64,000 nt of DNA from an uncultured Dehalococcoidia bacterium. GTDB taxonomy: Bacteria > Chloroflexota > Dehalococcoidia > Lucifugimonadales > G958296245. Below are positions 1 through 64,000 of this stretch, piece after piece. The notes under the pieces were generated by a model, which had not been told where the DNA came from, ran no database searches, and saw only the letters and a list, made by a program, of their open reading frames with translations. The stretch is taken from assembly GCA_958296245.1 (NCBI GenBank), contig OY282458.1:310001-374000 (forward strand), written 5' to 3'. Position numbers and translations under genes: made by a program. The first letter of the stretch is position 1. Each line of letters begins with the position of its first letter.

Positions 1-2
1 TC

Positions 3-350
3 TTCGGATTCATCATGCTGATGGTGGCCGGCGCGGTTTCGGATGCCCTGGTGTCCAACCCACAGACGACCGAGGAGGCTATCGAGAGGGTACGGGTCGA
101 GCGGATGGCGAGGCGCCTTTCGCCTGTGACCCTGTTCCAGGAGGCCACGGTTACGATCCTGACGCCCACGATCAGAAGCTTGGGGCCGGCGCTGGTCCAG
201 GAGGGGTCGCGGCTGGAGCGGCTCAGGCCGTTGCCGTTGAGCCAGAGCCTCAATCTGGTCTGGCCCCACCTCACAGCCATACTGGCGTTGGCGGCTGCGT
301 GCTTCGGGATCTCCTACGCGCGCTTCCTGCGCGAGGAGATCCGCTCGTAA
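3..350 (+). CDS. ABC-2 type transporter permease, C-terminal part (5' end outside window)
   Basis: The reading frame is open from the first bases of the window, so the visible 111-115 residues are the tail of a longer protein. The segment RRLSPVTLFQEAT followed by a TxLxPTxR-like stretch is typical of the large loop of ABC-2 family permeases of the NosY/GldF type. The last 25 residues form one hydrophobic helix (about LTAILALAAACFGISYARF) ending in a short basic tail, which fits the final membrane span of such permeases. It would form the membrane channel of an exporter whose ATPase should lie upstream of the window. The family call is likely; the substrate cannot be told. Confidence 0.6.
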   Translation, partial: FGFIMLMVAGAVSDALVSNPQTTEEAIERVRVERMARRLSPVTLFQEATVTILTPTIRSLGPALVQEGSRLERLRPLPLSQSLNLVWPHLTAILALAAACFGISYARFLREEIRS

Positions 351-403
351 GCTGGGGGGCCTGGGCAGGCCATTGCCCCTGAGAGGTTGCGCAGGCCCGC
401 CCA

Positions 404-1384
404 TCACTTGGCGCCCTCCGGCAGGGAGGCGGCGTGCCACTTGCACGCCTCGTTGTGCTCGCTGACGTACTCGTAGGCGGTCGCGGCCGCCAGCGCCCCT
501 TGCGCCGCTGCGGTGATCGTCTGCTTCAGCTCGCCCGACGCGTCCGTCACGTCGCCGGCGGCAAAGACGCCGGGCACGTTGGTTCGCATCCGCCTGTCCA
601 CGACGACCTCGTCCCTCTCGTTCAGGGCCACGCCCAGTTGCACCGCCAGTTCGGCCCGGGGGTCGGCGCCGATCTCCAGGAAAATTCCGTGCACGTCCAG
701 CTCAGTGGAGCCATCCCGCTCCCGGTCCAGCATGATGCTCGATAGGCCGTCGCCGCCCTGAAGGGCGACGACGTTGGTGTCGAACAGCATCTCCGCGTTA
801 CCGGCCTCTTCGAGTGCCCGCAAGTTCGCCGGCTCCGGGCGGGTGAACCGCGAGCCACGGTATATTACGTAGACCTTCCGCGCGTACCTCGTCAGCAGCA
901 CCGCGCCCTTGACGGCGGCGTCTCCGCCTCCCACCACGGCGACCACGTTGCCCCGGTGCAGCGGCGCGTCGCAGGTCGAGCAGAACGATACGCCCTTGCC
1001 CGTCCACTCCTCCTCGTGCTCCAGGCCGAGCTTGCGGCGTTCCCTCCCCACGGCCAGCAGTACGCTGGAGCCGGCGTACGCCTCCCCGCTGAAGGTCCTC
1101 GCGGTGTAGTGGCCGTCGACGCTCTCTAGGCCCACCACCTTGTCGTCGAGCACGGGCACCTCGTACTTGTCGGCCTGCTCTCTGAACTTCAGCATCAGGT
1201 CGAAGCCGTCGATCTCCGGGTAGCCGGGGTAGTTCTCGATAACCCCGCCTGTGGCCGTCTCGCCGCCGAAGGTCTCGCCGATCACAACCGGCCTGATCTG
1301 GTACCGCGCCGCGTACAGCGCGGCGGCGAAGGCCGCTGCCCCCTGTCCGACTATCAGTACGTCGTAGGCGTTGGCCGTGCACAT
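404..1384 (-). CDS. Thioredoxin reductase-like FAD/NAD(P)H disulfide oxidoreductase
   Basis: The 326-residue length matches low-molecular-weight thioredoxin reductases. The N-terminal dinucleotide fold carries GQGAAA (residues 13-18). The redox-active CxxC lies in SFCSTCDAP (Cys135 and Cys138), the second nucleotide-binding motif is VVGGGDAA, and the C-terminal FAD motif is VFAAGDVTD. The enzyme should pass electrons from NAD(P)H through FAD to a small thiol protein in the cytoplasm. No thioredoxin gene is adjacent, so the partner is unknown; a ferredoxin/flavodoxin-dependent or alkyl-hydroperoxide-type relative cannot be excluded. It is the last gene of a run of minus-strand genes starting at thrC. 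Confidence 0.85.
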   Translation of the reverse strand: MCTANAYDVLIVGQGAAAFAAALYAARYQIRPVVIGETFGGETATGGVIENYPGYPEIDGFDLMLKFREQADKYEVPVLDDKVVGLESVDGHYTARTFSGEAYAGSSVLLAVGRERRKLGLEHEEEWTGKGVSFCSTCDAPLHRGNVVAVVGGGDAAVKGAVLLTRYARKVYVIYRGSRFTRPEPANLRALEEAGNAEMLFDTNVVALQGGDGLSSIMLDRERDGSTELDVHGIFLEIGADPRAELAVQLGVALNERDEVVVDRRMRTNVPGVFAAGDVTDASGELKQTITAAAQGALAAATAYEYVSEHNEACKWHAASLPEGAK

Positions 1385-1459
1385 GTGGGCCCTCCTGGGT
1401 GTGGTGACTCTGCCTATTGGGATTCGCCGGCGCGGGGTGCGGTTAGCGGGGGCGCGGGG

Positions 1460-2209
1460 TCAGTGGTAGAAGCGGCCGGAGTCGACGACCACCGTCTGGC
1501 CGGTGGTCGTGTCGCTGCGGCATAGGGTGACCACCTGGTCTGCGACGTCGTCCTTGTCGGCCGGCCGTTTCAGCGCGGACGCCTCCTGCGCCTTCTTCCG
1601 GTAGGCCGTCGCCAGGTTCGCCGTCGCCCTGGTGCCCTCGATGTAGCCCGGCGCGACACAGTTGACCAGGACGTCGGGGGCGAGACCCAGCGCCATGCAG
1701 CGCGTCAGGTGGATGAGGCCGGCCTTGGACACCGCGTACGCGATGGAGGACCCCATTGGCCCCAATCCGGCGATGGAGGCGATGTTGACGATGCGGCCCG
1801 CTCCGCCGCGCCTCATCGGCCCGGCGACCGCCTTGATGCACAGCATGGGGCCGGTCAGGTTGGTGTCGAGTATCTTGTTCCACTCCTCGTAGTTGAGGGC
1901 GTCCAGATCGCTGAAGGGGATCCACTTGTTGTAGGCAGCGTCGTTGATCAGGATGTCGATGCGGCCAAATCTGTCGAGGACTGCGGCGACCATTGCCTCG
2001 ACCTGTTCGGGAGCCGTGACGTCGCACTGGAACGCGTCGGCTTGGACGCCTGTCATCCGGAGTTCGACGGCTACCCCGCGGGCCTGGTCCTCGCTGACGT
2101 TGTATACGACGGCCACGTTGGCGCCCTCCCGCGCCAACGCGCGGCAGATGCGCTGTCCGAGTCCGCCGTTGCCGCCCGTCACGATAGCGGTGGCCCCCGT
2201 CAGGTCCAT
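1460..2209 (-). CDS. Short-chain dehydrogenase/reductase (SDR), FabG-like
   Basis: The 249-residue protein is a classical SDR. The cofactor loop TGGNGGLG is at residues 11-18. The usual NNAG motif is changed to NDAA (89-92). Catalytic residues are Asn117, Ser145, Tyr158 and Lys162 in YAVSK. The C-terminal part has the SDR pattern VNCVAPGYIEGT. It should oxidise or reduce a hydroxyl/keto group with NAD(P)(H); the substrate is not predictable. Its start lies one base below the stop of the HEPN-like gene, so the two are almost certainly cotranscribed. Confidence 0.88.
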   Translation of the reverse strand: MDLTGATAIVTGGNGGLGQRICRALAREGANVAVVYNVSEDQARGVAVELRMTGVQADAFQCDVTAPEQVEAMVAAVLDRFGRIDILINDAAYNKWIPFSDLDALNYEEWNKILDTNLTGPMLCIKAVAGPMRRGGAGRIVNIASIAGLGPMGSSIAYAVSKAGLIHLTRCMALGLAPDVLVNCVAPGYIEGTRATANLATAYRKKAQEASALKRPADKDDVADQVVTLCRSDTTTGQTVVVDSGRFYH

Positions 2210-2210
2210 G

Positions 2211-2618
2211 TCAGCCGCCGGGTCCCTCTTCCCTCAGGGATCTGCCGAACTCTATGCGATTCAACATGTTCAGCAATGCCCTCACCCTGCTCAACTGATG
2301 CTCCAAGTCCTTGAGAGGCACCGAGTCCACGTAGTAGTTCTTGTGCAGGCCGTTGGCGACATAGAAGAGGTCTCGCAAGAGCTGCGGCTCTCGCGTCTCA
2401 TTAGCGAGGCGCTCCACGATCCCGTAGACTTGCTGATGTGTGTCGTACTTCCAGCCCCGACGGCTGGCGATCGCCTTCAACCTGTGCGCGACGGCTCCCC
2501 ACGCCTTCTCGGAAGCCTGCAGCCTGTCACCCTCCGCAAGCTCTCGTTCGGCGTGCTCCATCAGCCGCCGGCCGTGGACGTCGTGGCTTTCTATGGGGAT
2601 GGAGGCGGGCTGCGCCAT
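2211..2618 (-). CDS. PaREP1/HEPN-like helical protein
   Basis: This is a 135-residue, all-helical looking protein with no membrane segment. The segment ERELAEGDRLQASEKAWGAV followed by AHRLKAIA strongly resembles PaREP1/HEPN-type families, in which a four-helix bundle carries the pattern leegDllqAsEKaWGAa. The canonical HEPN RNase motif Rx4-6H is not evident, so nuclease activity should not be assumed. It sits immediately upstream of the SDR gene with no gap and downstream of the sulfur-carrier gene, implying one transcript. No nucleotidyltransferase partner (MNT) is adjacent. Family assignment is moderate and function unknown. Confidence 0.55.
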   Translation of the reverse strand: MAQPASIPIESHDVHGRRLMEHAERELAEGDRLQASEKAWGAVAHRLKAIASRRGWKYDTHQQVYGIVERLANETREPQLLRDLFYVANGLHKNYYVDSVPLKDLEHQLSRVRALLNMLNRIEFGRSLREEGPGG

Positions 2619-2633
2619 TGGGGTCCTCGCCGG

Positions 2634-2909
2634 TCAGCCGCCGGCTACCGCCGGCACGATGCTGATCTCGTTCCCCGACCCGGTGGCAGTCGTCAGGCCG
2701 TCGAGGAAGCGCACGTCCTCGCCGTCGACGTAGACGTTCACGAAGGTGCGTAGCTCGCCGCTATCGTCGCACAGACGCGCCTTGATGCCGGGATACTCGC
2801 CCTCCAAGAAGGCGACCACTTCGCCGAGGTTCTGCCCCTCGGCCTCCACCTTGTCCTGTCCGCCCGTGAGCCTCCTCAGCGGGGTGGGTATTCGTACGGT
2901 AACGCTCAT
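2634..2909 (-). CDS. MoaD/ThiS-family ubiquitin-like sulfur carrier
   Basis: The 91-residue protein has the beta-grasp size and ends in the exposed Gly-Gly (VPAVAGG) that is adenylated and thiocarboxylated in MoaD, ThiS and CysO. The central VNVYVDGEDVRFLDGL segment matches the MoaD pattern. It lies about 90 bp downstream of thrC on the same strand, and no moaE or thiamine genes are nearby. That argues against a molybdopterin or thiamine role. By analogy with mycobacterial CysO-CysM it may donate sulfide to an amino-acid acceptor (inference). The matching E1-like and JAMM-type protease genes are not in the window. Confidence 0.82.
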   Translation of the reverse strand: MSVTVRIPTPLRRLTGGQDKVEAEGQNLGEVVAFLEGEYPGIKARLCDDSGELRTFVNVYVDGEDVRFLDGLTTATGSGNEISIVPAVAGG

Positions 2910-2999
2910 GGTGCGGTCCTCCAGTCTTGGCGCAATTCCGGCAGCCGCCGGCGTCGATTATCTCATACTCGGTGGGCGCGCACAGCCGCGCAGGGCGTG

Positions 3000-4238
3000 C
3001 TACCGTCCGTCCAAGGCTGCCTGGAGCGACCCGTAGTCAGGCGCCGTGCGCACCAGATCGACCTGGTCCTCGACTATCTCCAGGGTCTTCAAGCCGTTGC
3101 CCGTGATGAAGGCGACGGTCACCTCGTCGTGCTTGATCTTGCCCATCTCCACAAGGCGCTTCAGGCCCGAGATTACGACTCCGCCTGCGCCCTCGGTGAA
3201 CAGTCCCTCGGTTTCCGCCAGCAACTTGATGCCCTCCGCGACCTCCTCCTCTTCCACCGCGACGGCGGTCCCGTCCGTCTGTCTCAGCACCTGAAGCGAA
3301 TACGGCCCCGCGGCAGGATTGCCGATCGCCAGCGACTTGGCGACCGTGTTGGGCCGCACCGGGCGCACCTGGAGATTGCCGCTCTGGAAAGCCTCTACGA
3401 TCGGGGAGCAGCCCGCAGCCTGGGCTAGGTGCATGCGCGTCGCCGGAGTTTCGATCAGCCCGACGTCGCCCATCTCCTCAAGGCCCTTCCATATCTTAGT
3501 GTGGAGTTCGCCCGATGCGGCTGGGGCCACGCAGTGGTCGGGCGCCCGCCATCCCAGCTGTTCTGCAGCCTCGTAGCCGAGGGTCTTGCTTCCTTCTGCG
3601 TAGAAGGGGCGCATGTTGATGTTCACGAAGGCCCAGGGCAGGTTGTCGGCCAGCTCGCTGCATAGCCGGTTGACCTGATCGTAGCTGCCGTCCACGGCCA
3701 CCATGGTGGGCCCGTATATTGACGCCTGCACGATCTTCCCTCTCTCCAGATCGGACGGGAAGAAGACGAGGGTCTTCATGCCCGCCTTGGCGCCGTGGGC
3801 AGCTACCGCGCCCATGAGATTGCCGGTGGACGGGCAGGCAAGGGTATTGAACTCGAACTCCAAGGCCTTGGTGACGGTGACGGTAACGGGCCTGTCCTTG
3901 AAGGAGAAGGTGGGGTTTACGCCGTCATTCTTGACGTAGAGTTTGTCGAGGCCAAGGACACGCCCCAGATTCTTGGCGTGAATTAGAGGTGTGAATCCGG
4001 TCCCCAGGTCCACGGCCGACTCCGCGTCGACCGGAAGGAAATCGTGGTACCGCCACATCGTGTGAGGGCCGTCCTGGATGCTCCTCCTGGTGACGGTCCT
4101 GGCGATGGAGTCGTAATCGTAGCTGATCTCCAGAGGGCCGAAGCACAGTTCACAGACGTTGAGGGGTTCAACCGGGTACTCTTTGCCGCACTCGCGGCAG
4201 CGCATGCTCTTGACGTGCGACAACTGGCGGCCCTCCAC
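3000..4238 (-). CDS. thrC: Threonine synthase (PLP fold type II)
   Basis: This 412-residue enzyme should convert O-phosphohomoserine to threonine in the cytoplasm. An N-terminal zinc-ribbon-like part carries Cys14/Cys17 (CRECG) and Cys29/Cys32 (CELCF). The PLP lysine is Lys114 in PTFSFKDRP, and the Ser/Thr-rich phosphate loop is CPSTGNLMG. The start used gives an extra 11 residues; Met12 (MRCRECG) is an equally good start. A promoter and a palindrome lie upstream on this strand at 4303-4355. The linked sulfur-carrier gene raises the possibility of a side reaction making homocysteine, as this PLP family includes beta/gamma-replacement enzymes (inference). Confidence 0.88.
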   Translation of the reverse strand: MEGRQLSHVKSMRCRECGKEYPVEPLNVCELCFGPLEISYDYDSIARTVTRRSIQDGPHTMWRYHDFLPVDAESAVDLGTGFTPLIHAKNLGRVLGLDKLYVKNDGVNPTFSFKDRPVTVTVTKALEFEFNTLACPSTGNLMGAVAAHGAKAGMKTLVFFPSDLERGKIVQASIYGPTMVAVDGSYDQVNRLCSELADNLPWAFVNINMRPFYAEGSKTLGYEAAEQLGWRAPDHCVAPAASGELHTKIWKGLEEMGDVGLIETPATRMHLAQAAGCSPIVEAFQSGNLQVRPVRPNTVAKSLAIGNPAAGPYSLQVLRQTDGTAVAVEEEEVAEGIKLLAETEGLFTEGAGGVVISGLKRLVEMGKIKHDEVTVAFITGNGLKTLEIVEDQVDLVRTAPDYGSLQAALDGR

Positions 4239-4302
4239 TTTGGAGAAGGGTGATTGCTTGTACGGCCGGCGTCCTGCACGGATGCCGCGCCGAATGCTTG
4301 AG

Positions 4303-4332
4303 ATGGTAGCAATCGCAAATCTGGAGTGTCAA
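4303..4332 (-). promoter_or_regulatory. Probable sigma70-type promoter of thrC
   Basis: On the minus strand TTGACA (4327-4332) is followed after 18 bp by TACCAT (4303-4308), about 65 bp before the thrC start. The -35 box is perfect and the -10 box matches four of six consensus bases. Confidence 0.55.
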
Positions 4333-4338
4333 GGAAAA

Positions 4339-4355
4339 TGTACTCGTTCCGTACA
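4339..4355. promoter_or_regulatory. 17-bp palindrome upstream of thrC promoter, candidate operator
   Basis: TGTAC and GTACA are perfect inverted arms separated by 7 bp. The palindrome lies 6 bp upstream of the thrC -35 box, a position typical of an activator or repressor site. The cognate regulator is not identified. Confidence 0.35.
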
Positions 4356-4402
4356 CATTACCTGCTTTCTGCATGCCGCCGCGCATGGCGCTCGAAAAGG
4401 AC

Positions 4403-4418
4403 CTCACGAAGTCTGAAC
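4403..4418 (-). repeat. Solo end of the intergenic MITE-like repeat
   Basis: Read on the minus strand this is GTTCAGACTTCGTGAG. It matches the inverted ends of the element at 22556-22733 and the boxes at 18086, 29660, 30730 and 43413. It lies just upstream of the lexA -35 box. Confidence 0.5.
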
Positions 4419-4428
4419 GAACCGCCGC

Positions 4429-4458
4429 TTGACACGCGCCTTTTCAGCGTGCTATGTT
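4429..4458 (+). promoter_or_regulatory. lexA promoter
   Basis: A perfect TTGACA (4429-4434) is followed after 18 bp by TATGTT (4453-4458). Transcription would start at about 4465, giving a leader of roughly 230 nt before the lexA GTG start. Confidence 0.6.
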
Positions 4459-4463
4459 GTTCG

Positions 4464-4475
4464 GAACATGCGTAC
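4464..4475 (+). promoter_or_regulatory. Probable LexA operator (SOS box) of Gram-positive type
   Basis: GAACATGCGTAC matches the Gram-positive SOS box core GAAC-N4-GTTC at all but one base and sits over the predicted transcription start of lexA. LexA of the Chloroflexota member Dehalococcoides is known to use this Gram-positive type of site, which supports autoregulation here. Confidence 0.55.
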
Positions 4476-4694
4476 TCATAGCTTCCGGGCGCTCTAGCGG
4501 GCTGCGGAATTGCGGGGTGGGCAGAGAGACGGAGCCCCTTTGCCGGAAGCCTCAGGGCGCCCCTCGGATATAAGACCTCTTCCCCTTCCCTGACCAGCGG
4601 GGTGGGCTGCGAGGAAGCCAGAAGCGTTTTCCTTGCAGCCCGCTAGGGGTGCGGGGATGAACAAGAACGTCGAGGAAAAAGAAAGGGTGGTGCA

Positions 4695-5336
4695 GTGAGC
4701 AAGAAGCTTTCGGACAAGCAGCAGAGGATATTGGAGTTCATTGGCGAATTCATGGATGAGCGGCAGTTCCCTCCAACGGTGAGGGACATACAAGCAGGGT
4801 GCAGCATAAGCTCGACCTCGGTAGTGGATTACAATCTGCGCATCCTTCAGAGGGAAGGTTATATAAAGCGGCAAGCCGATGTCTCCCGAGGCATCGGCCT
4901 GCTCGACGGCGGCTTCACCAGCAGGCGCGACCTGGTCCACGTGCCCATCCTCGGCAACATCGCTGCCGGAGAGCCGCTTCAAATCCCCCCGTCCGACACC
5001 TGGAAGGCCGTGGAGATAGATAGCGTCGACCTGCCGTCCTTCATGACCGGGGACAAGCCGGAAGTGTTTGCCCTCAGGGTCAAAGGGGAGTCGATGATCG
5101 ACGCGCTGGTAGCGGACGGCGACCTCGTGCTCATGGAGCCCGTCAGCCGCCCTGAGAACGGCGACATGGTGGCGGCCTTCCTCACGGACAGCGAAGAGGT
5201 CACGCTAAAGCACTTCCAGATGCAGAACGGAACGGTTACCCTCCACCCCGCCAACAGCTCTATGGCTCCCATGAAGGTCCCCGCCGAGAAGGTTTCGGTC
5301 CAAGGCAGGGTCGTAGGTGTAGTCAGGACGTTGTGA
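4695..5336 (+). CDS. lexA: LexA repressor, SOS regulator
   Basis: The 213-residue protein has a winged-helix N-terminus (residues 1-65: DKQQRILEFIGEF, PPTVRDIQ) and a C-terminal S24 self-cleaving domain. The cleavage site is Ala91-Gly92 (GNIAAGEPL). The catalytic dyad is Ser133 (GESM) and Lys172 (TLKHF). RecA-stimulated self-cleavage derepresses SOS genes. The GTG start at 4695 follows a purine-rich AGGGTGG. No recA or error-prone polymerase gene is adjacent. A candidate LexA box at its own promoter suggests autoregulation. Confidence 0.95.
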   Translation: MSKKLSDKQQRILEFIGEFMDERQFPPTVRDIQAGCSISSTSVVDYNLRILQREGYIKRQADVSRGIGLLDGGFTSRRDLVHVPILGNIAAGEPLQIPPSDTWKAVEIDSVDLPSFMTGDKPEVFALRVKGESMIDALVADGDLVLMEPVSRPENGDMVAAFLTDSEEVTLKHFQMQNGTVTLHPANSSMAPMKVPAEKVSVQGRVVGVVRTL

Positions 5337-5360
5337 CCGGCGCGGCGCCGCCCGTCCGTT

Positions 5361-5434
5361 TGGCTGCCCGGCCAGGATTCGAACCTGGGTCAAGGGATCC
5401 AAAGTCCCGTGTGCTACCACTACACCACCGGGCA
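5361..5434 (-). tRNA. tRNA-Gln (anticodon TTG)
   Basis: On the minus strand the gene folds as a cloverleaf. The 7-bp acceptor stem TGCCCGG/CCGGGCA is perfect. The anticodon loop is CTTTGGA with TTG at positions 34-36, and the T arm is CCAGG-TTCGAAT-CCTGG. The discriminator base is G and CCA is encoded. The outermost anticodon-stem pair is a C-T mismatch; the other four pairs are canonical. It lies 24 bp after lexA on the opposite strand. Confidence 0.92.
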
Positions 5435-5777
5435 TACTGCTGTGAAGCGGGGCCCGCCTGTGCCTCTCTGCCCAGCCGGCAGACCAGCCGTCTCCACTCT
5501 AGGAGTAGGGCGCAGCCGCCGGCGTACTCGCCCCTGACCTCGTGGAGGTTGACGGTCCATTCGCTCCGAAGACGAGCGGCGTGAGGGTGGTACCCTCTCC
5601 GCTCCGCCGCGTCGGCTATCAAAGCCGACTCACCTACTATACCGCAAGGTTCGCCTGACCGCATCGCGCCGCCCCGCCCGTGCGCCCACCAAGCCCGTGC
5701 AGATCCGTAACCTGCCCCGATGCATGTATACTGGAACCGGCATATCCACAGGCCGCCACCCCGGGAAGTAGAGGTGC
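5435..5777. other. Intergenic region between tRNA-Gln and sulfatase
   Basis: About 340 bp without a convincing gene. A possible -10 element TATACT is at 5727-5732 on the plus strand, but no good -35 box was found. No repeat element of the window's family was recognised. Confidence 0.4.
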
Positions 5778-7346
5778 TTGGCGCTCACACGACATGACAG
5801 CCGGATGATCGAAAAAACCCGCCCCAACGTCCTCCTCATCCAGTCGGATCAACACTGCGCCGCGGTGACGGGCTGCTATGGCGATCCACTCGTGAGGACA
5901 CCCAACCTGGACAGGCTGGCAGCTCGCGGCGTGGTCATGGACAGCGCCTACTGTGCGTCTCCGATATGCGTCCCCTCCCGCAGCTCACTGCTCACGGGGC
6001 GGTTCCCTTTCGAGAACCGCGTCTGGACGAACATGCACGTACTCGATTCAGCCATTCCGACCTTGGCTCACGCCATGGGCGCTGCCGGGTACCGCCCTGT
6101 CCAAGTGGGTCGGATGCACTTCAACGGCCCCGACCAACTGCACGGATACGCCGAGCGATACGTCGGCGACCATGGCCCCAACTACTGCGGCGGCTCGCCG
6201 CTGGACTACGGCCCGCTCGATGGCACCGCAGGGCCGCGTCGGGTCAGCCTCCGAAAATCCGGCCACGGGCAGAGCGCCTATGAGGTCCATGACGAGCACG
6301 TCATACGCTCGGCGGTGGACCTCATAGACGGAATCGGCTCCCGCAACCGGGCGGGTGAGCAGGCCGAGCCTTTCTCCCTCTCGTTGGGCCTCATGCTGCC
6401 TCATCAGCCCTATGTCGCGCGGAGGCAGGACTACGACCTGTACAGGGGCGCCGTGCCGATGCCAAGCCGCCCCGAGCCCTTCGGAGAAGCTCTACACCCA
6501 TACTTGAGGTGGTGGCGTGAGCAGTGCGGCATTGTTGACGTTACGCGCGACGAGGTGCTGCGAGCGCGGACGGCATACTGGGCGCTCGTGACCCGAATGG
6601 ACGCCATGATCGGCGAGGTACTGGACGCACTGGAGCGCAACGGCCTGAGCGGCAATACCCTTGTGGGCTACACCTCGGACCACGGCGACCTTGTCGGAGA
6701 GCATGGCCTCTGGTGGAAGCAGACCTTCTACGAGGAGTCCGTAAGGGTGCCAATGGTGCTGTCGTGGCCGGGCGTCCTGCCCCAAGGCAGCCGCTGCGGC
6801 CGTGTGGTAAGCCACGTGGACTTCAACGCCACGATCCTAGACGCAATCGACGCGCCGGCGCTGCCGCGCTCCCGAGGGCGCAGCTTCCTCCGCCTCTTGC
6901 AGGAGCCCGGCTCGATACCCTGGGACGACTCCGCGTTCTCCGAGTACTGCACCGACTCTTCCTCCGAGGCGCTGGTCGGCGGCCTGCGCGCGCCCATGCC
7001 GGATGCCGGCCTCCACGGCTGGCGGCATCGTATGCTGCGGCGCGGCGACTGGAAGCTGGTCTACTACCGAGGCATGGTTCCCCAACTCTTCAACCTGAAG
7101 GAAGACCCCGGCGAACTGGACGACTTGGCGTCCGACCCCGGTTACCGGGGCATACGCAACGAGCTGACCCTCGATGTGCTGGAGGAATGGGACCCGGAGG
7201 CGGTCGCTTTGGAGATGGCGGCGATTCAACGGGACCAACAGGTACTGGAACCGTGGGCGAGGAACGTGCATCCTCCGGACCTGTACAGATGGAGCCTGCG
7301 CCCGGAGATGAACTACCTGGACCCCGGAGGAGATTGTGGACACTAG
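5778..7346 (+). CDS. Type I sulfatase (arylsulfatase/choline-sulfatase-like)
   Basis: The 522-residue protein belongs to the alkaline-phosphatase-like sulfatases. The formylglycine motif CVPSRSSLLTG has its catalytic Cys at residue 64. The N-terminal metal site is in QSDQH (Asp24), and the second metal-binding part is TSDHGDLVGEHG. It should hydrolyse a sulfate ester; the substrate is unknown. There is no signal peptide, so it may act inside the cell. The TTG at 5778 gives the full open frame, but the ATG at 5805 (Met10) is the more ordinary start. A formylglycine-generating enzyme is not encoded nearby. The thiolase follows after 18 bp, suggesting cotranscription. Confidence 0.85.
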   Translation: MALTRHDSRMIEKTRPNVLLIQSDQHCAAVTGCYGDPLVRTPNLDRLAARGVVMDSAYCASPICVPSRSSLLTGRFPFENRVWTNMHVLDSAIPTLAHAMGAAGYRPVQVGRMHFNGPDQLHGYAERYVGDHGPNYCGGSPLDYGPLDGTAGPRRVSLRKSGHGQSAYEVHDEHVIRSAVDLIDGIGSRNRAGEQAEPFSLSLGLMLPHQPYVARRQDYDLYRGAVPMPSRPEPFGEALHPYLRWWREQCGIVDVTRDEVLRARTAYWALVTRMDAMIGEVLDALERNGLSGNTLVGYTSDHGDLVGEHGLWWKQTFYEESVRVPMVLSWPGVLPQGSRCGRVVSHVDFNATILDAIDAPALPRSRGRSFLRLLQEPGSIPWDDSAFSEYCTDSSSEALVGGLRAPMPDAGLHGWRHRMLRRGDWKLVYYRGMVPQLFNLKEDPGELDDLASDPGYRGIRNELTLDVLEEWDPEAVALEMAAIQRDQQVLEPWARNVHPPDLYRWSLRPEMNYLDPGGDCGH

Positions 7347-7364
7347 CAGACCGCTGAAACATGG

Positions 7365-8564
7365 GTGTGCAGAGATATGGGAGTGATCGGCCCCGAGCGC
7401 GTAGCCGTGCTCAGTGCGGCCCGGACGCCCATCGGGAAGCTGGGAGGCTCGCTTTCTGAGGTCGCTGCCCCGGCCCTGGGCGCCGCAGCCATCAGGGCCG
7501 CCGTGACCAGGGCCGGGGTCCCGCCCGACGCCGTCGAGTACGTCATCATGGGCAACGTCTTGGGCGCTGGGCTCGGCCAAGCCCCGGCGAGGCAGGCGGG
7601 AATTGACGGCGGCATCCCGGAAACGACGTCGGCGCTTACAGTGAATAAGGTCTGCGCTTCCGGCATGGCCGCCGCGGCGCTCGCCTCGTCGTTGATTAGG
7701 TCTCATGACGCCCGGCTCATTGTGGCCGGCGGCATGGAGAGCATGAGCCGGGCCCCCCACCTCCTGAAGGGCAGCCGCGCCGGCAAGCGCCTCGGAACCT
7801 GGGAGATGGTCGACGCCATGGTCCACGATGGTCTCTGGTGCTGCTTCAACGACTGCCACATGGGACACATAGCGGAACAGACCGCCGCCAAGTTCGGCGT
7901 CACCAGGGAGGAGCAGGACAGCTTCGCCGCCGCGAGCAACAGGAAGGCGGCGGCTGCCTCCCTCGGCGGGAACGGCGAGATCGCCCCTGTAGTAGTGGAG
8001 CGCAGGGCAGGCCCGGCCACCGTGGACCGGGACGAAGGCCCGCGCGCCGACGCCTCGCCCGGCGAGCTTGTCGGACTGAAGGCGGCGTTCCCTCCGGGCG
8101 AGACGGTGACGGCGGGCAACTCCTCCCAGATTTCGGACGGCGCCGCCGCGTTGGTGGTGGGAAGCGAACGGCGCGCCCTCTCCCTCGGCGTGGAACCCAT
8201 CGCCTTCATCGAGGACCACGTACTGGTCGCCACGGAGCCCGCGCAACTGTTCGAAGCGCCGGCCGAGGCCATCGGCAGGCTGCTGCGCCGCGCAGGGCTT
8301 ACCCTGGACGACGTCGACCTGCTGGAGGTCAACGAGGCTTTCTCGGCGCAGGTCGTCGCCAACAGCCGCGTCCTGAGGTGGGACTGGAGCAAGGTCAACG
8401 TCAGGGGCGGCGCCGTGGCCCTTGGGCACCCCATAGGCGCCAGCGGAGCGCGAGTGCTGGTGACACTGATCTACTCCCTCATGGAAAAGGGGCTCAAGAG
8501 CGGCATTGCTGCGGTCTGCCACGGCGGGGGCGGCGCGGCGGCCATGCGGATCAGCATTCCCTGA
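7365..8564 (+). CDS. Thiolase (acetyl-CoA C-acyltransferase family)
   Basis: The 399-residue protein contains all thiolase signatures. The acyl-accepting Cys97 is in NKVCASGM. The others are NEAF, GHPIGASG, and the C-terminal CHGGGGA with the second catalytic Cys. It should catalyse thiolytic cleavage of 3-ketoacyl-CoA or the reverse condensation. Length and motifs fit biosynthetic acetoacetyl-CoA thiolases as well as degradative ones. The GTG at 7365 is the upstream-most start; the ATG at 7377 is likely the true one. No other beta-oxidation genes are adjacent, so the pathway cannot be set. Confidence 0.9.
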   Translation: MCRDMGVIGPERVAVLSAARTPIGKLGGSLSEVAAPALGAAAIRAAVTRAGVPPDAVEYVIMGNVLGAGLGQAPARQAGIDGGIPETTSALTVNKVCASGMAAAALASSLIRSHDARLIVAGGMESMSRAPHLLKGSRAGKRLGTWEMVDAMVHDGLWCCFNDCHMGHIAEQTAAKFGVTREEQDSFAAASNRKAAAASLGGNGEIAPVVVERRAGPATVDRDEGPRADASPGELVGLKAAFPPGETVTAGNSSQISDGAAALVVGSERRALSLGVEPIAFIEDHVLVATEPAQLFEAPAEAIGRLLRRAGLTLDDVDLLEVNEAFSAQVVANSRVLRWDWSKVNVRGGAVALGHPIGASGARVLVTLIYSLMEKGLKSGIAAVCHGGGGAAAMRISIP

Positions 8565-8703
8565 GCCGGCGTCCGGCCCTTCCTTCCTCGCCCCAATCCG
8601 CACATTTCGTACCTTCACTTGCGTTGAACGCGCCGCTCCTGAGGTGATATATCCACCTAAGGGGCATGTTCCGCCCCCAGTCACACACTGAAGGGTTCGT
8701 TCA

Positions 8704-10530
8704 ATGAGAGATTGGAAACTTGCCCTGTTCGTCTTGGCCGTGCCGGTGGTGATAGTCGCCGTGTCTTGCCGGACCGACACCGTCATCAAGGAGGTGCCGG
8801 TAGAGAAGACGGTGTTTGTCGATAGGCACGTAATCAGAGAGGTCCCCCGCGATAGGGTGGTCACCATCGAGAAGGAAGTCATTAGACAAGTACCGGTGGA
8901 GCACGTCGTGACCCTCCAAAATGACGTGGTCCTCGGGGTCGGCGGCACGGTGTCGGAAGATGATCGGAAGGTCCTTGGGGTGCGGGTGGCGTCTCTGCCT
9001 GCCGGCTTCTCGCCCTTCAATGGCGCGGGGACCCCCACTCAGGACGTGTTGCACCACGTAGCCTCGCGTCTGGTCGCCGCCGACCCCATCGAGCTCGGAT
9101 GGGAACCCGACCTGGCTGCCCGGTGGGAGGTCAGCGCGAACGGCGCCGAGTGGACATTCCACCTCAGGAAGGGCGCAACCTTCCACGACGGCAGACCCGT
9201 TACCGCTGACGACGTGGCCTATTCTCTGACCCAGTACGTGCGCGCCGGGGGCCGGTTCGCCGGACTGGCCGCCATTGATGGCGCCGAGGACTTCCAGAGC
9301 GGACGCGCCCGGGACGTGGAGGGGATAGTATCGGTCGACGACAGCACCCTCGTGCTGCGTACGCGGCCGACCTCCGCGCTGATGGACGCGCTCTGGCAGG
9401 CGCACGTCCTGCCCGAGCACGCCGTCGACGGCGCGCCGGCGGACGCGTTGGAACAGCACCCGTTCTTTAGCGGTCAGATGGTAGGGTCAGGCCCCTACGT
9501 GTTGGCGCCGCGCGAGTACGACAACGTCATAGAGTTGCAGGCCAACCCCGACTACTACTTGGGCGCCCCCGAGATAGACCGCAAGCTGATGTTCGCCATC
9601 GAGGCCCCCTACGCCGCCCTGGACGCCTTCCGAAGGGGAGTCGTTGACGTCAACAGGGCAGGCAGGCTCGACCCCGGCCATTTCAAAGCGCTGCTCCATG
9701 ACCCAATGTTCGAGGTGGCCGCCGTTGGCGGCGCCCTCAGCGCGGGCTACGCGTTCAACACCCAAGGCGACCTCTTCGGCGACCCCAAGCGGCGGCAGGC
9801 CCTTATGCTCGGATTGGACAGGGCGGGCCTGATCGAAAGACATCTCGGCGGCATGGGAGAGGCCTACAACAGCATCGCCTTTCTTTCGTTCCATCGAACC
9901 CCTGAGACCGACCGCATGTACCCCTACGACACACAGGGCGCGAAACATCTGCTGGACGAGTCCGGCTGGCAATCCGACTGGAGCGTGACCGTGAAGACGC
10001 CCGCCTACGTCGTCGCCCCCGACGGCGCCTCGGACCAGATCGAGGCGGAGCGGCGGATGCTCTTGGAGGCGGGGTTGAAGCTCGAGTACGAGATTATGGA
10101 CGTGCCCAGTTGGATCGGGGCCTACTATGGCGGCAGCTACGACCTCGTGCGAGCCGGCGGCTGGACGCCCTTCGTCGATTCGGGTATGTATCTGCAGTTC
10201 CACTCGCAGGGAGCCAATCCGAACGGCTACGCCCACCCGGAGTTGGACGGCCTGATGGACAAGGCCCTGACGACCTCCCGGTCAGAGGACAGACGGCCCA
10301 TAGGCAGCCGGATCAGCGATGACCTCGCACGCGGCCTGCCTGTAGCGCCGATAAACGTTGCCGCGACGCTGCACGCCTACGCGGCTGACGTGCACGTACC
10401 GGGCTTCGACACCCCTGGCAGGCGCGCCGCCCCCGATGCGGACGGCCTGGGCGGCGTGTACGTCCAACCCCTTTTCCGCTCGGATGCCCACTGGTGGTGG
10501 CGCCTCGAACGCTGGACGATAGAGGAGTAG
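8704..10530 (+). CDS. Family-5 (peptide/nickel type) ABC substrate-binding lipoprotein
   Basis: The 608-residue protein begins with a signal peptide and lipobox ending AVSC (lipidated Cys22). Residues 23-75 are a charged stalk of repeating EVPVEK-like units. The SBP_bac_5 domain follows from about residue 90, with WTFHLRKGATFHDGRPVTADDVAYS as its signature region. It should capture peptides or another solute at the outer face of the membrane. No permease or ATPase genes adjoin it, so it must share a transporter encoded elsewhere or act in sensing. The ATG at 8704 is used because the signal peptide starts there. Confidence 0.85.
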   Translation: MRDWKLALFVLAVPVVIVAVSCRTDTVIKEVPVEKTVFVDRHVIREVPRDRVVTIEKEVIRQVPVEHVVTLQNDVVLGVGGTVSEDDRKVLGVRVASLPAGFSPFNGAGTPTQDVLHHVASRLVAADPIELGWEPDLAARWEVSANGAEWTFHLRKGATFHDGRPVTADDVAYSLTQYVRAGGRFAGLAAIDGAEDFQSGRARDVEGIVSVDDSTLVLRTRPTSALMDALWQAHVLPEHAVDGAPADALEQHPFFSGQMVGSGPYVLAPREYDNVIELQANPDYYLGAPEIDRKLMFAIEAPYAALDAFRRGVVDVNRAGRLDPGHFKALLHDPMFEVAAVGGALSAGYAFNTQGDLFGDPKRRQALMLGLDRAGLIERHLGGMGEAYNSIAFLSFHRTPETDRMYPYDTQGAKHLLDESGWQSDWSVTVKTPAYVVAPDGASDQIEAERRMLLEAGLKLEYEIMDVPSWIGAYYGGSYDLVRAGGWTPFVDSGMYLQFHSQGANPNGYAHPELDGLMDKALTTSRSEDRRPIGSRISDDLARGLPVAPINVAATLHAYAADVHVPGFDTPGRRAAPDADGLGGVYVQPLFRSDAHWWWRLERWTIEE

Positions 10531-10563
10531 CAGACCCCGCTCGGCGCGGACGTTAGGGCGGGG

Positions 10564-11301
10564 TCAGCAAGCCCCCGATTTCTTCCAGAACTGCCCCAGG
10601 CTATCGGCGGGCTGCCAGCCCAGGAGCCGCTTCGCCTTCTCGTTGCTGAACTTGCCGTGCGGCAGATCGGCCAGGATGAGGAACACCTCGCATCTGGACG
10701 GGAGGGTGGCCGGATCCGTTTCGAGAGCGGCGCTGAAGGCGTTGGCCGCGTCCTGCCAGGATACCGAGTACGGGGTGAAGTCCTGCCCGTCGGCTGAGTG
10801 GTCGTCTGCCTCCCTGAAGTTGTAGAACAAGAGCGTGACGACCGAGATTTCGTGGACCTCGGTGAACACCCTGCAGATCTCCTGCCCCAGAGACTTCGTT
10901 AGAGCGTATAAGCCGGTGCCGGACTGGGAAGGGACGTCGGCCGCGATGCCGTGATCGAAGAGTTCGTATGAAGGCCCGGTGATGGTGAAGTGAGGACCCG
11001 TATTGATCACTCGACTGATCCCGTGCTCGACCGCCGCCCTCATTACGTTGTAGCAACCCCTGGCGCTGACGTCGAAGGCAAGCTGGGGGTCGTGCCTAAG
11101 CACGGAGAGATTGACGATGGCGTCCATCCCCTTGGCGGCGGTGATGACCTGGTCGAGGTCTCCGGCGTCTACTCGCAAATACTCGTGCTCCGTCTCAGGA
11201 GACTCGCCGATATCCGTCAGGCGGAGCTTGTGCTTCGCCTCGAGCGCCCTTACGACGTGCGGGCCCAACATCCCGGCTGCGCCTAGAACCAATACGTTCA
11301 C
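10564..11301 (-). CDS. NAD(P)-dependent epimerase/dehydratase family protein
   Basis: An extended SDR of 245 residues. The GTG at 11301 is chosen because it follows GGAGGG by five bases and gives the typical N-terminus MNVLVLGAAGMLG; the longer frame to 11343 adds a non-homologous leader. The cofactor motif GAAGMLG is at residues 7-13, and the catalytic YxxxK is YALTK. The C-terminal part ends KAKRLLGWQPADS, as in UDP-sugar epimerases. It likely acts on a nucleotide sugar or related substrate. The neighbours do not define a pathway. Confidence 0.8.
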   Translation of the reverse strand: MNVLVLGAAGMLGPHVVRALEAKHKLRLTDIGESPETEHEYLRVDAGDLDQVITAAKGMDAIVNLSVLRHDPQLAFDVSARGCYNVMRAAVEHGISRVINTGPHFTITGPSYELFDHGIAADVPSQSGTGLYALTKSLGQEICRVFTEVHEISVVTLLFYNFREADDHSADGQDFTPYSVSWQDAANAFSAALETDPATLPSRCEVFLILADLPHGKFSNEKAKRLLGWQPADSLGQFWKKSGAC

Positions 11302-11375
11302 TGTAACCCTCCAGGAGCCCGCCGCAGGGGCCGTCCGGCGCACATTCTATGTGTGCCCGGTACGGCTCCGCAAGA

Positions 11376-11456
11376 AAAGCAGACGTCTTTGATCCCCAAC
11401 CCGCCCGCCCCTTGGTAACTGGGGGCATAGCCCCCAGACCCCTGCCAGGATGGGAG
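11376..11456 (-). repeat. Intergenic hairpin repeat, copy A
   Basis: On the minus strand this copy matches copy B (22556-22733) from the GGCAGGGGTCTGGGGGC hairpin through the GGGGATCAAAG and CGTCTGCTTT blocks. The 8-bp perfect stem CTGGGGGC/GCCCCCAG with an ATA loop is at 11419-11437. It lacks the GTTCAGACT end box. Confidence 0.7.
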
Positions 11457-11500
11457 AGCGCACCCACACCGAGGGGTTCTGTGAGATATACGACGGAGAC

Positions 11501-11528
11501 TTGGCATTACTGATTGAACGAGTACAAT
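11501..11528 (+). promoter_or_regulatory. Possible promoter of the Asp-rich repeat protein gene
   Basis: TTGGCA (11501-11506) is followed after 16 bp by TACAAT (11523-11528), about 50 bp upstream of the ATG at 11579. Confidence 0.45.
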
Positions 11529-11578
11529 GTGTTATTGACGAGTAGAGTTGCAGAGTAAACTTAGTCGGGGGGCTTGCC

Positions 11579-12271
11579 ATGTTTAAGCTTATCCGATTCG
11601 GCGCGATTGTTTTTTCTCTGACGCTGGCGTTGGCACTTGTGTGCGGCAGCGTATTCGCCAATGCCTACGACTACGACTGGATCCCGGAGAACGCAGCTTG
11701 GATTTCACGTGCGCCCATAGCCGGGGATGACAACGACGCTGGGGATGATGACGAAGGCGACGATGACGACGGTATAGACACCCCGTACACGGACTACGAC
11801 GGCGTAGACACGCCTCCGACCGACGACGACGGCATTGATACGCCCACCCCGACCGATGATGACGGTATAGACACCCCGTACACGGACTACGACGGCATAG
11901 ACACGCCTCCGACCGACGACGACGGCATTGATACGCCCACCCCGACCGATGATGACGGTATAGACACCCCGTACACGGACTACGACGGCGTAGACACGCC
12001 TCCGACCGACGACGACGGCATTGATACGCCCACCCCGACCGATGATGACGGTATAGACACCCCGTACACGGACTACGACGGCACGGACTCTGACGGCGTA
12101 GACACGCCTCCGCCTACCGACAACGACGGCACTGACTCTGACGGCGTAGACACGCCTCCGCCTACCGACAGCGACGGCACGGACTCTGACGGCGTAGACA
12201 CGCCTCCGCCTACCGACAGCGACGGCACGGACTCCGACGATGATGACGATAGCGACGACGACAGCGACTGA
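11579..12271 (+). CDS. Secreted Asp/Thr/Pro-rich tandem-repeat protein
   Basis: The 230-residue protein has a clear signal peptide (residues 1-28, cleavage near VFANA) and then an extremely acidic, low-complexity body. Three and a part copies of a 31-residue unit (GIDTPYTDYDG, DTPPTDDDG, IDTPTPTDDD) precede three copies of a 16-residue unit (TDSDGVDTPPPTD), ending in a run of Asp and Ser. The DxDG-x-D spacing recalls calcium-binding repeats, but no known domain is assigned. It is probably extracellular or wall-associated. The next gene overlaps its 3' end by 32 bp in another frame. Confidence 0.75.
   Translation: MFKLIRFGAIVFSLTLALALVCGSVFANAYDYDWIPENAAWISRAPIAGDDNDAGDDDEGDDDDGIDTPYTDYDGVDTPPTDDDGIDTPTPTDDDGIDTPYTDYDGIDTPPTDDDGIDTPTPTDDDGIDTPYTDYDGVDTPPTDDDGIDTPTPTDDDGIDTPYTDYDGTDSDGVDTPPPTDNDGTDSDGVDTPPPTDSDGTDSDGVDTPPPTDSDGTDSDDDDDSDDDSD
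11762..12223 (+). repeat. In-frame tandem repeats, 93-bp then 48-bp units
   Basis: Units of 93 bp start at 11762, 11855, 11948 and (partial) 12041. Units of 48 bp start at 12080, 12128 and 12176. Copies are nearly identical at the DNA level and both periods are multiples of three, so copy-number change keeps the frame. Confidence 0.9.
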
Positions 12272-13496
12272 GGCAACAGGCTCTTCACCGACGACGGCAT
12301 CGCTATACCCGGAAGTCGATTTCCCTGAAGACCTCGGCTTGCGTGAGCTACCAATGCTCTTCGATGCAGAGTGGGTCCGGTGGGCGTATCATCAGCAGTT
12401 TGGAGCGCAGAATACCGATCCTCATCGAATTCGCATCCGTCAGTTCAGTCATAGCCTAGGCAGGGCCGCTATCGTTGGCTATGAGGTGGAATGGCAGCCC
12501 GACGAATACATCCCTTCAGAGTATTTCGGAGTCAAGGTTGAGCGCGACAAGCCTATCGAATTGTTTCGGTACCCAGACGACCATCATCTGCCGGGGTTAA
12601 GTGAAGCAGCTCGGCCCGACACTGTCCACAAGCTCCTGAAAAGACATGTGTTAGCGATGCCCCACCGACGTGTGGGTGTTGAACTGATCCGCTATAGACC
12701 TGCTAGCCGCGCCGTATTGTGTCACAGTGTGGGCAGAGTCCGATTCTATGCCCGAGTCATGCGGCCCCATGCAGTCGCGCCATTGCTGACGGCCCAAGAG
12801 CTAATCGGGCAGTCCGGTTTCGTTTTGCCTCGGCTTGCCGGGTACTGGACGGAAGGAGGGATCGTGTGGCTGTCGGAAATACCAGGCAAAAACCTGCGCC
12901 AGCGCATACGAGTTGGCGAGTTGCCGGACCCCAGCCTGCTTCTCGACGGTCTTCAGACCCTGTGGAGTGCGCCGCACGTGCCCGACGGCGCCCGTCCTTT
13001 CAACCTGTCTAGGGCATATCGACGGGCTAAACGGAGCTTCACACACAACCTGCGCGATGGCGGTCCCGCTCTACGCAGTCTGAATGACGCTACCAAGTAC
13101 TTGGACCCGTTTGTCCAATCATGGCGTCCAACCAGCGTTGCGCATAACGACTTCTACGATGACCAGATGTTGGTTCTGCGCGACGGCAGAATTGCGCTCG
13201 TGGACTTTGAGGAAACAGGCCCAGGTGATCCGATGCTGGACGTGGGCAACTTCTTGGCGCATCTGCGATGGTCGTCCTGCTTTGGACGCAAGGGAGGAAG
13301 GGATGGAAGCGGCGCATTTTACCAGCAATTCCGGCGCGCCTCGCTTGACCGTTCCCGCTGGATCGAAAGGGATCTTGCCTTTCGCGAAGCCGTCTGTCTC
13401 TTCAGGATATGCACCAACACAATCCGCCGCCCACAAGGGAACTGGCGCAGCAGATTGGAAGCGGGTCTATCCCTAGTGAACGAAACCTTGGGATGA
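12240..13496 (+). CDS. APH-like (aminoglycoside phosphotransferase fold) kinase
   Basis: The frame of 418 residues carries the APH/choline-kinase catalytic core. The Brenner motif HNDFYDDQ has His302 and Asp304, with Gln in place of the usual Asn. The metal-binding DFEETGPGDPMLDVGNFLAHL has Asp322. The substrate may be a small alcohol, a sugar or a protein; nothing points to aminoglycosides. The first ATGs (12240/12243) lie inside the 3' end of the repeat-protein gene, so the real start could be a later codon such as Met39. Homology-like sequence (DFPEDLGLRELP) before Met39 favours an early start. Overlap implies cotranscription with the repeat protein. Confidence 0.7.
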   Translation: MMTIATTTATEATGSSPTTASLYPEVDFPEDLGLRELPMLFDAEWVRWAYHQQFGAQNTDPHRIRIRQFSHSLGRAAIVGYEVEWQPDEYIPSEYFGVKVERDKPIELFRYPDDHHLPGLSEAARPDTVHKLLKRHVLAMPHRRVGVELIRYRPASRAVLCHSVGRVRFYARVMRPHAVAPLLTAQELIGQSGFVLPRLAGYWTEGGIVWLSEIPGKNLRQRIRVGELPDPSLLLDGLQTLWSAPHVPDGARPFNLSRAYRRAKRSFTHNLRDGGPALRSLNDATKYLDPFVQSWRPTSVAHNDFYDDQMLVLRDGRIALVDFEETGPGDPMLDVGNFLAHLRWSSCFGRKGGRDGSGAFYQQFRRASLDRSRWIERDLAFREAVCLFRICTNTIRRPQGNWRSRLEAGLSLVNETLG

Positions 13497-13724
13497 AGTG
13501 CTTCCGCCGCGGGCTGGGGGCCGTCTGACCGATTCCCTATATCAGGACCCTCCCACCGAAAAGTTCGTAGTATGGTACATGCTCCCCCACCAAGTTCATC
13601 CCCCGCAATGAGGCGTTCATCCTATCAAGACCTGGGGAATCATGAACGAAAATACCCGAAATTGCCGCCTTAAATCCATTGATTGGACCCCGATTTAGGG
13701 ACTAGAATATAACCGTGCGGGCCG

Positions 13725-15572
13725 ATGAGGCTGGAGGCGCTGGCAGCAGCGCCCGGTTGTCGGTCTGCCTGTATGGGTATCCTTCTGCGCATAGCCGGGT
13801 TGACCCTCCGCCACAAATGGCGGTTGGCGGGCGCTTATGTCTGCATGGTGGGCGCGACCCTGGCTTACCTTGCGCTCCCGCGCCTCTTTGGGGAGGCCGT
13901 CGACGAAGTCGCCGTGGTATTCGAAGGCGGCTCCATCTCAGAATCTGCCGTCGTGGCCATCGTGGCCGCGATCCTGGGGTTCAGCGCGGCCCGGGGCATC
14001 CTCTCTTTCGGACAAACATACCTCGGCGAGGCGCTGGGTCAGACCGTCGTCTACCACCTCCGGAACAGGTTCTACGGCCACGTGCAGGACCTTAGCTTCG
14101 CCGTCCACGACCGCCAGCACACCGGGAATCTGATGTCGAGAGCCATAACCGACATCGAGGCCATCCGGATGTTCTGCAACGCGGGCCTGATCCGCTCGCC
14201 CTACTACGTGATCATGTTCGTAGTCGTGTCTGCCCTCCTCCTTCGGCTGGACTGGAAGCTTGGCCTGGTCAGCATCAGCTTTCTGCCCGTCATGGCCGTC
14301 CTGATCGGAATCGTTCACGCCCACATGCGCCGGATATGGCTCAACGTCCAGGAGGACATGGGCGAGTTGAGCACCATCTTGCAGGAGAGCATGACAGGCG
14401 TCCGAGTAGTCAAGGCGTTCGCAGCCGAAGAGCACGAGCAGAGGAAGTACGAGGCCAAGAGCCTGGACGTAGCCGCGGACATGATAAGGGCAACGCGCCT
14501 GCAGGCCCTGAACATGTCGCTCATGGTCTTCGCCTTCCTCATCGCCACCGGGATTATCCTGTGGTACGGCGGCGGGCGGGTAATCGACGGACAGTTGACG
14601 TGGGGCCAGCTAGCCCAGTTCCTCTTCTACCTCCAGATACTGACGCTCCCCATCCGGCAGGCCGGGATGATGGTGAGCACGGTTGCCCGCGCCATCTCCG
14701 CCGGTCAGCGCCTGTTCGAGGTGCTGGACCTGAAGTCGCCGGTCCAACAGCGGCCAGGCGCCTCGGCCCTGCCCAGATCCACGGGCCGCGTCCGCTTCGA
14801 GAATGTCAGCTTCGCCTACCAGGACGGGACGAACGTGCTCGAGAACATCAGCATCGACGCCAGACCCGGGGAGGCCGTCGCGCTGCTGGGCGCGCCGGGC
14901 AGCGGGAAGAGCACCGCCGTTCACCTGATACCCCGCTTCTACGACGTAACGGGAGGGCGCGTTACCATAGACGGCCGCGACGTGCGGGACTGCACCCTGG
15001 AATCCCTGCGCCGGAACGTCGGCATAGTCCAACAAGACGTCTTCTTGTTCACCGCTACCCTTCGGGAGAACATCGCGTACGGACGCGAGGACGCAACCAT
15101 GGAGGATGTCGTCGAGGCGGCGCGGGTCGCCCAGATGGACGACTTCATACAGGGGCTGAGCAACGGCTACGAGACGGTAGTGGGGGAACGCGGCTCAACG
15201 CTGTCGGGAGGGCAGCGCCAGCGGCTTTCGATCGCCCGCGCCGTCCTGCTCGACCCTCCCATACTGATCCTCGACGACTCCACGTCCAGCGTGGACGCCA
15301 CCACGGAGGAACGCATCCGCAAGGCGATGGAGGCCGTGATGCGCGGGCGCACCACCTTCGTAATCGCCCATAGGCTCAGCACCGTCCATCGAGCGGACCA
15401 GATACTGGTCCTCGACGACGGCAAGGTCGTCGAGCGAGGGGTGCATACAGAGCTGCTGGACCTGGGAGGCCACTACCGGCAGATATACGACCTTCAGTTG
15501 CGGCCACAGGAAGACATCATGCTCGACTTCGATATCCCTGCCGCGGCGGTCAGCGGGGGCGTCGAACGATGA
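13725..15572 (+). CDS. Heterodimeric ABC exporter subunit 1 (TMD-NBD, degenerate Walker B)
   Basis: The 615-residue protein has six membrane spans in residues 25-330 and a nucleotide-binding domain from about residue 355. Walker A is GAPGSGKST (389-397), the signature is LSGGQ (493-497) and the H-loop is AHRLS. Walker B ends ILILDD, with Asp518 replacing the catalytic Glu. That marks this NBD as the non-hydrolysing half of an asymmetric exporter of the TM287/288 type. Met17 (MGILLRIAGLTLRHKW) is an alternative start. It overlaps the partner gene by the ATGA at 15569. The substrate is probably a lipid or drug-like compound (inference from family). Confidence 0.92.
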   Translation: MRLEALAAAPGCRSACMGILLRIAGLTLRHKWRLAGAYVCMVGATLAYLALPRLFGEAVDEVAVVFEGGSISESAVVAIVAAILGFSAARGILSFGQTYLGEALGQTVVYHLRNRFYGHVQDLSFAVHDRQHTGNLMSRAITDIEAIRMFCNAGLIRSPYYVIMFVVVSALLLRLDWKLGLVSISFLPVMAVLIGIVHAHMRRIWLNVQEDMGELSTILQESMTGVRVVKAFAAEEHEQRKYEAKSLDVAADMIRATRLQALNMSLMVFAFLIATGIILWYGGGRVIDGQLTWGQLAQFLFYLQILTLPIRQAGMMVSTVARAISAGQRLFEVLDLKSPVQQRPGASALPRSTGRVRFENVSFAYQDGTNVLENISIDARPGEAVALLGAPGSGKSTAVHLIPRFYDVTGGRVTIDGRDVRDCTLESLRRNVGIVQQDVFLFTATLRENIAYGREDATMEDVVEAARVAQMDDFIQGLSNGYETVVGERGSTLSGGQRQRLSIARAVLLDPPILILDDSTSSVDATTEERIRKAMEAVMRGRTTFVIAHRLSTVHRADQILVLDDGKVVERGVHTELLDLGGHYRQIYDLQLRPQEDIMLDFDIPAAAVSGGVER

Positions 15573-17416
15573 TGGGCGGTCTCGGGGGCATGATGAGGTC
15601 CGACGGTTCCAACGCCCAGGAAGAGGCGTTCGGCAGCGTCTACAACCCCAGGGTCATCCGCAGGATGATCCCATACGTCACCAGGCAAAAGCGCCTCGCG
15701 GCCTTGGCCGTCGTCTCCATGCTGATATACACAGTGACCGCCGCCGCCGTCCCCTGGATCGTCAAGGTCGCCATCGACGATTACATCCGCGCCGGCGACT
15801 TCACCGGCCTGACTTGGGTGGTCGGCGTGTTCATCGCCAACGCCACCCTGAGTTGGGGCGCGAACTTTGCCATGGACCTGAGCCTGGCGCGCGCGGGCCA
15901 GAACATGCTCCACCAGCTCCGCAACGACCTGTTCAAGCACCTGCACAGGCAGTCGGTCTCTTTCTACGACCGGACCGAGGTCGGGCGGGTCATGTCGCGC
16001 GTGCTGGGCGACGTCTATCAGCTCCAGCAACTCCTTGAAGTTGCGGTCATCACCTTGGGCGACCTCTTGGGATTGGTCTGGATCGTCGCCGCGCTGATGC
16101 TGATGAGCGTCGAACTGGGCCTGATCTCGCTGGCCGCCATTCCCCTGCTCGTGATCGTGATGGCGCTATGGCAGCCCCTGGCTAGGAAGGCCTTCATACG
16201 CGTCAGGAACGCAGTCGCCATCGTCAACGGGTCTCTCAACGAGAACATCGCCGGCGTCCGCGTGGTCCAGGCGATGAACCGGCAGGAGAAGAATCTCAGG
16301 AACTTCGACGCCCTGAACCTGGAGAACTACAGGTCGAATCTGTACGCCGGCCGGCTCTCCGCCGGCGTATTGCCGCCCGTCGACACCTTCACCGCGCTGT
16401 CCATAGGCCTAGCGATCTTCTTCGGAGCCCGCCTCGTGTCGAGTGAGGCGCTCGCCGTGGGCGCGCTGGTCGCTTTCATCATGTACATCCAGCGCTTCTT
16501 CGACCCCATCCGGAACCTCACTATGCAATACACCATGCTACAGCGCGCCATGGCTTCCGGCATACGCATCTTCGAGCTGCTGGACACCAAGCCGGACCTG
16601 GCCGACGCGCCCGGCGCAAAGGACCTGCCCAGACTGAAAGGCGGCATAGAGCTGCGCGGCGTCAGCTTCGGATACTCCCCGGCCGAGGACGTGATCAAAG
16701 GGGTGACGATGCGCGCCGAGCCCGGCCAGACAGTGGCGATCGTAGGCCCCACCGGCGCGGGGAAGACGACCCTCGTCTCCCTCATGGCGCGCTTCTACGA
16801 CGTGGAGCGGGGCCGAGGCGCCGTCCTGGTAGACGGCAACGACGTCCGCGACTTCACCCGCAAATCCCTTGCCGACCAGATGAGTATGGTGCTCCAAGAG
16901 CCGTTCCTGTTCTCCGGTACGGTCCGAGCGAACATCAAGTACAGTCATTCCGGCGCGTCGGACGCCCAGATGACGGCGGCTTCCCGAGCCGTCGGAGCGC
17001 ACGACTTCATCATGAAGCTGGAGGATGGATACGACACCTACCTGCACGAGCGCGGCGCCAACCTGAGCATAGGCCAGCGCCAACTCATCAGCTTCGCGCG
17101 CGCCATCGTAGCCGCACCCCGCGTGCTGATCCTGGACGAGGCTACCGCTAACATCGACAGCTACACGGAAGCCCTCATACAGCAGGCGCTGCAACGCCTC
17201 CTGCGCGGGCGTACGGCCATCGTCATCGCTCACCGCCTATCCACCATTCGCAGCGCCGACAAGATCGTCGTGCTCAACCGGGGCGAGGTGGTGGAGACCG
17301 GCACTCACGACGAGCTCATGGCCGGCGATGGGCTATACACTCACCTGTATCAGATGAACTACGCCGCCATGGAGGAGACCCTCTCCGCACCCGGCGCGGC
17401 CACCCTGCTTAGATAA
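15569..17416 (+). CDS. Heterodimeric ABC exporter subunit 2 (TMD-NBD, catalytic Walker B)
   Basis: The 615-residue partner of the preceding gene has six membrane spans (about residues 40-320) and an NBD from about residue 355. Walker A is GPTGAGKTT (393-401). Walker B is VLILDEATANID with the catalytic Glu524, and the H-loop is AHRLS. The signature is LSIGQ (499-503) instead of LSGGQ. In the dimer this degenerate signature faces the degenerate Walker B of subunit 1, leaving one competent ATP site. The 4-bp overlap with subunit 1 implies translational coupling and equal expression. Confidence 0.92.
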   Translation: MMGGLGGMMRSDGSNAQEEAFGSVYNPRVIRRMIPYVTRQKRLAALAVVSMLIYTVTAAAVPWIVKVAIDDYIRAGDFTGLTWVVGVFIANATLSWGANFAMDLSLARAGQNMLHQLRNDLFKHLHRQSVSFYDRTEVGRVMSRVLGDVYQLQQLLEVAVITLGDLLGLVWIVAALMLMSVELGLISLAAIPLLVIVMALWQPLARKAFIRVRNAVAIVNGSLNENIAGVRVVQAMNRQEKNLRNFDALNLENYRSNLYAGRLSAGVLPPVDTFTALSIGLAIFFGARLVSSEALAVGALVAFIMYIQRFFDPIRNLTMQYTMLQRAMASGIRIFELLDTKPDLADAPGAKDLPRLKGGIELRGVSFGYSPAEDVIKGVTMRAEPGQTVAIVGPTGAGKTTLVSLMARFYDVERGRGAVLVDGNDVRDFTRKSLADQMSMVLQEPFLFSGTVRANIKYSHSGASDAQMTAASRAVGAHDFIMKLEDGYDTYLHERGANLSIGQRQLISFARAIVAAPRVLILDEATANIDSYTEALIQQALQRLLRGRTAIVIAHRLSTIRSADKIVVLNRGEVVETGTHDELMAGDGLYTHLYQMNYAAMEETLSAPGAATLLR

Positions 17417-17468
17417 ACGGAGCGGCGAAAGCGCCCCCGTCACGATGCGGAGGCGCGCCCCTCAGCCG

Positions 17469-17843
17469 TCATGCCCACTGCGAGATCCGCAGGCCCACCC
17501 AGACCGCCGCGAGACCGAGAGCAAGTTGGAGGCCAACGTTCGCAATGCCCGTGAGCGTGTCCCCGTTCCGGAGCAGGGCGACCGTCTCGTATCCAAAGGC
17601 GGAGTAGGTGGTGAACCCGCCCAGCACGCCGACGATCAAGAATGCTCGGGTCTGCGCGTTCAGCGCTTCTCGTGTCTCGGCCAGTCCGGCCAGAGCGCCG
17701 ATCAGCAGGCAGCCTGCGACGTTCACCAGCAACGTTCCCAGAGGGAAGGAAGAGCTCCCCGCCAGCCCCTGGGCCCATGTCCCAACGACGTAGCGCGCAA
17801 CGGCTCCTACGAGCCCGCCGGCCCCGACGATTAGGAGGGTCAT
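17469..17843 (-). CDS. crcB: CrcB/Fluc fluoride channel
   Basis: The 124-residue, four-helix membrane protein matches the Fluc family: GAGGLVGAVARY near the N-terminus, GTLLVNVAGC in helix 2 and GGFTTYSAFGYE in the discontinuous helix 3 that carries the fluoride path. It exports fluoride as a dual-topology dimer. The ATG at 17843 is preferred over the TTG at 17849. Only one crcB gene is present, as expected for a homodimer. I looked for a fluoride riboswitch upstream and did not recognise one. The gene converges with the exporter operon. Confidence 0.92.
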   Translation of the reverse strand: MTLLIVGAGGLVGAVARYVVGTWAQGLAGSSSFPLGTLLVNVAGCLLIGALAGLAETREALNAQTRAFLIVGVLGGFTTYSAFGYETVALLRNGDTLTGIANVGLQLALGLAAVWVGLRISQWA

Positions 17844-17940
17844 CCACAAGTCCCGTCACCGCAGCGGATTTTTCGTCCATGCGCCAACCTGAGGCATGGT
17901 ACCATAGCTCGCCAAAACTCTAACCGCCGCAGCGCACCCC

Positions 17941-17976
17941 GTCCAATGGCCTGCCGGATCGAGAGCCGAGGGGGGG
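17941..17976 (+). repeat. 36-bp direct repeat, copy 1
   Basis: The sequence beginning GTCCAATGGCCTGCCGGATC recurs at 18014 with one mismatch (GGATC versus GTATC). Both copies end in a run of G. Confidence 0.8.
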
Positions 17977-18013
17977 GCGCTAGGCCGACCCCAGATTGCT
18001 CAGAGATTGCGCC

Positions 18014-18049
18014 GTCCAATGGCCTGCCGTATCGAGAGCCGAGGGGGGT
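18014..18049 (+). repeat. 36-bp direct repeat, copy 2
   Basis: Second copy of the repeat at 17941, 73 bp away in the same orientation. Confidence 0.8.
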
Positions 18050-18085
18050 ACTGTCACCTTGCAGGGCATTCTCAACCGAGAAACC

Positions 18086-18102
18086 GTTCAGACTTGGTGT
18101 GG
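18086..18102 (+). repeat. Solo end box of the MITE-like repeat
   Basis: GTTCAGACTTGGTGTGG resembles the end of the element at 22556-22733; no hairpin part is next to it. Confidence 0.35.
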
Positions 18103-18364
18103 AGTTGTTTCCTCGCCTGCTTTGTTATTCTGAGGAGCGCAGCGACGAATCTAAAGTCCTTGCACACGCGCCGGGCCGTCATTCTGAGGAGCGCGGCAGA
18201 TTCCGAACGCAGCGTCAGCGGAGTGAGGGATGACAATTTGGAGGTCCTGGGAGGGTTTGTGTCGTAAGAGAGTGGTGAAGTCTGGGCCGGACCTGAATAG
18301 CGCGATTAGAGGGGGTCCATGCTTTGGAGGCTTCGATGTTCTTGGCCTGTGATAGCCTCGTGAA

Positions 18365-19099
18365 ATGGTGTACGTACAAGCGTCTTCGGATGTTCCGGGA
18401 TCGAGACGGCCGCCGCCCCGTCGTAGAGTGAAGCGGCCCGGTGCGCTGAGAGAGGTGTACGACCGCCTGCTCGCCCGCTTCGGGCCTCAGAGGTGGTGGC
18501 CCGCCGAGACCCGGTTCGAGGTCATGGTGGGGGCGGTGCTCACACAGGCGACGGCGTGGGGCAACGTCGAAAAAGCCATAGCAAGGCTCAAGTCGGCAGG
18601 CGCGCTGTCCCCCGAAGGGATCCGGCGCCTGCCGGTGGACGAGTTGGCGCATCTCGTCTATCCCTCGGGCTACTACAACGCCAAGGCCCGCAAGCTGAAG
18701 GCCTTGGCCGCGTACGTGGGGGAGGCCTACGGGGACGACATTGACGTGATGGGCCGCTCCGACACCCTCGCCCTGAGGGAGGAGATGCTGGGGATTCACG
18801 GCATCGGCGAGGAGACCGCGGACGACATCTTACTCTACGCCCTGGGGAAGCCGGTGTTCGTGATAGACGCCTACACGAAGAGGATATTCCACCGCCTCGG
18901 CTTGGCGCCCGAGCGCGGCCCGTACTTCGAGTACAGCGCCCTCTTCACCGACAATCTGCCTCACGACGCGGAGATGTTCGGCGAATACCACGCCCTCATA
19001 GTCAGATTGGGTGTGGAGTACTGCAAGAAGACCCCCGCTTGCGCCGGGTGCTGCCTGCTGGACATCTGCCCTGCCGGCAGAAGCCAAGCCGTAGATTGA
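18365..19099 (+). CDS. Endonuclease III-related HhH-GPD DNA glycosylase with [4Fe-4S] cluster
   Basis: The 244-residue protein has the HhH-GPD fold from about residue 30. The helix-hairpin-helix is LGIHGIGEETADD (142-154). The catalytic Asp168 is in VFVIDAYTKRI, and cluster ligands are Cys220, Cys226, Cys229 and Cys235. In classical EndoIII a Lys follows GxGR; here that position is Glu150, so beta-lyase activity is unlikely. The protein should be a monofunctional glycosylase or belong to the EndoIII-related subfamily. It acts in base excision repair; the lesion is unknown. Its first 25 residues are basic and low in complexity. Confidence 0.82.
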   Translation: MVYVQASSDVPGSRRPPPRRRVKRPGALREVYDRLLARFGPQRWWPAETRFEVMVGAVLTQATAWGNVEKAIARLKSAGALSPEGIRRLPVDELAHLVYPSGYYNAKARKLKALAAYVGEAYGDDIDVMGRSDTLALREEMLGIHGIGEETADDILLYALGKPVFVIDAYTKRIFHRLGLAPERGPYFEYSALFTDNLPHDAEMFGEYHALIVRLGVEYCKKTPACAGCCLLDICPAGRSQAVD

Positions 19100-19144
19100 C
19101 GGAAGGGCGGCGCCCCGACGTCGAGTGGACTTGAGCGGCGAACC

Positions 19145-19714
19145 TCAGAGCCGGGATACTAGGTCCCCGGCGCGGATCTTGCCGGACCGGACGACCTTCG
19201 TGTTGACTCCGCGGAGCCTCAGATCGCGTCCCTCCGGCGTGCTGATGAACCGCAGCGCGTCTCTGCCGTAGCGCGCGGCGAACTTGGCGCAGCCCGTGTG
19301 CTCCTTCTCCGAGACTTCTATGACCGCCGAGCCGATGGACAGGCGGGCTCCCGGCGGCAGGCTATCGACGCTCACGTCCAGGTCGATGACGAGTTGGTCG
19401 CCCGAAAGCTGCCACCGCTCTTCGGACCGGGCTAGCAGCGCGAGCAGCCGCGCGTTGATGATGGTTATCTGCGCGTCGGGATTCGCTCTGCCGTCGGGGG
19501 CCGAGGCGCTTCCTCTGCTCTTCCAGTTGTCACCTACCAGACCCTCGGCGACGTCCAACTCGGCTTCGGTTACGACCTCACGCCGGTCCACCTCCGGCCG
19601 GCGTACGATCATCAGGAGGGGGCCGTTGTTTGCCGGAGATCGAAGGATATGGCCCAGTCCCGTTTCTAGCTGTTCGGTCGTCAGATGCGCCGGGGCGTCC
19701 GGTGAATGCTCCAT
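19145..19714 (-). CDS. MOSC domain protein
   Basis: The 189-residue protein (ATG at 19714; the frame continues upstream to 19834 without homology) ends in a MOSC-like core. Its conserved Cys is in HTGCAKFAARYG, followed by RDLRLRGVNTKVVRSGKIRAGD. MOSC domains bind the molybdenum cofactor or transfer sulfur, as in MOCOS and YiiM-type proteins. The gene lies about 150 bp downstream of modC on the same strand, which supports a molybdenum-related role. There is no additional oxidoreductase domain. The exact reaction is unknown. Confidence 0.8.
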   Translation of the reverse strand: MEHSPDAPAHLTTEQLETGLGHILRSPANNGPLLMIVRRPEVDRREVVTEAELDVAEGLVGDNWKSRGSASAPDGRANPDAQITIINARLLALLARSEERWQLSGDQLVIDLDVSVDSLPPGARLSIGSAVIEVSEKEHTGCAKFAARYGRDALRFISTPEGRDLRLRGVNTKVVRSGKIRAGDLVSRL

Positions 19715-19865
19715 AGTTCGACTCCGTTGGCAGTCTGCGGGGCGGCGTGTCTCCCCTTCGGCAGGCTCAGGGCAGGCTCTCAGGCTCCCGGCGGGGCCGT
19801 TACTCCTCTGCAAGCCGCAGCCTGCTATGCTCATGGCTCAGGCATCCTATCACATCGAGGGGCGG

Positions 19866-20954
19866 TCATCGGCGGTCTGGCTCCAGGACGCCGACGCTGG
19901 AGCTCTTGATAATCAGGTAGACCCGCTGGCGCGGCTCGATGCCGAGGCTCTCTTTCGCCAGCGGCGTGATCTCGACCACCACTCTGACCCCCACGTCCAC
20001 GTAGACGATCACCCTCGCTCCCCGCGCGTGGACCTCCTCGACTGTGCCGGCCACGACGTTGCGCGCGCTTATCCTCGCCGGCACGTCGAGAGCTAGGATG
20101 ATGTCCCCGGCCCTGATCGAGACCGTAACCGTGGAGCCCGGCGCGGCTGTGACGCCGGGCGCGAACAGATCGACGCCGCCCAGGCGGAGGGTTGCCAGGC
20201 CGTGCGGCGCGTCGACGTGCGTCACGGTGGCCTCTAGGAGGTTCTCGAGGCTCCCGTAGTCGGCCAGCGCGCCGACGGCCGGGTGGACAAGAACCGACCC
20301 GGTTGGCCCGTAGGCCGCGGCGGCGCCGTCGGAGAGGACGAGCACGTTGTCCGTGAGGGCCAGCGCCTCGGACATGGAGTGGGACACGTAGATCATGGGG
20401 GTGCCGAGTTCGGCCCGGATGCTCTTGAGATAGCGGATTATGAGCCCTTTGAAGGCGGCGTCCAGCGAGGCCAGCGGTTCGTCGAGCAGCAGCATCCTGG
20501 GAGATACAGCCAGCGCTCTCGCTATGGCGACACGTTGCCTCTCGCCTCCCGAAAGGTCCGCCACGCTGCGGCGCAACAGCCCGGAGAGTTGCAGTAGGGC
20601 GATGAGACGGTCGGGATCCAACCTGCGGTGTTCCTTCGGCGTGAGCTTATAGCCGTACAGGATGTTGCCCAAAACGTCGAGATGGGGAAAGAGGGCCGCG
20701 TCTTGGAATACGTACCCGAAACGTCGGCGCTCCGGGGGGGCGTTGCGCTGCGGCGACGACGAATAGAGCGTCTCGCCGTTGAACTCGATCAGCCCGGAGT
20801 CAGGCGTCCTCAGTCCGGCGAGGCAGTTTAGGAGGGTCGTCTTGCCGCTGCCCGACCGTCCAAAGACAGCGGTTATCCCTGAGTCGAAGGCGGCGCGGCA
20901 GTTGAGGAGAAATCCACGGTAGCGCTTGACGACGTCGAAGCTTAACAGCGTCAC
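19866..20954 (-). CDS. modC: Molybdate ABC transporter ATP-binding protein
   Basis: The start is set at the GTG at 20954, which follows a GAGGGG by seven bases and gives the N-terminus VTLLSFDVVKRYRGF; the longer frame overlaps modB. The 362-residue protein has Walker A GRSGSGKTT, signature LSGGERQR, Walker B MLLLDEPLASLD and the H-loop SHSMSEAL. A C-terminal TOBE/Mop domain (from about ARNVVAGTVEEV) probably senses molybdate. It energises ModB for molybdate uptake. The start is close to the modB stop, typical of mod operons. Confidence 0.92.
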   Translation of the reverse strand: MTLLSFDVVKRYRGFLLNCRAAFDSGITAVFGRSGSGKTTLLNCLAGLRTPDSGLIEFNGETLYSSSPQRNAPPERRRFGYVFQDAALFPHLDVLGNILYGYKLTPKEHRRLDPDRLIALLQLSGLLRRSVADLSGGERQRVAIARALAVSPRMLLLDEPLASLDAAFKGLIIRYLKSIRAELGTPMIYVSHSMSEALALTDNVLVLSDGAAAAYGPTGSVLVHPAVGALADYGSLENLLEATVTHVDAPHGLATLRLGGVDLFAPGVTAAPGSTVTVSIRAGDIILALDVPARISARNVVAGTVEEVHARGARVIVYVDVGVRVVVEITPLAKESLGIEPRQRVYLIIKSSSVGVLEPDRR

Positions 20955-20964
20955 GGACGGCCCC

Positions 20965-21630
20965 TCATCCGGACTCACGGGGCGCGCGGCGCAGCAGCCA
21001 GTTGTGCGCCAGCAAGGTGGCGGCCGCCAGGGCGATCGAGACGCCGACCAAGGCGCCTGCTCTGAAGTCGTCCCGCACCTGAATGCTGGTGTAGATGGCC
21101 AGCGGGAGGGTCTGCGTCTTCCCGGGGATGTTGCCCGCCACGGTAATGGTCGCTCCAAACTCGCTCAATGCCCTCACGAACCCCAGGAGCAGGCCGGCCA
21201 GTATCCCCCGGTACGCGAGCGGAACGGTAACGGTAAAGAATACCCGGAGGGGACCCGCGCCGAGGCTGCGGGCGGACATCTCCAATCGCTCGTCCACGCC
21301 TGCCATGGCTACCATGGCCGCCCTGACGACGAGCGGGAAGGACACAATCGCCGCGGCGGCGGCGGCGGCGACCCAGGTGAAGACGATGTCCATCCCCAGA
21401 AGCCGGCCGAGCGGGCCTTCCCGGCCCAGGGCTAGTAGTAATAAGAACCCAACCGTCACGGGCGGCACGGCAAGGGGCATAGAAACGAGCACGTCGATCA
21501 GTGTCCCGCCTCGGACGCGCTTCTTTACGAGCAGCCAGCTGACGGCCAGGGCCAGGGGAAGGTTCATCGCCGTGGCGACGAGCCCCACCCTGAGGGTGAG
21601 CAGCAATATCGAGATGTCGGCGGTGGACAT
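20965..21630 (-). CDS. modB: Molybdate ABC transporter permease
   Basis: The 221-residue membrane protein has about five to six spans and the EAA loop SARSLGAGPLRVFFTVTVPLAYRGI, which contacts ModC. The segment GFVRALSEFGATITVAGNIPGKTQTL is diagnostic of ModB/CysT-type permeases. It lies between modA (8 bp away) and modC, so subunit assignment is secure. It forms the channel for molybdate, or possibly tungstate. Confidence 0.93.
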   Translation of the reverse strand: MSTADISILLLTLRVGLVATAMNLPLALAVSWLLVKKRVRGGTLIDVLVSMPLAVPPVTVGFLLLLALGREGPLGRLLGMDIVFTWVAAAAAAAIVSFPLVVRAAMVAMAGVDERLEMSARSLGAGPLRVFFTVTVPLAYRGILAGLLLGFVRALSEFGATITVAGNIPGKTQTLPLAIYTSIQVRDDFRAGALVGVSIALAAATLLAHNWLLRRAPRESG

Positions 21631-21638
21631 CGTGACCC

Positions 21639-22424
21639 TTATTCGGCGGGATCGAACCCGTGGGCTCGAAACAGGGAGGCGGCTTCCTCGCTGACCAGGA
21701 GTTCGACGAACCGTCGGGCCTCCTCGCGGATTCCCGATCCCAGCATCACGGCTGCGGGGTAGACGACGGGGCCGTAGCTGCCGGGCGGCACTATGTCCAG
21801 TGCGGCGAGTGCGCGGCTGCCGCTCGGGACGTCGGTCCGGTAGACCATGGCCGCGTCCGCGTTGCCCGACTCCACGAACGCCAGGGCCGATCTGACGTCG
21901 GATGCGAAGGCCAGACGGTTGTATAGAGCCTCCCAGATTCCCCGCGCCTGCAGCGCCTCCCGGGCGTAGCGCCCCGCTGGGGCAAGGTTGGGGTCCGCGA
22001 CGGCCAGCCTGCTTACGCCGGGCCCTGCCAGGTCCTCGAACGACTCAATACCGGGAGCGTTAGGGCTTCGGACGGCCACCGTCAGGCTGTTCGAGAGCAC
22101 TGCGGCAGAGTGTCCGATCAGGCCGCGTTCGTCAAGGAATGCCATCGGCGCCTCGCCCGCCGCGATGAATACGTCGGCCGGCGCCCCGCTTGCGATCTGT
22201 TGGGCCAGGGCCTGGGACCCCCCGAAGCTGAAGGACACCCTGGCGCCGCTGCCGGCTTCATACAGGTCTCCGACGTCGGGCAACACGCCCTGGAGGCTGG
22301 CGGCAGAGAACACCAGTAGCTCGCCCGAGCCCGGCTCTTCACGCTGGCCGCAGGCGGGAAGGGCTGCTGCTGCGAGTATGAATGCGAGGGTCAACAGTAC
22401 CCGTGCGCGTAGCGCGTCTCCCAA
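21639..22424 (-). CDS. modA: Molybdate-binding lipoprotein
   Basis: The 261-residue protein begins with a lipoprotein signal ending ALPAC (Cys25). The ModA pattern LLVFSAASLQGVLPDVGDLYE follows at residues 35-55, and FGGSQALAQQIASGAPADVFIAAG carries oxyanion-binding Ser residues. It captures molybdate or tungstate outside the membrane and hands it to ModB. It is the first gene of the operon; a promoter lies about 40-65 bp upstream. Confidence 0.93.
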   Translation of the reverse strand: MGDALRARVLLTLAFILAAAALPACGQREEPGSGELLVFSAASLQGVLPDVGDLYEAGSGARVSFSFGGSQALAQQIASGAPADVFIAAGEAPMAFLDERGLIGHSAAVLSNSLTVAVRSPNAPGIESFEDLAGPGVSRLAVADPNLAPAGRYAREALQARGIWEALYNRLAFASDVRSALAFVESGNADAAMVYRTDVPSGSRALAALDIVPPGSYGPVVYPAAVMLGSGIREEARRFVELLVSEEAASLFRAHGFDPAE

Positions 22425-22459
22425 GTACTTCTCCCACCTAGCCGACGTCCATGCCTGGG

Positions 22460-22489
22460 ATTATGGGGCCCATGCGCTGCCTCAGTCAA
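22460..22489 (-). promoter_or_regulatory. modABC promoter
   Basis: On the minus strand TTGACT (22484-22489) and CATAAT (22460-22465) are 18 bp apart, just upstream of modA. No ModE-type palindrome was recognised. Confidence 0.55.
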
Positions 22490-22555
22490 TTGAAGGCCCC
22501 GGCCCGCCGCGGGCGGTGAGGGGAGTCCAAGGCCATCCCGGCCGAGTAGCGGGAA

Positions 22556-22733
22556 CTGTTCAGACTCTGTGAGACCCGAAAGGGGAAGTCCAGAGAGGTT
22601 CTCCCCTCTCCGGCAGGGGTCTGGGGGCTGTGCCCCCAGCTACCAAGGGTCGGGAGGGTGGGGATCAAAGCCGTCTGCTTTATCGAGGCTACGGCTACAA
22701 AAGTCGAAAATGACCTCACAAAGTCTTGAACAT
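22556..22733 (+). mobile_element. MITE-like element, copy B (most complete)
   Basis: About 178 bp with imperfect terminal inverted repeats. The left end is GTTCAGACTCTGTGAG (22558-22573). The right end (22715-22731) reads GTTCAAGACTTTGTGAG on the other strand, with one indel and one mismatch. Inside is a perfect 8-bp hairpin CTGGGGGC-TGT-GCCCCCAG (22621-22639), followed by a GGGGATCAAAG block and CGTCTGCTTTATCG. It has no coding capacity. Related copies are at 11376, 30730 and 43409. Confidence 0.65.
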
Positions 22734-22748
22734 TTACAAAATATCGGG

Positions 22749-22790
22749 TTGCATTTGACCTAACGGCGACAGTATTGTTGGGTTGTCGCC
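22749..22790 (+). promoter_or_regulatory. Possible promoter with overlapping inverted repeat upstream of DUF502 gene
   Basis: TTGCAT (22749-22754) and TATTGT (22773-22778) are 18 bp apart. The arms GGCGACA (22765-22771) and TGTCGCC (22784-22790) flank the -10 box and could be an operator or a leader hairpin. Confidence 0.35.
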
Positions 22791-22818
22791 GTAGGAACCC
22801 GGAAAGGAGCGTGGTCAC

Positions 22819-23535
22819 TTGAGCAGTTCAAAGAGCTCGAATGCTATCGCAGACAGCAAAGAGACTGACAGCGTAATCAAGAGGATCAAAGACCACATCC
22901 AGGGTAAGACTCTGGGTGGGCTCGTCGCGTTGGTGCCGCTAATCGTAACCGCAATCGTAATCGGGCTCATCATTGGTTACGCCGATGGGGTCGTGCGGCA
23001 GTTGCCGTTCGTCGACGGCCAACCGTGGGATTTCTACGGGATCGGGTTGATCGTTGGAGCCGTCATCTTCTACATCGTGGGCATGTTGACCTCCGTGCGG
23101 CCCGGGCGTAAGACGATAGACCTGATGACTACCGTGGTCAGCAACATCCCGGTCGTCGGGACGGTATACGGGGCAACACTACAGGCTACTACGTCCCTCA
23201 GCGCCCACTACCACTTTACCCGCGTGGTCTTCGTGGAGTGGCCGCGTGAGGGGATGATTGCGATGGGGTTCGTAACGGGTCGGGCGCGCTCGTCCGAAAC
23301 GGGCGATACTCTGGTAGTCGTGTACATCCCGACCGTTCCCAACCCCACGTCTGGGAACATGGCCCTCGTCATCGAGGACGACGTGGTGGAGACCGACATT
23401 AGCGTGGAGGACGCCATGAAGCTGGTGTTCTCGGGGGGCATAGTGCTTCCCGAAGCGGTCTCTTTGGCCAGGGTGCCAAGGGAGCAGCAGAAGGACTTCG
23501 AGCTAATCGGCCGGTTTCAGACCGACTCCGAGTAG
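22819..23535 (+). CDS. DUF502 family membrane protein
   Basis: The 238-residue protein has two hydrophobic spans (about residues 33-54 and 73-92) followed by a soluble beta-rich part. The segment VVSNIPVVGTVYGATLQ matches the DUF502 signature PxxGxIYxxxKq, and VVFVEWPREGMIAMGFVTG matches its second block. Start codon is TTG with AAGGAG upstream. Function of the family is unknown; members are inner-membrane proteins. A second DUF502 gene lies at 29834-30481, on the other side of the signalling operon. The two genes are clearly divergent paralogues. Confidence 0.85.
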   Translation: MSSSKSSNAIADSKETDSVIKRIKDHIQGKTLGGLVALVPLIVTAIVIGLIIGYADGVVRQLPFVDGQPWDFYGIGLIVGAVIFYIVGMLTSVRPGRKTIDLMTTVVSNIPVVGTVYGATLQATTSLSAHYHFTRVVFVEWPREGMIAMGFVTGRARSSETGDTLVVVYIPTVPNPTSGNMALVIEDDVVETDISVEDAMKLVFSGGIVLPEAVSLARVPREQQKDFELIGRFQTDSE

Positions 23536-23572
23536 CGGGGCCTTGCGGTGCGCCCGCCGGCTCGGCAAGGGG

Positions 23573-25924
23573 TCACGCGGGGGACTCGGCGGGGTTCGCT
23601 CCCTGCCCCTGAGTTGCCGATAGGGCAGGTTCGCCCTCCTCGTGTTCGAGCGGTGCGCCCCCGGCCGGCTCCGGCGGCAGCCTCAGGAGCATTTCGGTGT
23701 ACTCGCCAGGCTCGGAGGTGGTCTTGATCGTGCCGCCATGCTCGCGGATGATGTCGTTGGTGAGAGCAAGGCCTAGCCCCGTGCCTCGGTCGGTCGGCTT
23801 GGTCGTGAAGAAGGGGTTGAATATCCGGTCGGCGATTTCCGGGGGTATCCCGTCCCCGTTGTCTCGGATGCTGACCTCTACGGTGTCCTTGTCCCGCCGA
23901 GTGGATATCGACAACGTCGGCATGTAGGAACTGTCTCCTGCTTCGGCGCGCGCGCGCCGTTTCTCGTCGGTTGCGTCGCAGGCGTTCGCGATGATGTTCA
24001 GGAATGCGCGTCCGATGTCCCGTGGGATGACGTTGATCTCCCCTATATCCTGGTCCAGGTCGTAAACGATGTCGAGCTGGAAGCTCGGATCGCCTGCCCG
24101 CGCGCTGTGGTAGGCCAACCGGGAGTGTTCTTCGATCAGCGAGTTGACGTCGGTGAGCCGGTAGTCGCTTGATTCCCGCCCCATCATCAACATGTCCTGA
24201 ACGATCCGATTGGCGCGCTCGCCGTGTGAATGTATGCGGTCCAAGTTGCTGGTGAGGTCGTCGGAGATCTCCTGTACGAGGTCCCGCTGGTCCTCGCTCA
24301 GGCTCTCTGCGGACTCTTCCAGGACCTCCCGGAGTTCCGTCAGGAGCTCTCCCGAGGCTTCGGAGAAGTTCTTGACGAAATTGAGGGGATTCTTGATTTC
24401 GTGTGCAACGCCGGCGGTGAGCTCGCCAAGCGCGGCAAGCTTTTCGCGCATGACGATCTGGTCCTGCGCTTGGCGAAGCTCTGTAAGCACGCTCTCCAAC
24501 TGCGCGTTCTTGCCCTGGAGCTCCTCCGCCAGTTGTTCGACCAAGTTGAGGCGCTGGACCTCAAGGGCGTGACGGCGGAACACCTCGAGGGCTGCGGCCA
24601 TGTCCGCCACCTCGTCGCGGCCGCCGATCTCGACCCGAGCTTCCAGATCGCCGCCCGCCATGCGACGCATCCAGTCCGACAGCATCTGAAGGCGGCGGAG
24701 CAGGACGCGCCCTACGAAGAGCCAGGCGATGAGCAGGGCGCCGCCTATGCTGACAGCGCTAATAGCCAGCAGCAACGTGCGGCCGGTCAGGATCGCCTGC
24801 GTGGAGGCCTGCGTGGCGTCCTGCGCGCTGGCGCGGGCCGTGCTCACAAGCGCGTCGACCTCGCTGACCAGGTCGAGGGCGATGCCGCGGTTGAGCGCAA
24901 GCAGGTCCTGCTGGTCCTGGATGAGCTGGAGCCTCTGCTCCAGCAGGTCGAAGCCGTTGTCCTCTCCGACGCCCAGCTCGTTCAGCCGGTCTATGAGCGG
25001 CTTGACGGTGGTGCGCAGGGGGGACTCCGCGAGCGCTGACACGTTCCGCTCGATGCTGCCTGCGGCGGACTCGAAGCGCTCCCGCAGGGGTTCGAGCAAC
25101 GGAGCGGAGGGGATGGAGAAGGCGCTCTCCAACAACTGGTTCGCTGTGGTGGCGGCTGCGTGCAGCCCGGCAAGGTTGCGGTAGCGGGCGAGTTCGTCCT
25201 CGGAGAAGTGTTGCTCGCGGGCGGCTGGCAGCGCCCCCAAGTCTTCGTAGCCGGTCATGGTATAGAAGAGCTGGTCGTCGACCACTGGGACCATGATGTC
25301 GTCCGTCCGGACGCGCAACGCCGCAAGCTCCGCCCGCAGTCCCGTCCTGCGAACGTTCAGCTCGAAGAGCTCGGACATGTCGCTCCTGATGGCGTCGATG
25401 TTAGCGATCAGCGTATCGACCTGGGCGCGGATGCGCCCGGAGCGATCTGCGCCGCTGCCCTGCTGTTCGGCCTCCTCCTCTTGTCCCAGCACCCCCCCGA
25501 GTCCGGGTAGCGCTCTGGCCTGATCGATGATCGACCGCTGCTGTGGCCTCAAATCGACCCCAAGCAGGACTGTCAGGTGCCCTTCGAGAGCCTCGCGCGC
25601 CTCGTCGATACTCGCCGAGACACGGGCGAGCTCACCGGGCGTCGAGGTCGTGATCAGGCGTGGGCCGGCGTCCGCCAGCGTGCCGCTGTGCTGAGCGATC
25701 CCGAACGCGGCCACGACCTCGGGGATGTTGCTCTCGTTCACCTGGCTCTGAGCGTCGCTCACGCTATTGAACGAAAACCAGCCGACTACGCTCGCCGCCA
25801 CCGTGAGGGCCACGGCCCCCCCGATGCCCAGATAGAGCTGCGTGGAGAGCCGGAAGCCGCTTTCCAGCAGGCGTTTGAAGGGTCGAGCCATCAGTCGAGC
25901 CATCAATGCTGAGGGACTCCCCAT
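23573..25924 (-). CDS. Membrane sensor histidine kinase (TorS-like helical sensor, HAMP, HisKA, HATPase)
   Basis: The 783-residue kinase has TM1 at about 30-52, a long helical extracytoplasmic domain (53-383), TM2 at 384-406, HAMP at 407-455, a short coiled coil, and HisKA with His508 in GVAHEIKNPLNFVKNFSE. The HATPase has NIIANACDA, DNGDGIP and GTGLGLAL. It has no receiver domain of its own. Its gene starts three bases after the stop of the LivK-like lipoprotein gene. In TorS-type systems a periplasmic binding protein presents the ligand to the helical sensor, so the neighbour is the obvious input (inference). The receiver of RsbU-like protein 27627-28796 is a plausible phospho-acceptor. Confidence 0.88.
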   Translation of the reverse strand: MGSPSALMARLMARPFKRLLESGFRLSTQLYLGIGGAVALTVAASVVGWFSFNSVSDAQSQVNESNIPEVVAAFGIAQHSGTLADAGPRLITTSTPGELARVSASIDEAREALEGHLTVLLGVDLRPQQRSIIDQARALPGLGGVLGQEEEAEQQGSGADRSGRIRAQVDTLIANIDAIRSDMSELFELNVRRTGLRAELAALRVRTDDIMVPVVDDQLFYTMTGYEDLGALPAAREQHFSEDELARYRNLAGLHAAATTANQLLESAFSIPSAPLLEPLRERFESAAGSIERNVSALAESPLRTTVKPLIDRLNELGVGEDNGFDLLEQRLQLIQDQQDLLALNRGIALDLVSEVDALVSTARASAQDATQASTQAILTGRTLLLAISAVSIGGALLIAWLFVGRVLLRRLQMLSDWMRRMAGGDLEARVEIGGRDEVADMAAALEVFRRHALEVQRLNLVEQLAEELQGKNAQLESVLTELRQAQDQIVMREKLAALGELTAGVAHEIKNPLNFVKNFSEASGELLTELREVLEESAESLSEDQRDLVQEISDDLTSNLDRIHSHGERANRIVQDMLMMGRESSDYRLTDVNSLIEEHSRLAYHSARAGDPSFQLDIVYDLDQDIGEINVIPRDIGRAFLNIIANACDATDEKRRARAEAGDSSYMPTLSISTRRDKDTVEVSIRDNGDGIPPEIADRIFNPFFTTKPTDRGTGLGLALTNDIIREHGGTIKTTSEPGEYTEMLLRLPPEPAGGAPLEHEEGEPALSATQGQGANPAESPA

Positions 25925-25927
25925 GAT

Positions 25928-27205
25928 CTAGTCATCGCTCAGTACTTCTACCGGATGGTATTTGCCGTCCTCGCCGATCACGGTCAGGAAGACCGAGTCC
26001 GACCCCTGGTTGTCGCCGATGCCGTAGCGCAATCTGAACCCGTCTATGTCCACGTCTCCGGCGCCGCCCAGGATATCGAGGAAGCAGGCTCGGTCGACGT
26101 CTCGGCCGCATCTGTCGAGGCCGGCTACGGCGAGGCGGCCCGCCAAGTAGCCCTCGAAGGAGACGAAGCCCGGGTCCGCGCCGGGGTCGTAAGCAGCGAG
26201 GGCGCTCAGGTATGAGGAGACGACGGGTGTCGAGTCGTCCGTTGGGAAGGGCACCACTTGAGTGACGTAGACCCCGGCCCCGCCGGCGCCGAGCTCCCTT
26301 GCCAACGCGTTGCTCCCCACGAAGGACACGGTCATGAATATGGGGTCCAGTCCCGTATGACGCGCCCAGGCGATTAGCGCCGCAACGGGCTCGTAGGCCC
26401 CGATCATGATCACCGCTTCGGGGGAGCCTTGGTTCAGATCGAGCAGCGCCGTCTTGACGGCTGTCGTATTCCGCGGATACAGCCCGATGGACACCGGCTC
26501 CATGGCGCGCCGGTCGAGAGCCAGCCGGACCCCCCGCCACCCTGCGCGCCCGAAGGAGTCGTCCTGGTACAGCACGGCGATGCGATCTATTCCCAGGTCG
26601 GTGGTCAGCCGGGCCACCATCTCCTCGGTCTCCTGGTAGTAGGAGGCGCGTAGGTTGATGATATTGCTCCAAGACGGGTCGCGCAGGAACTCTGCGCCGG
26701 TGAAGGGAGCGATGAACGGGATGCCTGCGTCCGCGGCGACGGGGGTGGCCGAGCGCGAAGTCGGGGTGCCGACTTCGCCTATCAGAGCGAACACCTCGTC
26801 CTCTTGGATGAGCTGGATGGTGTTGGTGACCGCGGCTTCAGGCTCGTAGGCGTCGTCGCGGAATTTGAGCTCCAGGTTCCGGCCGTGAACGCCTCCTGCG
26901 GCGTTCGCCTCATGGAAGGCGGCCATGATACCGAGCTTCATATTCGTGCCGAGCGCCTGTGCGGGACCGGTGAAGGCTGCCGACTGGCCGAATACGATAC
27001 GGTCGTCGAAAACGCCCGGTGTCCCCTCCGGTACCATCGCCTCAGTCTCCGGCGCAGCCTCCGGGGTCGGGGTGGCGGTCTCTTCGCTGCCGCCGCGACC
27101 GCATCCGGCAATCGTGAAGAGGGCCGCGGCTATGGCAAGGGCAGCGGCCCCCCCGATCCCAGGCGTGAACATCAGGGCCTTCGGCAGACGTGATGCCCGG
27201 TTCAT
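25928..27205 (-). CDS. LivK-type (Peripla_BP_6) substrate-binding lipoprotein
   Basis: The 425-residue protein has a lipoprotein signal ending TIAGC (Cys35), then a Thr/Pro/Glu-rich linker. The type I periplasmic-binding fold follows from about residue 65, with FGQSAAFTGPAQALGTNMKLGI and later GEVGTPTSRSATPVAADAG. Such proteins bind amino acids, amides or aromatic acids. No ABC permease genes adjoin; the gene sits inside a signalling operon, directly before the histidine kinase and directly after the RsbW-like gene (stop TGA abuts the ATG). It therefore most likely serves as a ligand sensor rather than a transporter part (inference). Confidence 0.85.
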   Translation of the reverse strand: MNRASRLPKALMFTPGIGGAAALAIAAALFTIAGCGRGGSEETATPTPEAAPETEAMVPEGTPGVFDDRIVFGQSAAFTGPAQALGTNMKLGIMAAFHEANAAGGVHGRNLELKFRDDAYEPEAAVTNTIQLIQEDEVFALIGEVGTPTSRSATPVAADAGIPFIAPFTGAEFLRDPSWSNIINLRASYYQETEEMVARLTTDLGIDRIAVLYQDDSFGRAGWRGVRLALDRRAMEPVSIGLYPRNTTAVKTALLDLNQGSPEAVIMIGAYEPVAALIAWARHTGLDPIFMTVSFVGSNALARELGAGGAGVYVTQVVPFPTDDSTPVVSSYLSALAAYDPGADPGFVSFEGYLAGRLAVAGLDRCGRDVDRACFLDILGGAGDVDIDGFRLRYGIGDNQGSDSVFLTVIGEDGKYHPVEVLSDD

Positions 27206-27622
27206 TCAGGCCCTTCGCTTGGTGAGAGCCAAGTGATTTCTGCCCTGCGCCCTGCGGTAGCTTATCTCGTCCATCATCGTCCGCACGAGATGGACGCCCA
27301 AGCCGCCAATCGGGCGGTCTTCGATCGAAGACGTCAGATCTGGAGGAGGAGCGTCATTCAGCGGGTCGAACGGGGTCCCGTCGTCGGAGATGTGGATCGT
27401 GAGCACGTCCGGCTCGGAGGTCACGGTGACCTCGAGCTCGGGGAGCTTGTCGTCGCGTCCGTGATTGGCGACGTTGAGCCCAAGCTCCTCGATGACGAGC
27501 TTTACCCGAAAGACCAGATCGGGCGGCCAGCCCTCCCGCATCCCCAGCTCTTCTATGGCATTCAGGATGCGTTCAAGCGCCTCTGGGCTGATTTCTTCTT
27601 TCAGCGATAGCTTCGCACTCAG
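27206..27622 (-). CDS. RsbW/SpoIIAB-like anti-sigma factor kinase (HATPase_c_2)
   Basis: From the ATG at 27541 the protein has 111 residues with the N-box VIEELGLNVANHG, the G1 box ISDDGTPFDP and GGLGVHLVRTMMD. These are GHKL-fold motifs of serine kinases that bind sigma factors or STAS proteins. The frame continues upstream with family-like sequence (LSLKEEISPEALERILNAIEELG) but has no ATG, GTG or TTG. I therefore extend it to a CTG at 27622, five bases past the phosphatase stop. The start is uncertain. It probably phosphorylates the STAS protein encoded at 28861. Confidence 0.75.
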   Translation of the reverse strand: MSAKLSLKEEISPEALERILNAIEELGMREGWPPDLVFRVKLVIEELGLNVANHGRDDKLPELEVTVTSEPDVLTIHISDDGTPFDPLNDAPPPDLTSSIEDRPIGGLGVHLVRTMMDEISYRRAQGRNHLALTKRRA

Positions 27623-27626
27623 GGGG

Positions 27627-28796
27627 TCAACCAGCCTCGCTGCGCCGCAGCGTCACGCAAGTAATGTCGTCGGACTGTGGGTTGCTGCCCACGAAATCGC
27701 GAACGGCCTTGAAGACGGCCTGATTGGCTTGCTCGGAGTCCGTGGGCGGGTTACCCGTAAAGACTTCGCGGAGTCGCTCGGCCCCGAACTCCTCATCCTC
27801 GTTGTTCATGGCCTCGGTGACGCCGTCTGTGTAGAGAATGACGGTGTCGCCCGGTTCGAGGAGTATCTCCTCGTGGCGGTATTGGATGCCCGGCGCAACT
27901 CCAAGCGCGACGCCGCCAGTCATTGGAGCCAGGACCGAGCTCCCATCCGGTCTGACCACAAGAGGGGGGTCGTGGCCGCCGGTCGCATAGGAGAGCACGC
28001 CGCTCTCCGGATCGTAGATCGCATAGAGGACCGTGACGAACATTGCGGCATCGTTGTCCTCGTTGAGGAGTTCGTTGACCTCGGTCAGCACCTCACCGGC
28101 GTCCTGGCTGCCGATGGCCGCGCCCTTCATTAGGGTGCGGCTGGACATCATGAAGAGGGCCGCGGGCACACCCTTGTCGGAGACATCCGCGATGGCTAGG
28201 CCGACGCGGCGGTTGTCCAAGAGGATGACGTCGTAGAAGTCGCCCCCGACGTTGCGTGCGGGTTCCATGTTGGCGAATATCTGATAGCCAGGGTCCGTGG
28301 GGAAGATCGTGGGAAGAATCGACTGCTGCATCTTGCTCGCGACGTCGAGCTCGTTTTGCAGCGCGACCAGCTGGTCGCGTGAGGACAGAGCCTCGCGCCA
28401 CTCCTCGAGGTGGCGCAGCGTGCGGTCAATGGTGACGCGCAAGTCCTCGAAGTCGAGGGGTTTCGTGACGAAGTCGAACGCCCCCCGGTTCATCGCCGTT
28501 CGAATGTTCTTCATGTCGCCGTAGGCTGATATGATCACCGAACGTATTTCGGGATCTACTTGGGGTATCTGCTGGAGCAGCGTCAGGCCGTCCATCTGGG
28601 GCATGTTGATGTCCGAGACGACCATGTCGATGTCCTCGTTTTTCCTCAGCAGTTCGAGGGCTTCGACGCCGTTGTGTGCGAAGGCGAAGGCGTACTTGCC
28701 TGCTCTGACGTCGCGCCGCATGCGCTGCCGCATCAGCGGCTCGAGGTCAGGCTCATCGTCCACTACGAGGATCTTGTATCGTTTATTGCGTTCCAT
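27627..28796 (-). CDS. Response regulator fused to PP2C (SpoIIE/RsbU-type) phosphatase
   Basis: The 389-residue protein has an N-terminal receiver (residues 7-128, phospho-acceptor Asp62 in VVSDINMPQMDG, acidic pair Asp13/Asp14, Lys in VTKPLDFED). A coiled linker leads to a PPM phosphatase from about residue 165, with GGDFYDV, ADVSDKGVPAALFM, TDGVTEA and SDDIT supplying the metal-binding Asp residues. When its receiver is phosphorylated it should dephosphorylate the STAS antagonist and release the downstream target. It follows the STAS gene by 64 bp. Confidence 0.92.
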   Translation of the reverse strand: MERNKRYKILVVDDEPDLEPLMRQRMRRDVRAGKYAFAFAHNGVEALELLRKNEDIDMVVSDINMPQMDGLTLLQQIPQVDPEIRSVIISAYGDMKNIRTAMNRGAFDFVTKPLDFEDLRVTIDRTLRHLEEWREALSSRDQLVALQNELDVASKMQQSILPTIFPTDPGYQIFANMEPARNVGGDFYDVILLDNRRVGLAIADVSDKGVPAALFMMSSRTLMKGAAIGSQDAGEVLTEVNELLNEDNDAAMFVTVLYAIYDPESGVLSYATGGHDPPLVVRPDGSSVLAPMTGGVALGVAPGIQYRHEEILLEPGDTVILYTDGVTEAMNNEDEEFGAERLREVFTGNPPTDSEQANQAVFKAVRDFVGSNPQSDDITCVTLRRSEAG

Positions 28797-28860
28797 TCAA
28801 CGGCCCTCGCGTTATAGTCTTAGCTTCCGGTTACGCGGGCCGGCAACCGCGCTCGCTTGG

Positions 28861-29199
28861 TCAGGCGCCAAGCGCGGCGATCGCCTCGTCCCTCGAAGAA
28901 TGCACAGGGAGTATCTGGTCGAAGCCGCTTATCTGGAACACCTCACGGACAGGGCCCGTCAGTGAACATACTGCCAGTTCCGTGTCCTTCCCCCGGAGCG
29001 ACTTGGCGGTCAACAGAATCGCCCTGAGGCCCGCGCTGCTGATGTAGGTGAGGTTTACGAGATCAATGATCACGGCACGGTCGCTCTCGTCGATCGCGTC
29101 TTCCAACGCACGCTGGAACTGAGAGGCATTGGTGCCGTCGATGCGACCGTCGGTTGTTGCGATCATGGTGGCGTGTTCACGAGTAATCATCAATTCCAC
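28861..29199 (-). CDS. STAS anti-anti-sigma factor (SpoIIAA/RsbV-like)
   Basis: The 112-residue single-domain STAS protein contains DLVNLTYISSAGLRAIL. Ser55 corresponds to the phosphorylated serine of SpoIIAA and RsbV. It should cycle between a phosphorylated inactive form (kinase at 27206) and a dephosphorylated form (phosphatase at 27627). The GTG start at 29199 is preceded by AGGGAGG at a good distance. It is the first gene of the operon; the nearest strong promoter is about 400 nt upstream. No sigma factor gene is in the window, so the final target is unknown. Confidence 0.9.
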   Translation of the reverse strand: MELMITREHATMIATTDGRIDGTNASQFQRALEDAIDESDRAVIIDLVNLTYISSAGLRAILLTAKSLRGKDTELAVCSLTGPVREVFQISGFDQILPVHSSRDEAIAALGA

Positions 29200-29603
29200 T
29201 GGACTGCCTCCCTAAAAATGGCGCTGCTGCCTACGACTCGTGCGAGCTATATACTCTTCCTCATCCTGGAGGAGACGCGCTTGGCGCCAGCAACGCCGCG
29301 ATCGGTAGGGCTGGCCATGCAGATACCCCGGCGAGCCCTGCCTATGGCTCCATCTACCGCCTGCCATTCCCAGTCTCCCGTTTTCTCCGCCTGCGCTCTT
29401 CCCCACTATGCTGTTGGGGGAACTATGCAAGTCGGCCTCGAAGCCGGTCAACGTACTTAATGGGTTGGGATTCTGAGACAGTTCTAACAGCCACCGCAGC
29501 ACCCTCGATACGGGACTGTGCTTACCTGCTGCATGTAAACCCTCTCCCACCACACCCCTGGGCACGGCCACCCTAGGCCGGATAATGCCGCAACCCGGAG
29601 TTC
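29200..29603 (-). other. About 400-nt leader upstream of the STAS operon, function unknown
   Basis: Transcription from the promoter at 29611-29639 would give a leader of roughly 400 nt before the STAS gene. It contains paired segments such as TTCCCC/GGGGAA, AGGGCT/AGCCCT and GGCC/GGCC. A 138-codon frame spans it but begins upstream of the predicted start and resembles no known protein. It does not match RNase P RNA, tmRNA, SRP RNA or a T-box as I know them. It may be a regulatory leader or a small RNA. Confidence 0.35.
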
Positions 29604-29610
29604 GTAGAGC

Positions 29611-29639
29611 CATTATCTCGAAAGCCAAGCGAATGTCAA
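29611..29639 (-). promoter_or_regulatory. Strong sigma70-like promoter upstream of STAS operon
   Basis: On the minus strand a perfect TTGACA (29634-29639) and ATAATG (29611-29616) are separated by 17 bp. It is one of the best promoter matches in the window. Confidence 0.6.
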
Positions 29640-29659
29640 GACGCCTGGGTATTGTAACT

Positions 29660-29677
29660 GTTCAGAGTTGGTGAGAC
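29660..29677 (+). repeat. Solo end box of the MITE-like repeat
   Basis: GTTCAGAGTTGGTGAGAC resembles the left end of the element at 22556. No hairpin part follows. Confidence 0.4.
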
Positions 29678-29833
29678 GGATACAGTCCCGCCTGCTCATC
29701 TTGGCCCACGTCGAAGTCCAAGAACGGCTCGACGGCAGCATCGTTGTCCAATGCCAGGGCAGAACCCTGGCCCCACGGCAGGCCCCAGACGGCCCCGCCG
29801 TACTCAGAGCGGCGCCCGGCGTCGGGCCTGCGC

Positions 29834-30481
29834 TCAAGTAGCGGACTCCAGCATTTTCGCCTCAACCGAACTTGGGGAGTTGATTCCGGCTGACACTATG
29901 TACTGCATCGCTTCAGACGACGACCAATTAAGCGACTCGACCTCGCTCATGGGGACTTGCACCAGCCAGCCGGATTGAGGCATGGGTGTCGAAGGCATGT
30001 AAACTACGCCGTACTGTGTCCCTTGGCCGTCGTCGACGATGCTCATCAAGAAGCCCACTGCCCACGCTCCGCGGCGCGGGTACTCCACTCGGACCACCGT
30101 ATCGAAGCCGGTGGGGGTATCAGACGGCTCCGAGCCGGGGATGAGCTTTTTCGTGGTGCCGTAGATAGAGCCTATGCCCGGCACGGCGGATATGCCCCGC
30201 TCTATGAGATAGCCGAGTGTTTTGAATATCGCACTGGAGCTCAAGACGCCTACCACGAACAACGCTAGGATGATGATGCCGAAGCTCAGCCCCGGTATCT
30301 CCCTGCCGAAGGCTACCGAGATGAGGGGCTGCAACAGGCGGTCCATGGTCTTGTACGCGAACTGGACCAACCAGAAGGTGACTATCAGCGGCAGGAGGAG
30401 AATAGCCCCCTGTGCGAGTTTCTTGACCACTCCGCCCGCCAGTCGCTTACGGAAGGTTTCAGGCTGCGCGTTTGTCGCCAA
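29834..30481 (-). CDS. DUF502 family membrane protein (second copy)
   Basis: The 215-residue protein has two membrane spans (about residues 24-46 and 68-90). The DUF502 blocks are AVPGIGSIYGTTKKLIPG and VVRVEYPRRGAWAVGFLMS. Sequence differs widely from the first DUF502 protein (22819-23535), so they are old paralogues. ATG start at 30481. The role is unknown. It precedes the signalling operon on the same strand but is separated from it by about 630 bp with its own promoter. Confidence 0.88.
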   Translation of the reverse strand: MATNAQPETFRKRLAGGVVKKLAQGAILLLPLIVTFWLVQFAYKTMDRLLQPLISVAFGREIPGLSFGIIILALFVVGVLSSSAIFKTLGYLIERGISAVPGIGSIYGTTKKLIPGSEPSDTPTGFDTVVRVEYPRRGAWAVGFLMSIVDDGQGTQYGVVYMPSTPMPQSGWLVQVPMSEVESLNWSSSEAMQYIVSAGINSPSSVEAKMLESAT

Positions 30482-30560
30482 GGGGGATCTCCTCTTTACT
30501 CATGGCCTTCGGTTATCCGGGTTCGCGGCGCGCCCACCGTCGGTTCCCGATTTGCGGGGC

Positions 30561-30646
30561 CGGGAATCGTCATTGCAGGGGCCTGCCGGAGCAGGCGAGA
30601 CGCCTGCGCTCCCAGGATGACGGGAATCGTCATCGAAGGGGCCTGC
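30561..30646 (+). repeat. Direct repeat pair with internal hairpin
   Basis: Two 26-bp copies (CGGGAATCGTCATTGCAGGG and CGGGAATCGTCATCGAAGGG, both continuing GCCTGC) lie 60 bp apart. They resemble short dispersed repeats common in environmental genomes. Confidence 0.7.
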
Positions 30647-30724
30647 CTCTTGTTGCTCAGGGACCGCTTCGTGGCGCAAGAGTATATCAATCCTTTGATA
30701 CAGTCTACTCAGATCAACCGTCTG

Positions 30725-30776
30725 TAACTGTTCAGACTGAGGATTCTCCCCTCCGGCAGGGGGTCCGGGGGCTGTC
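30725..30776 (+). repeat. Truncated MITE-like copy D
   Basis: AACTGTTCAGACT is followed directly by CTCCCCTCCGGCAGGGGGTC and GGGGGCTGT; the right hairpin arm and tail are missing. Confidence 0.55.
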
Positions 30777-30867
30777 ACGGTATATAGAAACGTGCCGTAG
30801 TCGGGTGGTATCATGTGGGCGCCCGACTACGGCGGGCGTAAGAGATACGACATAGGGAGGGTGTGTC

Positions 30868-32280
30868 ATGAGGATGTACATCGCCGGGGAGTGGGTGGAC
30901 AGAGACGACAAGATCCCGGTTATCAACCCCTACAGCGGGGAGACGGTAGATACGGTGCCGCGCGCAGGGGTCGAGGACGTCGACTCGGCGGTGGCGAGCG
31001 CCGAGCGCGGCGCGGCCGTGATGCGCGGTCTGTCAGGCTATGACCGCTACGCCATGCTCAAGAAGGCCGCCGACCTGATGGAGGAGCGGCTGGAAGACTT
31101 CGCCAAGACCCTCACCATGGAGGAGGGGAAGGTCATAGGCGAGTCCCGTATGGAGGTGTCCAGGGCCGTACAGACCATGACGGGCTCGGCGGAGGAGGCC
31201 AAGCGTCTCTACGGAGAGACGATACCGCTGGACGGCGCCCCCAGCTGGACGGGGCAGATTGGGTTCACCCTGCGGGTGCCGTGCGGCGTGGTCGCCGCCA
31301 TCAGCCCGTTCAACTTCCCGCTCAACTTGGTGTGCCACAAAGTGGGACCGGCGCTCGCGGCGGGCAACTCCGTCGTCATCAAGCCGGCGACCGACACGCC
31401 GTTGGTCGCGCTCAAGCTGACCGAGGCCCTGCTCGACGCCGGCGTACCCGTCGAGGCGGTCCAGTGCATAACCGGCTCCGGCGGCTCCATAGGCGACGCC
31501 CTAGTCGGCGACCCACGGGTACGCAAGGTGACCTTTACCGGCAGCCGCGACGTGGGCGAACACATCTGCCGTACCGCCGGGCTCAAGAAGGTGACAATGG
31601 AGCTTGGCTCCAACTCGCCCCTCATAGTCATGCCGGACGCGGACATGGATAAGGTCGTGGCGGCCACGGTCAGCAGCGGATTCTCCAACGCCGGGCAGGT
31701 CTGCATCTCGGCCCAGCGCATCATCACGAGCCGCGACGTCTACGGCGACTATCTCGACGCCCTGACGGAGGGAGTCGAGGCTATCAGCACCGGAGACCCC
31801 CTCGACGAGAGCGTCAAGATGGGGCCGATGGTGCGCGCCCAAGACGCAGCGAGGGTGAATGAGTGGATCAACGAGGCCGAGTCCGGCGGCGCCAGGACCC
31901 TCGTCGGCGGCGGCTACTCCGGCGCAGTGCATCAGCCCACAGTCGTCGCGGACGTCAGCCCGGAGATGCGGATATCCTGCGACGAACTGTTCGGGCCGGC
32001 TGTGGCCGTAACCCCCTTCTCGGATATCGACGAGGCCATCGGCATGGCCAACGACTCCAACTACGGGCTCAGCGCCGGGATATTCACCCAGAACATAGAC
32101 TGGGCCATGAGGTTCGCCAGGGAGGTCGATTCGGGCAACCTGATGATCAACTCCGGTCCGCAGTGGCGCGCCGACCTGATGCCTTACGGCGGCCTCAAGG
32201 ACAGCGGCATGGGCAAGGAAGGGCCGAAGTACGCCGTGGAGGAGATGACCGAGTTGAAGTTGGTCATCTACCACCCATAG
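30868..32280 (+). CDS. Aldehyde dehydrogenase family protein
   Basis: The 470-residue protein has the ALDH fold: cofactor segment SPFNFPLNLVCHKVGPALAAGN, GSRDVG turn, general base Glu245 (MELGSNSP) and nucleophile Cys279 (NAGQVCIS). The usual GGxxP after the Glu is GSNSP. Closest in style to lactaldehyde/non-phosphorylating glyceraldehyde-3-phosphate or sulfolactaldehyde dehydrogenases, but the substrate cannot be assigned. It oxidises an aldehyde with NAD(P)+. The gene stands alone, convergent with the D-aminoacylase. Confidence 0.9.
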   Translation: MRMYIAGEWVDRDDKIPVINPYSGETVDTVPRAGVEDVDSAVASAERGAAVMRGLSGYDRYAMLKKAADLMEERLEDFAKTLTMEEGKVIGESRMEVSRAVQTMTGSAEEAKRLYGETIPLDGAPSWTGQIGFTLRVPCGVVAAISPFNFPLNLVCHKVGPALAAGNSVVIKPATDTPLVALKLTEALLDAGVPVEAVQCITGSGGSIGDALVGDPRVRKVTFTGSRDVGEHICRTAGLKKVTMELGSNSPLIVMPDADMDKVVAATVSSGFSNAGQVCISAQRIITSRDVYGDYLDALTEGVEAISTGDPLDESVKMGPMVRAQDAARVNEWINEAESGGARTLVGGGYSGAVHQPTVVADVSPEMRISCDELFGPAVAVTPFSDIDEAIGMANDSNYGLSAGIFTQNIDWAMRFAREVDSGNLMINSGPQWRADLMPYGGLKDSGMGKEGPKYAVEEMTELKLVIYHP

Positions 32281-32290
32281 CCTGCCCCGC

Positions 32291-33901
32291 CTAGAACTCG
32301 CCGCGCAGCGCCTGCCCTGACAGCGTGCCGGTGCAGCGCTCGTGGTCGACGGCGACCTGGCCGTTCACGAGCACGAAGGGGATCCCGACCGGATACGACG
32401 ACGGGTCGTCGTATGTGGCCGTGTCCGTTATCCGGGTCTGGTCGAACACCGCGACGTCCGCGTAATATCCTTCCCGGATCCTTCCCCGCCCAGCCAGCCC
32501 GAAGCGGCGGGCCGGGTTGTCCGTCATCCGCTGCACCATCGCCTCCAAGGTCATGACCGGGTGCAGCCGCCGCAGCCTCCCGAGGAGGCGTGGGAAGGTG
32601 CCGTAGGCCCTGGGGTGGGGCCGTGAGTGGGCGGAGATCGAGTCGCTCCCGACCATGTAGTCGGGGCGCGAAAGCAGTTCCACCGCGTCCCGGCTGACTT
32701 GGCCCCAGCCGCTCAGGTCCGAAGGGGGGGCGATGAGGAAGCCCACAGTCAGTTCTTCCTCCAGCAGGATCGAGCAGATGGCCTCCCCGGGCGTCGAGGC
32801 GCGTTCGCTCGCCGCCTCCAAGAACGTCTTGCCCTCCAGGTGGCGGTTCTCCTCCGACGGCAGATGGGTGAACACGCCGTCGCCGAGCAGGCCGCCGCCG
32901 TGTTTCTCGTCTATCCGCGCTGCGATTGCCCGCCGCTCCTCGGGGTCGCGCAGCCTCTCCATGATCGCCGCCGGCCCGCCCTCGTTCGCCTCGCTGGACA
33001 GGAACATCATGGGGTAGCCGCTGCCCGTCGGGTACGGGTACAGCTCCAGCGTGCAGTCCACACCCTCGGCCTTCGCCCGGTCGATCTCCTCCACGCGCTG
33101 CTCTATCTGGCCGGCGTTCTCGATGCTCGTGCGGTGATGGGAGAAGTGGACCTTGACCCCGGATCGCCGGCCTATCTCCAGCGCCTCCGTGATGCCCCCG
33201 CCTCCGAAGCCTCGTTCCGTGTGTACGTCCCTGAGATGGGTGACGTATACTCCGTCGAACTCCGCCACAACCTTGCAGAGCTCGACCAGCTCCTCGGTGT
33301 CGCTCCAAGCGTTTGGGAAGTAGGACATCCCCGTAGAGAGGCCGATAGCCCCCTGTTCCATCCCGTCCCAAACGAGGATCTTTGCCGCCTCCAGATCGCC
33401 GCCCCGGAGCGGCCTGTCGTGGAATCCGACCGTCTGGAGCCGCACCGCGCCGTGAGGCACGGGGTAGGCTACGTTGATCGCGCACCTTTCATGGTAGCTG
33501 CGTAGGAACGCGTCCACGGACTCAGTGTCGATCTCCTCAGGCGGCAGGCCGTATACCCCGGAAAGGTACTGGCGGTTGATCAGGTAGTTCTCCCGGGAGA
33601 GGGGCGCGTACGACAACCCGTCCTGCCCGAGAATCTCGGTGGTAATGCCTTGGCGCAGGCCGTTGGCGTGCTGCGGGTCCAGCAGCAGAGCGCCGTCCGA
33701 GTGGGCATGCGTATCGATGAAGCCGGGCGAGACCGTCAGGCCGGCCGCGTCGATTATGCGCGCCGCGGAGCCGCCCTTCGCGGCGCCGGAGAGGTCTCCG
33801 ACGGCTGCGATCCGCCCGCCCCTGACGCCAACGTCGCCGCGAAAGCCCGGCCCCCCTGCGCCATCGACCACGGTCCCCCCGGTTATCAGTACGTCAAACA
33901 T
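32291..33901 (-). CDS. N-acyl-D-amino-acid deacylase (D-aminoacylase family amidohydrolase)
   Basis: The ATG at 33901 follows AGGAG by eight bases and gives MFDVLITGGTVVDGAG, the normal amidohydrolase start; the frame to 33964 is an extension. The protein of 536 residues has the metal motif GFIDTHAHSD, VKVHFSHHR, YPYPTGSG and GSDSISAHSRPHPRAYGTFPR, all typical of D-aminoacylases. It releases D-amino acids from N-acyl forms, perhaps from peptidoglycan or peptide debris. No racemase or D-amino-acid oxidase is adjacent. Confidence 0.88.
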   Translation of the reverse strand: MFDVLITGGTVVDGAGGPGFRGDVGVRGGRIAAVGDLSGAAKGGSAARIIDAAGLTVSPGFIDTHAHSDGALLLDPQHANGLRQGITTEILGQDGLSYAPLSRENYLINRQYLSGVYGLPPEEIDTESVDAFLRSYHERCAINVAYPVPHGAVRLQTVGFHDRPLRGGDLEAAKILVWDGMEQGAIGLSTGMSYFPNAWSDTEELVELCKVVAEFDGVYVTHLRDVHTERGFGGGGITEALEIGRRSGVKVHFSHHRTSIENAGQIEQRVEEIDRAKAEGVDCTLELYPYPTGSGYPMMFLSSEANEGGPAAIMERLRDPEERRAIAARIDEKHGGGLLGDGVFTHLPSEENRHLEGKTFLEAASERASTPGEAICSILLEEELTVGFLIAPPSDLSGWGQVSRDAVELLSRPDYMVGSDSISAHSRPHPRAYGTFPRLLGRLRRLHPVMTLEAMVQRMTDNPARRFGLAGRGRIREGYYADVAVFDQTRITDTATYDDPSSYPVGIPFVLVNGQVAVDHERCTGTLSGQALRGEF

Positions 33902-34145
33902 GGCAGTAGCTCCTGACAACATTGGAAGGCGTCTTCCTGTCTTTACGCCGTCGTCCACGCCCACCCCAAGATGACCGTGATACTACGAATCCTTGCCGGC
34001 GCTGTCAATCTCACGGGCGGCCTGTCAGCTTTCCCAACCCTACCTATTGGAACGAGCGGCGTGACGGACCGCTTCTTGGTACTGTTGACCCTCGCCGAGG
34101 GCGTGTAATAGACTCGCTCTAGTTCATCACTCTGCAAGGCCCGTT

Positions 34146-34880
34146 TTGCCTCCTGCGAAGACCTCTACGAAGCCCCGCAAGTCCGGCGTCTCGGAACGGC
34201 GGCTCTCCATGGCCACCGAGAACTACCTGTTGTCCATATTCCAACTGGAGGAGCAGGGGCAGCGGATCACGCCGACTCAGCTTGCCGAACAGTTGCGGCG
34301 GCTACCTGTAGGCGAGGGTCTGGGCACCTCGATGGCCTCGGTCAGCGGTATGCTCCGAAGAATGGCCCGGGAGAGCCTCGTTGAGATGACCCCGGACAAA
34401 GAGGTCGTGCTGACCAAGACCGGGAGGAGCGCTGCTGAAAGCATTGTCAGGCGGCACCGGCTGGCCGAGCGGATGGTCGTTGACCTGCTGGGGCTTGAGC
34501 TGCACAGGTCGCACGTGGAGGCCCACCGCCTCGAGCACGCTATCTCCCCCGACCTCGAAGAGAAGATTAGGGAGCGTCTCAGCAATCCTGCCACCTGTCC
34601 GTTCGGCCATCCCATACCCGGCAGCGGCTACTCCCCCGCCAAGGACGCGATCCGGTTGAACACCGCCAAAGAGGGACAGCGCGTCTACGTGGACCGCGTG
34701 CCCGAGGACGATCAGGATCTCCTAGAGTACCTCGTCGCCAATGAACTCATCCCGGGGGCGGCCCTGGACCTTCTTGAGGCCGCGCCGTACCGCGGCGTGA
34801 TCAAGGCCCTCTGCAACGGCAACGAGGTTGTGGTCGGGTATGAGGTCGCCGAGAGGATATGGGTCCGGGGCTCCGCCTAG
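34146..34880 (+). CDS. DtxR/MntR-family metal-dependent transcriptional regulator
   Basis: The 244-residue protein has an N-terminal winged helix (SMATENYLLSIFQLEEQGQRITPTQLAEQL), a dimerisation and metal-binding domain (HRLAERMVVDLLGLE, EAHRLEHAIS, CPFGHPIPG) and a C-terminal FeoA/SH3-like part. It should repress iron or manganese uptake genes when metal is bound. The TTG start at 34146 has an AAGG nearby; Met22 (34209) would be too short at the helix. No metal transporter gene is adjacent, so its targets are elsewhere. It converges with the Act operon. Confidence 0.88.
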   Translation: MPPAKTSTKPRKSGVSERRLSMATENYLLSIFQLEEQGQRITPTQLAEQLRRLPVGEGLGTSMASVSGMLRRMARESLVEMTPDKEVVLTKTGRSAAESIVRRHRLAERMVVDLLGLELHRSHVEAHRLEHAISPDLEEKIRERLSNPATCPFGHPIPGSGYSPAKDAIRLNTAKEGQRVYVDRVPEDDQDLLEYLVANELIPGAALDLLEAAPYRGVIKALCNGNEVVVGYEVAERIWVRGSA

Positions 34881-34890
34881 ACGGCGCCCC

Positions 34891-35628
34891 TCATCTCTGG
34901 GACCGGATATAGATCGCCAGCCACCACCGCTCCTCCGGCGTCAGGAGGCGGGAAAACTCCGGCATCGGCGACGACACCGCCCTAGCCGATCCCCGCTCCA
35001 CCGCCAGGCAGTCTGACCGCAGGAAGCCGGCGAACTCCTCGCATGACCGCTGGGACGACCGCTCCGATGCATCCCTCTGGGCCTGTCCTTGGCGTCCGCC
35101 ATCGGAGATGAACCCGAACAGCTCTCCCTCGCCGGAGTCCTGCGTCAGATCCGCGGTCAGGTCCGCAGGCACAGGGCCGACCTTCTGCTCCGTCATCTTG
35201 TCGGTCATCATGCTTTCGCCCCGCATGGCGCTGCCGTGGCAGACCGCGCAGTTCACCTCGAAGAGGTGCGCCGCCCGGTCGGGGTCATATGACGCTCGAA
35301 CCTCACCGGGCGCTTCAAGCTCCTGGTACTGCTCTCCTGCGTAGACCATCTCCCTCCCCGTGCGGGGTACCGAGTCCGGGGGTGGGAACAGCCGCGGCCC
35401 TTCCTGGGACCTGTAGGACGGCTGATAGTGCATCTCGGTGAATATCTGGACCTTGTTCGATCCGGTCTCCGGGAATGCCGGCATCTTGAACTTGACGATC
35501 CCTTGCACCTCCGCATCTCCGGTCCTGAGATTGCCGCACGAGATGGCCGCAGCCGCTATGAAGACGAGCAGCAGCGCGCCCCAGACGCGGCGTTTCAGTC
35601 GGTCAACCTTAGGTGGGTCTAGCGACAT
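34891..35628 (-). CDS. actE: Alternative complex III monohaem cytochrome c lipoprotein, ActE-like
   Basis: The 245-residue protein has a signal with lipobox AAISC (Cys31), one haem c site CAVCH and a candidate Met ligand in SSPMPEF near the C-terminus. It is the last gene of the Act operon, four bases after actD. In the Act complex a membrane-anchored monohaem cytochrome passes electrons towards a terminal oxidase or soluble carrier. A glutamine/serine-rich insert lies between the haem site and the Met ligand (SDGGRQGQAQRDASERSSQRS). The symbol is given by position and domain content. Confidence 0.8.
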   Translation of the reverse strand: MSLDPPKVDRLKRRVWGALLLVFIAAAAISCGNLRTGDAEVQGIVKFKMPAFPETGSNKVQIFTEMHYQPSYRSQEGPRLFPPPDSVPRTGREMVYAGEQYQELEAPGEVRASYDPDRAAHLFEVNCAVCHGSAMRGESMMTDKMTEQKVGPVPADLTADLTQDSGEGELFGFISDGGRQGQAQRDASERSSQRSCEEFAGFLRSDCLAVERGSARAVSSPMPEFSRLLTPEERWWLAIYIRSQR

Positions 35629-35631
35629 CGA

Positions 35632-36186
35632 CTAGCCTTTCTCCCATCCCCTCTTGACCTCTTCGGCCCCGGCCGCCTTCAGCGCCTCCTCCGCAGGTCC
35701 CATCTTCCCGGCCTCACCGGTGACCGCCACCCCGATGTACCCCTCCGTAATCCGTGTGTCGTAGGCGCCCATGAACGTACGCGGCAGCCTGGATTCGAAG
35801 ATGATGCCGAAAATCGTGAACAGGATGGCCCCCAATAGCGTCCCCTCATACATCACGATGGCCATTGGGGGGATCGAGAGTATCGGCTTGCCGCCGGTCA
35901 CTAGCGGGAATGAGAGCTGAGTGCCCACGGTCAGCACCAGACCGACGATGAAGCCCGACGCAGCCCCGATGAGCGGGAACCGGTACAGCTTATGCACCGG
36001 CTCCGCCTCCCCGAAGGTGCCCTCCGGGTACGGCGTTCCCGTCAGGATCTCGTATTCGCTCTCTGAAAAGCCAGCCGCCTTCAACCCATCCATGGCGTTG
36101 GCGGCTGCGTCCTCGTCGACGTACAGCCCTATGATGCTCCTTTGCGAAAGAATGCCGCCGGAGTTCTCTGTCATGACAGCACCCAC
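35632..36186 (-). CDS. actD: Alternative complex III subunit ActD (DUF3341)
   Basis: The 184-residue protein has two spans around ASGFIVGLVLTVGTQL and EGTLLGAILFTIFGII joined by SFPLVTGGKPILSIPPM. This is the DUF3341/ActD signature. Met5 (36174) is an alternative start. It lies between actC and actE without gaps. ActD is an integral subunit of the quinol-oxidising complex; its exact role is not known. Confidence 0.9.
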   Translation of the reverse strand: MGAVMTENSGGILSQRSIIGLYVDEDAAANAMDGLKAAGFSESEYEILTGTPYPEGTFGEAEPVHKLYRFPLIGAASGFIVGLVLTVGTQLSFPLVTGGKPILSIPPMAIVMYEGTLLGAILFTIFGIIFESRLPRTFMGAYDTRITEGYIGVAVTGEAGKMGPAEEALKAAGAEEVKRGWEKG

Positions 36187-36197
36187 CCCTCCCTTTG

Positions 36198-37583
36198 CTA
36201 TTCTCGAATCGAGGCGGCGACCTTGCGCCTGCCTATCTTAATCTCTTCACGCCCAACCATGCCCTCCTTGATGTCGAAGAGCGGGATCAACGGGAATATC
36301 CTGGCGAAGATCAGCAAGCCGAGCAGCACCCATGCGAAGGTGGCGGCCACCATGAGGATCTCGATGATGCTGGGATGGTACGTGCCCCAGTCGAAGACCA
36401 GCGGCTGACGGCGAAGCAGCCCGGGTATGATGATGATGAACCTCTCCAACCACATGCCCACGTTGACCGAAAGCGTGGTGACGAACATCCAGAACATGCT
36501 GCGCCGGACGTTCTTGAGCAGCCACATCGGCACGGGGAAGAAGAAGGCCGTAATGAGGAACACTACGAACAATATGCTCCACGGATACTGAAAGACTTGG
36601 AGGTCCCGCATCGCCAGCTCCGGGCCCTCCAACGTGTACATGGCGAACACGAACTCCAAGAAGAAGAAGAAGAACCACGTGGTCCCTACGACGATCAGCA
36701 GCCGGCCGATGGCGTCGAAGTGGTCGGGCCGCAGGTATCGGTCCCAGCCCCACAACCACACCATAGCGACCATCACCGTCGCCACCGCGGCGACGCCCGA
36801 GTGGATCGCCCCGATTATGAAGTAAGGCGCGAAGATCGTCGAATGCCAGCCCTCCGCCCCGATGTTCACCGCAAAGTCCCAAGACACGATGCTGTGGACC
36901 GACACGAACACCGGCAGTACCAGCGCCGAGAGCAGGATGCCCGCGACAGCCTGGAGTTTCCACTGCCTCGGACTCCCGCGCCATCCCAGGCTGAGCACGC
37001 TGTAGAATCCGCTCTTCCAGCCCGATAGCCTATCCCTCAGGATGGCCAGGTCCGGGATCAGGGCGACGTAAATGAAGAGCGAACTGGCCGTAAGGTACGT
37101 CAGTATCGCGCTCGGGTCCCATACGAACGGCGAACGAATGTTGGGCCAGATGCCCCTGGCGAAGTCCCACGGCATGATCCACGGGATTGGGAACCCCGCC
37201 CTCCAGGGACGCCCCTCATGAACCAGCGGCGCCGAGAGCAACGCCGCTATCAGGGAGAAGACGGTCAGCACCTCGGCCGCCCTCGTCACCGGGCGCCGCC
37301 ACTCGGCCTGAGTCAGGCGGAGAATCGCGGAGATCATGATCCCCGCGTGACTGATGCCGATCCAGAATACGAAGCTGACCAGGTACACCCCCCACATTAC
37401 CGGGCGGTTCAGACCGGTCACCCCCAACCCCTTGTTCAGCAGGTAACCGAAGGCGGCCGCCCCGATCAGAAACACGACTAAGAGAACCAATACCGCCGGC
37501 AGCCACCACTTGGGGGACTTCAGTACGCCGCTGAGGAGATCCCGGTTGATCTCCTTCTGAGTCAGCTGAATGTGTTCTTGCAT
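36198..37583 (-). CDS. actC: Alternative complex III subunit ActC (NrfD-like quinol-binding membrane subunit)
   Basis: The 461-residue polytopic protein (about ten spans) has the ActC-specific stretch LNRPVMWGVYLVSFVFWIGISHAG and RLTQAEWRRPVTRAAEVLTVF. NrfD-type subunits bind menaquinol and link it to the iron-sulfur arm. Within the operon it follows another NrfD-like gene by about 30 bp, so the complex here encodes two such subunits back to back. Confidence 0.88.
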   Translation of the reverse strand: MQEHIQLTQKEINRDLLSGVLKSPKWWLPAVLVLLVVFLIGAAAFGYLLNKGLGVTGLNRPVMWGVYLVSFVFWIGISHAGIMISAILRLTQAEWRRPVTRAAEVLTVFSLIAALLSAPLVHEGRPWRAGFPIPWIMPWDFARGIWPNIRSPFVWDPSAILTYLTASSLFIYVALIPDLAILRDRLSGWKSGFYSVLSLGWRGSPRQWKLQAVAGILLSALVLPVFVSVHSIVSWDFAVNIGAEGWHSTIFAPYFIIGAIHSGVAAVATVMVAMVWLWGWDRYLRPDHFDAIGRLLIVVGTTWFFFFFLEFVFAMYTLEGPELAMRDLQVFQYPWSILFVVFLITAFFFPVPMWLLKNVRRSMFWMFVTTLSVNVGMWLERFIIIIPGLLRRQPLVFDWGTYHPSIIEILMVAATFAWVLLGLLIFARIFPLIPLFDIKEGMVGREEIKIGRRKVAASIRE

Positions 37584-37614
37584 GGGCCTGTAACCATCGC
37601 TCCCGGTCGGGTAG

Positions 37615-39009
37615 TCAGTCCTTCTTCCCCAGCACCAGCACCTCGGTCCTGTGGAACGGCTTGTGGATCTTGTACAACAGCGCCTCTTTTTGCTCCCAGA
37701 TGTTTATCACAGGGATGACCCTAGTGCTCATTAGATACACTAACGCCACGCCGCCAAGGGCGCCCACCCAGAGGAGCACGTCGGCGAGATCGGGCAGATT
37801 GGCAGGCGGCAAGGGCAAGTGCATCTCGTGCTTGTCCTCCGCGCCGGCTACGGTGTACGCCGAGACGTATATCCTGATCCGGTCGAATAAGGTCCCTATG
37901 AGCACCCCAGTAGCTACCAGCGTGGGCCCCCAGATGCTCTTGCGAACGGGATTCCACACCATCATGAAGAGGGGCGCGACGAAGTTCAGGACGAAGGCGG
38001 TCACGAAGGCAGGCATGTAGGGGCCTACCATCATCAGATCCAGCACCGCCTCCTCGTTCGGCTTCTTGCCGTACCAGAGAATGATGAAGCTGGAGAACCA
38101 GAACCAGAACCAGAGGAGCGACAGGGCGAACAACAGCTTGCCCAAACCCCAGAACTGGTCCAGCTCGATGTAGTCCCCAAACCCGCAGAACCGCCGGAGC
38201 AGGAACATGACCACCAGTACGGTCGCTACCCCGGCCTGGAGCGAGTTGGCGGCGTGTGTCGCCGGGAACAGGGCGTCGATCCACCCCGGGACCAACGACA
38301 TGCCGAATTCTACGGAGAAGGCGAAGTGCGTGAAGACGAGCATCATGAAGTAGAAGGCGCCGAGAATGCCCAGGCGGTGATACTGCGTGAACCACTGCCT
38401 CGATGTCCCGTGCCAGCCGTTGGCGAGCTTTGCGAAGATCCGGCGGCGGCGGCCGCCGGAGTTGTCGCGGATGGACGCCAGATCCGGCAGCGAGGAGACC
38501 CAGAGTAGGGCGCAGCCGACCACCGCCAAGGCCGTCATCGAGATGGTTGTCACGATATGCGGCATGTGCGCCGGCATTGACCTGACCTCGCCGAAGAACC
38601 ACAGGCTGCGCCGTCCGTCTCCCAGGTCCGGGAGAACCCACACGAGCGGGATGAACAAGATGAGATTCAGCACCCCGACAACGCCGAAAATCTCGGCTGC
38701 GCGGGATATGGGCCGGCGCCAGTGGGCCTTGGCCAGCCTTGGGGCGATGGCGACCATGGGCGCAGCCTGAGCGGTCGTGAGCAGAAAGGCGACCAGCGCG
38801 GCATAGTATCCCCAGGGATCAGTCTTCTCGATGCCGTCTCCAAGCCTAATGACGAAGCCGATGACCCCCAGCGCCAGCAGCGCCGCCGACCCTCCGGCAG
38901 CCCACCAGAAGAGGCGGCTGGCCGGGCGCGTCCGCTCCAGCAGGTCCCGCGACACCTCCACTGGCCCGCTCACGGCGGTGTGCCCATCGTCGGCGGAGCC
39001 GCTACGCAT
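37615..39009 (-). CDS. Second NrfD-like membrane subunit of the Act complex (ActF-like?)
   Basis: This polytopic protein has about ten spans and the conserved HWRRPISRAAEIFGVVGVLN segment of NrfD/ActC/ActF proteins. The ATG at 39009 (464 residues) overlaps the end of the iron-sulfur gene by a few bases; the frame also extends to a TTG at 39036. In known operons the order is actABCDEF, with the second NrfD protein, ActF, last. Here the second NrfD gene lies between the iron-sulfur gene and actC. It may be ActF moved upstream. The ActF assignment rests on paralogy only. Confidence 0.75.
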   Translation of the reverse strand: MRSGSADDGHTAVSGPVEVSRDLLERTRPASRLFWWAAGGSAALLALGVIGFVIRLGDGIEKTDPWGYYAALVAFLLTTAQAAPMVAIAPRLAKAHWRRPISRAAEIFGVVGVLNLILFIPLVWVLPDLGDGRRSLWFFGEVRSMPAHMPHIVTTISMTALAVVGCALLWVSSLPDLASIRDNSGGRRRRIFAKLANGWHGTSRQWFTQYHRLGILGAFYFMMLVFTHFAFSVEFGMSLVPGWIDALFPATHAANSLQAGVATVLVVMFLLRRFCGFGDYIELDQFWGLGKLLFALSLLWFWFWFSSFIILWYGKKPNEEAVLDLMMVGPYMPAFVTAFVLNFVAPLFMMVWNPVRKSIWGPTLVATGVLIGTLFDRIRIYVSAYTVAGAEDKHEMHLPLPPANLPDLADVLLWVGALGGVALVYLMSTRVIPVINIWEQKEALLYKIHKPFHRTEVLVLGKKD

Positions 39010-39742
39010 GGGTGGGTCCCGAGGCGTGCTCGTCAACCTTCTTCAGGTAGATCACGTTGGGGCCCGTGCCGAGACTGCCCAAGAGGTGGTAACCCCTGCC
39101 ATCTTCCGACATCTCCTTCTCCTTGAGCTTGCTCACTCTGCTGTCGGGGTCCATGACGTCGCCGAACACCAGCGTGTCCGTCGGGCAGGCGTTGACGCAC
39201 GCCGGGTTGAGGCCGCGGTCGCCGTCCTCGACCTTGCGCCCGTCCCTCTTGGCCTCACGTCCCGTGCGCCGGATGCGTTGGATGCAGAAGGTGCACTTCT
39301 CCATGATCCCGCGGCTGCGAACGGTAACGTCCGGGTTGAGCTGGTTCTGAAGGCTCTCCGGCCATTCCGGCTCCCAGAAGTTGAAGTACCTGACCTGGTA
39401 GGGGCAGTTGTTCACGCAGAGCCTCGAGCCGATGCAGCGGTTGTACACTTGGACGTTCAGCCCCTCGCTGTTGTGGTAGGTGGCGTACACCGGGCAAACC
39501 GGTTCGCACGGGGCGTCGTCGCAATGTTGGCAAAAGATCGGTATGAACCGCGCCTTCACGTCCGGGAACTCTCCCTCCCAGTAACGCTCGATGCGGATCC
39601 ACTCCATCGCGCGCCGCTGGTTGAACAGCGGCTCGTCGCTTATGGGGATGTTATTCTCGGACTGGCAGGCGATCACGCAGGCCTGGCACCCGATGCACCT
39701 GTCAACGTCGACTGTCATGGCCCATTTTTGCCGGCCTTCCAT
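39002..39742 (-). CDS. Act complex iron-sulfur subunit (C-terminal half of ActB)
   Basis: The 246-residue ferredoxin-like protein carries four cluster motifs: CIGCQACVIAC (Cys16-26), FCQHCDDAPCEPVCP, CIGSRLCVNNCP and KCTFC with NPACVNACP. In the third motif the second Cys is Ser, which predicts a [3Fe-4S] cluster beside three [4Fe-4S] clusters. This matches the ActB set. In described ActB proteins this domain is fused to the molybdopterin-like domain; here it is a separate gene with its own GGAG and ATG, 15 bp after the preceding stop. Confidence 0.88.
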   Translation of the reverse strand: MEGRQKWAMTVDVDRCIGCQACVIACQSENNIPISDEPLFNQRRAMEWIRIERYWEGEFPDVKARFIPIFCQHCDDAPCEPVCPVYATYHNSEGLNVQVYNRCIGSRLCVNNCPYQVRYFNFWEPEWPESLQNQLNPDVTVRSRGIMEKCTFCIQRIRRTGREAKRDGRKVEDGDRGLNPACVNACPTDTLVFGDVMDPDSRVSKLKEKEMSEDGRGYHLLGSLGTGPNVIYLKKVDEHASGPTHA

Positions 39743-39757
39743 AGCTTCTCCCTGCCC

Positions 39758-42058
39758 TTACCTGTCGCGCTGCGCCAACGGGATTATGAGGCGGTGCTCG
39801 TCGACGGCCAGGTCCGGCTTCGAGTTCTCCATCTTCGGGAGCCTCTCCCACCGGCCCGTCTTAGTGACCTTTACCCGGTTCGCCGCCCATGCCAGCGACC
39901 CCGCCGCGTCCGTTAGGCTTGGCGAGAGGACCGACAGCACGTTGGCGCCCCTCCCCTCGGCGTATCTGCCCCCTGCGCGATGACCTTGGCCTATCGGTAC
40001 CGCCACCACCTCCGGGGATATGCCGGGATGGGGATAGGCCAACGCCTCGATGGAGCCGTGGGCAGTCTCCAGCCGAACGACGTCCCCCTCTTCGATGTCC
40101 ATCTCCCGCGCTTTCTTCAAGTTGATCTCCGCCCACGTCCGCCAAGTGGCGGTCGAGAGAGGGTCGGGCGTAGCCTGCAACCACGGCAGGTGAGCGCCGC
40201 GCCCATCCGTGAGCGACGCAGACGCAAAGGGGGCGAGGTAGAACGTGCCCTCACCCTCCGGCCCGCTGAACTGGGGAATCTCTGCCTCCGCAGGCAGCGG
40301 CGGCGGCGGCGGAATGGGGCCGTCGTGCTTCGCCCCGGTGTCCCACCACCCGCCGTGGCGGAGAAGGCCGTTCCAGAAAGCCGGGAAGCTCGAATAGGTC
40401 GAGAACGGCGCCGAACCCCGACCCATCAGTTGCCTGGAACCCTCCTTGACCACGTCCATGAAGGTGGCGCCCGGAATCTCCAGATCCAGTTCGAGCAGAT
40501 GGGCCAAGCTCAACAGGATGTCCCCGAATCCCTTGGTCCCCAGATGCACCCCCCGCTGCTCGAAGAACGGCCGCACCACCGGCTGTTGGTATCCCACAAC
40601 CTGGTGCCCCGGCCCCGGGTCCGGGACGTCGCTGCCCCAGTCCTCGAGCGGGGCGTGGCTGGGCAGTACCAAGTCGGCCATGGCCGTCGTATCATCCATC
40701 CGGCTTGAAAAGCTGAATATGAAAGGCACGTCATAGGACGCCGCGCGGAAGCCCAACGCCTCCGGCAGCCCGTACATCGGGTCCGCCCCGCGGACCAAGA
40801 GCGCCCGGACACGTCCGCCGCGCATGTCGCCCGCGAGATTGCGCCAATCCTCGAAGGAGGCAACGGCGGGTCTGGACGGGACGCCTTCCAGAGGGGGCGG
40901 AGGGTTCGGGATCACCCCCCCCGGCTTCCCAACGTTCCCCACGATCCTGTTCAGGGAATAGACCGCATTCAGAGTGAACAGTCCATTGGTATGCGCTCCC
41001 GCCGGACCGCCGCCTATGGCCAGGCTGGGTTGATGATGGACGAAATCGCTGGCGGTCCGACGTATTGTCTCAGCCATCCTCTCCGCAGAGACCGCCCCGG
41101 AGATTGCGCCGGCTACGAGATCCGGGGCGAACGCGCCCAGGCGGCTGTCGTCGCCGTCTGTCAGCGCTCGTATCCCGGCCTCGTCCGCGAGCCTCCGCAG
41201 GGCGGGATCGGAGACGATGACTTGGGCGATGCTCAGTGCGAGCAATCCCTCGCGACCCGGGTTGACGTGTATCCATTCGTCAGCATTGGCGGCGGACATC
41301 GACAGCCGGGAATCGACTTGGACGAACGTGCCCCTCTCCATCCCGCCCTGCCGAAGCTGCCCGAAACCCCTCGCATACCGCACCGGCGAGACCCACGTGT
41401 TCAGGAAGTCCGCGCCGAACGACAACAGGTAGCTGGCGTTCTCTATGTCGAAGTCCGGCATCCGTTCTTGGCCGAACACCTGCTCGATGGATGCCCGCAA
41501 GGTAGTCCGCTCAAGCGGTTCGTATGGGACGTGCCTGGCGCCGTACTTGGAGGCGAACCGCTCCGCGACCATCCCTAGGTGCGCGCTGAGCGGCTCGGTG
41601 ACCATCACGACCTGTTCAGGGTCGGCGGTCTCGCTGAGCTGGTGGGCCAGCCGGGTGATGGCGTCCGTCCAGCTGACCTCTTCCCACTGCCCGGCTCCTC
41701 GCTCGCCGGTCCTGAGCAGCGGCGCGCTAATACGGTCAGGGTCGTAGAGAGACTGTAGACCCGCCTCGCATCGGGCGCTGTGCTTGCCCATGTTTACGGG
41801 GTAATCGACGTTGCCCTCGACCTTCTTGGCGCGACCCTCGATAACCCTGACGACGACCCCCTCCCCGGTGGGACACTGGCGGCAGACCGTCGCGTACCAG
41901 TTATCAACGCCGCTAACCAGGTCCTCGGGCATCTGAAGAGGCGCCTCGACCAACAACTCCTCCTCCGGGACCCCGCACGCCTGGAACAGCACGGCCCCGG
42001 CGGCAGAGCCGCCAAGCACACCCAAGAACTGCCTTCTGCTAAGCTTTTTGAGACCCAT
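39758..42058 (-). CDS. actB: Act complex molybdopterin-oxidoreductase-like subunit (N-terminal half of ActB)
   Basis: The 766-residue protein begins with a twin-arginine signal (KKLSRRQFLGVLGG). The body is like the large subunit of CISM molybdoenzymes. The N-terminal iron-sulfur site is degraded (CRQCPTGEG keeps two of the usual Cys), fitting ActB, which has lost its cofactor. It is exported by the Tat system with its iron-sulfur partner and sits on the outer face of the membrane. A TAA stop separates it from the iron-sulfur gene. The symbol covers only the N-terminal half of a normal ActB. Confidence 0.85.
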   Translation of the reverse strand: MGLKKLSRRQFLGVLGGSAAGAVLFQACGVPEEELLVEAPLQMPEDLVSGVDNWYATVCRQCPTGEGVVVRVIEGRAKKVEGNVDYPVNMGKHSARCEAGLQSLYDPDRISAPLLRTGERGAGQWEEVSWTDAITRLAHQLSETADPEQVVMVTEPLSAHLGMVAERFASKYGARHVPYEPLERTTLRASIEQVFGQERMPDFDIENASYLLSFGADFLNTWVSPVRYARGFGQLRQGGMERGTFVQVDSRLSMSAANADEWIHVNPGREGLLALSIAQVIVSDPALRRLADEAGIRALTDGDDSRLGAFAPDLVAGAISGAVSAERMAETIRRTASDFVHHQPSLAIGGGPAGAHTNGLFTLNAVYSLNRIVGNVGKPGGVIPNPPPPLEGVPSRPAVASFEDWRNLAGDMRGGRVRALLVRGADPMYGLPEALGFRAASYDVPFIFSFSSRMDDTTAMADLVLPSHAPLEDWGSDVPDPGPGHQVVGYQQPVVRPFFEQRGVHLGTKGFGDILLSLAHLLELDLEIPGATFMDVVKEGSRQLMGRGSAPFSTYSSFPAFWNGLLRHGGWWDTGAKHDGPIPPPPPLPAEAEIPQFSGPEGEGTFYLAPFASASLTDGRGAHLPWLQATPDPLSTATWRTWAEINLKKAREMDIEEGDVVRLETAHGSIEALAYPHPGISPEVVAVPIGQGHRAGGRYAEGRGANVLSVLSPSLTDAAGSLAWAANRVKVTKTGRWERLPKMENSKPDLAVDEHRLIIPLAQRDR

Positions 42059-42073
42059 GCCCCGTTCGCAGTA

Positions 42074-42829
42074 TCAGTAATGGCACGTCGTGCAGTCCGT
42101 AGGTGCGTTGTTGTCGCGGTGGCAGTTGACGCAGTCAGCCATCTTCAGCGGCCGTACCTGCTTGACCTTCGGCATACTGGCGACGTCTCCGTGACATATC
42201 GCGCACACCTGGGATCCCGCAACTTCGATGGTCTCGCCCACGGCGGCGTCGACGTCTATCCTCCTGGCCTCGTCGAGCCTGATCTCCGTCTCCCGGTCAC
42301 GTAGCGCTTCGACGATCTTTTTCGAGCCCGAGAACGCCCGGATGTGGGCCTCGTGTACGAATTGGACGTGATCGGGCACCCTGTGGACGCGCACCCAGTT
42401 CAAAGCTCTGCCGGTCTCCGCGAAGTCCCGCAGCGTCTCGACGCCTTCGATCCCGCTGCCCACCGCTTGGTGGCAGGTCATGCACAGCCCCACGGCGGGG
42501 ATGGATGCAGGGGCTTCCTCAGTCACCGTCCTGTGACAGAAGGTACAGTCGAGCCCCACCTCATTGACGTGGACCGTGTGCGGGAATGCTATCGGCTGGT
42601 CTGGTCCTTCGCTGAAGCCGAACACGGGCAGGCCAAACCACGCCGTGACGACGAAGACGCCCAGCGCGACGACTCCGGCCATCACCGCCAGGCCAATCAG
42701 ACCAATCAGGCCGAACAGCACTACGTGCTTCTTCTTCGGCCTATATAGCTCAGCGTCCCCTTTTAGCATGGCCCGGCTATCCTCATCTGGGCGGCATTGC
42801 GGTCTCCCGCCGGGCAGACGGTTTCCCAC
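42074..42829 (-). CDS. actA: Alternative complex III pentahaem cytochrome c, ActA
   Basis: The protein of up to 251 residues has one N-terminal membrane anchor (about VVLFGLIGLIGLAVMAGVVAL) and exactly five haem c motifs: CTFCH, CMTCH, CAICH, CVNCH and CTTCH. ActA of characterised complexes is also a pentahaem cytochrome. It collects electrons from the iron-sulfur arm. The GTG at 42829 gives the full frame; Met21 (42769, MLKGDAELYRP) is an equally likely start. It precedes actB by 15 bp. Confidence 0.9.
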   Translation of the reverse strand: MGNRLPGGRPQCRPDEDSRAMLKGDAELYRPKKKHVVLFGLIGLIGLAVMAGVVALGVFVVTAWFGLPVFGFSEGPDQPIAFPHTVHVNEVGLDCTFCHRTVTEEAPASIPAVGLCMTCHQAVGSGIEGVETLRDFAETGRALNWVRVHRVPDHVQFVHEAHIRAFSGSKKIVEALRDRETEIRLDEARRIDVDAAVGETIEVAGSQVCAICHGDVASMPKVKQVRPLKMADCVNCHRDNNAPTDCTTCHY

Positions 42830-42848
42830 TGCCTCCCATTAATCTGAC

Positions 42849-43139
42849 CTATATCCAGTAGCTACTCCAGAACCTCTCCAAGACGGAGGCGTCCTCGATC
42901 ACACGTATGAATACCACGGCCGCCGCGGCCGCCGCGGCTACCGCAATAGCATAGAAGAACGGCCTCACCCTCTGGGCGCCGCTCGGCAGATGCGCCGTCG
43001 CCACGAGGGAGGGGATCAAGATGTGGCCGACCATCATGTTGGCCCCAAAGAACACGACCAAGGCGACTACGATCCAAAGGTTCGACAGCATGGAGCCGAT
43101 GTCGCTCCATTCGGATCCGGACAGCGCCGCTGGATCCAT
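42849..43139 (-). CDS. Small two-helix membrane protein, first gene of the Act operon
   Basis: The 96-residue protein has two hydrophobic helices (about residues 19-48 and 61-82) joined by a short basic loop (SGAQRVRP), and ends SYWI. It stops 20 bp before actA on the same strand, so it is very likely cotranscribed. I do not recognise a family. Similar short membrane proteins often accompany respiratory complexes as accessory subunits, which is the simplest guess here. The ATG at 43139 is the only clear start. Confidence 0.65.
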   Translation of the reverse strand: MDPAALSGSEWSDIGSMLSNLWIVVALVVFFGANMMVGHILIPSLVATAHLPSGAQRVRPFFYAIAVAAAAAAAVVFIRVIEDASVLERFWSSYWI

Positions 43140-43616
43140 AAGACTACACGCCCCTCAGATTCCTGAACTGGGCGCACGAAGACGCCCCCGAAAACTTCGT
43201 GAAAGCTATCACTCTCCCAATATGAGTGTCAAGGGTAAATCGCCCGTTGACGGCCTATGAACAGGCCGACGGATGGGGTACCGAACGCGAGGAGGCGGCA
43301 GAGAGCTTCGAAACAGGCCAGCCGGGGGGCACGGTGTTCAGCCAAGCCTCGCTTGGGCCTCGGCGTGAACTCCTCGATTTCGTGTAGCATAGCAGGCTGC
43401 CGGGTGGAAACTGTTCGGACTCTGTGAGACCTGGAAGTCCAAAGGGCAGGGGGTCTGGGCTAGGCCGTGTCCCTTCAAACTTTGCGCCGCCTCGGTTCCC
43501 CTCCGGCAAGGGGGTCTGGGGGCCGTGCCCCCAGTTATCAAGGGGCGGCGGGTGAATCTAAAGACGTCTGCTTTATCGGGTTACGCCAGTCGAAACAGAC
43601 AAACGGAGAAGGTTAA
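43140..43616. other. Intergenic region with MITE-like copy C
   Basis: About 480 bp between the Act operon and the ABM-like gene. The right half is repeat copy C (43409-43596). The left part has no gene or clear promoter apart from a short A/T-rich stretch near 43210. Confidence 0.5.
43409..43596 (+). repeat. MITE-like element, copy C
   Basis: It starts AACTGTTCGGACTCTGTGAG and contains the perfect hairpin CTGGGGGC-CGT-GCCCCCAG (43516-43534). It ends with CGTCTGCTTTATCGGG and AGTCGAAA, as in copy B. A 60-bp partial duplication of the CAGGGGGTCTGGG part lies inside. The right inverted end is missing. Confidence 0.65.
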
Positions 43617-43916
43617 ATGATCGGGGTACTCACTCACCACTGGGCCCGCGAAGACAAGATAGACGAGGCGAGAAGGCTGTTGGACGGCAACGGACTCGCC
43701 CAGAGCAAAGCCCCCGGCTTCGTGAGCAGGCACACTCTCTACGCCCTCGACGACCCTGCGCAGATTACGTCCCTGGTGCTCTGGGACGATAACCAAATAT
43801 ATGAACAGTGGCGAGCCAGCCCCCAGAGGGCTGGGGCCATGGCCGGCGCAGAGGCGCTCTGGGCCAGGCCGCCTGAGTCTCAGCGGTTCGAGGTTGCCGG
43901 CGCTCCCGCTGCGTAG
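43617..43916 (+). CDS. ABM-like (antibiotic biosynthesis monooxygenase fold) small protein
   Basis: The 99-residue protein has the dimeric alpha-beta barrel pattern: HHWAREDKIDEARRLLDGNG at the N-terminus, APGFVSRHTLYALDDPAQITSLVLWDD in the middle and YEQWRASPQR after it. ABM-domain proteins include monooxygenases and haem-degrading enzymes; no catalytic residues can be assigned. It starts at the end of repeat copy C, so its promoter may lie in or next to the repeat. Substrate unknown. Confidence 0.75.
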   Translation: MIGVLTHHWAREDKIDEARRLLDGNGLAQSKAPGFVSRHTLYALDDPAQITSLVLWDDNQIYEQWRASPQRAGAMAGAEALWARPPESQRFEVAGAPAA

Positions 43917-43921
43917 ACCGG

Positions 43922-45721
43922 CTACCTCCCCCCGGGGTCCCCTTCCCTCAGGGGCGACGTGAACGCCAACCCCGCGTCGTCGAGCGGCCCGGACAGGTCC
44001 TCGCTTGGCGGCTTCTCGCCGTTCTCCACCCACGCAATCAGATCATCCAGAGCCGCCCACACCTCCGCGCGGGTGAAGCCGCAGTGGACGGCTGACCTGA
44101 TCGCCCTCTGAGACACCATGCCCCCGTTCCCTGCCTCCTTGGCCAGAGCGCCGAACCGCAGCATCGAGCTGATGGGAACGAACCCGTCGCCCGTGGTGTG
44201 CATCATCAGGAGAGGAACGGGTACGGCGCCGGCGAGGGAGTAGCCGGGCTCGACTCTCGCCGCCGGGTCACCCCTCACTCTGATGACCTGCGCGTTTACT
44301 TGCTCCGACTCTATCCCCAGCTCGGGAACGCCGGGGTAGACGGTCTTTGTATTATCGAATACCCGGCCTAGCGGGATCAGTTCCTCGGGGATGCTCAGGA
44401 GGGCAAAGTTGAGGCGGAGCCGCGCTTCGAACCCCTCATGGCGGAACGGCCTGGCTCCGCCTGTCAGCGCCTTGATCAAGCTCTCGAACACGCGCAGGGC
44501 GTCAGGGTCAGCCTCCAGCGCCGGAAGGATGCTCAGGGCCGCCAGCTCGGAAACCGCCCCGGCATCCGCCTGCTCGTCCCCACTCACGCCCGCAGCGAAG
44601 GCGCCCAACACGGCGTAGTGGCCCAGAAAATCTATCATCTCAGCCCCGTTAGTGGCGCAGGCGGCCAGCGCGCCGTCGTAGCGCTCCGGGTAGAGCTCCA
44701 AGGACAGCAGCGCCGCGTTGCCTCCCATGGAAAAGCCTGCTACGTAGGTATACACCGGAGGGCCGAACAGCCCTATGAACAGGTCGTGGAGGCCGGCCGT
44801 TTCGACAGCAGCTTCGTATGGTACGAATCCGTTGGAACTGAAGGACGACGACGCCCACGCGTAGCCATTCTCGATGAGAAGCTCGCGCATGGGAGGCGGG
44901 TCGGGCGCTAAGTCCGGCGCGAAGTTGCGGAACCCGTGCGCCCACATTATCAGCCGCCCATTCCAATTATCCGGCGTCTCTATCCGGTAGACCGTCCCGT
45001 TCAACTCCCCATATGAGGCCTGGGCTCCATCAAGCGCCGCAAACGACGGATCAGTAAGGCGGTACCGGCCCGGCTCGTCCGCGGCCCTCTCCCCGAAGAC
45101 GAGCGCAACCCGCGAGACCATGCCGCCGCTAACGACCACTTCGGCTTCACCCCGCATGTTGCCGAGCGCGGCGCTGGCCATCGAGATGCGGGCAGTGGCC
45201 CTATCCCCTTCGACGATGGACTCCGAGACATCCACGTCTACCTCTCCCAGCAGCAGGGGCAGTTGTCGGAGCACGCGCTCTTTGCCGGGCAGCCTTATGA
45301 AACCCAGCGTGACCACGACGTCGTCCGCCAGCAACGCAGCCATCGCCTCGACGTCAACGGCGCCGAGCGCCGCCATGAAGGCTTCTACGACGCGCCGCGT
45401 TTCGGCTGCGCCGTCGGGCGAAGGTGTCGGGTCTGCGGTGGGTGCCGGCGTCGGCGTATGCGTAGGGGCAGGTAGTGGAGTAGGGGTGTGCGCGGTCGTT
45501 GGGACCGGAGTTAGAGTTGGCGCCGGCAGTGGAGTAGTGGCGGGTGGTGGAGTAGTGGTGTGCGCGGTCGTTAGAGCGTGTGCCGCGCCCGGAGATGACC
45601 GGGGCGCAGTAGTAGGAGTTGCCGTCGGGTCAGCCGCCGAGCCGCACGCGGCCGCGAGGAAGGCCGAGAGCGCCAGCAGCCACGCGGCGACTGTAGGGAC
45701 CCGGGCCTTATCGCCGGTCAC
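43922..45721 (-). CDS. Lipoprotein with SnoaL-like and alpha/beta-hydrolase domains
   Basis: The 599-residue protein has a lipoprotein signal ending AAAC (Cys26) and then a long Thr/Pro linker (31-103) of TPLPAPT-type repeats. A SnoaL/NTF2-like domain follows (about 107-212: RRVVEAFMAALGAVDVEAMAALLADDVVVTL), then an alpha/beta-hydrolase (about 245-570) with nucleophile Ser331 in GFSMGG. A candidate acid and His lie in TTGDGF and SAVHCGF. It should be anchored outside the membrane and cleave an ester or amide. The substrate is unknown. Confidence 0.75.
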   Translation of the reverse strand: MTGDKARVPTVAAWLLALSAFLAAACGSAADPTATPTTAPRSSPGAAHALTTAHTTTPPPATTPLPAPTLTPVPTTAHTPTPLPAPTHTPTPAPTADPTPSPDGAAETRRVVEAFMAALGAVDVEAMAALLADDVVVTLGFIRLPGKERVLRQLPLLLGEVDVDVSESIVEGDRATARISMASAALGNMRGEAEVVVSGGMVSRVALVFGERAADEPGRYRLTDPSFAALDGAQASYGELNGTVYRIETPDNWNGRLIMWAHGFRNFAPDLAPDPPPMRELLIENGYAWASSSFSSNGFVPYEAAVETAGLHDLFIGLFGPPVYTYVAGFSMGGNAALLSLELYPERYDGALAACATNGAEMIDFLGHYAVLGAFAAGVSGDEQADAGAVSELAALSILPALEADPDALRVFESLIKALTGGARPFRHEGFEARLRLNFALLSIPEELIPLGRVFDNTKTVYPGVPELGIESEQVNAQVIRVRGDPAARVEPGYSLAGAVPVPLLMMHTTGDGFVPISSMLRFGALAKEAGNGGMVSQRAIRSAVHCGFTRAEVWAALDDLIAWVENGEKPPSEDLSGPLDDAGLAFTSPLREGDPGGR

Positions 45722-46074
45722 CTGCCCTCCGCGCGTTTATCTCGATTAGGGTTAGTAGTCATGATAAGATGGCTTCGGCTAACCACGACTCGTTACAAAG
45801 ATGTTTTGCCTGCCGCTCTACTTAAAGATGCAGGCCATAGCATATCTGCACCGCGTGCTCCGGTGACAAAACCCCATCTCCCCTTCGAAGGCGAAGCAAT
45901 TGATTGAGAGAACGTCGAGCTCTCCGACCATCAGTAACGTGGTCTCAACCCGAGTCCCATCTTCCAGGATTATGCGGCGGCGATCACTGGCGTCAACTTG
46001 CGCCCTACTGCGCCAGGTATCCCCGGCCTAGAATTGCCCCGCGGCCTACGGACCCATAAGGAAATTCCACCCCG
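45722..46074. other. Intergenic region upstream of valS
   Basis: About 350 bp. I saw no gene, no T-box-like GGGTGG-NACCGCG element and no strong promoter on either strand. Confidence 0.4.
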
Positions 46075-48735
46075 ATGACCCAGACCATAGCGGATATCCC
46101 CAAAGCCTACGACCCCAAAGCCGCGGAGCGGCGCATCTACCGCACGTGGATGGAGGGCGGCTACTTCACGCCCGCGATAGACCACCGCAAAGAGCCTTAC
46201 ACCATCATCATGCCGCCGCCCAACGTCACCGGCGAGCTGCACATGGGACACGCGCTCACGGCTGCGCTAGAAGACCTGATGACGCGCTGGCATCGGATGC
46301 TGGGCGAGCCCACCCTATACCTGCCCGGCACCGACCACGCCGGAATAGCGACGCAGGTTGTCGTCGAGCGGATGCTGGCCGGGGACGGCGTGTCTCGGCA
46401 TGAGCTGGGGCGGGAGAAGTTCGTCCAGACGGTCTGGCAGTGGGTCGAGGAGTACGGCGACAGGATATACGAGCAGACAAAGAGGCTCGGCGCGTCCTGC
46501 GACTGGTCGCGGCGGGCGTTCACGCTGGACGACGGCCCCAGCCTGGCGGTGCGCACCGCCTTCGTCAACCTCTACCGGAAGGGCCTCATCTACCGCGGAG
46601 AGCGCATCGTCAACTGGTGCCCCCGCTGCGCCACCGCCCTTTCCGATCTGGAGGTCAGGCACCAGGACGAGAGCGCCGCCCTCTACCATATCCGGTACGG
46701 CCTCACGGACGGCGGCGGCGTCACGATCGCCACCACGAGGCCCGAAACCCTGCTGGGAGATACGGCGGTGGCCGTGAACCCCGCGGATGAACGGTACGCC
46801 GGCCTCGTGGGCCGCGACGCCGTGCTCCCGGTACTGGGGCGCATCATCCCCATCATCGCTGATGAGGCAGTCTCCACCGAATTCGGCACCGGCGCCCTGA
46901 AGGTCACCCCCGGCCACGACCACAACGACTTTGAGATCGGCGAGAGGCACCGCCTCCCCACGATCAACATCATGCACCCCGACGGTACGCTGAACGAGCA
47001 CGCAGGCCGCTACCAAGGCACGGACAGGCTGACCGCGCGCAAGGAGATCGTCGAAGAGCTGGAGCGCAACGGCCTCATGCAGCGGATCGAACCGTACCGC
47101 CACTCGGTCGGACACTGCGACCGCTGCCAAGAGGTCGTCGAGCCGATGATCAGCAAGCAGTGGTACATGAAGATGAAGCCGCTCGCCGAGCCGGCCATCG
47201 AGGCGGTGCGGAGCGGCGAGGTCCGGATCGTCCCCGAACGCTTCACAAAGGTCTACTACAACTGGATGGAGAACATCCGGGATTGGTGCGTCAGCCGTCA
47301 ACTGTGGTGGGGCCACCGCATCCCCGTATGGTACTGCGGCGCCTGCGACGGCATCACCGCGGAGATCGAGGACCCGGACGCCTGCGCCGATTGCGGCTCC
47401 TCGGATCTCACGCGCGACCCGGACGTCCTGGACACCTGGTTCAGTTCCGCCCTGTGGCCCCACTCGACCCTGGGATGGCCCGGCGACACCGAGGACATGG
47501 GGTACTTCTACCCCACGTCCGACATGGAGACGGGGCACGATATCCTGTTCTTCTGGGTCGCGCGCATGATGATGATGGGCATTGAGAATACCGGCAGGCC
47601 GCCCTTCCATACCATCTACCTCCACGGGCTGGTGCGCGATCCCGAAGGCGTCAAGATGAGCAAGTCCAAGGGCAACGTCATGGACCCCCTGGAACTCATA
47701 GACCTATACGGCGCCGACGCCCTGCGGTTTGCCCTCACCACCGGCAACTCGCCCGGCAACGACATGCGCCTCAACGAAGCCCGCATGGAGGCCGCGCGCA
47801 ACTTCGCCAACAAGCTGTGGAACGCAGCCAGATTCGTCATGACCAACCTCGCTGCCGGACCCGCCTACCCCTGGCCCCCCAGGCCCGCCCACCTCCATGA
47901 CCGCTGGATCGTCAGCAGGCTCAACGGGGTTGCCGCCGACGTCCAACGCCACATGCGGGCGTACCAGTTCGGAGAGGCGCAACGGACCATCCATGACTTC
48001 CTATGGGGCGAATACTGCGATTGGTATCTGGAGATGTCGAAGATCAGGCTCCGCTCCGGGGAGCCCGGCGCCGAGTCGCCCCTCCCCGTCATGGCCTCCG
48101 TCCTCGAGGAGACCCTGCGGCTACTGCACCCGTTCATGCCATTCATCACCGAGGAGATATGGCAGAAGCTGGCCGCCTACCTGCCCGCGGACCCTGATCG
48201 GACCGACGCCCTCATCACGGCCCGGTACCCGGAGCCCGACCCGAGCCGGACCGATGAGGACGCCGAGGCCGAAGTCGGAGCGGTGATCGAGCTTGTCAGG
48301 GCGATCCGAAACGTTCGCGCCGAGTTCAGAATAGACCGCAACCAACCCCTGGGGGCAGTGGTGGACGGCGAGGAGATGTCGCGGGTGGCCGCCGCCGAGT
48401 CGGCCGTCATTCAGCGGCTCGCCGGTGTCGCCCCCCTGAAGATCGGACGCGGCGCAGCGCCCCCGTCCGCGGACGAGGTCTCCGTGGTGCTGACCAAAGG
48501 GGCGGTGGCGGTGCCCCTGGGCGGACTGGTGGACTTGGAGCGTGAGAAGAAGAGGCTTGCGGACGAGATGAACGGCATCGACGGCAACTTGGAAAAGCTG
48601 GCCAAGCGCCTCCAGGACGAGAGGTTCCTAGAACGGGCGCCCCAAGAGGTCGTCGAACGCGAGCGCGGACGGCTCACTACCCTGAAAGCCCGCCGCAGCC
48701 GCGTAGAAGAGGTGCTCTCCCGTCTCTCGGCTTAA
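46075..48735 (+). CDS. valS: Valyl-tRNA synthetase
   Basis: The 886-residue class I synthetase has the HIGH motif as HMGH (residues 56-59, in PPNVTGELHMGHAL) and KMSKS at 527-531. The editing domain contains TTRPETLLGDTAVAVNP and GTGALKVTPGHDHND. A C-terminal coiled coil binds tRNA (from about LVDLEREKKRLADE). It charges tRNA-Val and edits threonine. The ATG at 46075 is used. Length is normal for bacterial ValRS. Confidence 0.96.
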   Translation: MTQTIADIPKAYDPKAAERRIYRTWMEGGYFTPAIDHRKEPYTIIMPPPNVTGELHMGHALTAALEDLMTRWHRMLGEPTLYLPGTDHAGIATQVVVERMLAGDGVSRHELGREKFVQTVWQWVEEYGDRIYEQTKRLGASCDWSRRAFTLDDGPSLAVRTAFVNLYRKGLIYRGERIVNWCPRCATALSDLEVRHQDESAALYHIRYGLTDGGGVTIATTRPETLLGDTAVAVNPADERYAGLVGRDAVLPVLGRIIPIIADEAVSTEFGTGALKVTPGHDHNDFEIGERHRLPTINIMHPDGTLNEHAGRYQGTDRLTARKEIVEELERNGLMQRIEPYRHSVGHCDRCQEVVEPMISKQWYMKMKPLAEPAIEAVRSGEVRIVPERFTKVYYNWMENIRDWCVSRQLWWGHRIPVWYCGACDGITAEIEDPDACADCGSSDLTRDPDVLDTWFSSALWPHSTLGWPGDTEDMGYFYPTSDMETGHDILFFWVARMMMMGIENTGRPPFHTIYLHGLVRDPEGVKMSKSKGNVMDPLELIDLYGADALRFALTTGNSPGNDMRLNEARMEAARNFANKLWNAARFVMTNLAAGPAYPWPPRPAHLHDRWIVSRLNGVAADVQRHMRAYQFGEAQRTIHDFLWGEYCDWYLEMSKIRLRSGEPGAESPLPVMASVLEETLRLLHPFMPFITEEIWQKLAAYLPADPDRTDALITARYPEPDPSRTDEDAEAEVGAVIELVRAIRNVRAEFRIDRNQPLGAVVDGEEMSRVAAAESAVIQRLAGVAPLKIGRGAAPPSADEVSVVLTKGAVAVPLGGLVDLEREKKRLADEMNGIDGNLEKLAKRLQDERFLERAPQEVVERERGRLTTLKARRSRVEEVLSRLSA

Positions 48736-48893
48736 GTTCTCGGAATTCCTTTGCATCGCTCACCCTCCGCAGGCTGTCGCGCCGCGTGCTCAGACCTAAT
48801 TATCTGAGTCCTAACACCCTGACTTTGGAAAGGCCCTGGGCCGTAGGCGACAATGATTGATGCGCGCCTCGGGCTTTAGTAAGGTCGCTCTGC

Positions 48894-51648
48894 ATGAATA
48901 AGCAAGAAGACTTCCAGAACCGGGCATTGGCCCATCTCCTTACCGAGCAGGGAGTCCCGGCGGACTTCGAGCAGCGGGCCGGGCACAGGCGTATGGACGT
49001 CGTCGCGGACGTGGAGGGGCTGCGCGTCGTCCTGGAGGCGGAGACCGGGTTCCACCGCAAGGCGCAGGCAATCAAGGACGCCGACGCCCGCCTGCGTCAG
49101 AGACTTGCCACCGTGGTGTTCGCCGTCTGCTACCCCGACGGCGTCACCGAGAGCAACTTGGCCGAGGCCACACTGACTTGGACGGTCCGCGTAAAGGCAG
49201 GGGAGCCGTCCGGCGAATGGTCCACAGGCGGGGTGACACAGCTCGCGCAGGCGGTCCAGCAGGCGCCGCGCTCGCTGAGCGGCGCGGACGTGGCGGCACG
49301 GATACTCTCGGACGGTCTGGACGAGGTAGTGGCAGGGCTGAAAACGCCCGTCCGCCGGGCGCTGGCGCGAGCCCTTGACCTCCCCGCCACCAAGCCCAAA
49401 CGTGGAGAACGGAGCGACAGCTACTTCGTAGCCGCCAAGCGCGGGATGCTGGTGGTGGCTACCGCGATGCTGTTCCATCACCGCGTGCAGAGCTACCTGC
49501 CGGACGAGCCTCCCGACGGTTACGACGGGGACTGGCCGCCAGCCAGCGCAACGACGTGCGCCGAGCAGGAGGCCGTGATCAATGCCTACCGCGAGGCGTG
49601 GCGCGGCATTCTAGCGGTGGATTACCGCCCGGTCTTCGAGACCGGGCGGGCGGCGTTGGCGGCGATCTCGGCAGACCCGGACACCGCCCAAGCCGTGCGT
49701 CGTCTGTCCGAGGTGGTGGCCAGGGTCTCGGAGCGGGTGACCGGCCTGCGCCACGACCTGCTGGGGCGCATCTTCCACCGGGTGCTGGATACCGCCCGCT
49801 ACGACGGCTCCTTCTACACCTCCACCGCCGCCGCGGTGCTGCTGGCGTCGCTGGCCCTACGCGAGCAGGACGCCAACTGGTCCGACCCCAACGCCGTCGC
49901 CGCCCTCCGTATCTGCGACCCCGCCTGCGGCACAGGGACGCTGCTCATGGCAGCCGCCGAACGTATCCGCGACCTGCGCAACGCCGCCGGACCCGGCGAC
50001 CCCGAGGATGAAGAGGCCCTCGGCTTGGCGCTGGTCGAAGACGTTCTCTGGGGATACGACGTCAACTTGACCGCGACCCACATGGCGGCCAGCACCCTGG
50101 GCATGCTCTCTCCCACCACCAGGTTCAGCCGCATGAACATCCACCGGGCGCTTCTGGGCGTGTTCGACGGCGTGCCCTACCTCGGGTCTCTGGACTTCCT
50201 CTCAGGTCAGGCACGGCTCGCCGCCTGGCCGTCCGCCGCTCAGCAGGTGGACACCGAGCGGGGAATGGCGGAGCCGCCCCCGCCGATGGACCTCGTGATC
50301 ATGAATCCGCCATTCACCCGCGACAGCCTGCGCCATGACCAGTTCACCCGCGAAGACGAGCTTGCTGTCAAGAACCGTGAGAAAGCAGTGCTGGGAGGCC
50401 TTTCCAGGCAGGATAATGTTCTTCTGAATTCCTCTGGCGGCGATTTGGTGATTGCCGAGTCCGAGCAAGCTGCTGCCCGCCTCCATTCCTCTGGTGGGGC
50501 TTTTACCGTTCTGACCGAGAAATTGCTCAAGCCCCACGCCGGCGCCTTGGCGCTCGTTCTCCCTTCAGTAGTCCCCACCGCTCCGGGCAATCTGGCTTTG
50601 CGCAAGTATCTGGCCCAGCGGTTCCACATAGACACCATCGTCAGCTCCCACGACCCGTCCCGCATCTTCTTTTCGGAGAACACCAGCATCGGCGAGGTGC
50701 TGTTGGTCTGCCGGCGGTGGAGCGGGAGCGGGCCGAAGCCTCAAACGCGGGTGGTCAATCTGGCGCGGAACCCGGCGACGCCGCTGGAAGCGCTGGACGC
50801 CGCAGCAAGGATCGAGCGGTCAGACGGGGGGGGGGGGGGGGGACTTCACCGTTCAGCGGGTGGACTCCAGCCGTATCGAGCGCGGCGACTGGTTCGCCGT
50901 CAACTTCCTGTCGCCGTTCCTAGTGGAAGCCTACCGGACGCTCAGCGAGACAGATCCGGGGGCAGTCCCCACAGTCCCGTTGAGCGATCTGGCCGACGTC
51001 GGCCCGGAGGGGCGGGGGATACGAGGCACCTACACGCGCTCGGACACGCCGACCCGGGAGGGTCGGCGGGCGCTCTGGTATCACAAGACGGGCATCACGC
51101 AGTCGATGCGGGCGCAGACCGACGTCTACGTCGAACCCAAGCCTTCCAAGCGGCGCCTCGCAGACAGATACTGGGGGCAGCGCAGCGAGCTGTTGCTGCC
51201 GCACCGTCTCTGGCTTCCCCTGGCGCGAGTCGCAGCGGTAATGCTGCCGGAGCGGGCCGTCGGCTCGATTTGGACGCCCTGCCGCCCCCACGACCCGGAC
51301 ATAGCCAAGGCCGTGTGCCTGTACCTGAACTCCACCCCCGGCCTGCTGTCCCTGCTGGGCACGCGCGGCAACCGGAAACCGTCGTACCCGTCCTTCTCGC
51401 TGGACACGCTGCGGTCCCTGCCGCTGCCCAACTTCGGCGCGCTGGGCAGCGTCGAACGTGACCTGCTAAGCAGTTGGTTCGACTGGCTGCAAGACGAAGT
51501 GCTGCTACCCTTCCCGCAGATGCACGATGACCCGGTGCGCCTCCGGATCGACGAGGCGGTAGCCAAGGCGTTGGGCCTCGACGACGAATGGGTTGCCACG
51601 ATACGGCGGGAGCTGGCGCGGGAACCTTCTGTTACGGACGGCGGCTGA
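48894..51648 (+). pseudogene. Type IIG-like restriction-modification enzyme, frameshifted at a run of 17 G (probably phase-variable, OFF)
   Basis: The gene reads in one frame from the ATG at 48894 to the G run at 50826-50842, then continues in the +1 frame to 51648. The first frame stays open to 51461 but gives non-homologous sequence. The N-terminal part has a PD-(D/E)xK-like pattern (MDVVADVEG, LEAETGF). The adenine methyltransferase motif I is DPACGTGT (342-349) and motif IV is NPPF (471-474). After the run come DFTVQRVDSSRIERGDWFAV and a likely target-recognition part. With 16 or 19 G the two frames join to about 917 residues. It may be a real switch or an assembly error; no separate specificity or restriction gene is adjacent. 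Confidence 0.75.
50826..50842 (+). repeat. Poly-G tract of 17 bases within the RM gene
   Basis: A single uninterrupted run of G between GAC and ACTTCACC. For the downstream part to be in frame the run must have 3n+1 bases, so 17 is out of frame by one. Confidence 0.95.
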
Positions 51649-51734
51649 CAAGAAGCCAGCGGCGATTACAAGGACTCGCCGGCGCGTTGACCGCCGCTAT
51701 GGCCGGGCCTATAATGGCTGCGCTCGGAGGCAGC

Positions 51735-52391
51735 ATGAGACTCCAGATCGAAGGAAACCCCGACTACGGCCATCTTCGCGTCGGATTGACACCCGGGGAG
51801 AGCTTTCTCGCTGAGGGCGGCTCGATGACGTGGATGGACACGAGGGTGGACGTGCGGGCCCGTCTGCTCGGCGGATTCCTCCGCGCCCTGGTCCGCAAGG
51901 TGACCGGGGGCGAGTCGCTGTTCGTCGGCGAGTATGCCGCCGCCCGTGGCGGCGAGGCCGTCTTCTCGCCCTCCCGGCCCGGCATGGTCGTCCAGCGCAC
52001 CATGAACGGAGATTCCATTACGTTGACCGCAGGCTCGTTCTTTGCCTGCACGCCGGGTATCGACTTGCGCACTAAGTTCGGGGGTCTGCGGTCGCTCTTT
52101 TCGGGCGAGGGCCTCTTCTTCATGGAGTGCAGCGGCGCCGGCGAGTTGTTCTTCAACTCGTTCGGCGGCATCGTCGAGAAGGAGATTGACGGCTCATTCA
52201 TCGTCGATACCAGCCACGTGGTCGCGTGGGAGCCTGGCCTCAGCTACTCCATCCGAGGGATGGGCGGCATCAAGAGCACGTTGCTCTCCGGGGAGGGGCT
52301 CGTGATGGAGTTCTCCGGTAGGGGCAAGCTATATCTCCAGACTCGGACGGCAACCGGGGTCGCCTCCTGGCTGACCCCGTTCACGGCGTAG
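51735..52391 (+). CDS. AIM24/TIGR00266 family protein, first of three
   Basis: The ATG at 51735 follows GGAGG closely and gives 218 residues starting MRLQIEGNPDYGHLRVGL; the frame further upstream overlaps the RM gene. The protein has the AIM24 pattern LTPGESFLAEGGSMTWMD, then GGxxR and LFSGEGLFFMECSG, and LVMEFSGRGKLYLQTR near the end. The family forms a beta-helix-like fold; its biochemical role is unknown. It has no membrane segment. The second copy starts 9 bp after its stop. Confidence 0.85.
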   Translation: MRLQIEGNPDYGHLRVGLTPGESFLAEGGSMTWMDTRVDVRARLLGGFLRALVRKVTGGESLFVGEYAAARGGEAVFSPSRPGMVVQRTMNGDSITLTAGSFFACTPGIDLRTKFGGLRSLFSGEGLFFMECSGAGELFFNSFGGIVEKEIDGSFIVDTSHVVAWEPGLSYSIRGMGGIKSTLLSGEGLVMEFSGRGKLYLQTRTATGVASWLTPFTA

Positions 52392-52400
52392 GCGGTTGGG

Positions 52401-53090
52401 ATGCAGGTAGAAGCAGCACGGAGGGGAGCGTTTGGATGGGCCTTAGTGAGGCTCGATCCAGGGGAGCGGTTCATCTCCGAGGCGGGTTCGATGTTCAGGG
52501 TCTCCGGCAACGTTGACATCGACGTCACGACACGGAGCCGGGGCACGGGCGGCCTGCTATCCGGGATCAAGCGTATGATCGCAGGCGAGAACTTCTTCTT
52601 TTCGACCTTCACCGTCACCGACGGGGCCCCGGCTGAGGTGGGACTTGCGCCCAAACTCCAAGGGGAGGTGGCGGTCATCGAGTGCGACGGGCGGCGCAAG
52701 TGGGTCTGCGCGGGCGGGAGCTACTTGGGATCGTCCCCTGAGTTGAACATAGACACGCAGTTCCAAGGGATCCGCGGGGTACTCTCCGGCGAATCACTCT
52801 CCTTCCTGTCGGTGGAGGGCGCCGGCCCTCTGATCGTCAACGCCTTTGGGAAGATGACGGAGATAGACGTTTCCGGCGAACTCACCGTCGACACCGGTCA
52901 CGTGGTCGCGTTCGAGGACTCGCTGACGTACTCGATAGGCAAGGCCGGGGGTAGCTGGGTCCAGTCGTTCTTGACGTCTGAGGGGCTGACTCTCAAGTTC
53001 TCGGGTCGCGGGCGCCTGTACGTGCAGAGCCACAACCCGGACGAGTTCGGCAAGTCCATCGGCCCGCTACTGCCGCCGCGGAGGACCTGA
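52401..53090 (+). CDS. AIM24/TIGR00266 family protein, second of three
   Basis: A 229-residue paralogue with LDPGERFISEAGSMFRV, GGLLSGIKRMIAGENFFFSTF and LKFSGRGRLYVQSHNP. It is the most divergent of the three. Its stop overlaps the start of the third copy (TGATG), implying translational coupling. Function unknown. Confidence 0.85.
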   Translation: MQVEAARRGAFGWALVRLDPGERFISEAGSMFRVSGNVDIDVTTRSRGTGGLLSGIKRMIAGENFFFSTFTVTDGAPAEVGLAPKLQGEVAVIECDGRRKWVCAGGSYLGSSPELNIDTQFQGIRGVLSGESLSFLSVEGAGPLIVNAFGKMTEIDVSGELTVDTGHVVAFEDSLTYSIGKAGGSWVQSFLTSEGLTLKFSGRGRLYVQSHNPDEFGKSIGPLLPPRRT

Positions 53091-53773
53091 TGGAATACGC
53101 GATCGAGGCGCAGCCCAGCTACAGCCTCCTCGAAGTGACCTTGGATCCCGGCGAGCAGATCGTCGCCGAGGCCGGCGCTATGACGTGGATGGACCCCAAC
53201 GTGAATGTCGAAACCTCGGTGCGCGGCGGCCTGCTCGCAGGCGTCAAGCGGTCTCTCCTGAGCGGGGAGAGCTTCTTTCAGAACACCTACACGGCCCATG
53301 AAAAGCCCGCCACGATCGGGTTGGGACCCGGCCAGCCGGGGGACATCCGCGCGTACGAGATGCAAGGCGAGGAACTCCTCCTCGAGCGCGGGGCATATCT
53401 GGCGTCCACAACCGGCGTCGAGACCAACTCCGATTTCCAAGGACTCAGGGGTCTCTTCAACGAGGGTCTCTTCGTCCTGAAGCTATCGGGCAACGGGCTG
53501 GTCTTCTTCAACGCCTACGGGGACATCGAGGAGATCGCCGTCGACGGCTCTTACGTGATCGACAACGGCCATGCGGTTGCCTGGGAGCCCTCGCTGGAGT
53601 ACCGGTTGACCCGCGCCGGGCGCGTACGGTCCTTCCTCTTCTCCGACCAGATCATCATGGAGTTCTCCGGGCGCGGCAAACTCTGGGTCCAGTCCCGCAA
53701 CCCTCGCTCACTGGCCGACTGGGTCTTCCCATTCCGCCCAACCCAGTCCGATTCCGATTCCGACTCCGGCTGA
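53090..53773 (+). CDS. AIM24/TIGR00266 family protein, third of three
   Basis: A 227-residue paralogue with LDPGEQIVAEAGAMTWMDPN, GGLLAGVKRSLLSGESFFQNTY, NGLVFFNAYGDIEEI and IMEFSGRGKLWVQSRNP. It is the closest to the standard bacterial TIGR00266 protein. The C-terminus ends in a short Ser/Asp repeat (SDSDSDSG). Function unknown. The three genes form one operon and may build a hetero-oligomer (inference). Confidence 0.88.
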   Translation: MEYAIEAQPSYSLLEVTLDPGEQIVAEAGAMTWMDPNVNVETSVRGGLLAGVKRSLLSGESFFQNTYTAHEKPATIGLGPGQPGDIRAYEMQGEELLLERGAYLASTTGVETNSDFQGLRGLFNEGLFVLKLSGNGLVFFNAYGDIEEIAVDGSYVIDNGHAVAWEPSLEYRLTRAGRVRSFLFSDQIIMEFSGRGKLWVQSRNPRSLADWVFPFRPTQSDSDSDSG

Positions 53774-53908
53774 TGAACGCGGCGGGCGCTATGATTCCCG
53801 TTACGGCGGCGGACGGGTGCGGGCATTCGCCAGGGTCCCTCTCGCAGGCCGTTTAAGACGCCGTATTGGCCTTCTGTCGGCGGACGGGCGGGCGCCCGGC
53901 CCCCAACC

Positions 53909-55297
53909 CTACGCGGCGGAGTCCTCCAGCAACATGCGCGCCGCGCGCCGGCCGGCCCTGACGCTGTAGCTGGTCCCCCGGTCCTCGGGGTATATCTGCG
54001 TCGTGTTGGCAAGATAGAGGCCGCGCAGCGGCGTCCGGTGATCGGGAATGCGGGACGAGTAGTTCACGCCTATGACCGGCTGAGCCGCCTCGACCCGGTG
54101 GTAGAAGCTATTCCGTATCCAGGAAGGGTCGAAGTCGGGGTTGACCTTCCGCAGATGCGGAACATACTCGTCCAGCAACTCCTGGTGGCTCAGGCCGTAG
54201 AGGCGATCGGCAGGCGTCAGGTAGTTCGTCAGATAGACTATGTGCTTGCCCCCGTAGTGCTCAGGCCCGATCATATTGGTATGCTCGATGACCCCGACGA
54301 ACGGGATGGACCTGTCGGCGACGTTGAGCCAATAGACTCGGGAGAGGGGACGGTCCAGCACCAAAATTATCAACACAGCCGCCATGTACTCGGCGCCCGA
54401 GAGGCGCGCGGTATAGTCGTCCGGAAGAGACGGGGCCAGCCGGCGCAGGATGTACGAGGGAGTTGTCGCTATTATGGCGTCGAAGGACTCCACGGCGCTG
54501 CGCCCCCCCACCGGGGGCCCCGCAGGCTCAGGCTCCGGCGCGTTGAGAGCCTGGGGCGACTCCCACGTCGACGGCCTGGACTCCACGCGCAGGCCGGACG
54601 CCCGGCCCCCCTCCACCACGATCCCGGTTACCGCGCTGGAGGTGTGAATCCGCCCTCCGCGCTCCTCGATCTCCACGCGGAGCTTCTCGAAGATCTCGCT
54701 GAAGCTCCCGGCCGGGTACCCCAACACCTCACGCGACATACCCCTGTCCCTGGAGGCGAACCTGGTATGCACCTTGCCCCACACCCAGGCCATCCCCACG
54801 TCCCGGAAGTGTTCCCCGAACTTCCCGCGCAGCATTGGCTCCCAGAAGGCGCCGTACGCGCCCCGCCCCGCCTTCCTGCGCAGCCAGTGGGAGGCAGTAT
54901 GAGGCTCCAGGGCCCGCCAGTCCTTGATCCTCCTGAGGCGCAGCGTGGACAGCCCCAGGCGCAGCCGGTCCAGTAGGCTGATCGGCCTGAACCGCAGCAG
55001 GTCCAACGGGGTGACGAAGTCGTAGATACGCCCGTCGACCAAGGTGCCGACGGAGGACGGCGCCCATCTCACCCGATCCGCCAGGCCGATCTCCCCCGCA
55101 AGATCCAGAATGTCGGTGTCAGTCGTGAATAGGTGGTGGTATCCACGCTCCAACTGTGCGCCGCCTACGTCAAACGTCGAGGCCTGCCCGCCCAGGAAGG
55201 GCGCCCTCTCGTGGACGACGACGCTGTGACCCTGATCGGCCAGGTCATAGGCAGCCGCCAATCCTGCGGCGCCGCCCCCTATGACGCCGGCCCTCAT
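53909..55297 (-). CDS. FAD-dependent oxidoreductase of the amine oxidase/protoporphyrinogen oxidase type
   Basis: The 462-residue protein starts with the dinucleotide-binding motif GVIGGGAAGLAAAYDLADQG and an acidic ribose-binding end (VVHERAPFLGG). Its C-terminus RGLYLANTTQIYPEDRGTSYSVRAGRRAA closes the FAD site, as in UDP-galactopyranose-mutase- and protoporphyrinogen-oxidase-like enzymes. Segments GGQASTFDVGGAQLERGYHHLF and FWEPMLRGKFGEHF fit a sugar- or isoprenoid-linked subfamily seen in cell-surface gene clusters. It overlaps the flippase-like gene by 4 bp. The substrate is unknown. Confidence 0.82.
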   Translation of the reverse strand: MRAGVIGGGAAGLAAAYDLADQGHSVVVHERAPFLGGQASTFDVGGAQLERGYHHLFTTDTDILDLAGEIGLADRVRWAPSSVGTLVDGRIYDFVTPLDLLRFRPISLLDRLRLGLSTLRLRRIKDWRALEPHTASHWLRRKAGRGAYGAFWEPMLRGKFGEHFRDVGMAWVWGKVHTRFASRDRGMSREVLGYPAGSFSEIFEKLRVEIEERGGRIHTSSAVTGIVVEGGRASGLRVESRPSTWESPQALNAPEPEPAGPPVGGRSAVESFDAIIATTPSYILRRLAPSLPDDYTARLSGAEYMAAVLIILVLDRPLSRVYWLNVADRSIPFVGVIEHTNMIGPEHYGGKHIVYLTNYLTPADRLYGLSHQELLDEYVPHLRKVNPDFDPSWIRNSFYHRVEAAQPVIGVNYSSRIPDHRTPLRGLYLANTTQIYPEDRGTSYSVRAGRRAARMLLEDSAA

Positions 55298-56388
55298 AGC
55301 CCGCCCTCCGGCCTATCACGGCCGCCCTGCGCGCCTTCCTCCAACCGCTCCCCCCCCGCCCGGGCCAGGGCGCCCAAGGACAGATGGTGCCACCACAGCA
55401 GCGCCTGCCCCTGCACGATCATCGGCAGTATGAGCGCCGCGTGCGTCAGGGCCGCGAACCCCCCGGCCAGCGTCCTGTCCACGGCTCCCAGAGGCAACAA
55501 CACCATAGTCTCCCTAGCCGCCAACTCGAAGATACCCACCCCGCCGGGGGTGGCAGGCACGGAACCCCATATGTTCGCGATAGCCATCACCAACACCATG
55601 GCCGCGGCCATCTCGACCGGCCCCTCGTACAGATCCTGCATCCGGAGCGATTGCCCTATGAGGTAGAAGAGCCCAACCTCGAAGAGCCATATCGGGACCG
55701 AAAGCGCCAGGAGCAGCACGATGACGCCGGGGCGCTGCAACGGGACCAGCCCGCGCAAGAGCATGTCCACCAAGCCCAGCAGGCGCGCCTCTAACCTCTG
55801 CGGCAGCAACCTAATCGCAGACGCCGACACGGACCGGGACCGGTCGGGCCGGTGGGCAATAAAGATAAGGGCCCCGAACGCACCTATGAAGGGCGCTGCC
55901 ATGACGGCCGCCAGAAGCGGCCAAGGCAGGCTGTACCGCTCCTCTAAGCTGTTGGCCAGCCCTCCCAGGGGTACGAACAACACGGTCGCCGAGATGAACA
56001 GGAGCAGCGTCAGGGCGTCGAGGACACGCTCGACGAATATCGTCATCAGGGACGCGGCCTTGCTCACGCCTTCGCGCTCCCCCACCAGGTGCGCCCTTAC
56101 CAACTCGCCCATCCGCAAGGGCAGCAAGTTGTTGGCCATGTATCCAACCACCACCACCGGGTAGAGCCGGACTGTGGGAACGCTCTTCATGTGCGCCAGC
56201 AACATGCGCCAGCGGAGGCTGCGGAACAAGAGCGCGCCCTGGTACATGGCGATTGCGGGAACAACGAACGCGTAGTCCGCACCCCGCATGGCGTCGAGCA
56301 TCCCTTTAGCGTCGACCGTCAGGAAGAACAGCGCAAGCAACACCGCGCTGATACCCAGCCCAACCCAATACTTGGCGAGGTTGCTCAA
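55294..56388 (-). CDS. Flippase-like LPG-synthase-TM/AglD-type membrane protein (UPF0104)
   Basis: The TTG at 56388, preceded by a GGGAG, gives 364 residues starting SNLAKYWVGLGISAVL; the longer frame to 56502 overlaps the upstream gene. Seven or so spans, the conserved Arg-rich GYMANNLLPLRMGELVRAHLVGE and the later PATPGGVGIFE motif identify the LPG_synthase_TM family. The lysyl-transferase domain of MprF is absent, so a role in lipid-linked sugar transfer or flipping is more likely (inference from the neighbouring Agl23-like gene). Confidence 0.82.
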   Translation of the reverse strand: MSNLAKYWVGLGISAVLLALFFLTVDAKGMLDAMRGADYAFVVPAIAMYQGALLFRSLRWRMLLAHMKSVPTVRLYPVVVVGYMANNLLPLRMGELVRAHLVGEREGVSKAASLMTIFVERVLDALTLLLFISATVLFVPLGGLANSLEERYSLPWPLLAAVMAAPFIGAFGALIFIAHRPDRSRSVSASAIRLLPQRLEARLLGLVDMLLRGLVPLQRPGVIVLLLALSVPIWLFEVGLFYLIGQSLRMQDLYEGPVEMAAAMVLVMAIANIWGSVPATPGGVGIFELAARETMVLLPLGAVDRTLAGGFAALTHAALILPMIVQGQALLWWHHLSLGALARAGGERLEEGAQGGRDRPEGGL

Positions 56389-56440
56389 CCGGAGGCTCCC
56401 TCTCCTAGACCGACACACTGCGGCAATGGCGGATTTTGCA

Positions 56441-58591
56441 TCAGTCCGGGGGCGTGAACCCCGACGGGAGACCGTCGGAGAAGTACGCGTAGGAGTCCTC
56501 ACTGCATGCGTCGCAGGCGGGGGCCTTGCGGTGCAGGAAGTAGTCCATCGCCATACGCCAATCGCTCAAGTCGAAGATGGCGCCGAGGAACCCGCCCAGC
56601 GTGGACCCCTTGTAGGTCTCGGGGAACCACCGCCGATGCCTGATGCGGACGACGTGGGGAAGGCTCCCGTCGAGAGCCGCGTCGATCTTGCTCCTGTTCC
56701 GCGAATGCACAAGCACCAACTGAGACTCCGGGGTCCCGGCCTCCCTATTTCCGTCGTACACGACGTAACGCACGTTGCCGTAGTCCCTGAAGTACCAGCG
56801 CCACGGCCACGCAAACCCACTGGTCTGGTCTATGGTGATGGCGATGGCCTTCTCATCGTCTACGGCAGACTCCAAGTGCCGCACGAGGCCGGTAACGTCC
56901 GGCGACGTCTGCGTGTACACCGCGAGCTCGGCGGGGGAAGCGCCGTTCTCGTAGCTCAGCATCCAGCCGGAGCGGATGCTGAGCGCCAGCAGGAGCACGG
57001 CCAGAGAGGCTGCCGCCGGAACGGCGAACCTCACCCTACCCAACCTCCGTACCAGACCAACCCCCAACGCCGCCGCCGCCGCGAGGGCCACTAGAAGCCC
57101 CCCCAGTATGAGAGCGTCCGACGTCCTGTCAAGATCGAACTCGACGAACGCCGCGCTCCAAGCCGGCAGGATGAAGGCGGGGACCCAGAGCAGCACGAGG
57201 ACCCCTCCCCGGAGCGGAACGTGACGCTGCCGTACCATCTGCGCCGCGTCGCCGAGGAACTTCCCCGTCAAGATTATCATTGGCAGAGTAAGGTTGACCA
57301 GAAGCCACGGCATCTTCTCGCTGGCGATCGTGTGAAGGATGAACGCCCCAGCCGCCCAGAACACCAAGAATCCGCCGAACGTGTCCCTTCGCCTGATATA
57401 GAAGACGCTCGCCGCGGCGGCAAAGAGCAACGGCAGAACCTCGTAGACCGACGCGATCATCAGGTAGTAGTACCAGGGCTGAGCGCCGCGCGCCACGTCT
57501 TGCTGGGCTATCCAGTAGCCCAGCGATTGCCACAAACCGGAGCCCGCACCGCCTAGATTGGTGAAGAAGGTGGTCTGGAATACCACCCAGATCGCCCAGA
57601 AGATGAGGGCGCACCGCCACCAGTACGTCCTGTTCCACTTGAAGCCGGACAGCACGGCCAAGCCGGTCAGGGCGGCGGTGACGAACACGGCGATGACGAC
57701 CCCGCCGCGCGAGGGCGCCCCAATCGGGCCGGGGCCCCCTACGGGGCTCGCCAACGTCAGGCCGGACCAGCTGAGCAGGGGCGTGCTCTGCAGGATGCCG
57801 ACCGCCGCCGACCACAGAGGCAACGACAGCGTGACCATTAGGATCAGGAAACCCGCCTCGCGGGACACGCCGGTGAACCTCAGCATCCCTTTGAGGTTCG
57901 ACCACATGCCTGCGGAGGCTCTGGCAAGCGCCGCGGGCGGAGCGACCTCCTCCGCTGTTATACCCCTCACGACCGCGGGCCAGTTTCTGACCGTGACGAC
58001 CGCTGCCAAGTAGGCGCTCAGGACGACCACGAGCATATACGACGTCTCCTTTGTCGTGAACGCCAAAGCCAAGAGGCCCGCCGCGAAATACAGATACCTG
58101 GGCTTGCCCTCGTCTACGTACCGCCACATCGAAATGACCAAGCCCAGGGTCCAGAGCGCCATGATGACGTCGTTCCGAGCGAACCTGCTGAAGTAGAGCA
58201 GGGTGGGAGAAAAGGCGAGCATCACCGAGGCGAGCAGGGCGCCAATCCGGCCCAATCTGGCCCGGAAGAAGATCGGCAACGCCACCAAGGCTGTCCCGGC
58301 CGCCGCGGAGACTAGCCTAGCGGTGTAGTCGCTGTCCCCCAGCACGTAGAAGACCCCGGCGATGGCCTCCATCTGGAACGGCCCGTGCATCATCGGGTCG
58401 TGAGCGTAGCCCTGGCCGGAGTAGAGGTTCCAGGCGTACTGCGCGTGGAGACTTTCGTCGTGGTGCAACGCCCTGGACCCGAGGTCCCACAACCTCATCA
58501 CGGCAGCGGCAGCAAGAAGGACGCAGTAGGACGCCGGCTCCCACCACGGGCCCCGTATCCGGCCTATCGACTTGAGTGACGCGGTATTCAT
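56441..58591 (-). CDS. TIGR03663/Agl23-like polytopic membrane protein (glycosyltransferase-39-like fold)
   Basis: The 716-residue protein starts with an ArnT/Pmt-type first loop: MRLWDLGSRALHHDESLHAQ and YAWNLYSGQGYAHDPMMHGP, with the acidic HDE/HDP residues of lipid-linked GT-C enzymes. About ten to eleven spans follow, and a soluble C-terminal domain begins near residue 560. This is the TIGR03663 (flippase activity-associated, Agl23) family, found with protein or lipid glycosylation genes. It probably moves a sugar from a polyprenyl carrier outside the membrane. Confidence 0.85.
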   Translation of the reverse strand: MNTASLKSIGRIRGPWWEPASYCVLLAAAAVMRLWDLGSRALHHDESLHAQYAWNLYSGQGYAHDPMMHGPFQMEAIAGVFYVLGDSDYTARLVSAAAGTALVALPIFFRARLGRIGALLASVMLAFSPTLLYFSRFARNDVIMALWTLGLVISMWRYVDEGKPRYLYFAAGLLALAFTTKETSYMLVVVLSAYLAAVVTVRNWPAVVRGITAEEVAPPAALARASAGMWSNLKGMLRFTGVSREAGFLILMVTLSLPLWSAAVGILQSTPLLSWSGLTLASPVGGPGPIGAPSRGGVVIAVFVTAALTGLAVLSGFKWNRTYWWRCALIFWAIWVVFQTTFFTNLGGAGSGLWQSLGYWIAQQDVARGAQPWYYYLMIASVYEVLPLLFAAAASVFYIRRRDTFGGFLVFWAAGAFILHTIASEKMPWLLVNLTLPMIILTGKFLGDAAQMVRQRHVPLRGGVLVLLWVPAFILPAWSAAFVEFDLDRTSDALILGGLLVALAAAAALGVGLVRRLGRVRFAVPAAASLAVLLLALSIRSGWMLSYENGASPAELAVYTQTSPDVTGLVRHLESAVDDEKAIAITIDQTSGFAWPWRWYFRDYGNVRYVVYDGNREAGTPESQLVLVHSRNRSKIDAALDGSLPHVVRIRHRRWFPETYKGSTLGGFLGAIFDLSDWRMAMDYFLHRKAPACDACSEDSYAYFSDGLPSGFTPPD

Positions 58592-58926
58592 CCAGTCCTG
58601 AAGCCGCCGCCCTCCGGCGGGCGGCGGAAGAATCCTTACTGACGACCCTTCGGCCCTCTTCCTGATTTTAGGGAGATGGATTATATCTAAGGGACACCCT
58701 CAGACTCCCGACAGGGGGGCTGCCCCCCTGCATACTACGCATTCCCGCCTCCTCTTGGTTTACGAGAAACGGCGGCGCCAAGAATCTCTCCCAAGAGGTC
58801 GGGGACCTCCGGCTCTCCTACAATAACCTTACCACGGCCAATGACGGCGCCGTGACACGCGGACCCTCGGCGGCAGGGCATTCTTGACATGGCCTCCGTT
58901 TGCCTCTAACTTGTGGGCAGGTTCGC
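58592..58926. other. Divergent intergenic region
   Basis: About 335 bp between the Agl23-like gene and the gamma-glutamyltransferase gene. It holds the hairpin at 58712-58730. No strong promoter was identified. Confidence 0.4.
58712..58730 (+). repeat. Hairpin element, divergent copy E
   Basis: CAGGGGGG-CTG-CCCCCCTG is a perfect 8-bp stem with a 3-base loop, like those of copies A-C, and is preceded by CAGACTCCCGA. It could serve as a terminator, but no T run follows. Confidence 0.5.
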
Positions 58927-60573
58927 ATGTCAAGATCATCTCTCTATCCACCTCCCGCCAGGCCCGTCGCCATGGGCGCCAATGGAATGGTGTCCTCGGC
59001 GCACCCGCTTGCCTCCCAAGCGGGTCTCTCGGTCCTGATCGACGGCGGGAACGCATTCGACGCGGCAGTGGCGACCGCCGCCGCGCTCAACGTGGTGGAA
59101 CCCTACATGTCGGGCGTGGGCGGCATCGGCCTAGCGCTGGCATACGTGGCAAAGGAGGGTCGGATCAGGGCGCTGAACTTCTCGGGCAGGGCGCCGCTGG
59201 CCGCCGTTCCCGAGGCCTTCACCAACGAGACCAAGGGGGACGGCATCCTGGCGGCCATGGTGCCGGGCAACGTGGCCGGCTGGCTAACCCTTCACGAGAG
59301 CTACGGCACGCTGGAACGCGGGCGGCTATTCGCCCCGGCCATCGGATACGCCGAGAGCGGATTCCCGGTCACGTACATAAATAGCGCGATAATAGCGGAG
59401 ACGGCGGACACGCTGCTAAAGTTCCCCGGCTCCGCCTCGATCATCCTGGACGAGAGCGGCCGCGCTCCCGCCCCCGGCTCCCGTCTACGGATGCCGCAGC
59501 TCGCCGCCACGCTCCGGGAGGTCGCCGCCGGAGGCGCTGAGACGTTCTATCGCGGCGATCTGGCGCGCCGCATCGTAGACGGCGCCCGCGAGCTGGGCGG
59601 CCTCTATTCCTACGAGGACTTCGCCGGGTATCAATGCGAGTGGCAGGAACCCATCAGCATCGGCTATCGCGGCTACGAAGTCTATACAACGCCCCCCAAT
59701 AGCAGCGGGTTCCAAGTATTGCAGACCCTCAAGCTGATGGAGACGGCCGGACCGGCTGAGATAGTGTTCCAGCACCCGGACACCGTGCATCTGATGCTGG
59801 AGGCCGTGAAGCTCTGCGTTACTGACCGCATCGAGTACGCGGGCGACCCGGATTACGTCACCGCGCCTCTGCAAAGGCTCCTTTCGGAAGCCTACGCCCG
59901 CCGGCAGAGGGACCGCATCGACACCTCCCGCGCAGCCCCCGTGCGGGGTGAGCGGTACAGCGAAGAGCGCGCCATCGGGGCCCTCGAGCCGGGAAGCCCT
60001 GAAGAGTTCGACGGCGGCATGACGACCCACTTCGCGGCGGCCGACCGCGACGGCAACGTCGTCACCATCACGCAGACCCTCGGGGGCGGGTTCGGGTCGG
60101 GGGCGGCAGTGGGTGGTACAGGTGTCTTCCTCAACAATATGGCGAGCTACTTCGAACTGGAAGAGGGGAGCCCCAACCGCATCGGCCCCGGCAAGCGGGT
60201 CGACTTCGTCGTCGCTCCGACCCAGACCCTGCGCGGCGGCGATCTTCTGTTGAGCATGGGTACGCCTGGCAGTTGGGGAATCCTCCAGACCACGCCGCAG
60301 TTCGTCTCCAACGTGCTCGATCTCGGTATGGACGTACAACAGGCTATCGAAGCCCCACGCTTCCGTTACTTCAACGGACTGCAGGTCAAGATGGAGGAGC
60401 GGTTCCCCCTGCACCTCAGACGCGAGTTGGAGAGGCGGGGGCATCGGGTCGAGGTGATCGAAGCATGGTCTAGGGTCGTGGGCGGGGCTCAAGCCATCAT
60501 GGTCGATCGGAAGCGAGGCGCTTTTCAGGGCGGGGCCGACCCGAGACGCGACGGCTACGCCCTCGGGTGGTAA
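58927..60573 (+). CDS. Gamma-glutamyltransferase family protein (cytoplasmic)
   Basis: The protein (548 residues from the ATG at 58927; the frame also opens at a TTG at 58900) is an Ntn hydrolase that self-cleaves before Thr366 (TTHFAAADRDGNVV). GTPGSWGILQTTPQFVSNVLD near the C-terminus binds substrate. It transfers or hydrolyses gamma-glutamyl groups, or acts as a related acylase. Unlike classical secreted Ggt there is no signal peptide. The D-2-hydroxyacid dehydrogenase follows after 38 bp and may be cotranscribed. Confidence 0.9.
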   Translation: MSRSSLYPPPARPVAMGANGMVSSAHPLASQAGLSVLIDGGNAFDAAVATAAALNVVEPYMSGVGGIGLALAYVAKEGRIRALNFSGRAPLAAVPEAFTNETKGDGILAAMVPGNVAGWLTLHESYGTLERGRLFAPAIGYAESGFPVTYINSAIIAETADTLLKFPGSASIILDESGRAPAPGSRLRMPQLAATLREVAAGGAETFYRGDLARRIVDGARELGGLYSYEDFAGYQCEWQEPISIGYRGYEVYTTPPNSSGFQVLQTLKLMETAGPAEIVFQHPDTVHLMLEAVKLCVTDRIEYAGDPDYVTAPLQRLLSEAYARRQRDRIDTSRAAPVRGERYSEERAIGALEPGSPEEFDGGMTTHFAAADRDGNVVTITQTLGGGFGSGAAVGGTGVFLNNMASYFELEEGSPNRIGPGKRVDFVVAPTQTLRGGDLLLSMGTPGSWGILQTTPQFVSNVLDLGMDVQQAIEAPRFRYFNGLQVKMEERFPLHLRRELERRGHRVEVIEAWSRVVGGAQAIMVDRKRGAFQGGADPRRDGYALGW

Positions 60574-60610
60574 TAGCGGTCGATCCCCCCGCCCGGAGGG
60601 AGCGCGGCGT

Positions 60611-61609
60611 ATGGGCAAGGCAGGCGCCAAGGTATTCGTGACCCGGCGGAGGGTCCCGGAAGCGATCGACCTGCTGGGCAGGCACTTCGACGTGGAGGTG
60701 TGGGGCCCCAACAGCCCGCCGCCGCGCGGCGTGCTGATCGAGAAGGCCTCAGAGTGCGGCGGTCTATTGACCGAAGCCGACGACAAGGTGGACGCGGGCG
60801 TCATCGAGGCGGCGGCTTCTCTCAAGGTCGTGGCCAACCGAGGCGTGGGCGTAGACAACATCGACGTGCCCGCCGCCACGCGGCGGGGCGTTATGGTGGG
60901 CAATACGCCGGGGATCCTGCAAGAGTCGTGCGCCGACTTCACGTTCGCGCTGATGCTCGCTGCCGCCCGCGGGGTCGTGCGCGCGGACCGGCAGGTGCAA
61001 GCCGGAAACTGGACGCGCTTCGATCCCATGCCATACGTCGGACACGACGTCCACGGCAAGACCCTGGGGATCGTGGGCTTCGGAGCGATAGGCGAGGCCG
61101 TGGCCCGCCGGGCCCAGGGCTTCGGCATGACGGTGCTCTACTACTCCAGGACCAGAAAGCCGCAGGCGGAGGACACACACGGAGTACGATGGGTCCCCGA
61201 TCTGAAGGAGCTAATGCGAGCCGCCGACTTCGTTTCGGTGCACGTGCCGCTCACCGGCGAGACCCGCGGAATCGTCGGCGCGGCGGAGCTGGCGGAGATG
61301 AAGCCCCACGCCTTCTTGATAAACACGTCCCGGGGGCCAACGGTGGACTCGAAAGCCCTATACGACGCGCTGTCCGGCGGGTCCATCGCAGGCGCGGCCC
61401 TGGACGTGACCGACCCCGAGCCGCTCCCCCTAGACGACCCGCTGATGACGCTTCCCAACGTCGTTATCACGCCGCACATAGCCCCCGCGAGCGGGACCAC
61501 CATAACGCGCATGGGCCTGATGGCCGCCCGCAACATCATCGCGGCCCTCACGGGGGGACCCATGCCGTCCTGCCTCAACCCCGAGGCCGCCGCCGGGCGC
61601 GCCCGGTGA
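60611..61609 (+). CDS. D-2-hydroxyacid dehydrogenase (glyoxylate reductase-like)
   Basis: The 332-residue protein has the NAD-binding motif GIVGFGAIG (153-161) and the catalytic triad Arg241 (NTSRGPTVD), Glu270 (DVTDPEPLP) and His289 (TPHIAPAS). It reduces a 2-keto acid such as glyoxylate or hydroxypyruvate with NAD(P)H. The ATG at 60611 follows GGAGGG. Substrate choice cannot be read from the sequence. Confidence 0.9.
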   Translation: MGKAGAKVFVTRRRVPEAIDLLGRHFDVEVWGPNSPPPRGVLIEKASECGGLLTEADDKVDAGVIEAAASLKVVANRGVGVDNIDVPAATRRGVMVGNTPGILQESCADFTFALMLAAARGVVRADRQVQAGNWTRFDPMPYVGHDVHGKTLGIVGFGAIGEAVARRAQGFGMTVLYYSRTRKPQAEDTHGVRWVPDLKELMRAADFVSVHVPLTGETRGIVGAAELAEMKPHAFLINTSRGPTVDSKALYDALSGGSIAGAALDVTDPEPLPLDDPLMTLPNVVITPHIAPASGTTITRMGLMAARNIIAALTGGPMPSCLNPEAAAGRAR

Positions 61610-61701
61610 GGTCATTGTCCCTCCACGGCTGCCGCAGGAACGACTGCAACCCCCATCCGCCATCGTCCGTAAGCATAGATAGCGCGTAGGGACAGGCTGC
61701 A

Positions 61702-62352
61702 ATGCCGCCGCAAGAACGGGTGCTTCCTCTATTTCCCCTCAACGTGGTGCTGTTCCCCGGAGCGCCGCTGCCGCTTCACGTATTCGAGGAGCGGTACAAG
61801 CTGATGGTGCAGCATTGCCTCGATTCCGACTCGTTGTTCGGCGTCGCGCTGATCAGGTCGGGCATGGAAGTCGGCGAGCCGGCCGTACCGTACGACGTGG
61901 GCGCCATCGCCCGCATCACCGGGGTGCGAAGGCTGGACGACGGAAGGATGCTGCTCAGCAACATGGGAGAGCAACGCTTCCGCGTCCTGGAGATAGTGGA
62001 GTTGCGGCCCTACGTCCGGGCGTTGGTGACGCCGCTGGAAGAAGATGCCCGCGCCGCTCTCGATCCCGGCCTGAAGGAAAGGGCGCGGGTCGTCATGACC
62101 GAGCATCTGCGCTTGCTGTTGGGCGTCCGGGGCGGTTGGGTGAACGAGCCCAAGCTGCCGGACGACCCCGGCCCGCTGTCATACTTCGTCTGCGCTTCGC
62201 TCCAAGCAGCCCCCGGAGAGAAGCAAGCCCTGTTGGAGAACGACTCACCCACAGATCGGCTGCGCCAAGCGTTGGACCTCGTCGAGCGCGACCTGCCCGC
62301 CCTCAGGGAGTACGTCGCCCGCGAGGCTGCCAACCGCATCAACTCACAGTAG
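61702..62352 (+). CDS. Stand-alone Lon N-terminal (LON substrate-binding) domain protein
   Basis: The 216-residue protein is the PUA-like LON domain: VLPLFPLNVVLFPGAPLPLHVFEERYKLMV at the N-terminus, then FGVALIRSG, GAIARITGVRRLDDGRM and GEQRFRVLEI. A helical tail follows, with no ATPase or protease domain. Such proteins occur beside Lon or alone; the role is unknown. The ATG at 61702 is used. The gene is convergent with the DapA-like gene. Confidence 0.88.
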   Translation: MPPQERVLPLFPLNVVLFPGAPLPLHVFEERYKLMVQHCLDSDSLFGVALIRSGMEVGEPAVPYDVGAIARITGVRRLDDGRMLLSNMGEQRFRVLEIVELRPYVRALVTPLEEDARAALDPGLKERARVVMTEHLRLLLGVRGGWVNEPKLPDDPGPLSYFVCASLQAAPGEKQALLENDSPTDRLRQALDLVERDLPALREYVAREAANRINSQ

Positions 62353-62451
62353 CCGCCCCAGACCGTTATCGCCGAGAAACAGGGCTCGTGGCAGCGCCTC
62401 ACCCCGCCGCAGAACGCATAGAGGAGGGCGCGGACCACCCACTCCCGATCC

Positions 62452-63375
62452 TCAGATGAGGCCGTATTCGCGTAGGAAGCCTGCCAGCGCTTCTTCCTGC
62501 TCCGGTGTGACCCTGTCCACCAGGGGCAGGCGCACGGGGCCGCCGGCGAGACCGCGCATCTCCATGGCGCGCTTGGTCAGCAGCGTCGAGTAGTTGTCGT
62601 ACATGAAGTCCAGGAACTCGCCGACCTCACGCATCGTCTCAAGCACGCCGGCGTAGTCTCCCGCCATGCCGGCGCGGTGCATCCGGAGCGGCAGTTCCGG
62701 CCAGAAGTTGGCGATCATCGACACTATGCCCTTGCCGCCGACCATGTAGGTGTACGCGGCCGTGTACTCGCCGCCGCCGCCGATGCAGACAACCTTGCCG
62801 CCCAGGCGCCGGAGGTAGCGCTCCGTACGTATCATGTCGAGGCCGGCGTCCTTGAGGCCGACGGCGTTAGCCGCCGATCCCAGGAGGTCGATCAGCTCCC
62901 CGGCGGTGACGTCGAGGTGGTGCCAGTCCGGCAGGTAGTAGAAGAGGATACCGACGTCGACCGCGTCGCTGACGGCCGTCAGGTGGGCCTTGGCGCTGGC
63001 AAGGCTCGCCGGGAAGTATGACGGGGGCGGGACCAGGATGCCGTCCACTCCCGCATCGGCGGACCAGCGGGCCATCTCGACGACGCCGCGGGTCGAGTTG
63101 CCCCCGCAGCCCGCGATAACCACCGCCCCCGTCCCCTTCGTCTCCTCGAGCACAGCGGTAATTACGCGCTTCTGCTCCTCGGCGCTCAGGTTGGGAAACT
63201 CGCCCGTCGAGCCCAGCGGCGTCAGGTGCGTAATGCCCGAATCGAGCAGGAAGCGCACGTTGCGGCGCAGGCCGGCCTCGTCGATCTCGAAGTCCGGCGT
63301 GAACGGCGTCACGGGGTAGGCGTGCACGCCGGGGAGCCGCGACCTCAGCTCCTCCGGGGACGGAGGCGCGGCCAT
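62452..63375 (-). CDS. Dihydrodipicolinate synthase/N-acetylneuraminate lyase family aldolase
   Basis: The 307-residue TIM-barrel protein has the family motifs TPLGSTGEFPNLS, VIAGCGGNSTRGVVEMARWS and PPPSYFP, and the Schiff-base Lys175 in AVGLKDAG with Tyr146/147. Members cleave or form C-C bonds next to pyruvate, in lysine synthesis or sugar-acid breakdown. No lysine genes are adjacent. It starts one base after the bicupin stop, suggesting a shared catabolic operon, which makes a DapA function less likely. Confidence 0.88.
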   Translation of the reverse strand: MAAPPSPEELRSRLPGVHAYPVTPFTPDFEIDEAGLRRNVRFLLDSGITHLTPLGSTGEFPNLSAEEQKRVITAVLEETKGTGAVVIAGCGGNSTRGVVEMARWSADAGVDGILVPPPSYFPASLASAKAHLTAVSDAVDVGILFYYLPDWHHLDVTAGELIDLLGSAANAVGLKDAGLDMIRTERYLRRLGGKVVCIGGGGEYTAAYTYMVGGKGIVSMIANFWPELPLRMHRAGMAGDYAGVLETMREVGEFLDFMYDNYSTLLTKRAMEMRGLAGGPVRLPLVDRVTPEQEEALAGFLREYGLI

Positions 63376-63376
63376 G

Positions 63377-64000
63377 CTACCGGTAGCGCGGCGCGACGGC
63401 GAAGACTATCGTCGCCGGCTCGGTCGCCTCGTTGACGTAGCGGTGCGGCGTGCCTTCGGGGACGTAAGCCGCGTCCAGGGCATCCAGGTCGAAGATCTGC
63501 CGGCTCTCCGGCAGGAAGACGTGGGCGGCTCCTTTGGCGACGAACGCGACCTCGTCTCCGGGGTGCGTCTCGGGATCGGAGACCATGCCTGGCAGCAGCG
63601 TGAACGTACCCACCGTCAGCCGCTCCGTCGACACGAAGAGAGAGGCCCGCACCGGCGTCTTCACGCCCTGGATGACGTGCAGCCAGTCCCGCGGGGGCAG
63701 CGCCTTGATCACCTCCGTCTCCCTCGCCTCGGCTGCGTTCCAGGGCCAGCCGCCCAGCAGCTCGTAGCGTCCGCCCACGGGCGCGTCGAACGGGGGCGCG
63801 GCCCGGCCCAGGGTCTCCGCGTCGGTCAGGTCGTCGGGCAGGGGCGCGAAGCCGGCGACGATCAGCACCTGCTCGGTCCCGAAGTTGTAGCCGTAGTGCC
63901 AAGTGTGCCGCCGGAAGTGGAGCGCCTCTCCTTGGTTGACGACCTGCACCTCCCCGGTCGCCGGGTTGTGGAACGTCAGGCTGCCTTGGAGAATGTAGTA
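63377..64000 (-). CDS. Bicupin protein, truncated by the window end
   Basis: The frame is open to the last base of the window, so the N-terminus is missing. The first cupin contains YYILQGSLTFHN and the metal-type motif HFRRHTWHYGYNFG. The second has DPETHPGDEVAFVAKGAAHVF and VPEGTPHRYVNEA. Double cupins of this kind include dioxygenases such as gentisate or quercetinase types and sugar-acid isomerases. It is upstream of, and adjacent to, the DapA-like gene. Function is not assigned. Confidence 0.82.
   Translation of the reverse strand, partial: YYILQGSLTFHNPATGEVQVVNQGEALHFRRHTWHYGYNFGTEQVLIVAGFAPLPDDLTDAETLGRAAPPFDAPVGGRYELLGGWPWNAAEARETEVIKALPPRDWLHVIQGVKTPVRASLFVSTERLTVGTFTLLPGMVSDPETHPGDEVAFVAKGAAHVFLPESRQIFDLDALDAAYVPEGTPHRYVNEATEPATIVFAVAPRYR

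What the first reader, a model, noticed from the sequence alone, without database searches (positions are those of the whole stretch)
50826..50842. Run of 17 G inside a type IIG-like restriction-modification gene: a probable phase-variation switch, here OFF
Seen: an uninterrupted G17 lies between the methyltransferase core (motif IV at residue 471) and the likely target-recognition part. The downstream frame, open to 51648, is shifted by one. Loss of one G, or gain of two, joins both into one protein of about 917 residues, with DFTVQRVDSSRIERGDWF continuing directly after the Gly run. Known: poly-G tracts in Campylobacter and Helicobacter type IIG genes switch DNA methylation and phage defence by slipped-strand mispairing. 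Inferred: the same mechanism operates in a free-living Chloroflexota, where to my knowledge it is rarely discussed. A phase-variable methylase could control an epigenetic regulon or phage resistance.
Basis: partly seen in the sequence, partly recalled or inferred. Interest (0 to 1): 0.8.

Follow-up and report, generated by a model that had tools for sequence, protein, structure and literature searches.

The report
Slippage switch in a restriction-modification gene
A run of 17 Gs splits a gene for a DNA-methylating, probably also DNA-cutting, defence enzyme into two reading frames, and related uncultured Chloroflexota carry similar slippery runs in many methylase and sugar-transferase genes, which suggests that these bacteria randomly switch such genes on and off as known animal-colonising pathogens do.

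Summary
In detail: G17 at 50826-50842 lies in a 917-codon gene, and the downstream frame is off by one. Chance does not explain it: 0.0005-0.006 such runs are expected in the 2.69 Mb genome. The encoded protein is type IIG-like: an N-terminal PD-(D/E)XK-type region, a gamma-class N6-adenine methyltransferase and a C-terminal target-recognition part. An ortholog's model (pLDDT 86, pTM 0.88) matches BpuSI, CamA, M.BseCI, DrdV, MmeI and PglX.

The G17 is not present in the closest orthologs. Three other orthologs have independent slippage repeats elsewhere: (ACAG)16 (OFF), C10 (OFF) and C10 (ON), all in predicted loops. The sequence beyond the G17 is still under purifying selection.

The pattern is genome-wide. 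In 13 related genomes, runs of 12 or more G/C fall in at least nine further DNA methylase genes and a group of membrane glycosyltransferase-like genes. Ten of 132 runs lie within 300 bp of a PF01555 methylase domain (expected 0.8; 0 of 5000 shifts).

Best reading: SSR phase variation of R-M and surface genes in uncultured Dehalococcoidia. The mechanism is known; I found no published case in Chloroflexota. Switching itself, and the exact tract length (hence "OFF"), need raw reads.

The parts
48894..50825 (+). Upstream part of the R-M gene (644 codons): N-terminal PD-(D/E)XK-type region, helical linker and methyltransferase core
48894..49268 (+). N-terminal nuclease-like region (residues 1-125): D35...E48-A-E50; distant paralogs have the canonical PD...ECK
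   Evidence: 38-sequence alignment; secondary structure
49917..49937 (+). Methyltransferase motif I, DPACGTG (residues 342-348)
50304..50315 (+). Methyltransferase motif IV, NPPF (residues 471-474)
50826..50842 (+). G17 tract, the proposed slippage switch; falls in a predicted loop between the methyltransferase core and the target-recognition part
50842..51648 (+). Downstream part (268 codons plus stop) in the shifted frame: target-recognition and C-terminal part, 56-78% identical to orthologs L043, L044, L046 and L049, under purifying selection
50843..51461 (+). Out-of-frame tail translated in the assembled state (855-aa product that lacks the real C-terminal part)

Best explanation
The gene is a mobile, stand-alone type IIG-like restriction-modification gene whose expression is phase-variable through slipped-strand mispairing at the G17 tract. 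Shown: the tract, the frame relation, the intact and constrained downstream frame, the domain order, independent SSRs in three orthologs, and a non-random set of such tracts in DNA methylase genes of related genomes. Inferred: during replication the tract gains or loses Gs. With 16 or 19 Gs the nuclease-like region, methyltransferase and target-recognition part are made as one 917-918-residue enzyme with a short polyglycine loop (ON). With 17 or 18 Gs the protein lacks its target-recognition part and is expected to neither methylate nor cut specifically (OFF). Because all activities sit on one chain, modification and restriction switch together. The benefit would be mixed populations in phage resistance, DNA uptake or methylation-controlled expression.
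For: G17 far beyond chance. Downstream frame open for 268 codons and constrained: pN/pS 0.24-0.31 against the three closest orthologs versus 0.22-0.24 upstream and 0.21-0.23 in intact controls. Orthologs: (ACAG)16, the only such array in its genome, with the downstream frame shifted; C10 at codon ~106, frame shifted; C10 in frame in an intact ORF; no G/C run over 6 in the other orthologs checked. All four SSRs fall in loops of the model. In 13 genomes, 10 of 132 tracts lie within 300 bp of PF01555 hits, expected 0.80, 0 of 5000 shifts. Tracts interrupt N6/N4 and C5 methylases, Mod-like genes and a MTase-nuclease fusion. Related Mod-like genes L191 and L212 carry G12 and C13 at the same place. 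Glycosyltransferase-like copies L208/L218 (93% identical) have C17 in frame and C21 out of frame; L249/L257 have C16 out and C12 in.
Against: No reads, so no length variation was seen at this locus. The tract is absent from the five closest orthologs. Most long G/C tracts in these genomes are not clearly inside genes (104 of 130), so the lineage also makes such tracts without obvious function. Three orthologs have frameshifts with no SSR (L045, L050, L051), so some copies may simply be decaying or wrongly assembled.
Confidence: 0.8

Rival explanations
1. The tract is real but its length was misread: the gene has 16 (or 19) Gs in the sequenced population and is simply ON. The tract could still be slippery, so this rival concerns the OFF state rather than the switch.
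For: Homopolymers of 17 are at the limit of every sequencing method (own knowledge). The downstream frame is intact and constrained.
Against: Orthologs with other repeat types, including a tetranucleotide, are also out of frame. Across 26 tracts scored as coding, 6 are in frame and 20 out, near the one third in frame expected for random lengths.
Confidence: 0.3
2. The gene is a decaying pseudogene; the G-run expanded by mutation bias after function was lost.
For: Long G/C runs are common outside genes in this lineage. Three orthologs have SSR-free frameshifts. The C-part pN/pS is slightly higher than upstream.
Against: Only one frame disruption in 2755 bases; all motifs intact; purifying selection beyond the tract; strong enrichment of tracts at methylase genes; an in-frame C10 in an intact ortholog.
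Confidence: 0.12
3. Full-length protein is made from the 17-G gene by transcriptional slippage or ribosomal frameshifting at the run, so DNA length does not matter much.
For: Long homopolymers can make RNA polymerase slip; the GeneTack survey separates such genes from phase-variable ones (PMC3711429).
Against: Programmed frameshift sites are normally conserved in position; this one is absent in close orthologs, and SSRs in others are of different type and place.
Confidence: 0.08
4. The locus makes two separate polypeptides, a nuclease-methylase and a specificity subunit started at GTG 50860.
For: A GTG lies at 50860 (262-aa ORF).
Against: The intact orthologs are single chains. No ribosome-binding site is evident before 50860 by eye.
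Confidence: 0.03

Closest known systems
Cj0031 (Campylobacter jejuni NCTC11168), phase-variable type IIG R-M enzyme (PMC4889913)
   Same: Single-chain restriction-modification gene split by a poly-G tract about 70% along the gene (G9 at nt 2573 of 3732; here G17 at nt 1933 of 2755), with conserved domains on both sides of the tract.
   Different: Switching, methylation motif, phage restriction and expression changes are shown there, none here. Longer tract, shorter protein, unrelated phylum.
Type IIG/IIL enzymes BpuSI, DrdV, MmeI
   Same: Domain order and fold over most of the chain: Foldseek E 4.9e-18 to BpuSI; DrdV aligned over 646 residues, Z 21.8, rmsd 6.6.
   Different: 11-14% identity. 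In the window's clade the third nuclease residue is E where distant paralogs have K.
Type III mod phasevarions (Haemophilus, Neisseria, Moraxella)
   Same: SSR in a methylase gene; an ortholog here has a tetranucleotide array. Two related genomes have tracts in Mod-like genes.
   Different: The window gene is not a type III Mod; no partner Res gene was seen next to it.
CamA, M.BseCI and PglX (BrxX)
   Same: Fold of the methyltransferase and target-recognition parts (Z 19.6-25.8).
   Different: CamA and M.BseCI matches cover only the methyltransferase and recognition parts (model residues ~285-886). PglX works within a multi-gene BREX system; the neighbours here look like a valyl-tRNA synthetase and three AIM24-like ORFs (by eye).

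Membership tests
SSR phase-variable (contingency) gene | Repeat tract inside the gene, longer than chance | tested here: met
   G17; 0.0005-0.006 expected per genome
SSR phase-variable (contingency) gene | Unit changes join or break one otherwise intact reading frame | tested here: met
SSR phase-variable (contingency) gene | Sequence beyond the tract remains under coding constraint | tested here: met
   pN/pS 0.24-0.31 against the three closest orthologs
SSR phase-variable (contingency) gene | Tract length varies between clones and expression follows (the defining feature) | not testable with these tools
   No reads or strains of this species; length differences were seen only in other genes (L208/L218, L249/L257). 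So membership is inferred, not proven
SSR phase-variable (contingency) gene | Same tract kept at the same site in close relatives (supportive, not defining) | tested here: not met
   No G-run at this site in L043, L044, L045, L046, L049. Three other orthologs have SSRs elsewhere in the gene
Type IIG restriction-modification enzyme | Gamma-class N6-adenine methyltransferase with motifs I and IV | tested here: met
   N6_Mtase above cut-off; DPACGTG and NPPF core residues in nearly all of 38 homologs
Type IIG restriction-modification enzyme | C-terminal target-recognition part on the same chain | tested here: met
   Model confident to residue 890; BpuSI, DrdV, CamA and M.BseCI matches extend through it
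Type IIG restriction-modification enzyme | PD-(D/E)XK nuclease on the same chain | tested here: inconclusive
   D35/E48 kept in 34-35 of 38, third residue E (18) or K (17). DrdV aligned from residue 1, but this region was barely tested in the fold list. Catalysis not testable
Type IIG restriction-modification enzyme | No separate partner genes needed | tested here: inconclusive
   The window's neighbours are not found beside the orthologs; partner-free neighbourhood in the window was read by eye only

The most novel reading that the evidence does not exclude
Large-genome lineages of this uncultured Dehalococcoidia order run a broad poly-G/C phasome (DNA methylases of several classes plus surface glycosyltransferases) comparable to that of Campylobacter, so that tract-based phase variation is a general strategy of host-associated or biofilm Chloroflexota and not a speciality of animal pathogens.
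Probability: 0.6. Interest if true: 0.75.

Novelty: new member of a known kind. Interest (0 to 1): 0.62.

Why it matters
Tract-based phase variation is studied almost only in pathogens and commensals of animals. If it operates in uncultured Chloroflexota, random on/off switching of restriction and surface sugars arose repeatedly, probably under phage pressure. It also makes the question testable on existing long-read metagenomes: the same reads give tract length and DNA methylation molecule by molecule. It warns that automatic annotation will call such genes pseudogenes.

Tried and rejected
1. Conservation of the G-run as proof: rejected, it is absent in the five nearest orthologs. 2. Viral contigs: no relative. 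3. Own family and genus: only this genome is held, so no strain comparison was possible. 5. First structure job with 7 sequences: poor (pLDDT 52); replaced by 38 sequences. 6. PDB sequence search: only weak hits. 7. The other three long tracts of this genome: G13 lies 6 nt before the ATG of a cobalamin adenosyltransferase-like ORF, G18 at the 3' end of a glycosyltransferase-like ORF, G14 between genes; none splits a gene. 8. Frameshifts of L045, L050 and L051: no SSR at the break, not counted as support. 9. Short-read genomes with clustered poly-G (G001, G002, G005) may hold sequencing artefacts, so the tract survey used genomes in few contigs. 10. Literature search for Chloroflexota or sponge-symbiont phase variation: nothing relevant. 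11. Confirming the sponge origin of relatives through a paper: failed.

Full report
OBSERVATION. The window holds G17 at 50826-50842. The ORF from ATG 48894 enters it after 644 codons and continues in a wrong frame to 51461; the frame that matches relatives runs from 50842 to 51648. A gene with one G fewer encodes 917 residues. The genome is one 2.685 Mb contig with 22 G/C runs of 9 or more and four of 12 or more. Markov expectations for runs of 17 or more are 0.0005-0.006 per genome.

PROTEIN. Pfam gives N6_Mtase above cut-off; PADLOC gives weak type I, II, IIG and PglX methylase hits. An AlphaFold model of the 83% identical ortholog L049, with 38 homologs, has mean pLDDT 85.8 and pTM 0.88. 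Its best fold matches are the type IIG enzyme BpuSI (Foldseek E 4.9e-18), CamA (Z 25.8, rmsd 3.3, 491 residues), M.BseCI, DrdV (646 residues aligned, 1-877), PglX and MmeI. Residues 1-125 have PD-(D/E)XK-type order: D35, then E48-x-E50; in distant paralogs the same columns read PD...ECK. So the protein works like a type IIG enzyme. That it cuts DNA is inferred.

ORTHOLOGS. Relatives were found in species-representative genomes. None of the five closest has the G-run; the place is a variable linker. However L047, 56% identical, has (ACAG)16 about 38 codons further on, and the downstream frame (PLSEAAEVGPAGQGIRG...) is shifted. It is the only such array in that genome. L062 has C10 at codon ~106 with the frame shifted beyond it. 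L113 has C10 that reads PPP inside an intact 928-codon open frame. The other orthologs checked, some of them partial, have no homopolymer above 6. In the model all four SSR sites are loops: near residues 100-109, 364-369, 624-632 and 668-677 of L049. The window's neighbouring genes are not found beside the orthologs, as expected of mobile R-M genes.

SELECTION. Downstream of the tract pN/pS is 0.30, 0.31 and 0.24 against L049, L044 and L043, and 0.43 against the more distant L046; the upstream values are 0.23, 0.24, 0.22 and 0.34, and intact-intact controls of the C-part give 0.21 and 0.23. The shifted part is thus not long dead; a slight relaxation cannot be excluded.

GENOME-WIDE PATTERN. 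Eighteen of 20 genomes chosen for few contigs have G/C runs of 12 or more. I fetched the surroundings of those in 13 of these genomes and scored codon use on both sides: 26 of 130 tracts are coding on both sides, 6 in frame and 20 out; about six of the 26 are weak calls. Clear cases are methylases L146 (N6_N4), L162 (C5), L172 (N6_N4 fused to a MutH-like nuclease, C31), L189 (a paralog of the window gene), L191 and L227 (Mod-like). Inspection of tracts near PF01555 hits added L212, L235 and L152; L152 has C12 right after a possible start codon, in frame. L191 and L212 are similar Mod-like genes with G12 and C13 at the same place, i.e. independent tracts. The other main group is membrane glycosyltransferase-like proteins; family support is modest (PMT_2 for L175; weak NCBIfam glycosyltransferase hits for L208 and L217). 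Copies L208 and L218 are 93% identical over 2.1 kb, nearly identical next to the tract, and differ as C17 versus C21; L249 and L257 differ as C16 versus C12; L238 and L253, in two genera, have C15 and C16 at the same place. Ten of 132 tracts lie within 300 bp of a PF01555 match; 0.80 are expected and none of 5000 circular shifts reach ten. The list of PF01555 matches was cut at 150 of 198; the same list was used for observed and expected counts.

DISTRIBUTION. Among 124 genomes of the order at least 90% complete, 57 have G runs of 13 or more; genomes of 2.0 Mb or less nearly all lack them (my reading of the table). Some short-read genomes show clustered poly-G that may be artefacts.

MECHANISM AND RIVALS. 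Slippage at the tract would switch the whole enzyme. Length misreading, decay, RNA-level slippage and split subunits are the rivals given above. Only reads can settle the present state, which is why 'OFF' is held more loosely than 'slippery'.

KNOWN AND NEW. Cj0031 is the direct parallel. Passages searched in the 2025 review of phase variation are about pathogens and commensals. I found no paper on phase variation in Chloroflexota in the held library; absence there is not proof.

Noticed in passing
window 50400-50456: A 19-residue in-frame insertion (LSRQDNVLLNSSGGDLVIA) after motif IV, absent from the orthologs aligned.
   Followed up: no
L039:8261-8273 (G000:C1:55260): G13 lies 6 nt upstream of the ATG of a cobalamin adenosyltransferase-like ORF, where a ribosome-binding site would be; length changes could tune its expression.
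   Followed up: no
L040:8607-8624 (G000:C1:2049606): G18 at the 3' end of a minus-strand ORF that looks like a glycosyltransferase; slippage would change only the last few residues.
   Followed up: partly
L035:1502 (G000:C1:1299456): G10 inside an O-antigen-ligase-like membrane protein of the window's own genome, in frame: a possible second switch, now ON.
   Followed up: partly
L172:1482-1512 (G006): C31 between an N6_N4 methylase and a MutH-like nuclease part: a possible phase-variable fused type II R-M gene.
   Followed up: partly
L240:1502 (G158): G14 splits a gene for a large ATPase-like protein (weak sacsin-like ATP-binding match); function and defence role unknown.
   Followed up: no
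G158 and G000, whole genomes: Long G runs are strongly biased to one strand of the contig (11 to 1 for 10 or more in G158, 4 to 0 for 12 or more in G000).
   Followed up: no
window 51735-53773: Three tandem ORFs that look like AIM24/TIGR00266-type proteins directly downstream (by eye).
   Followed up: no
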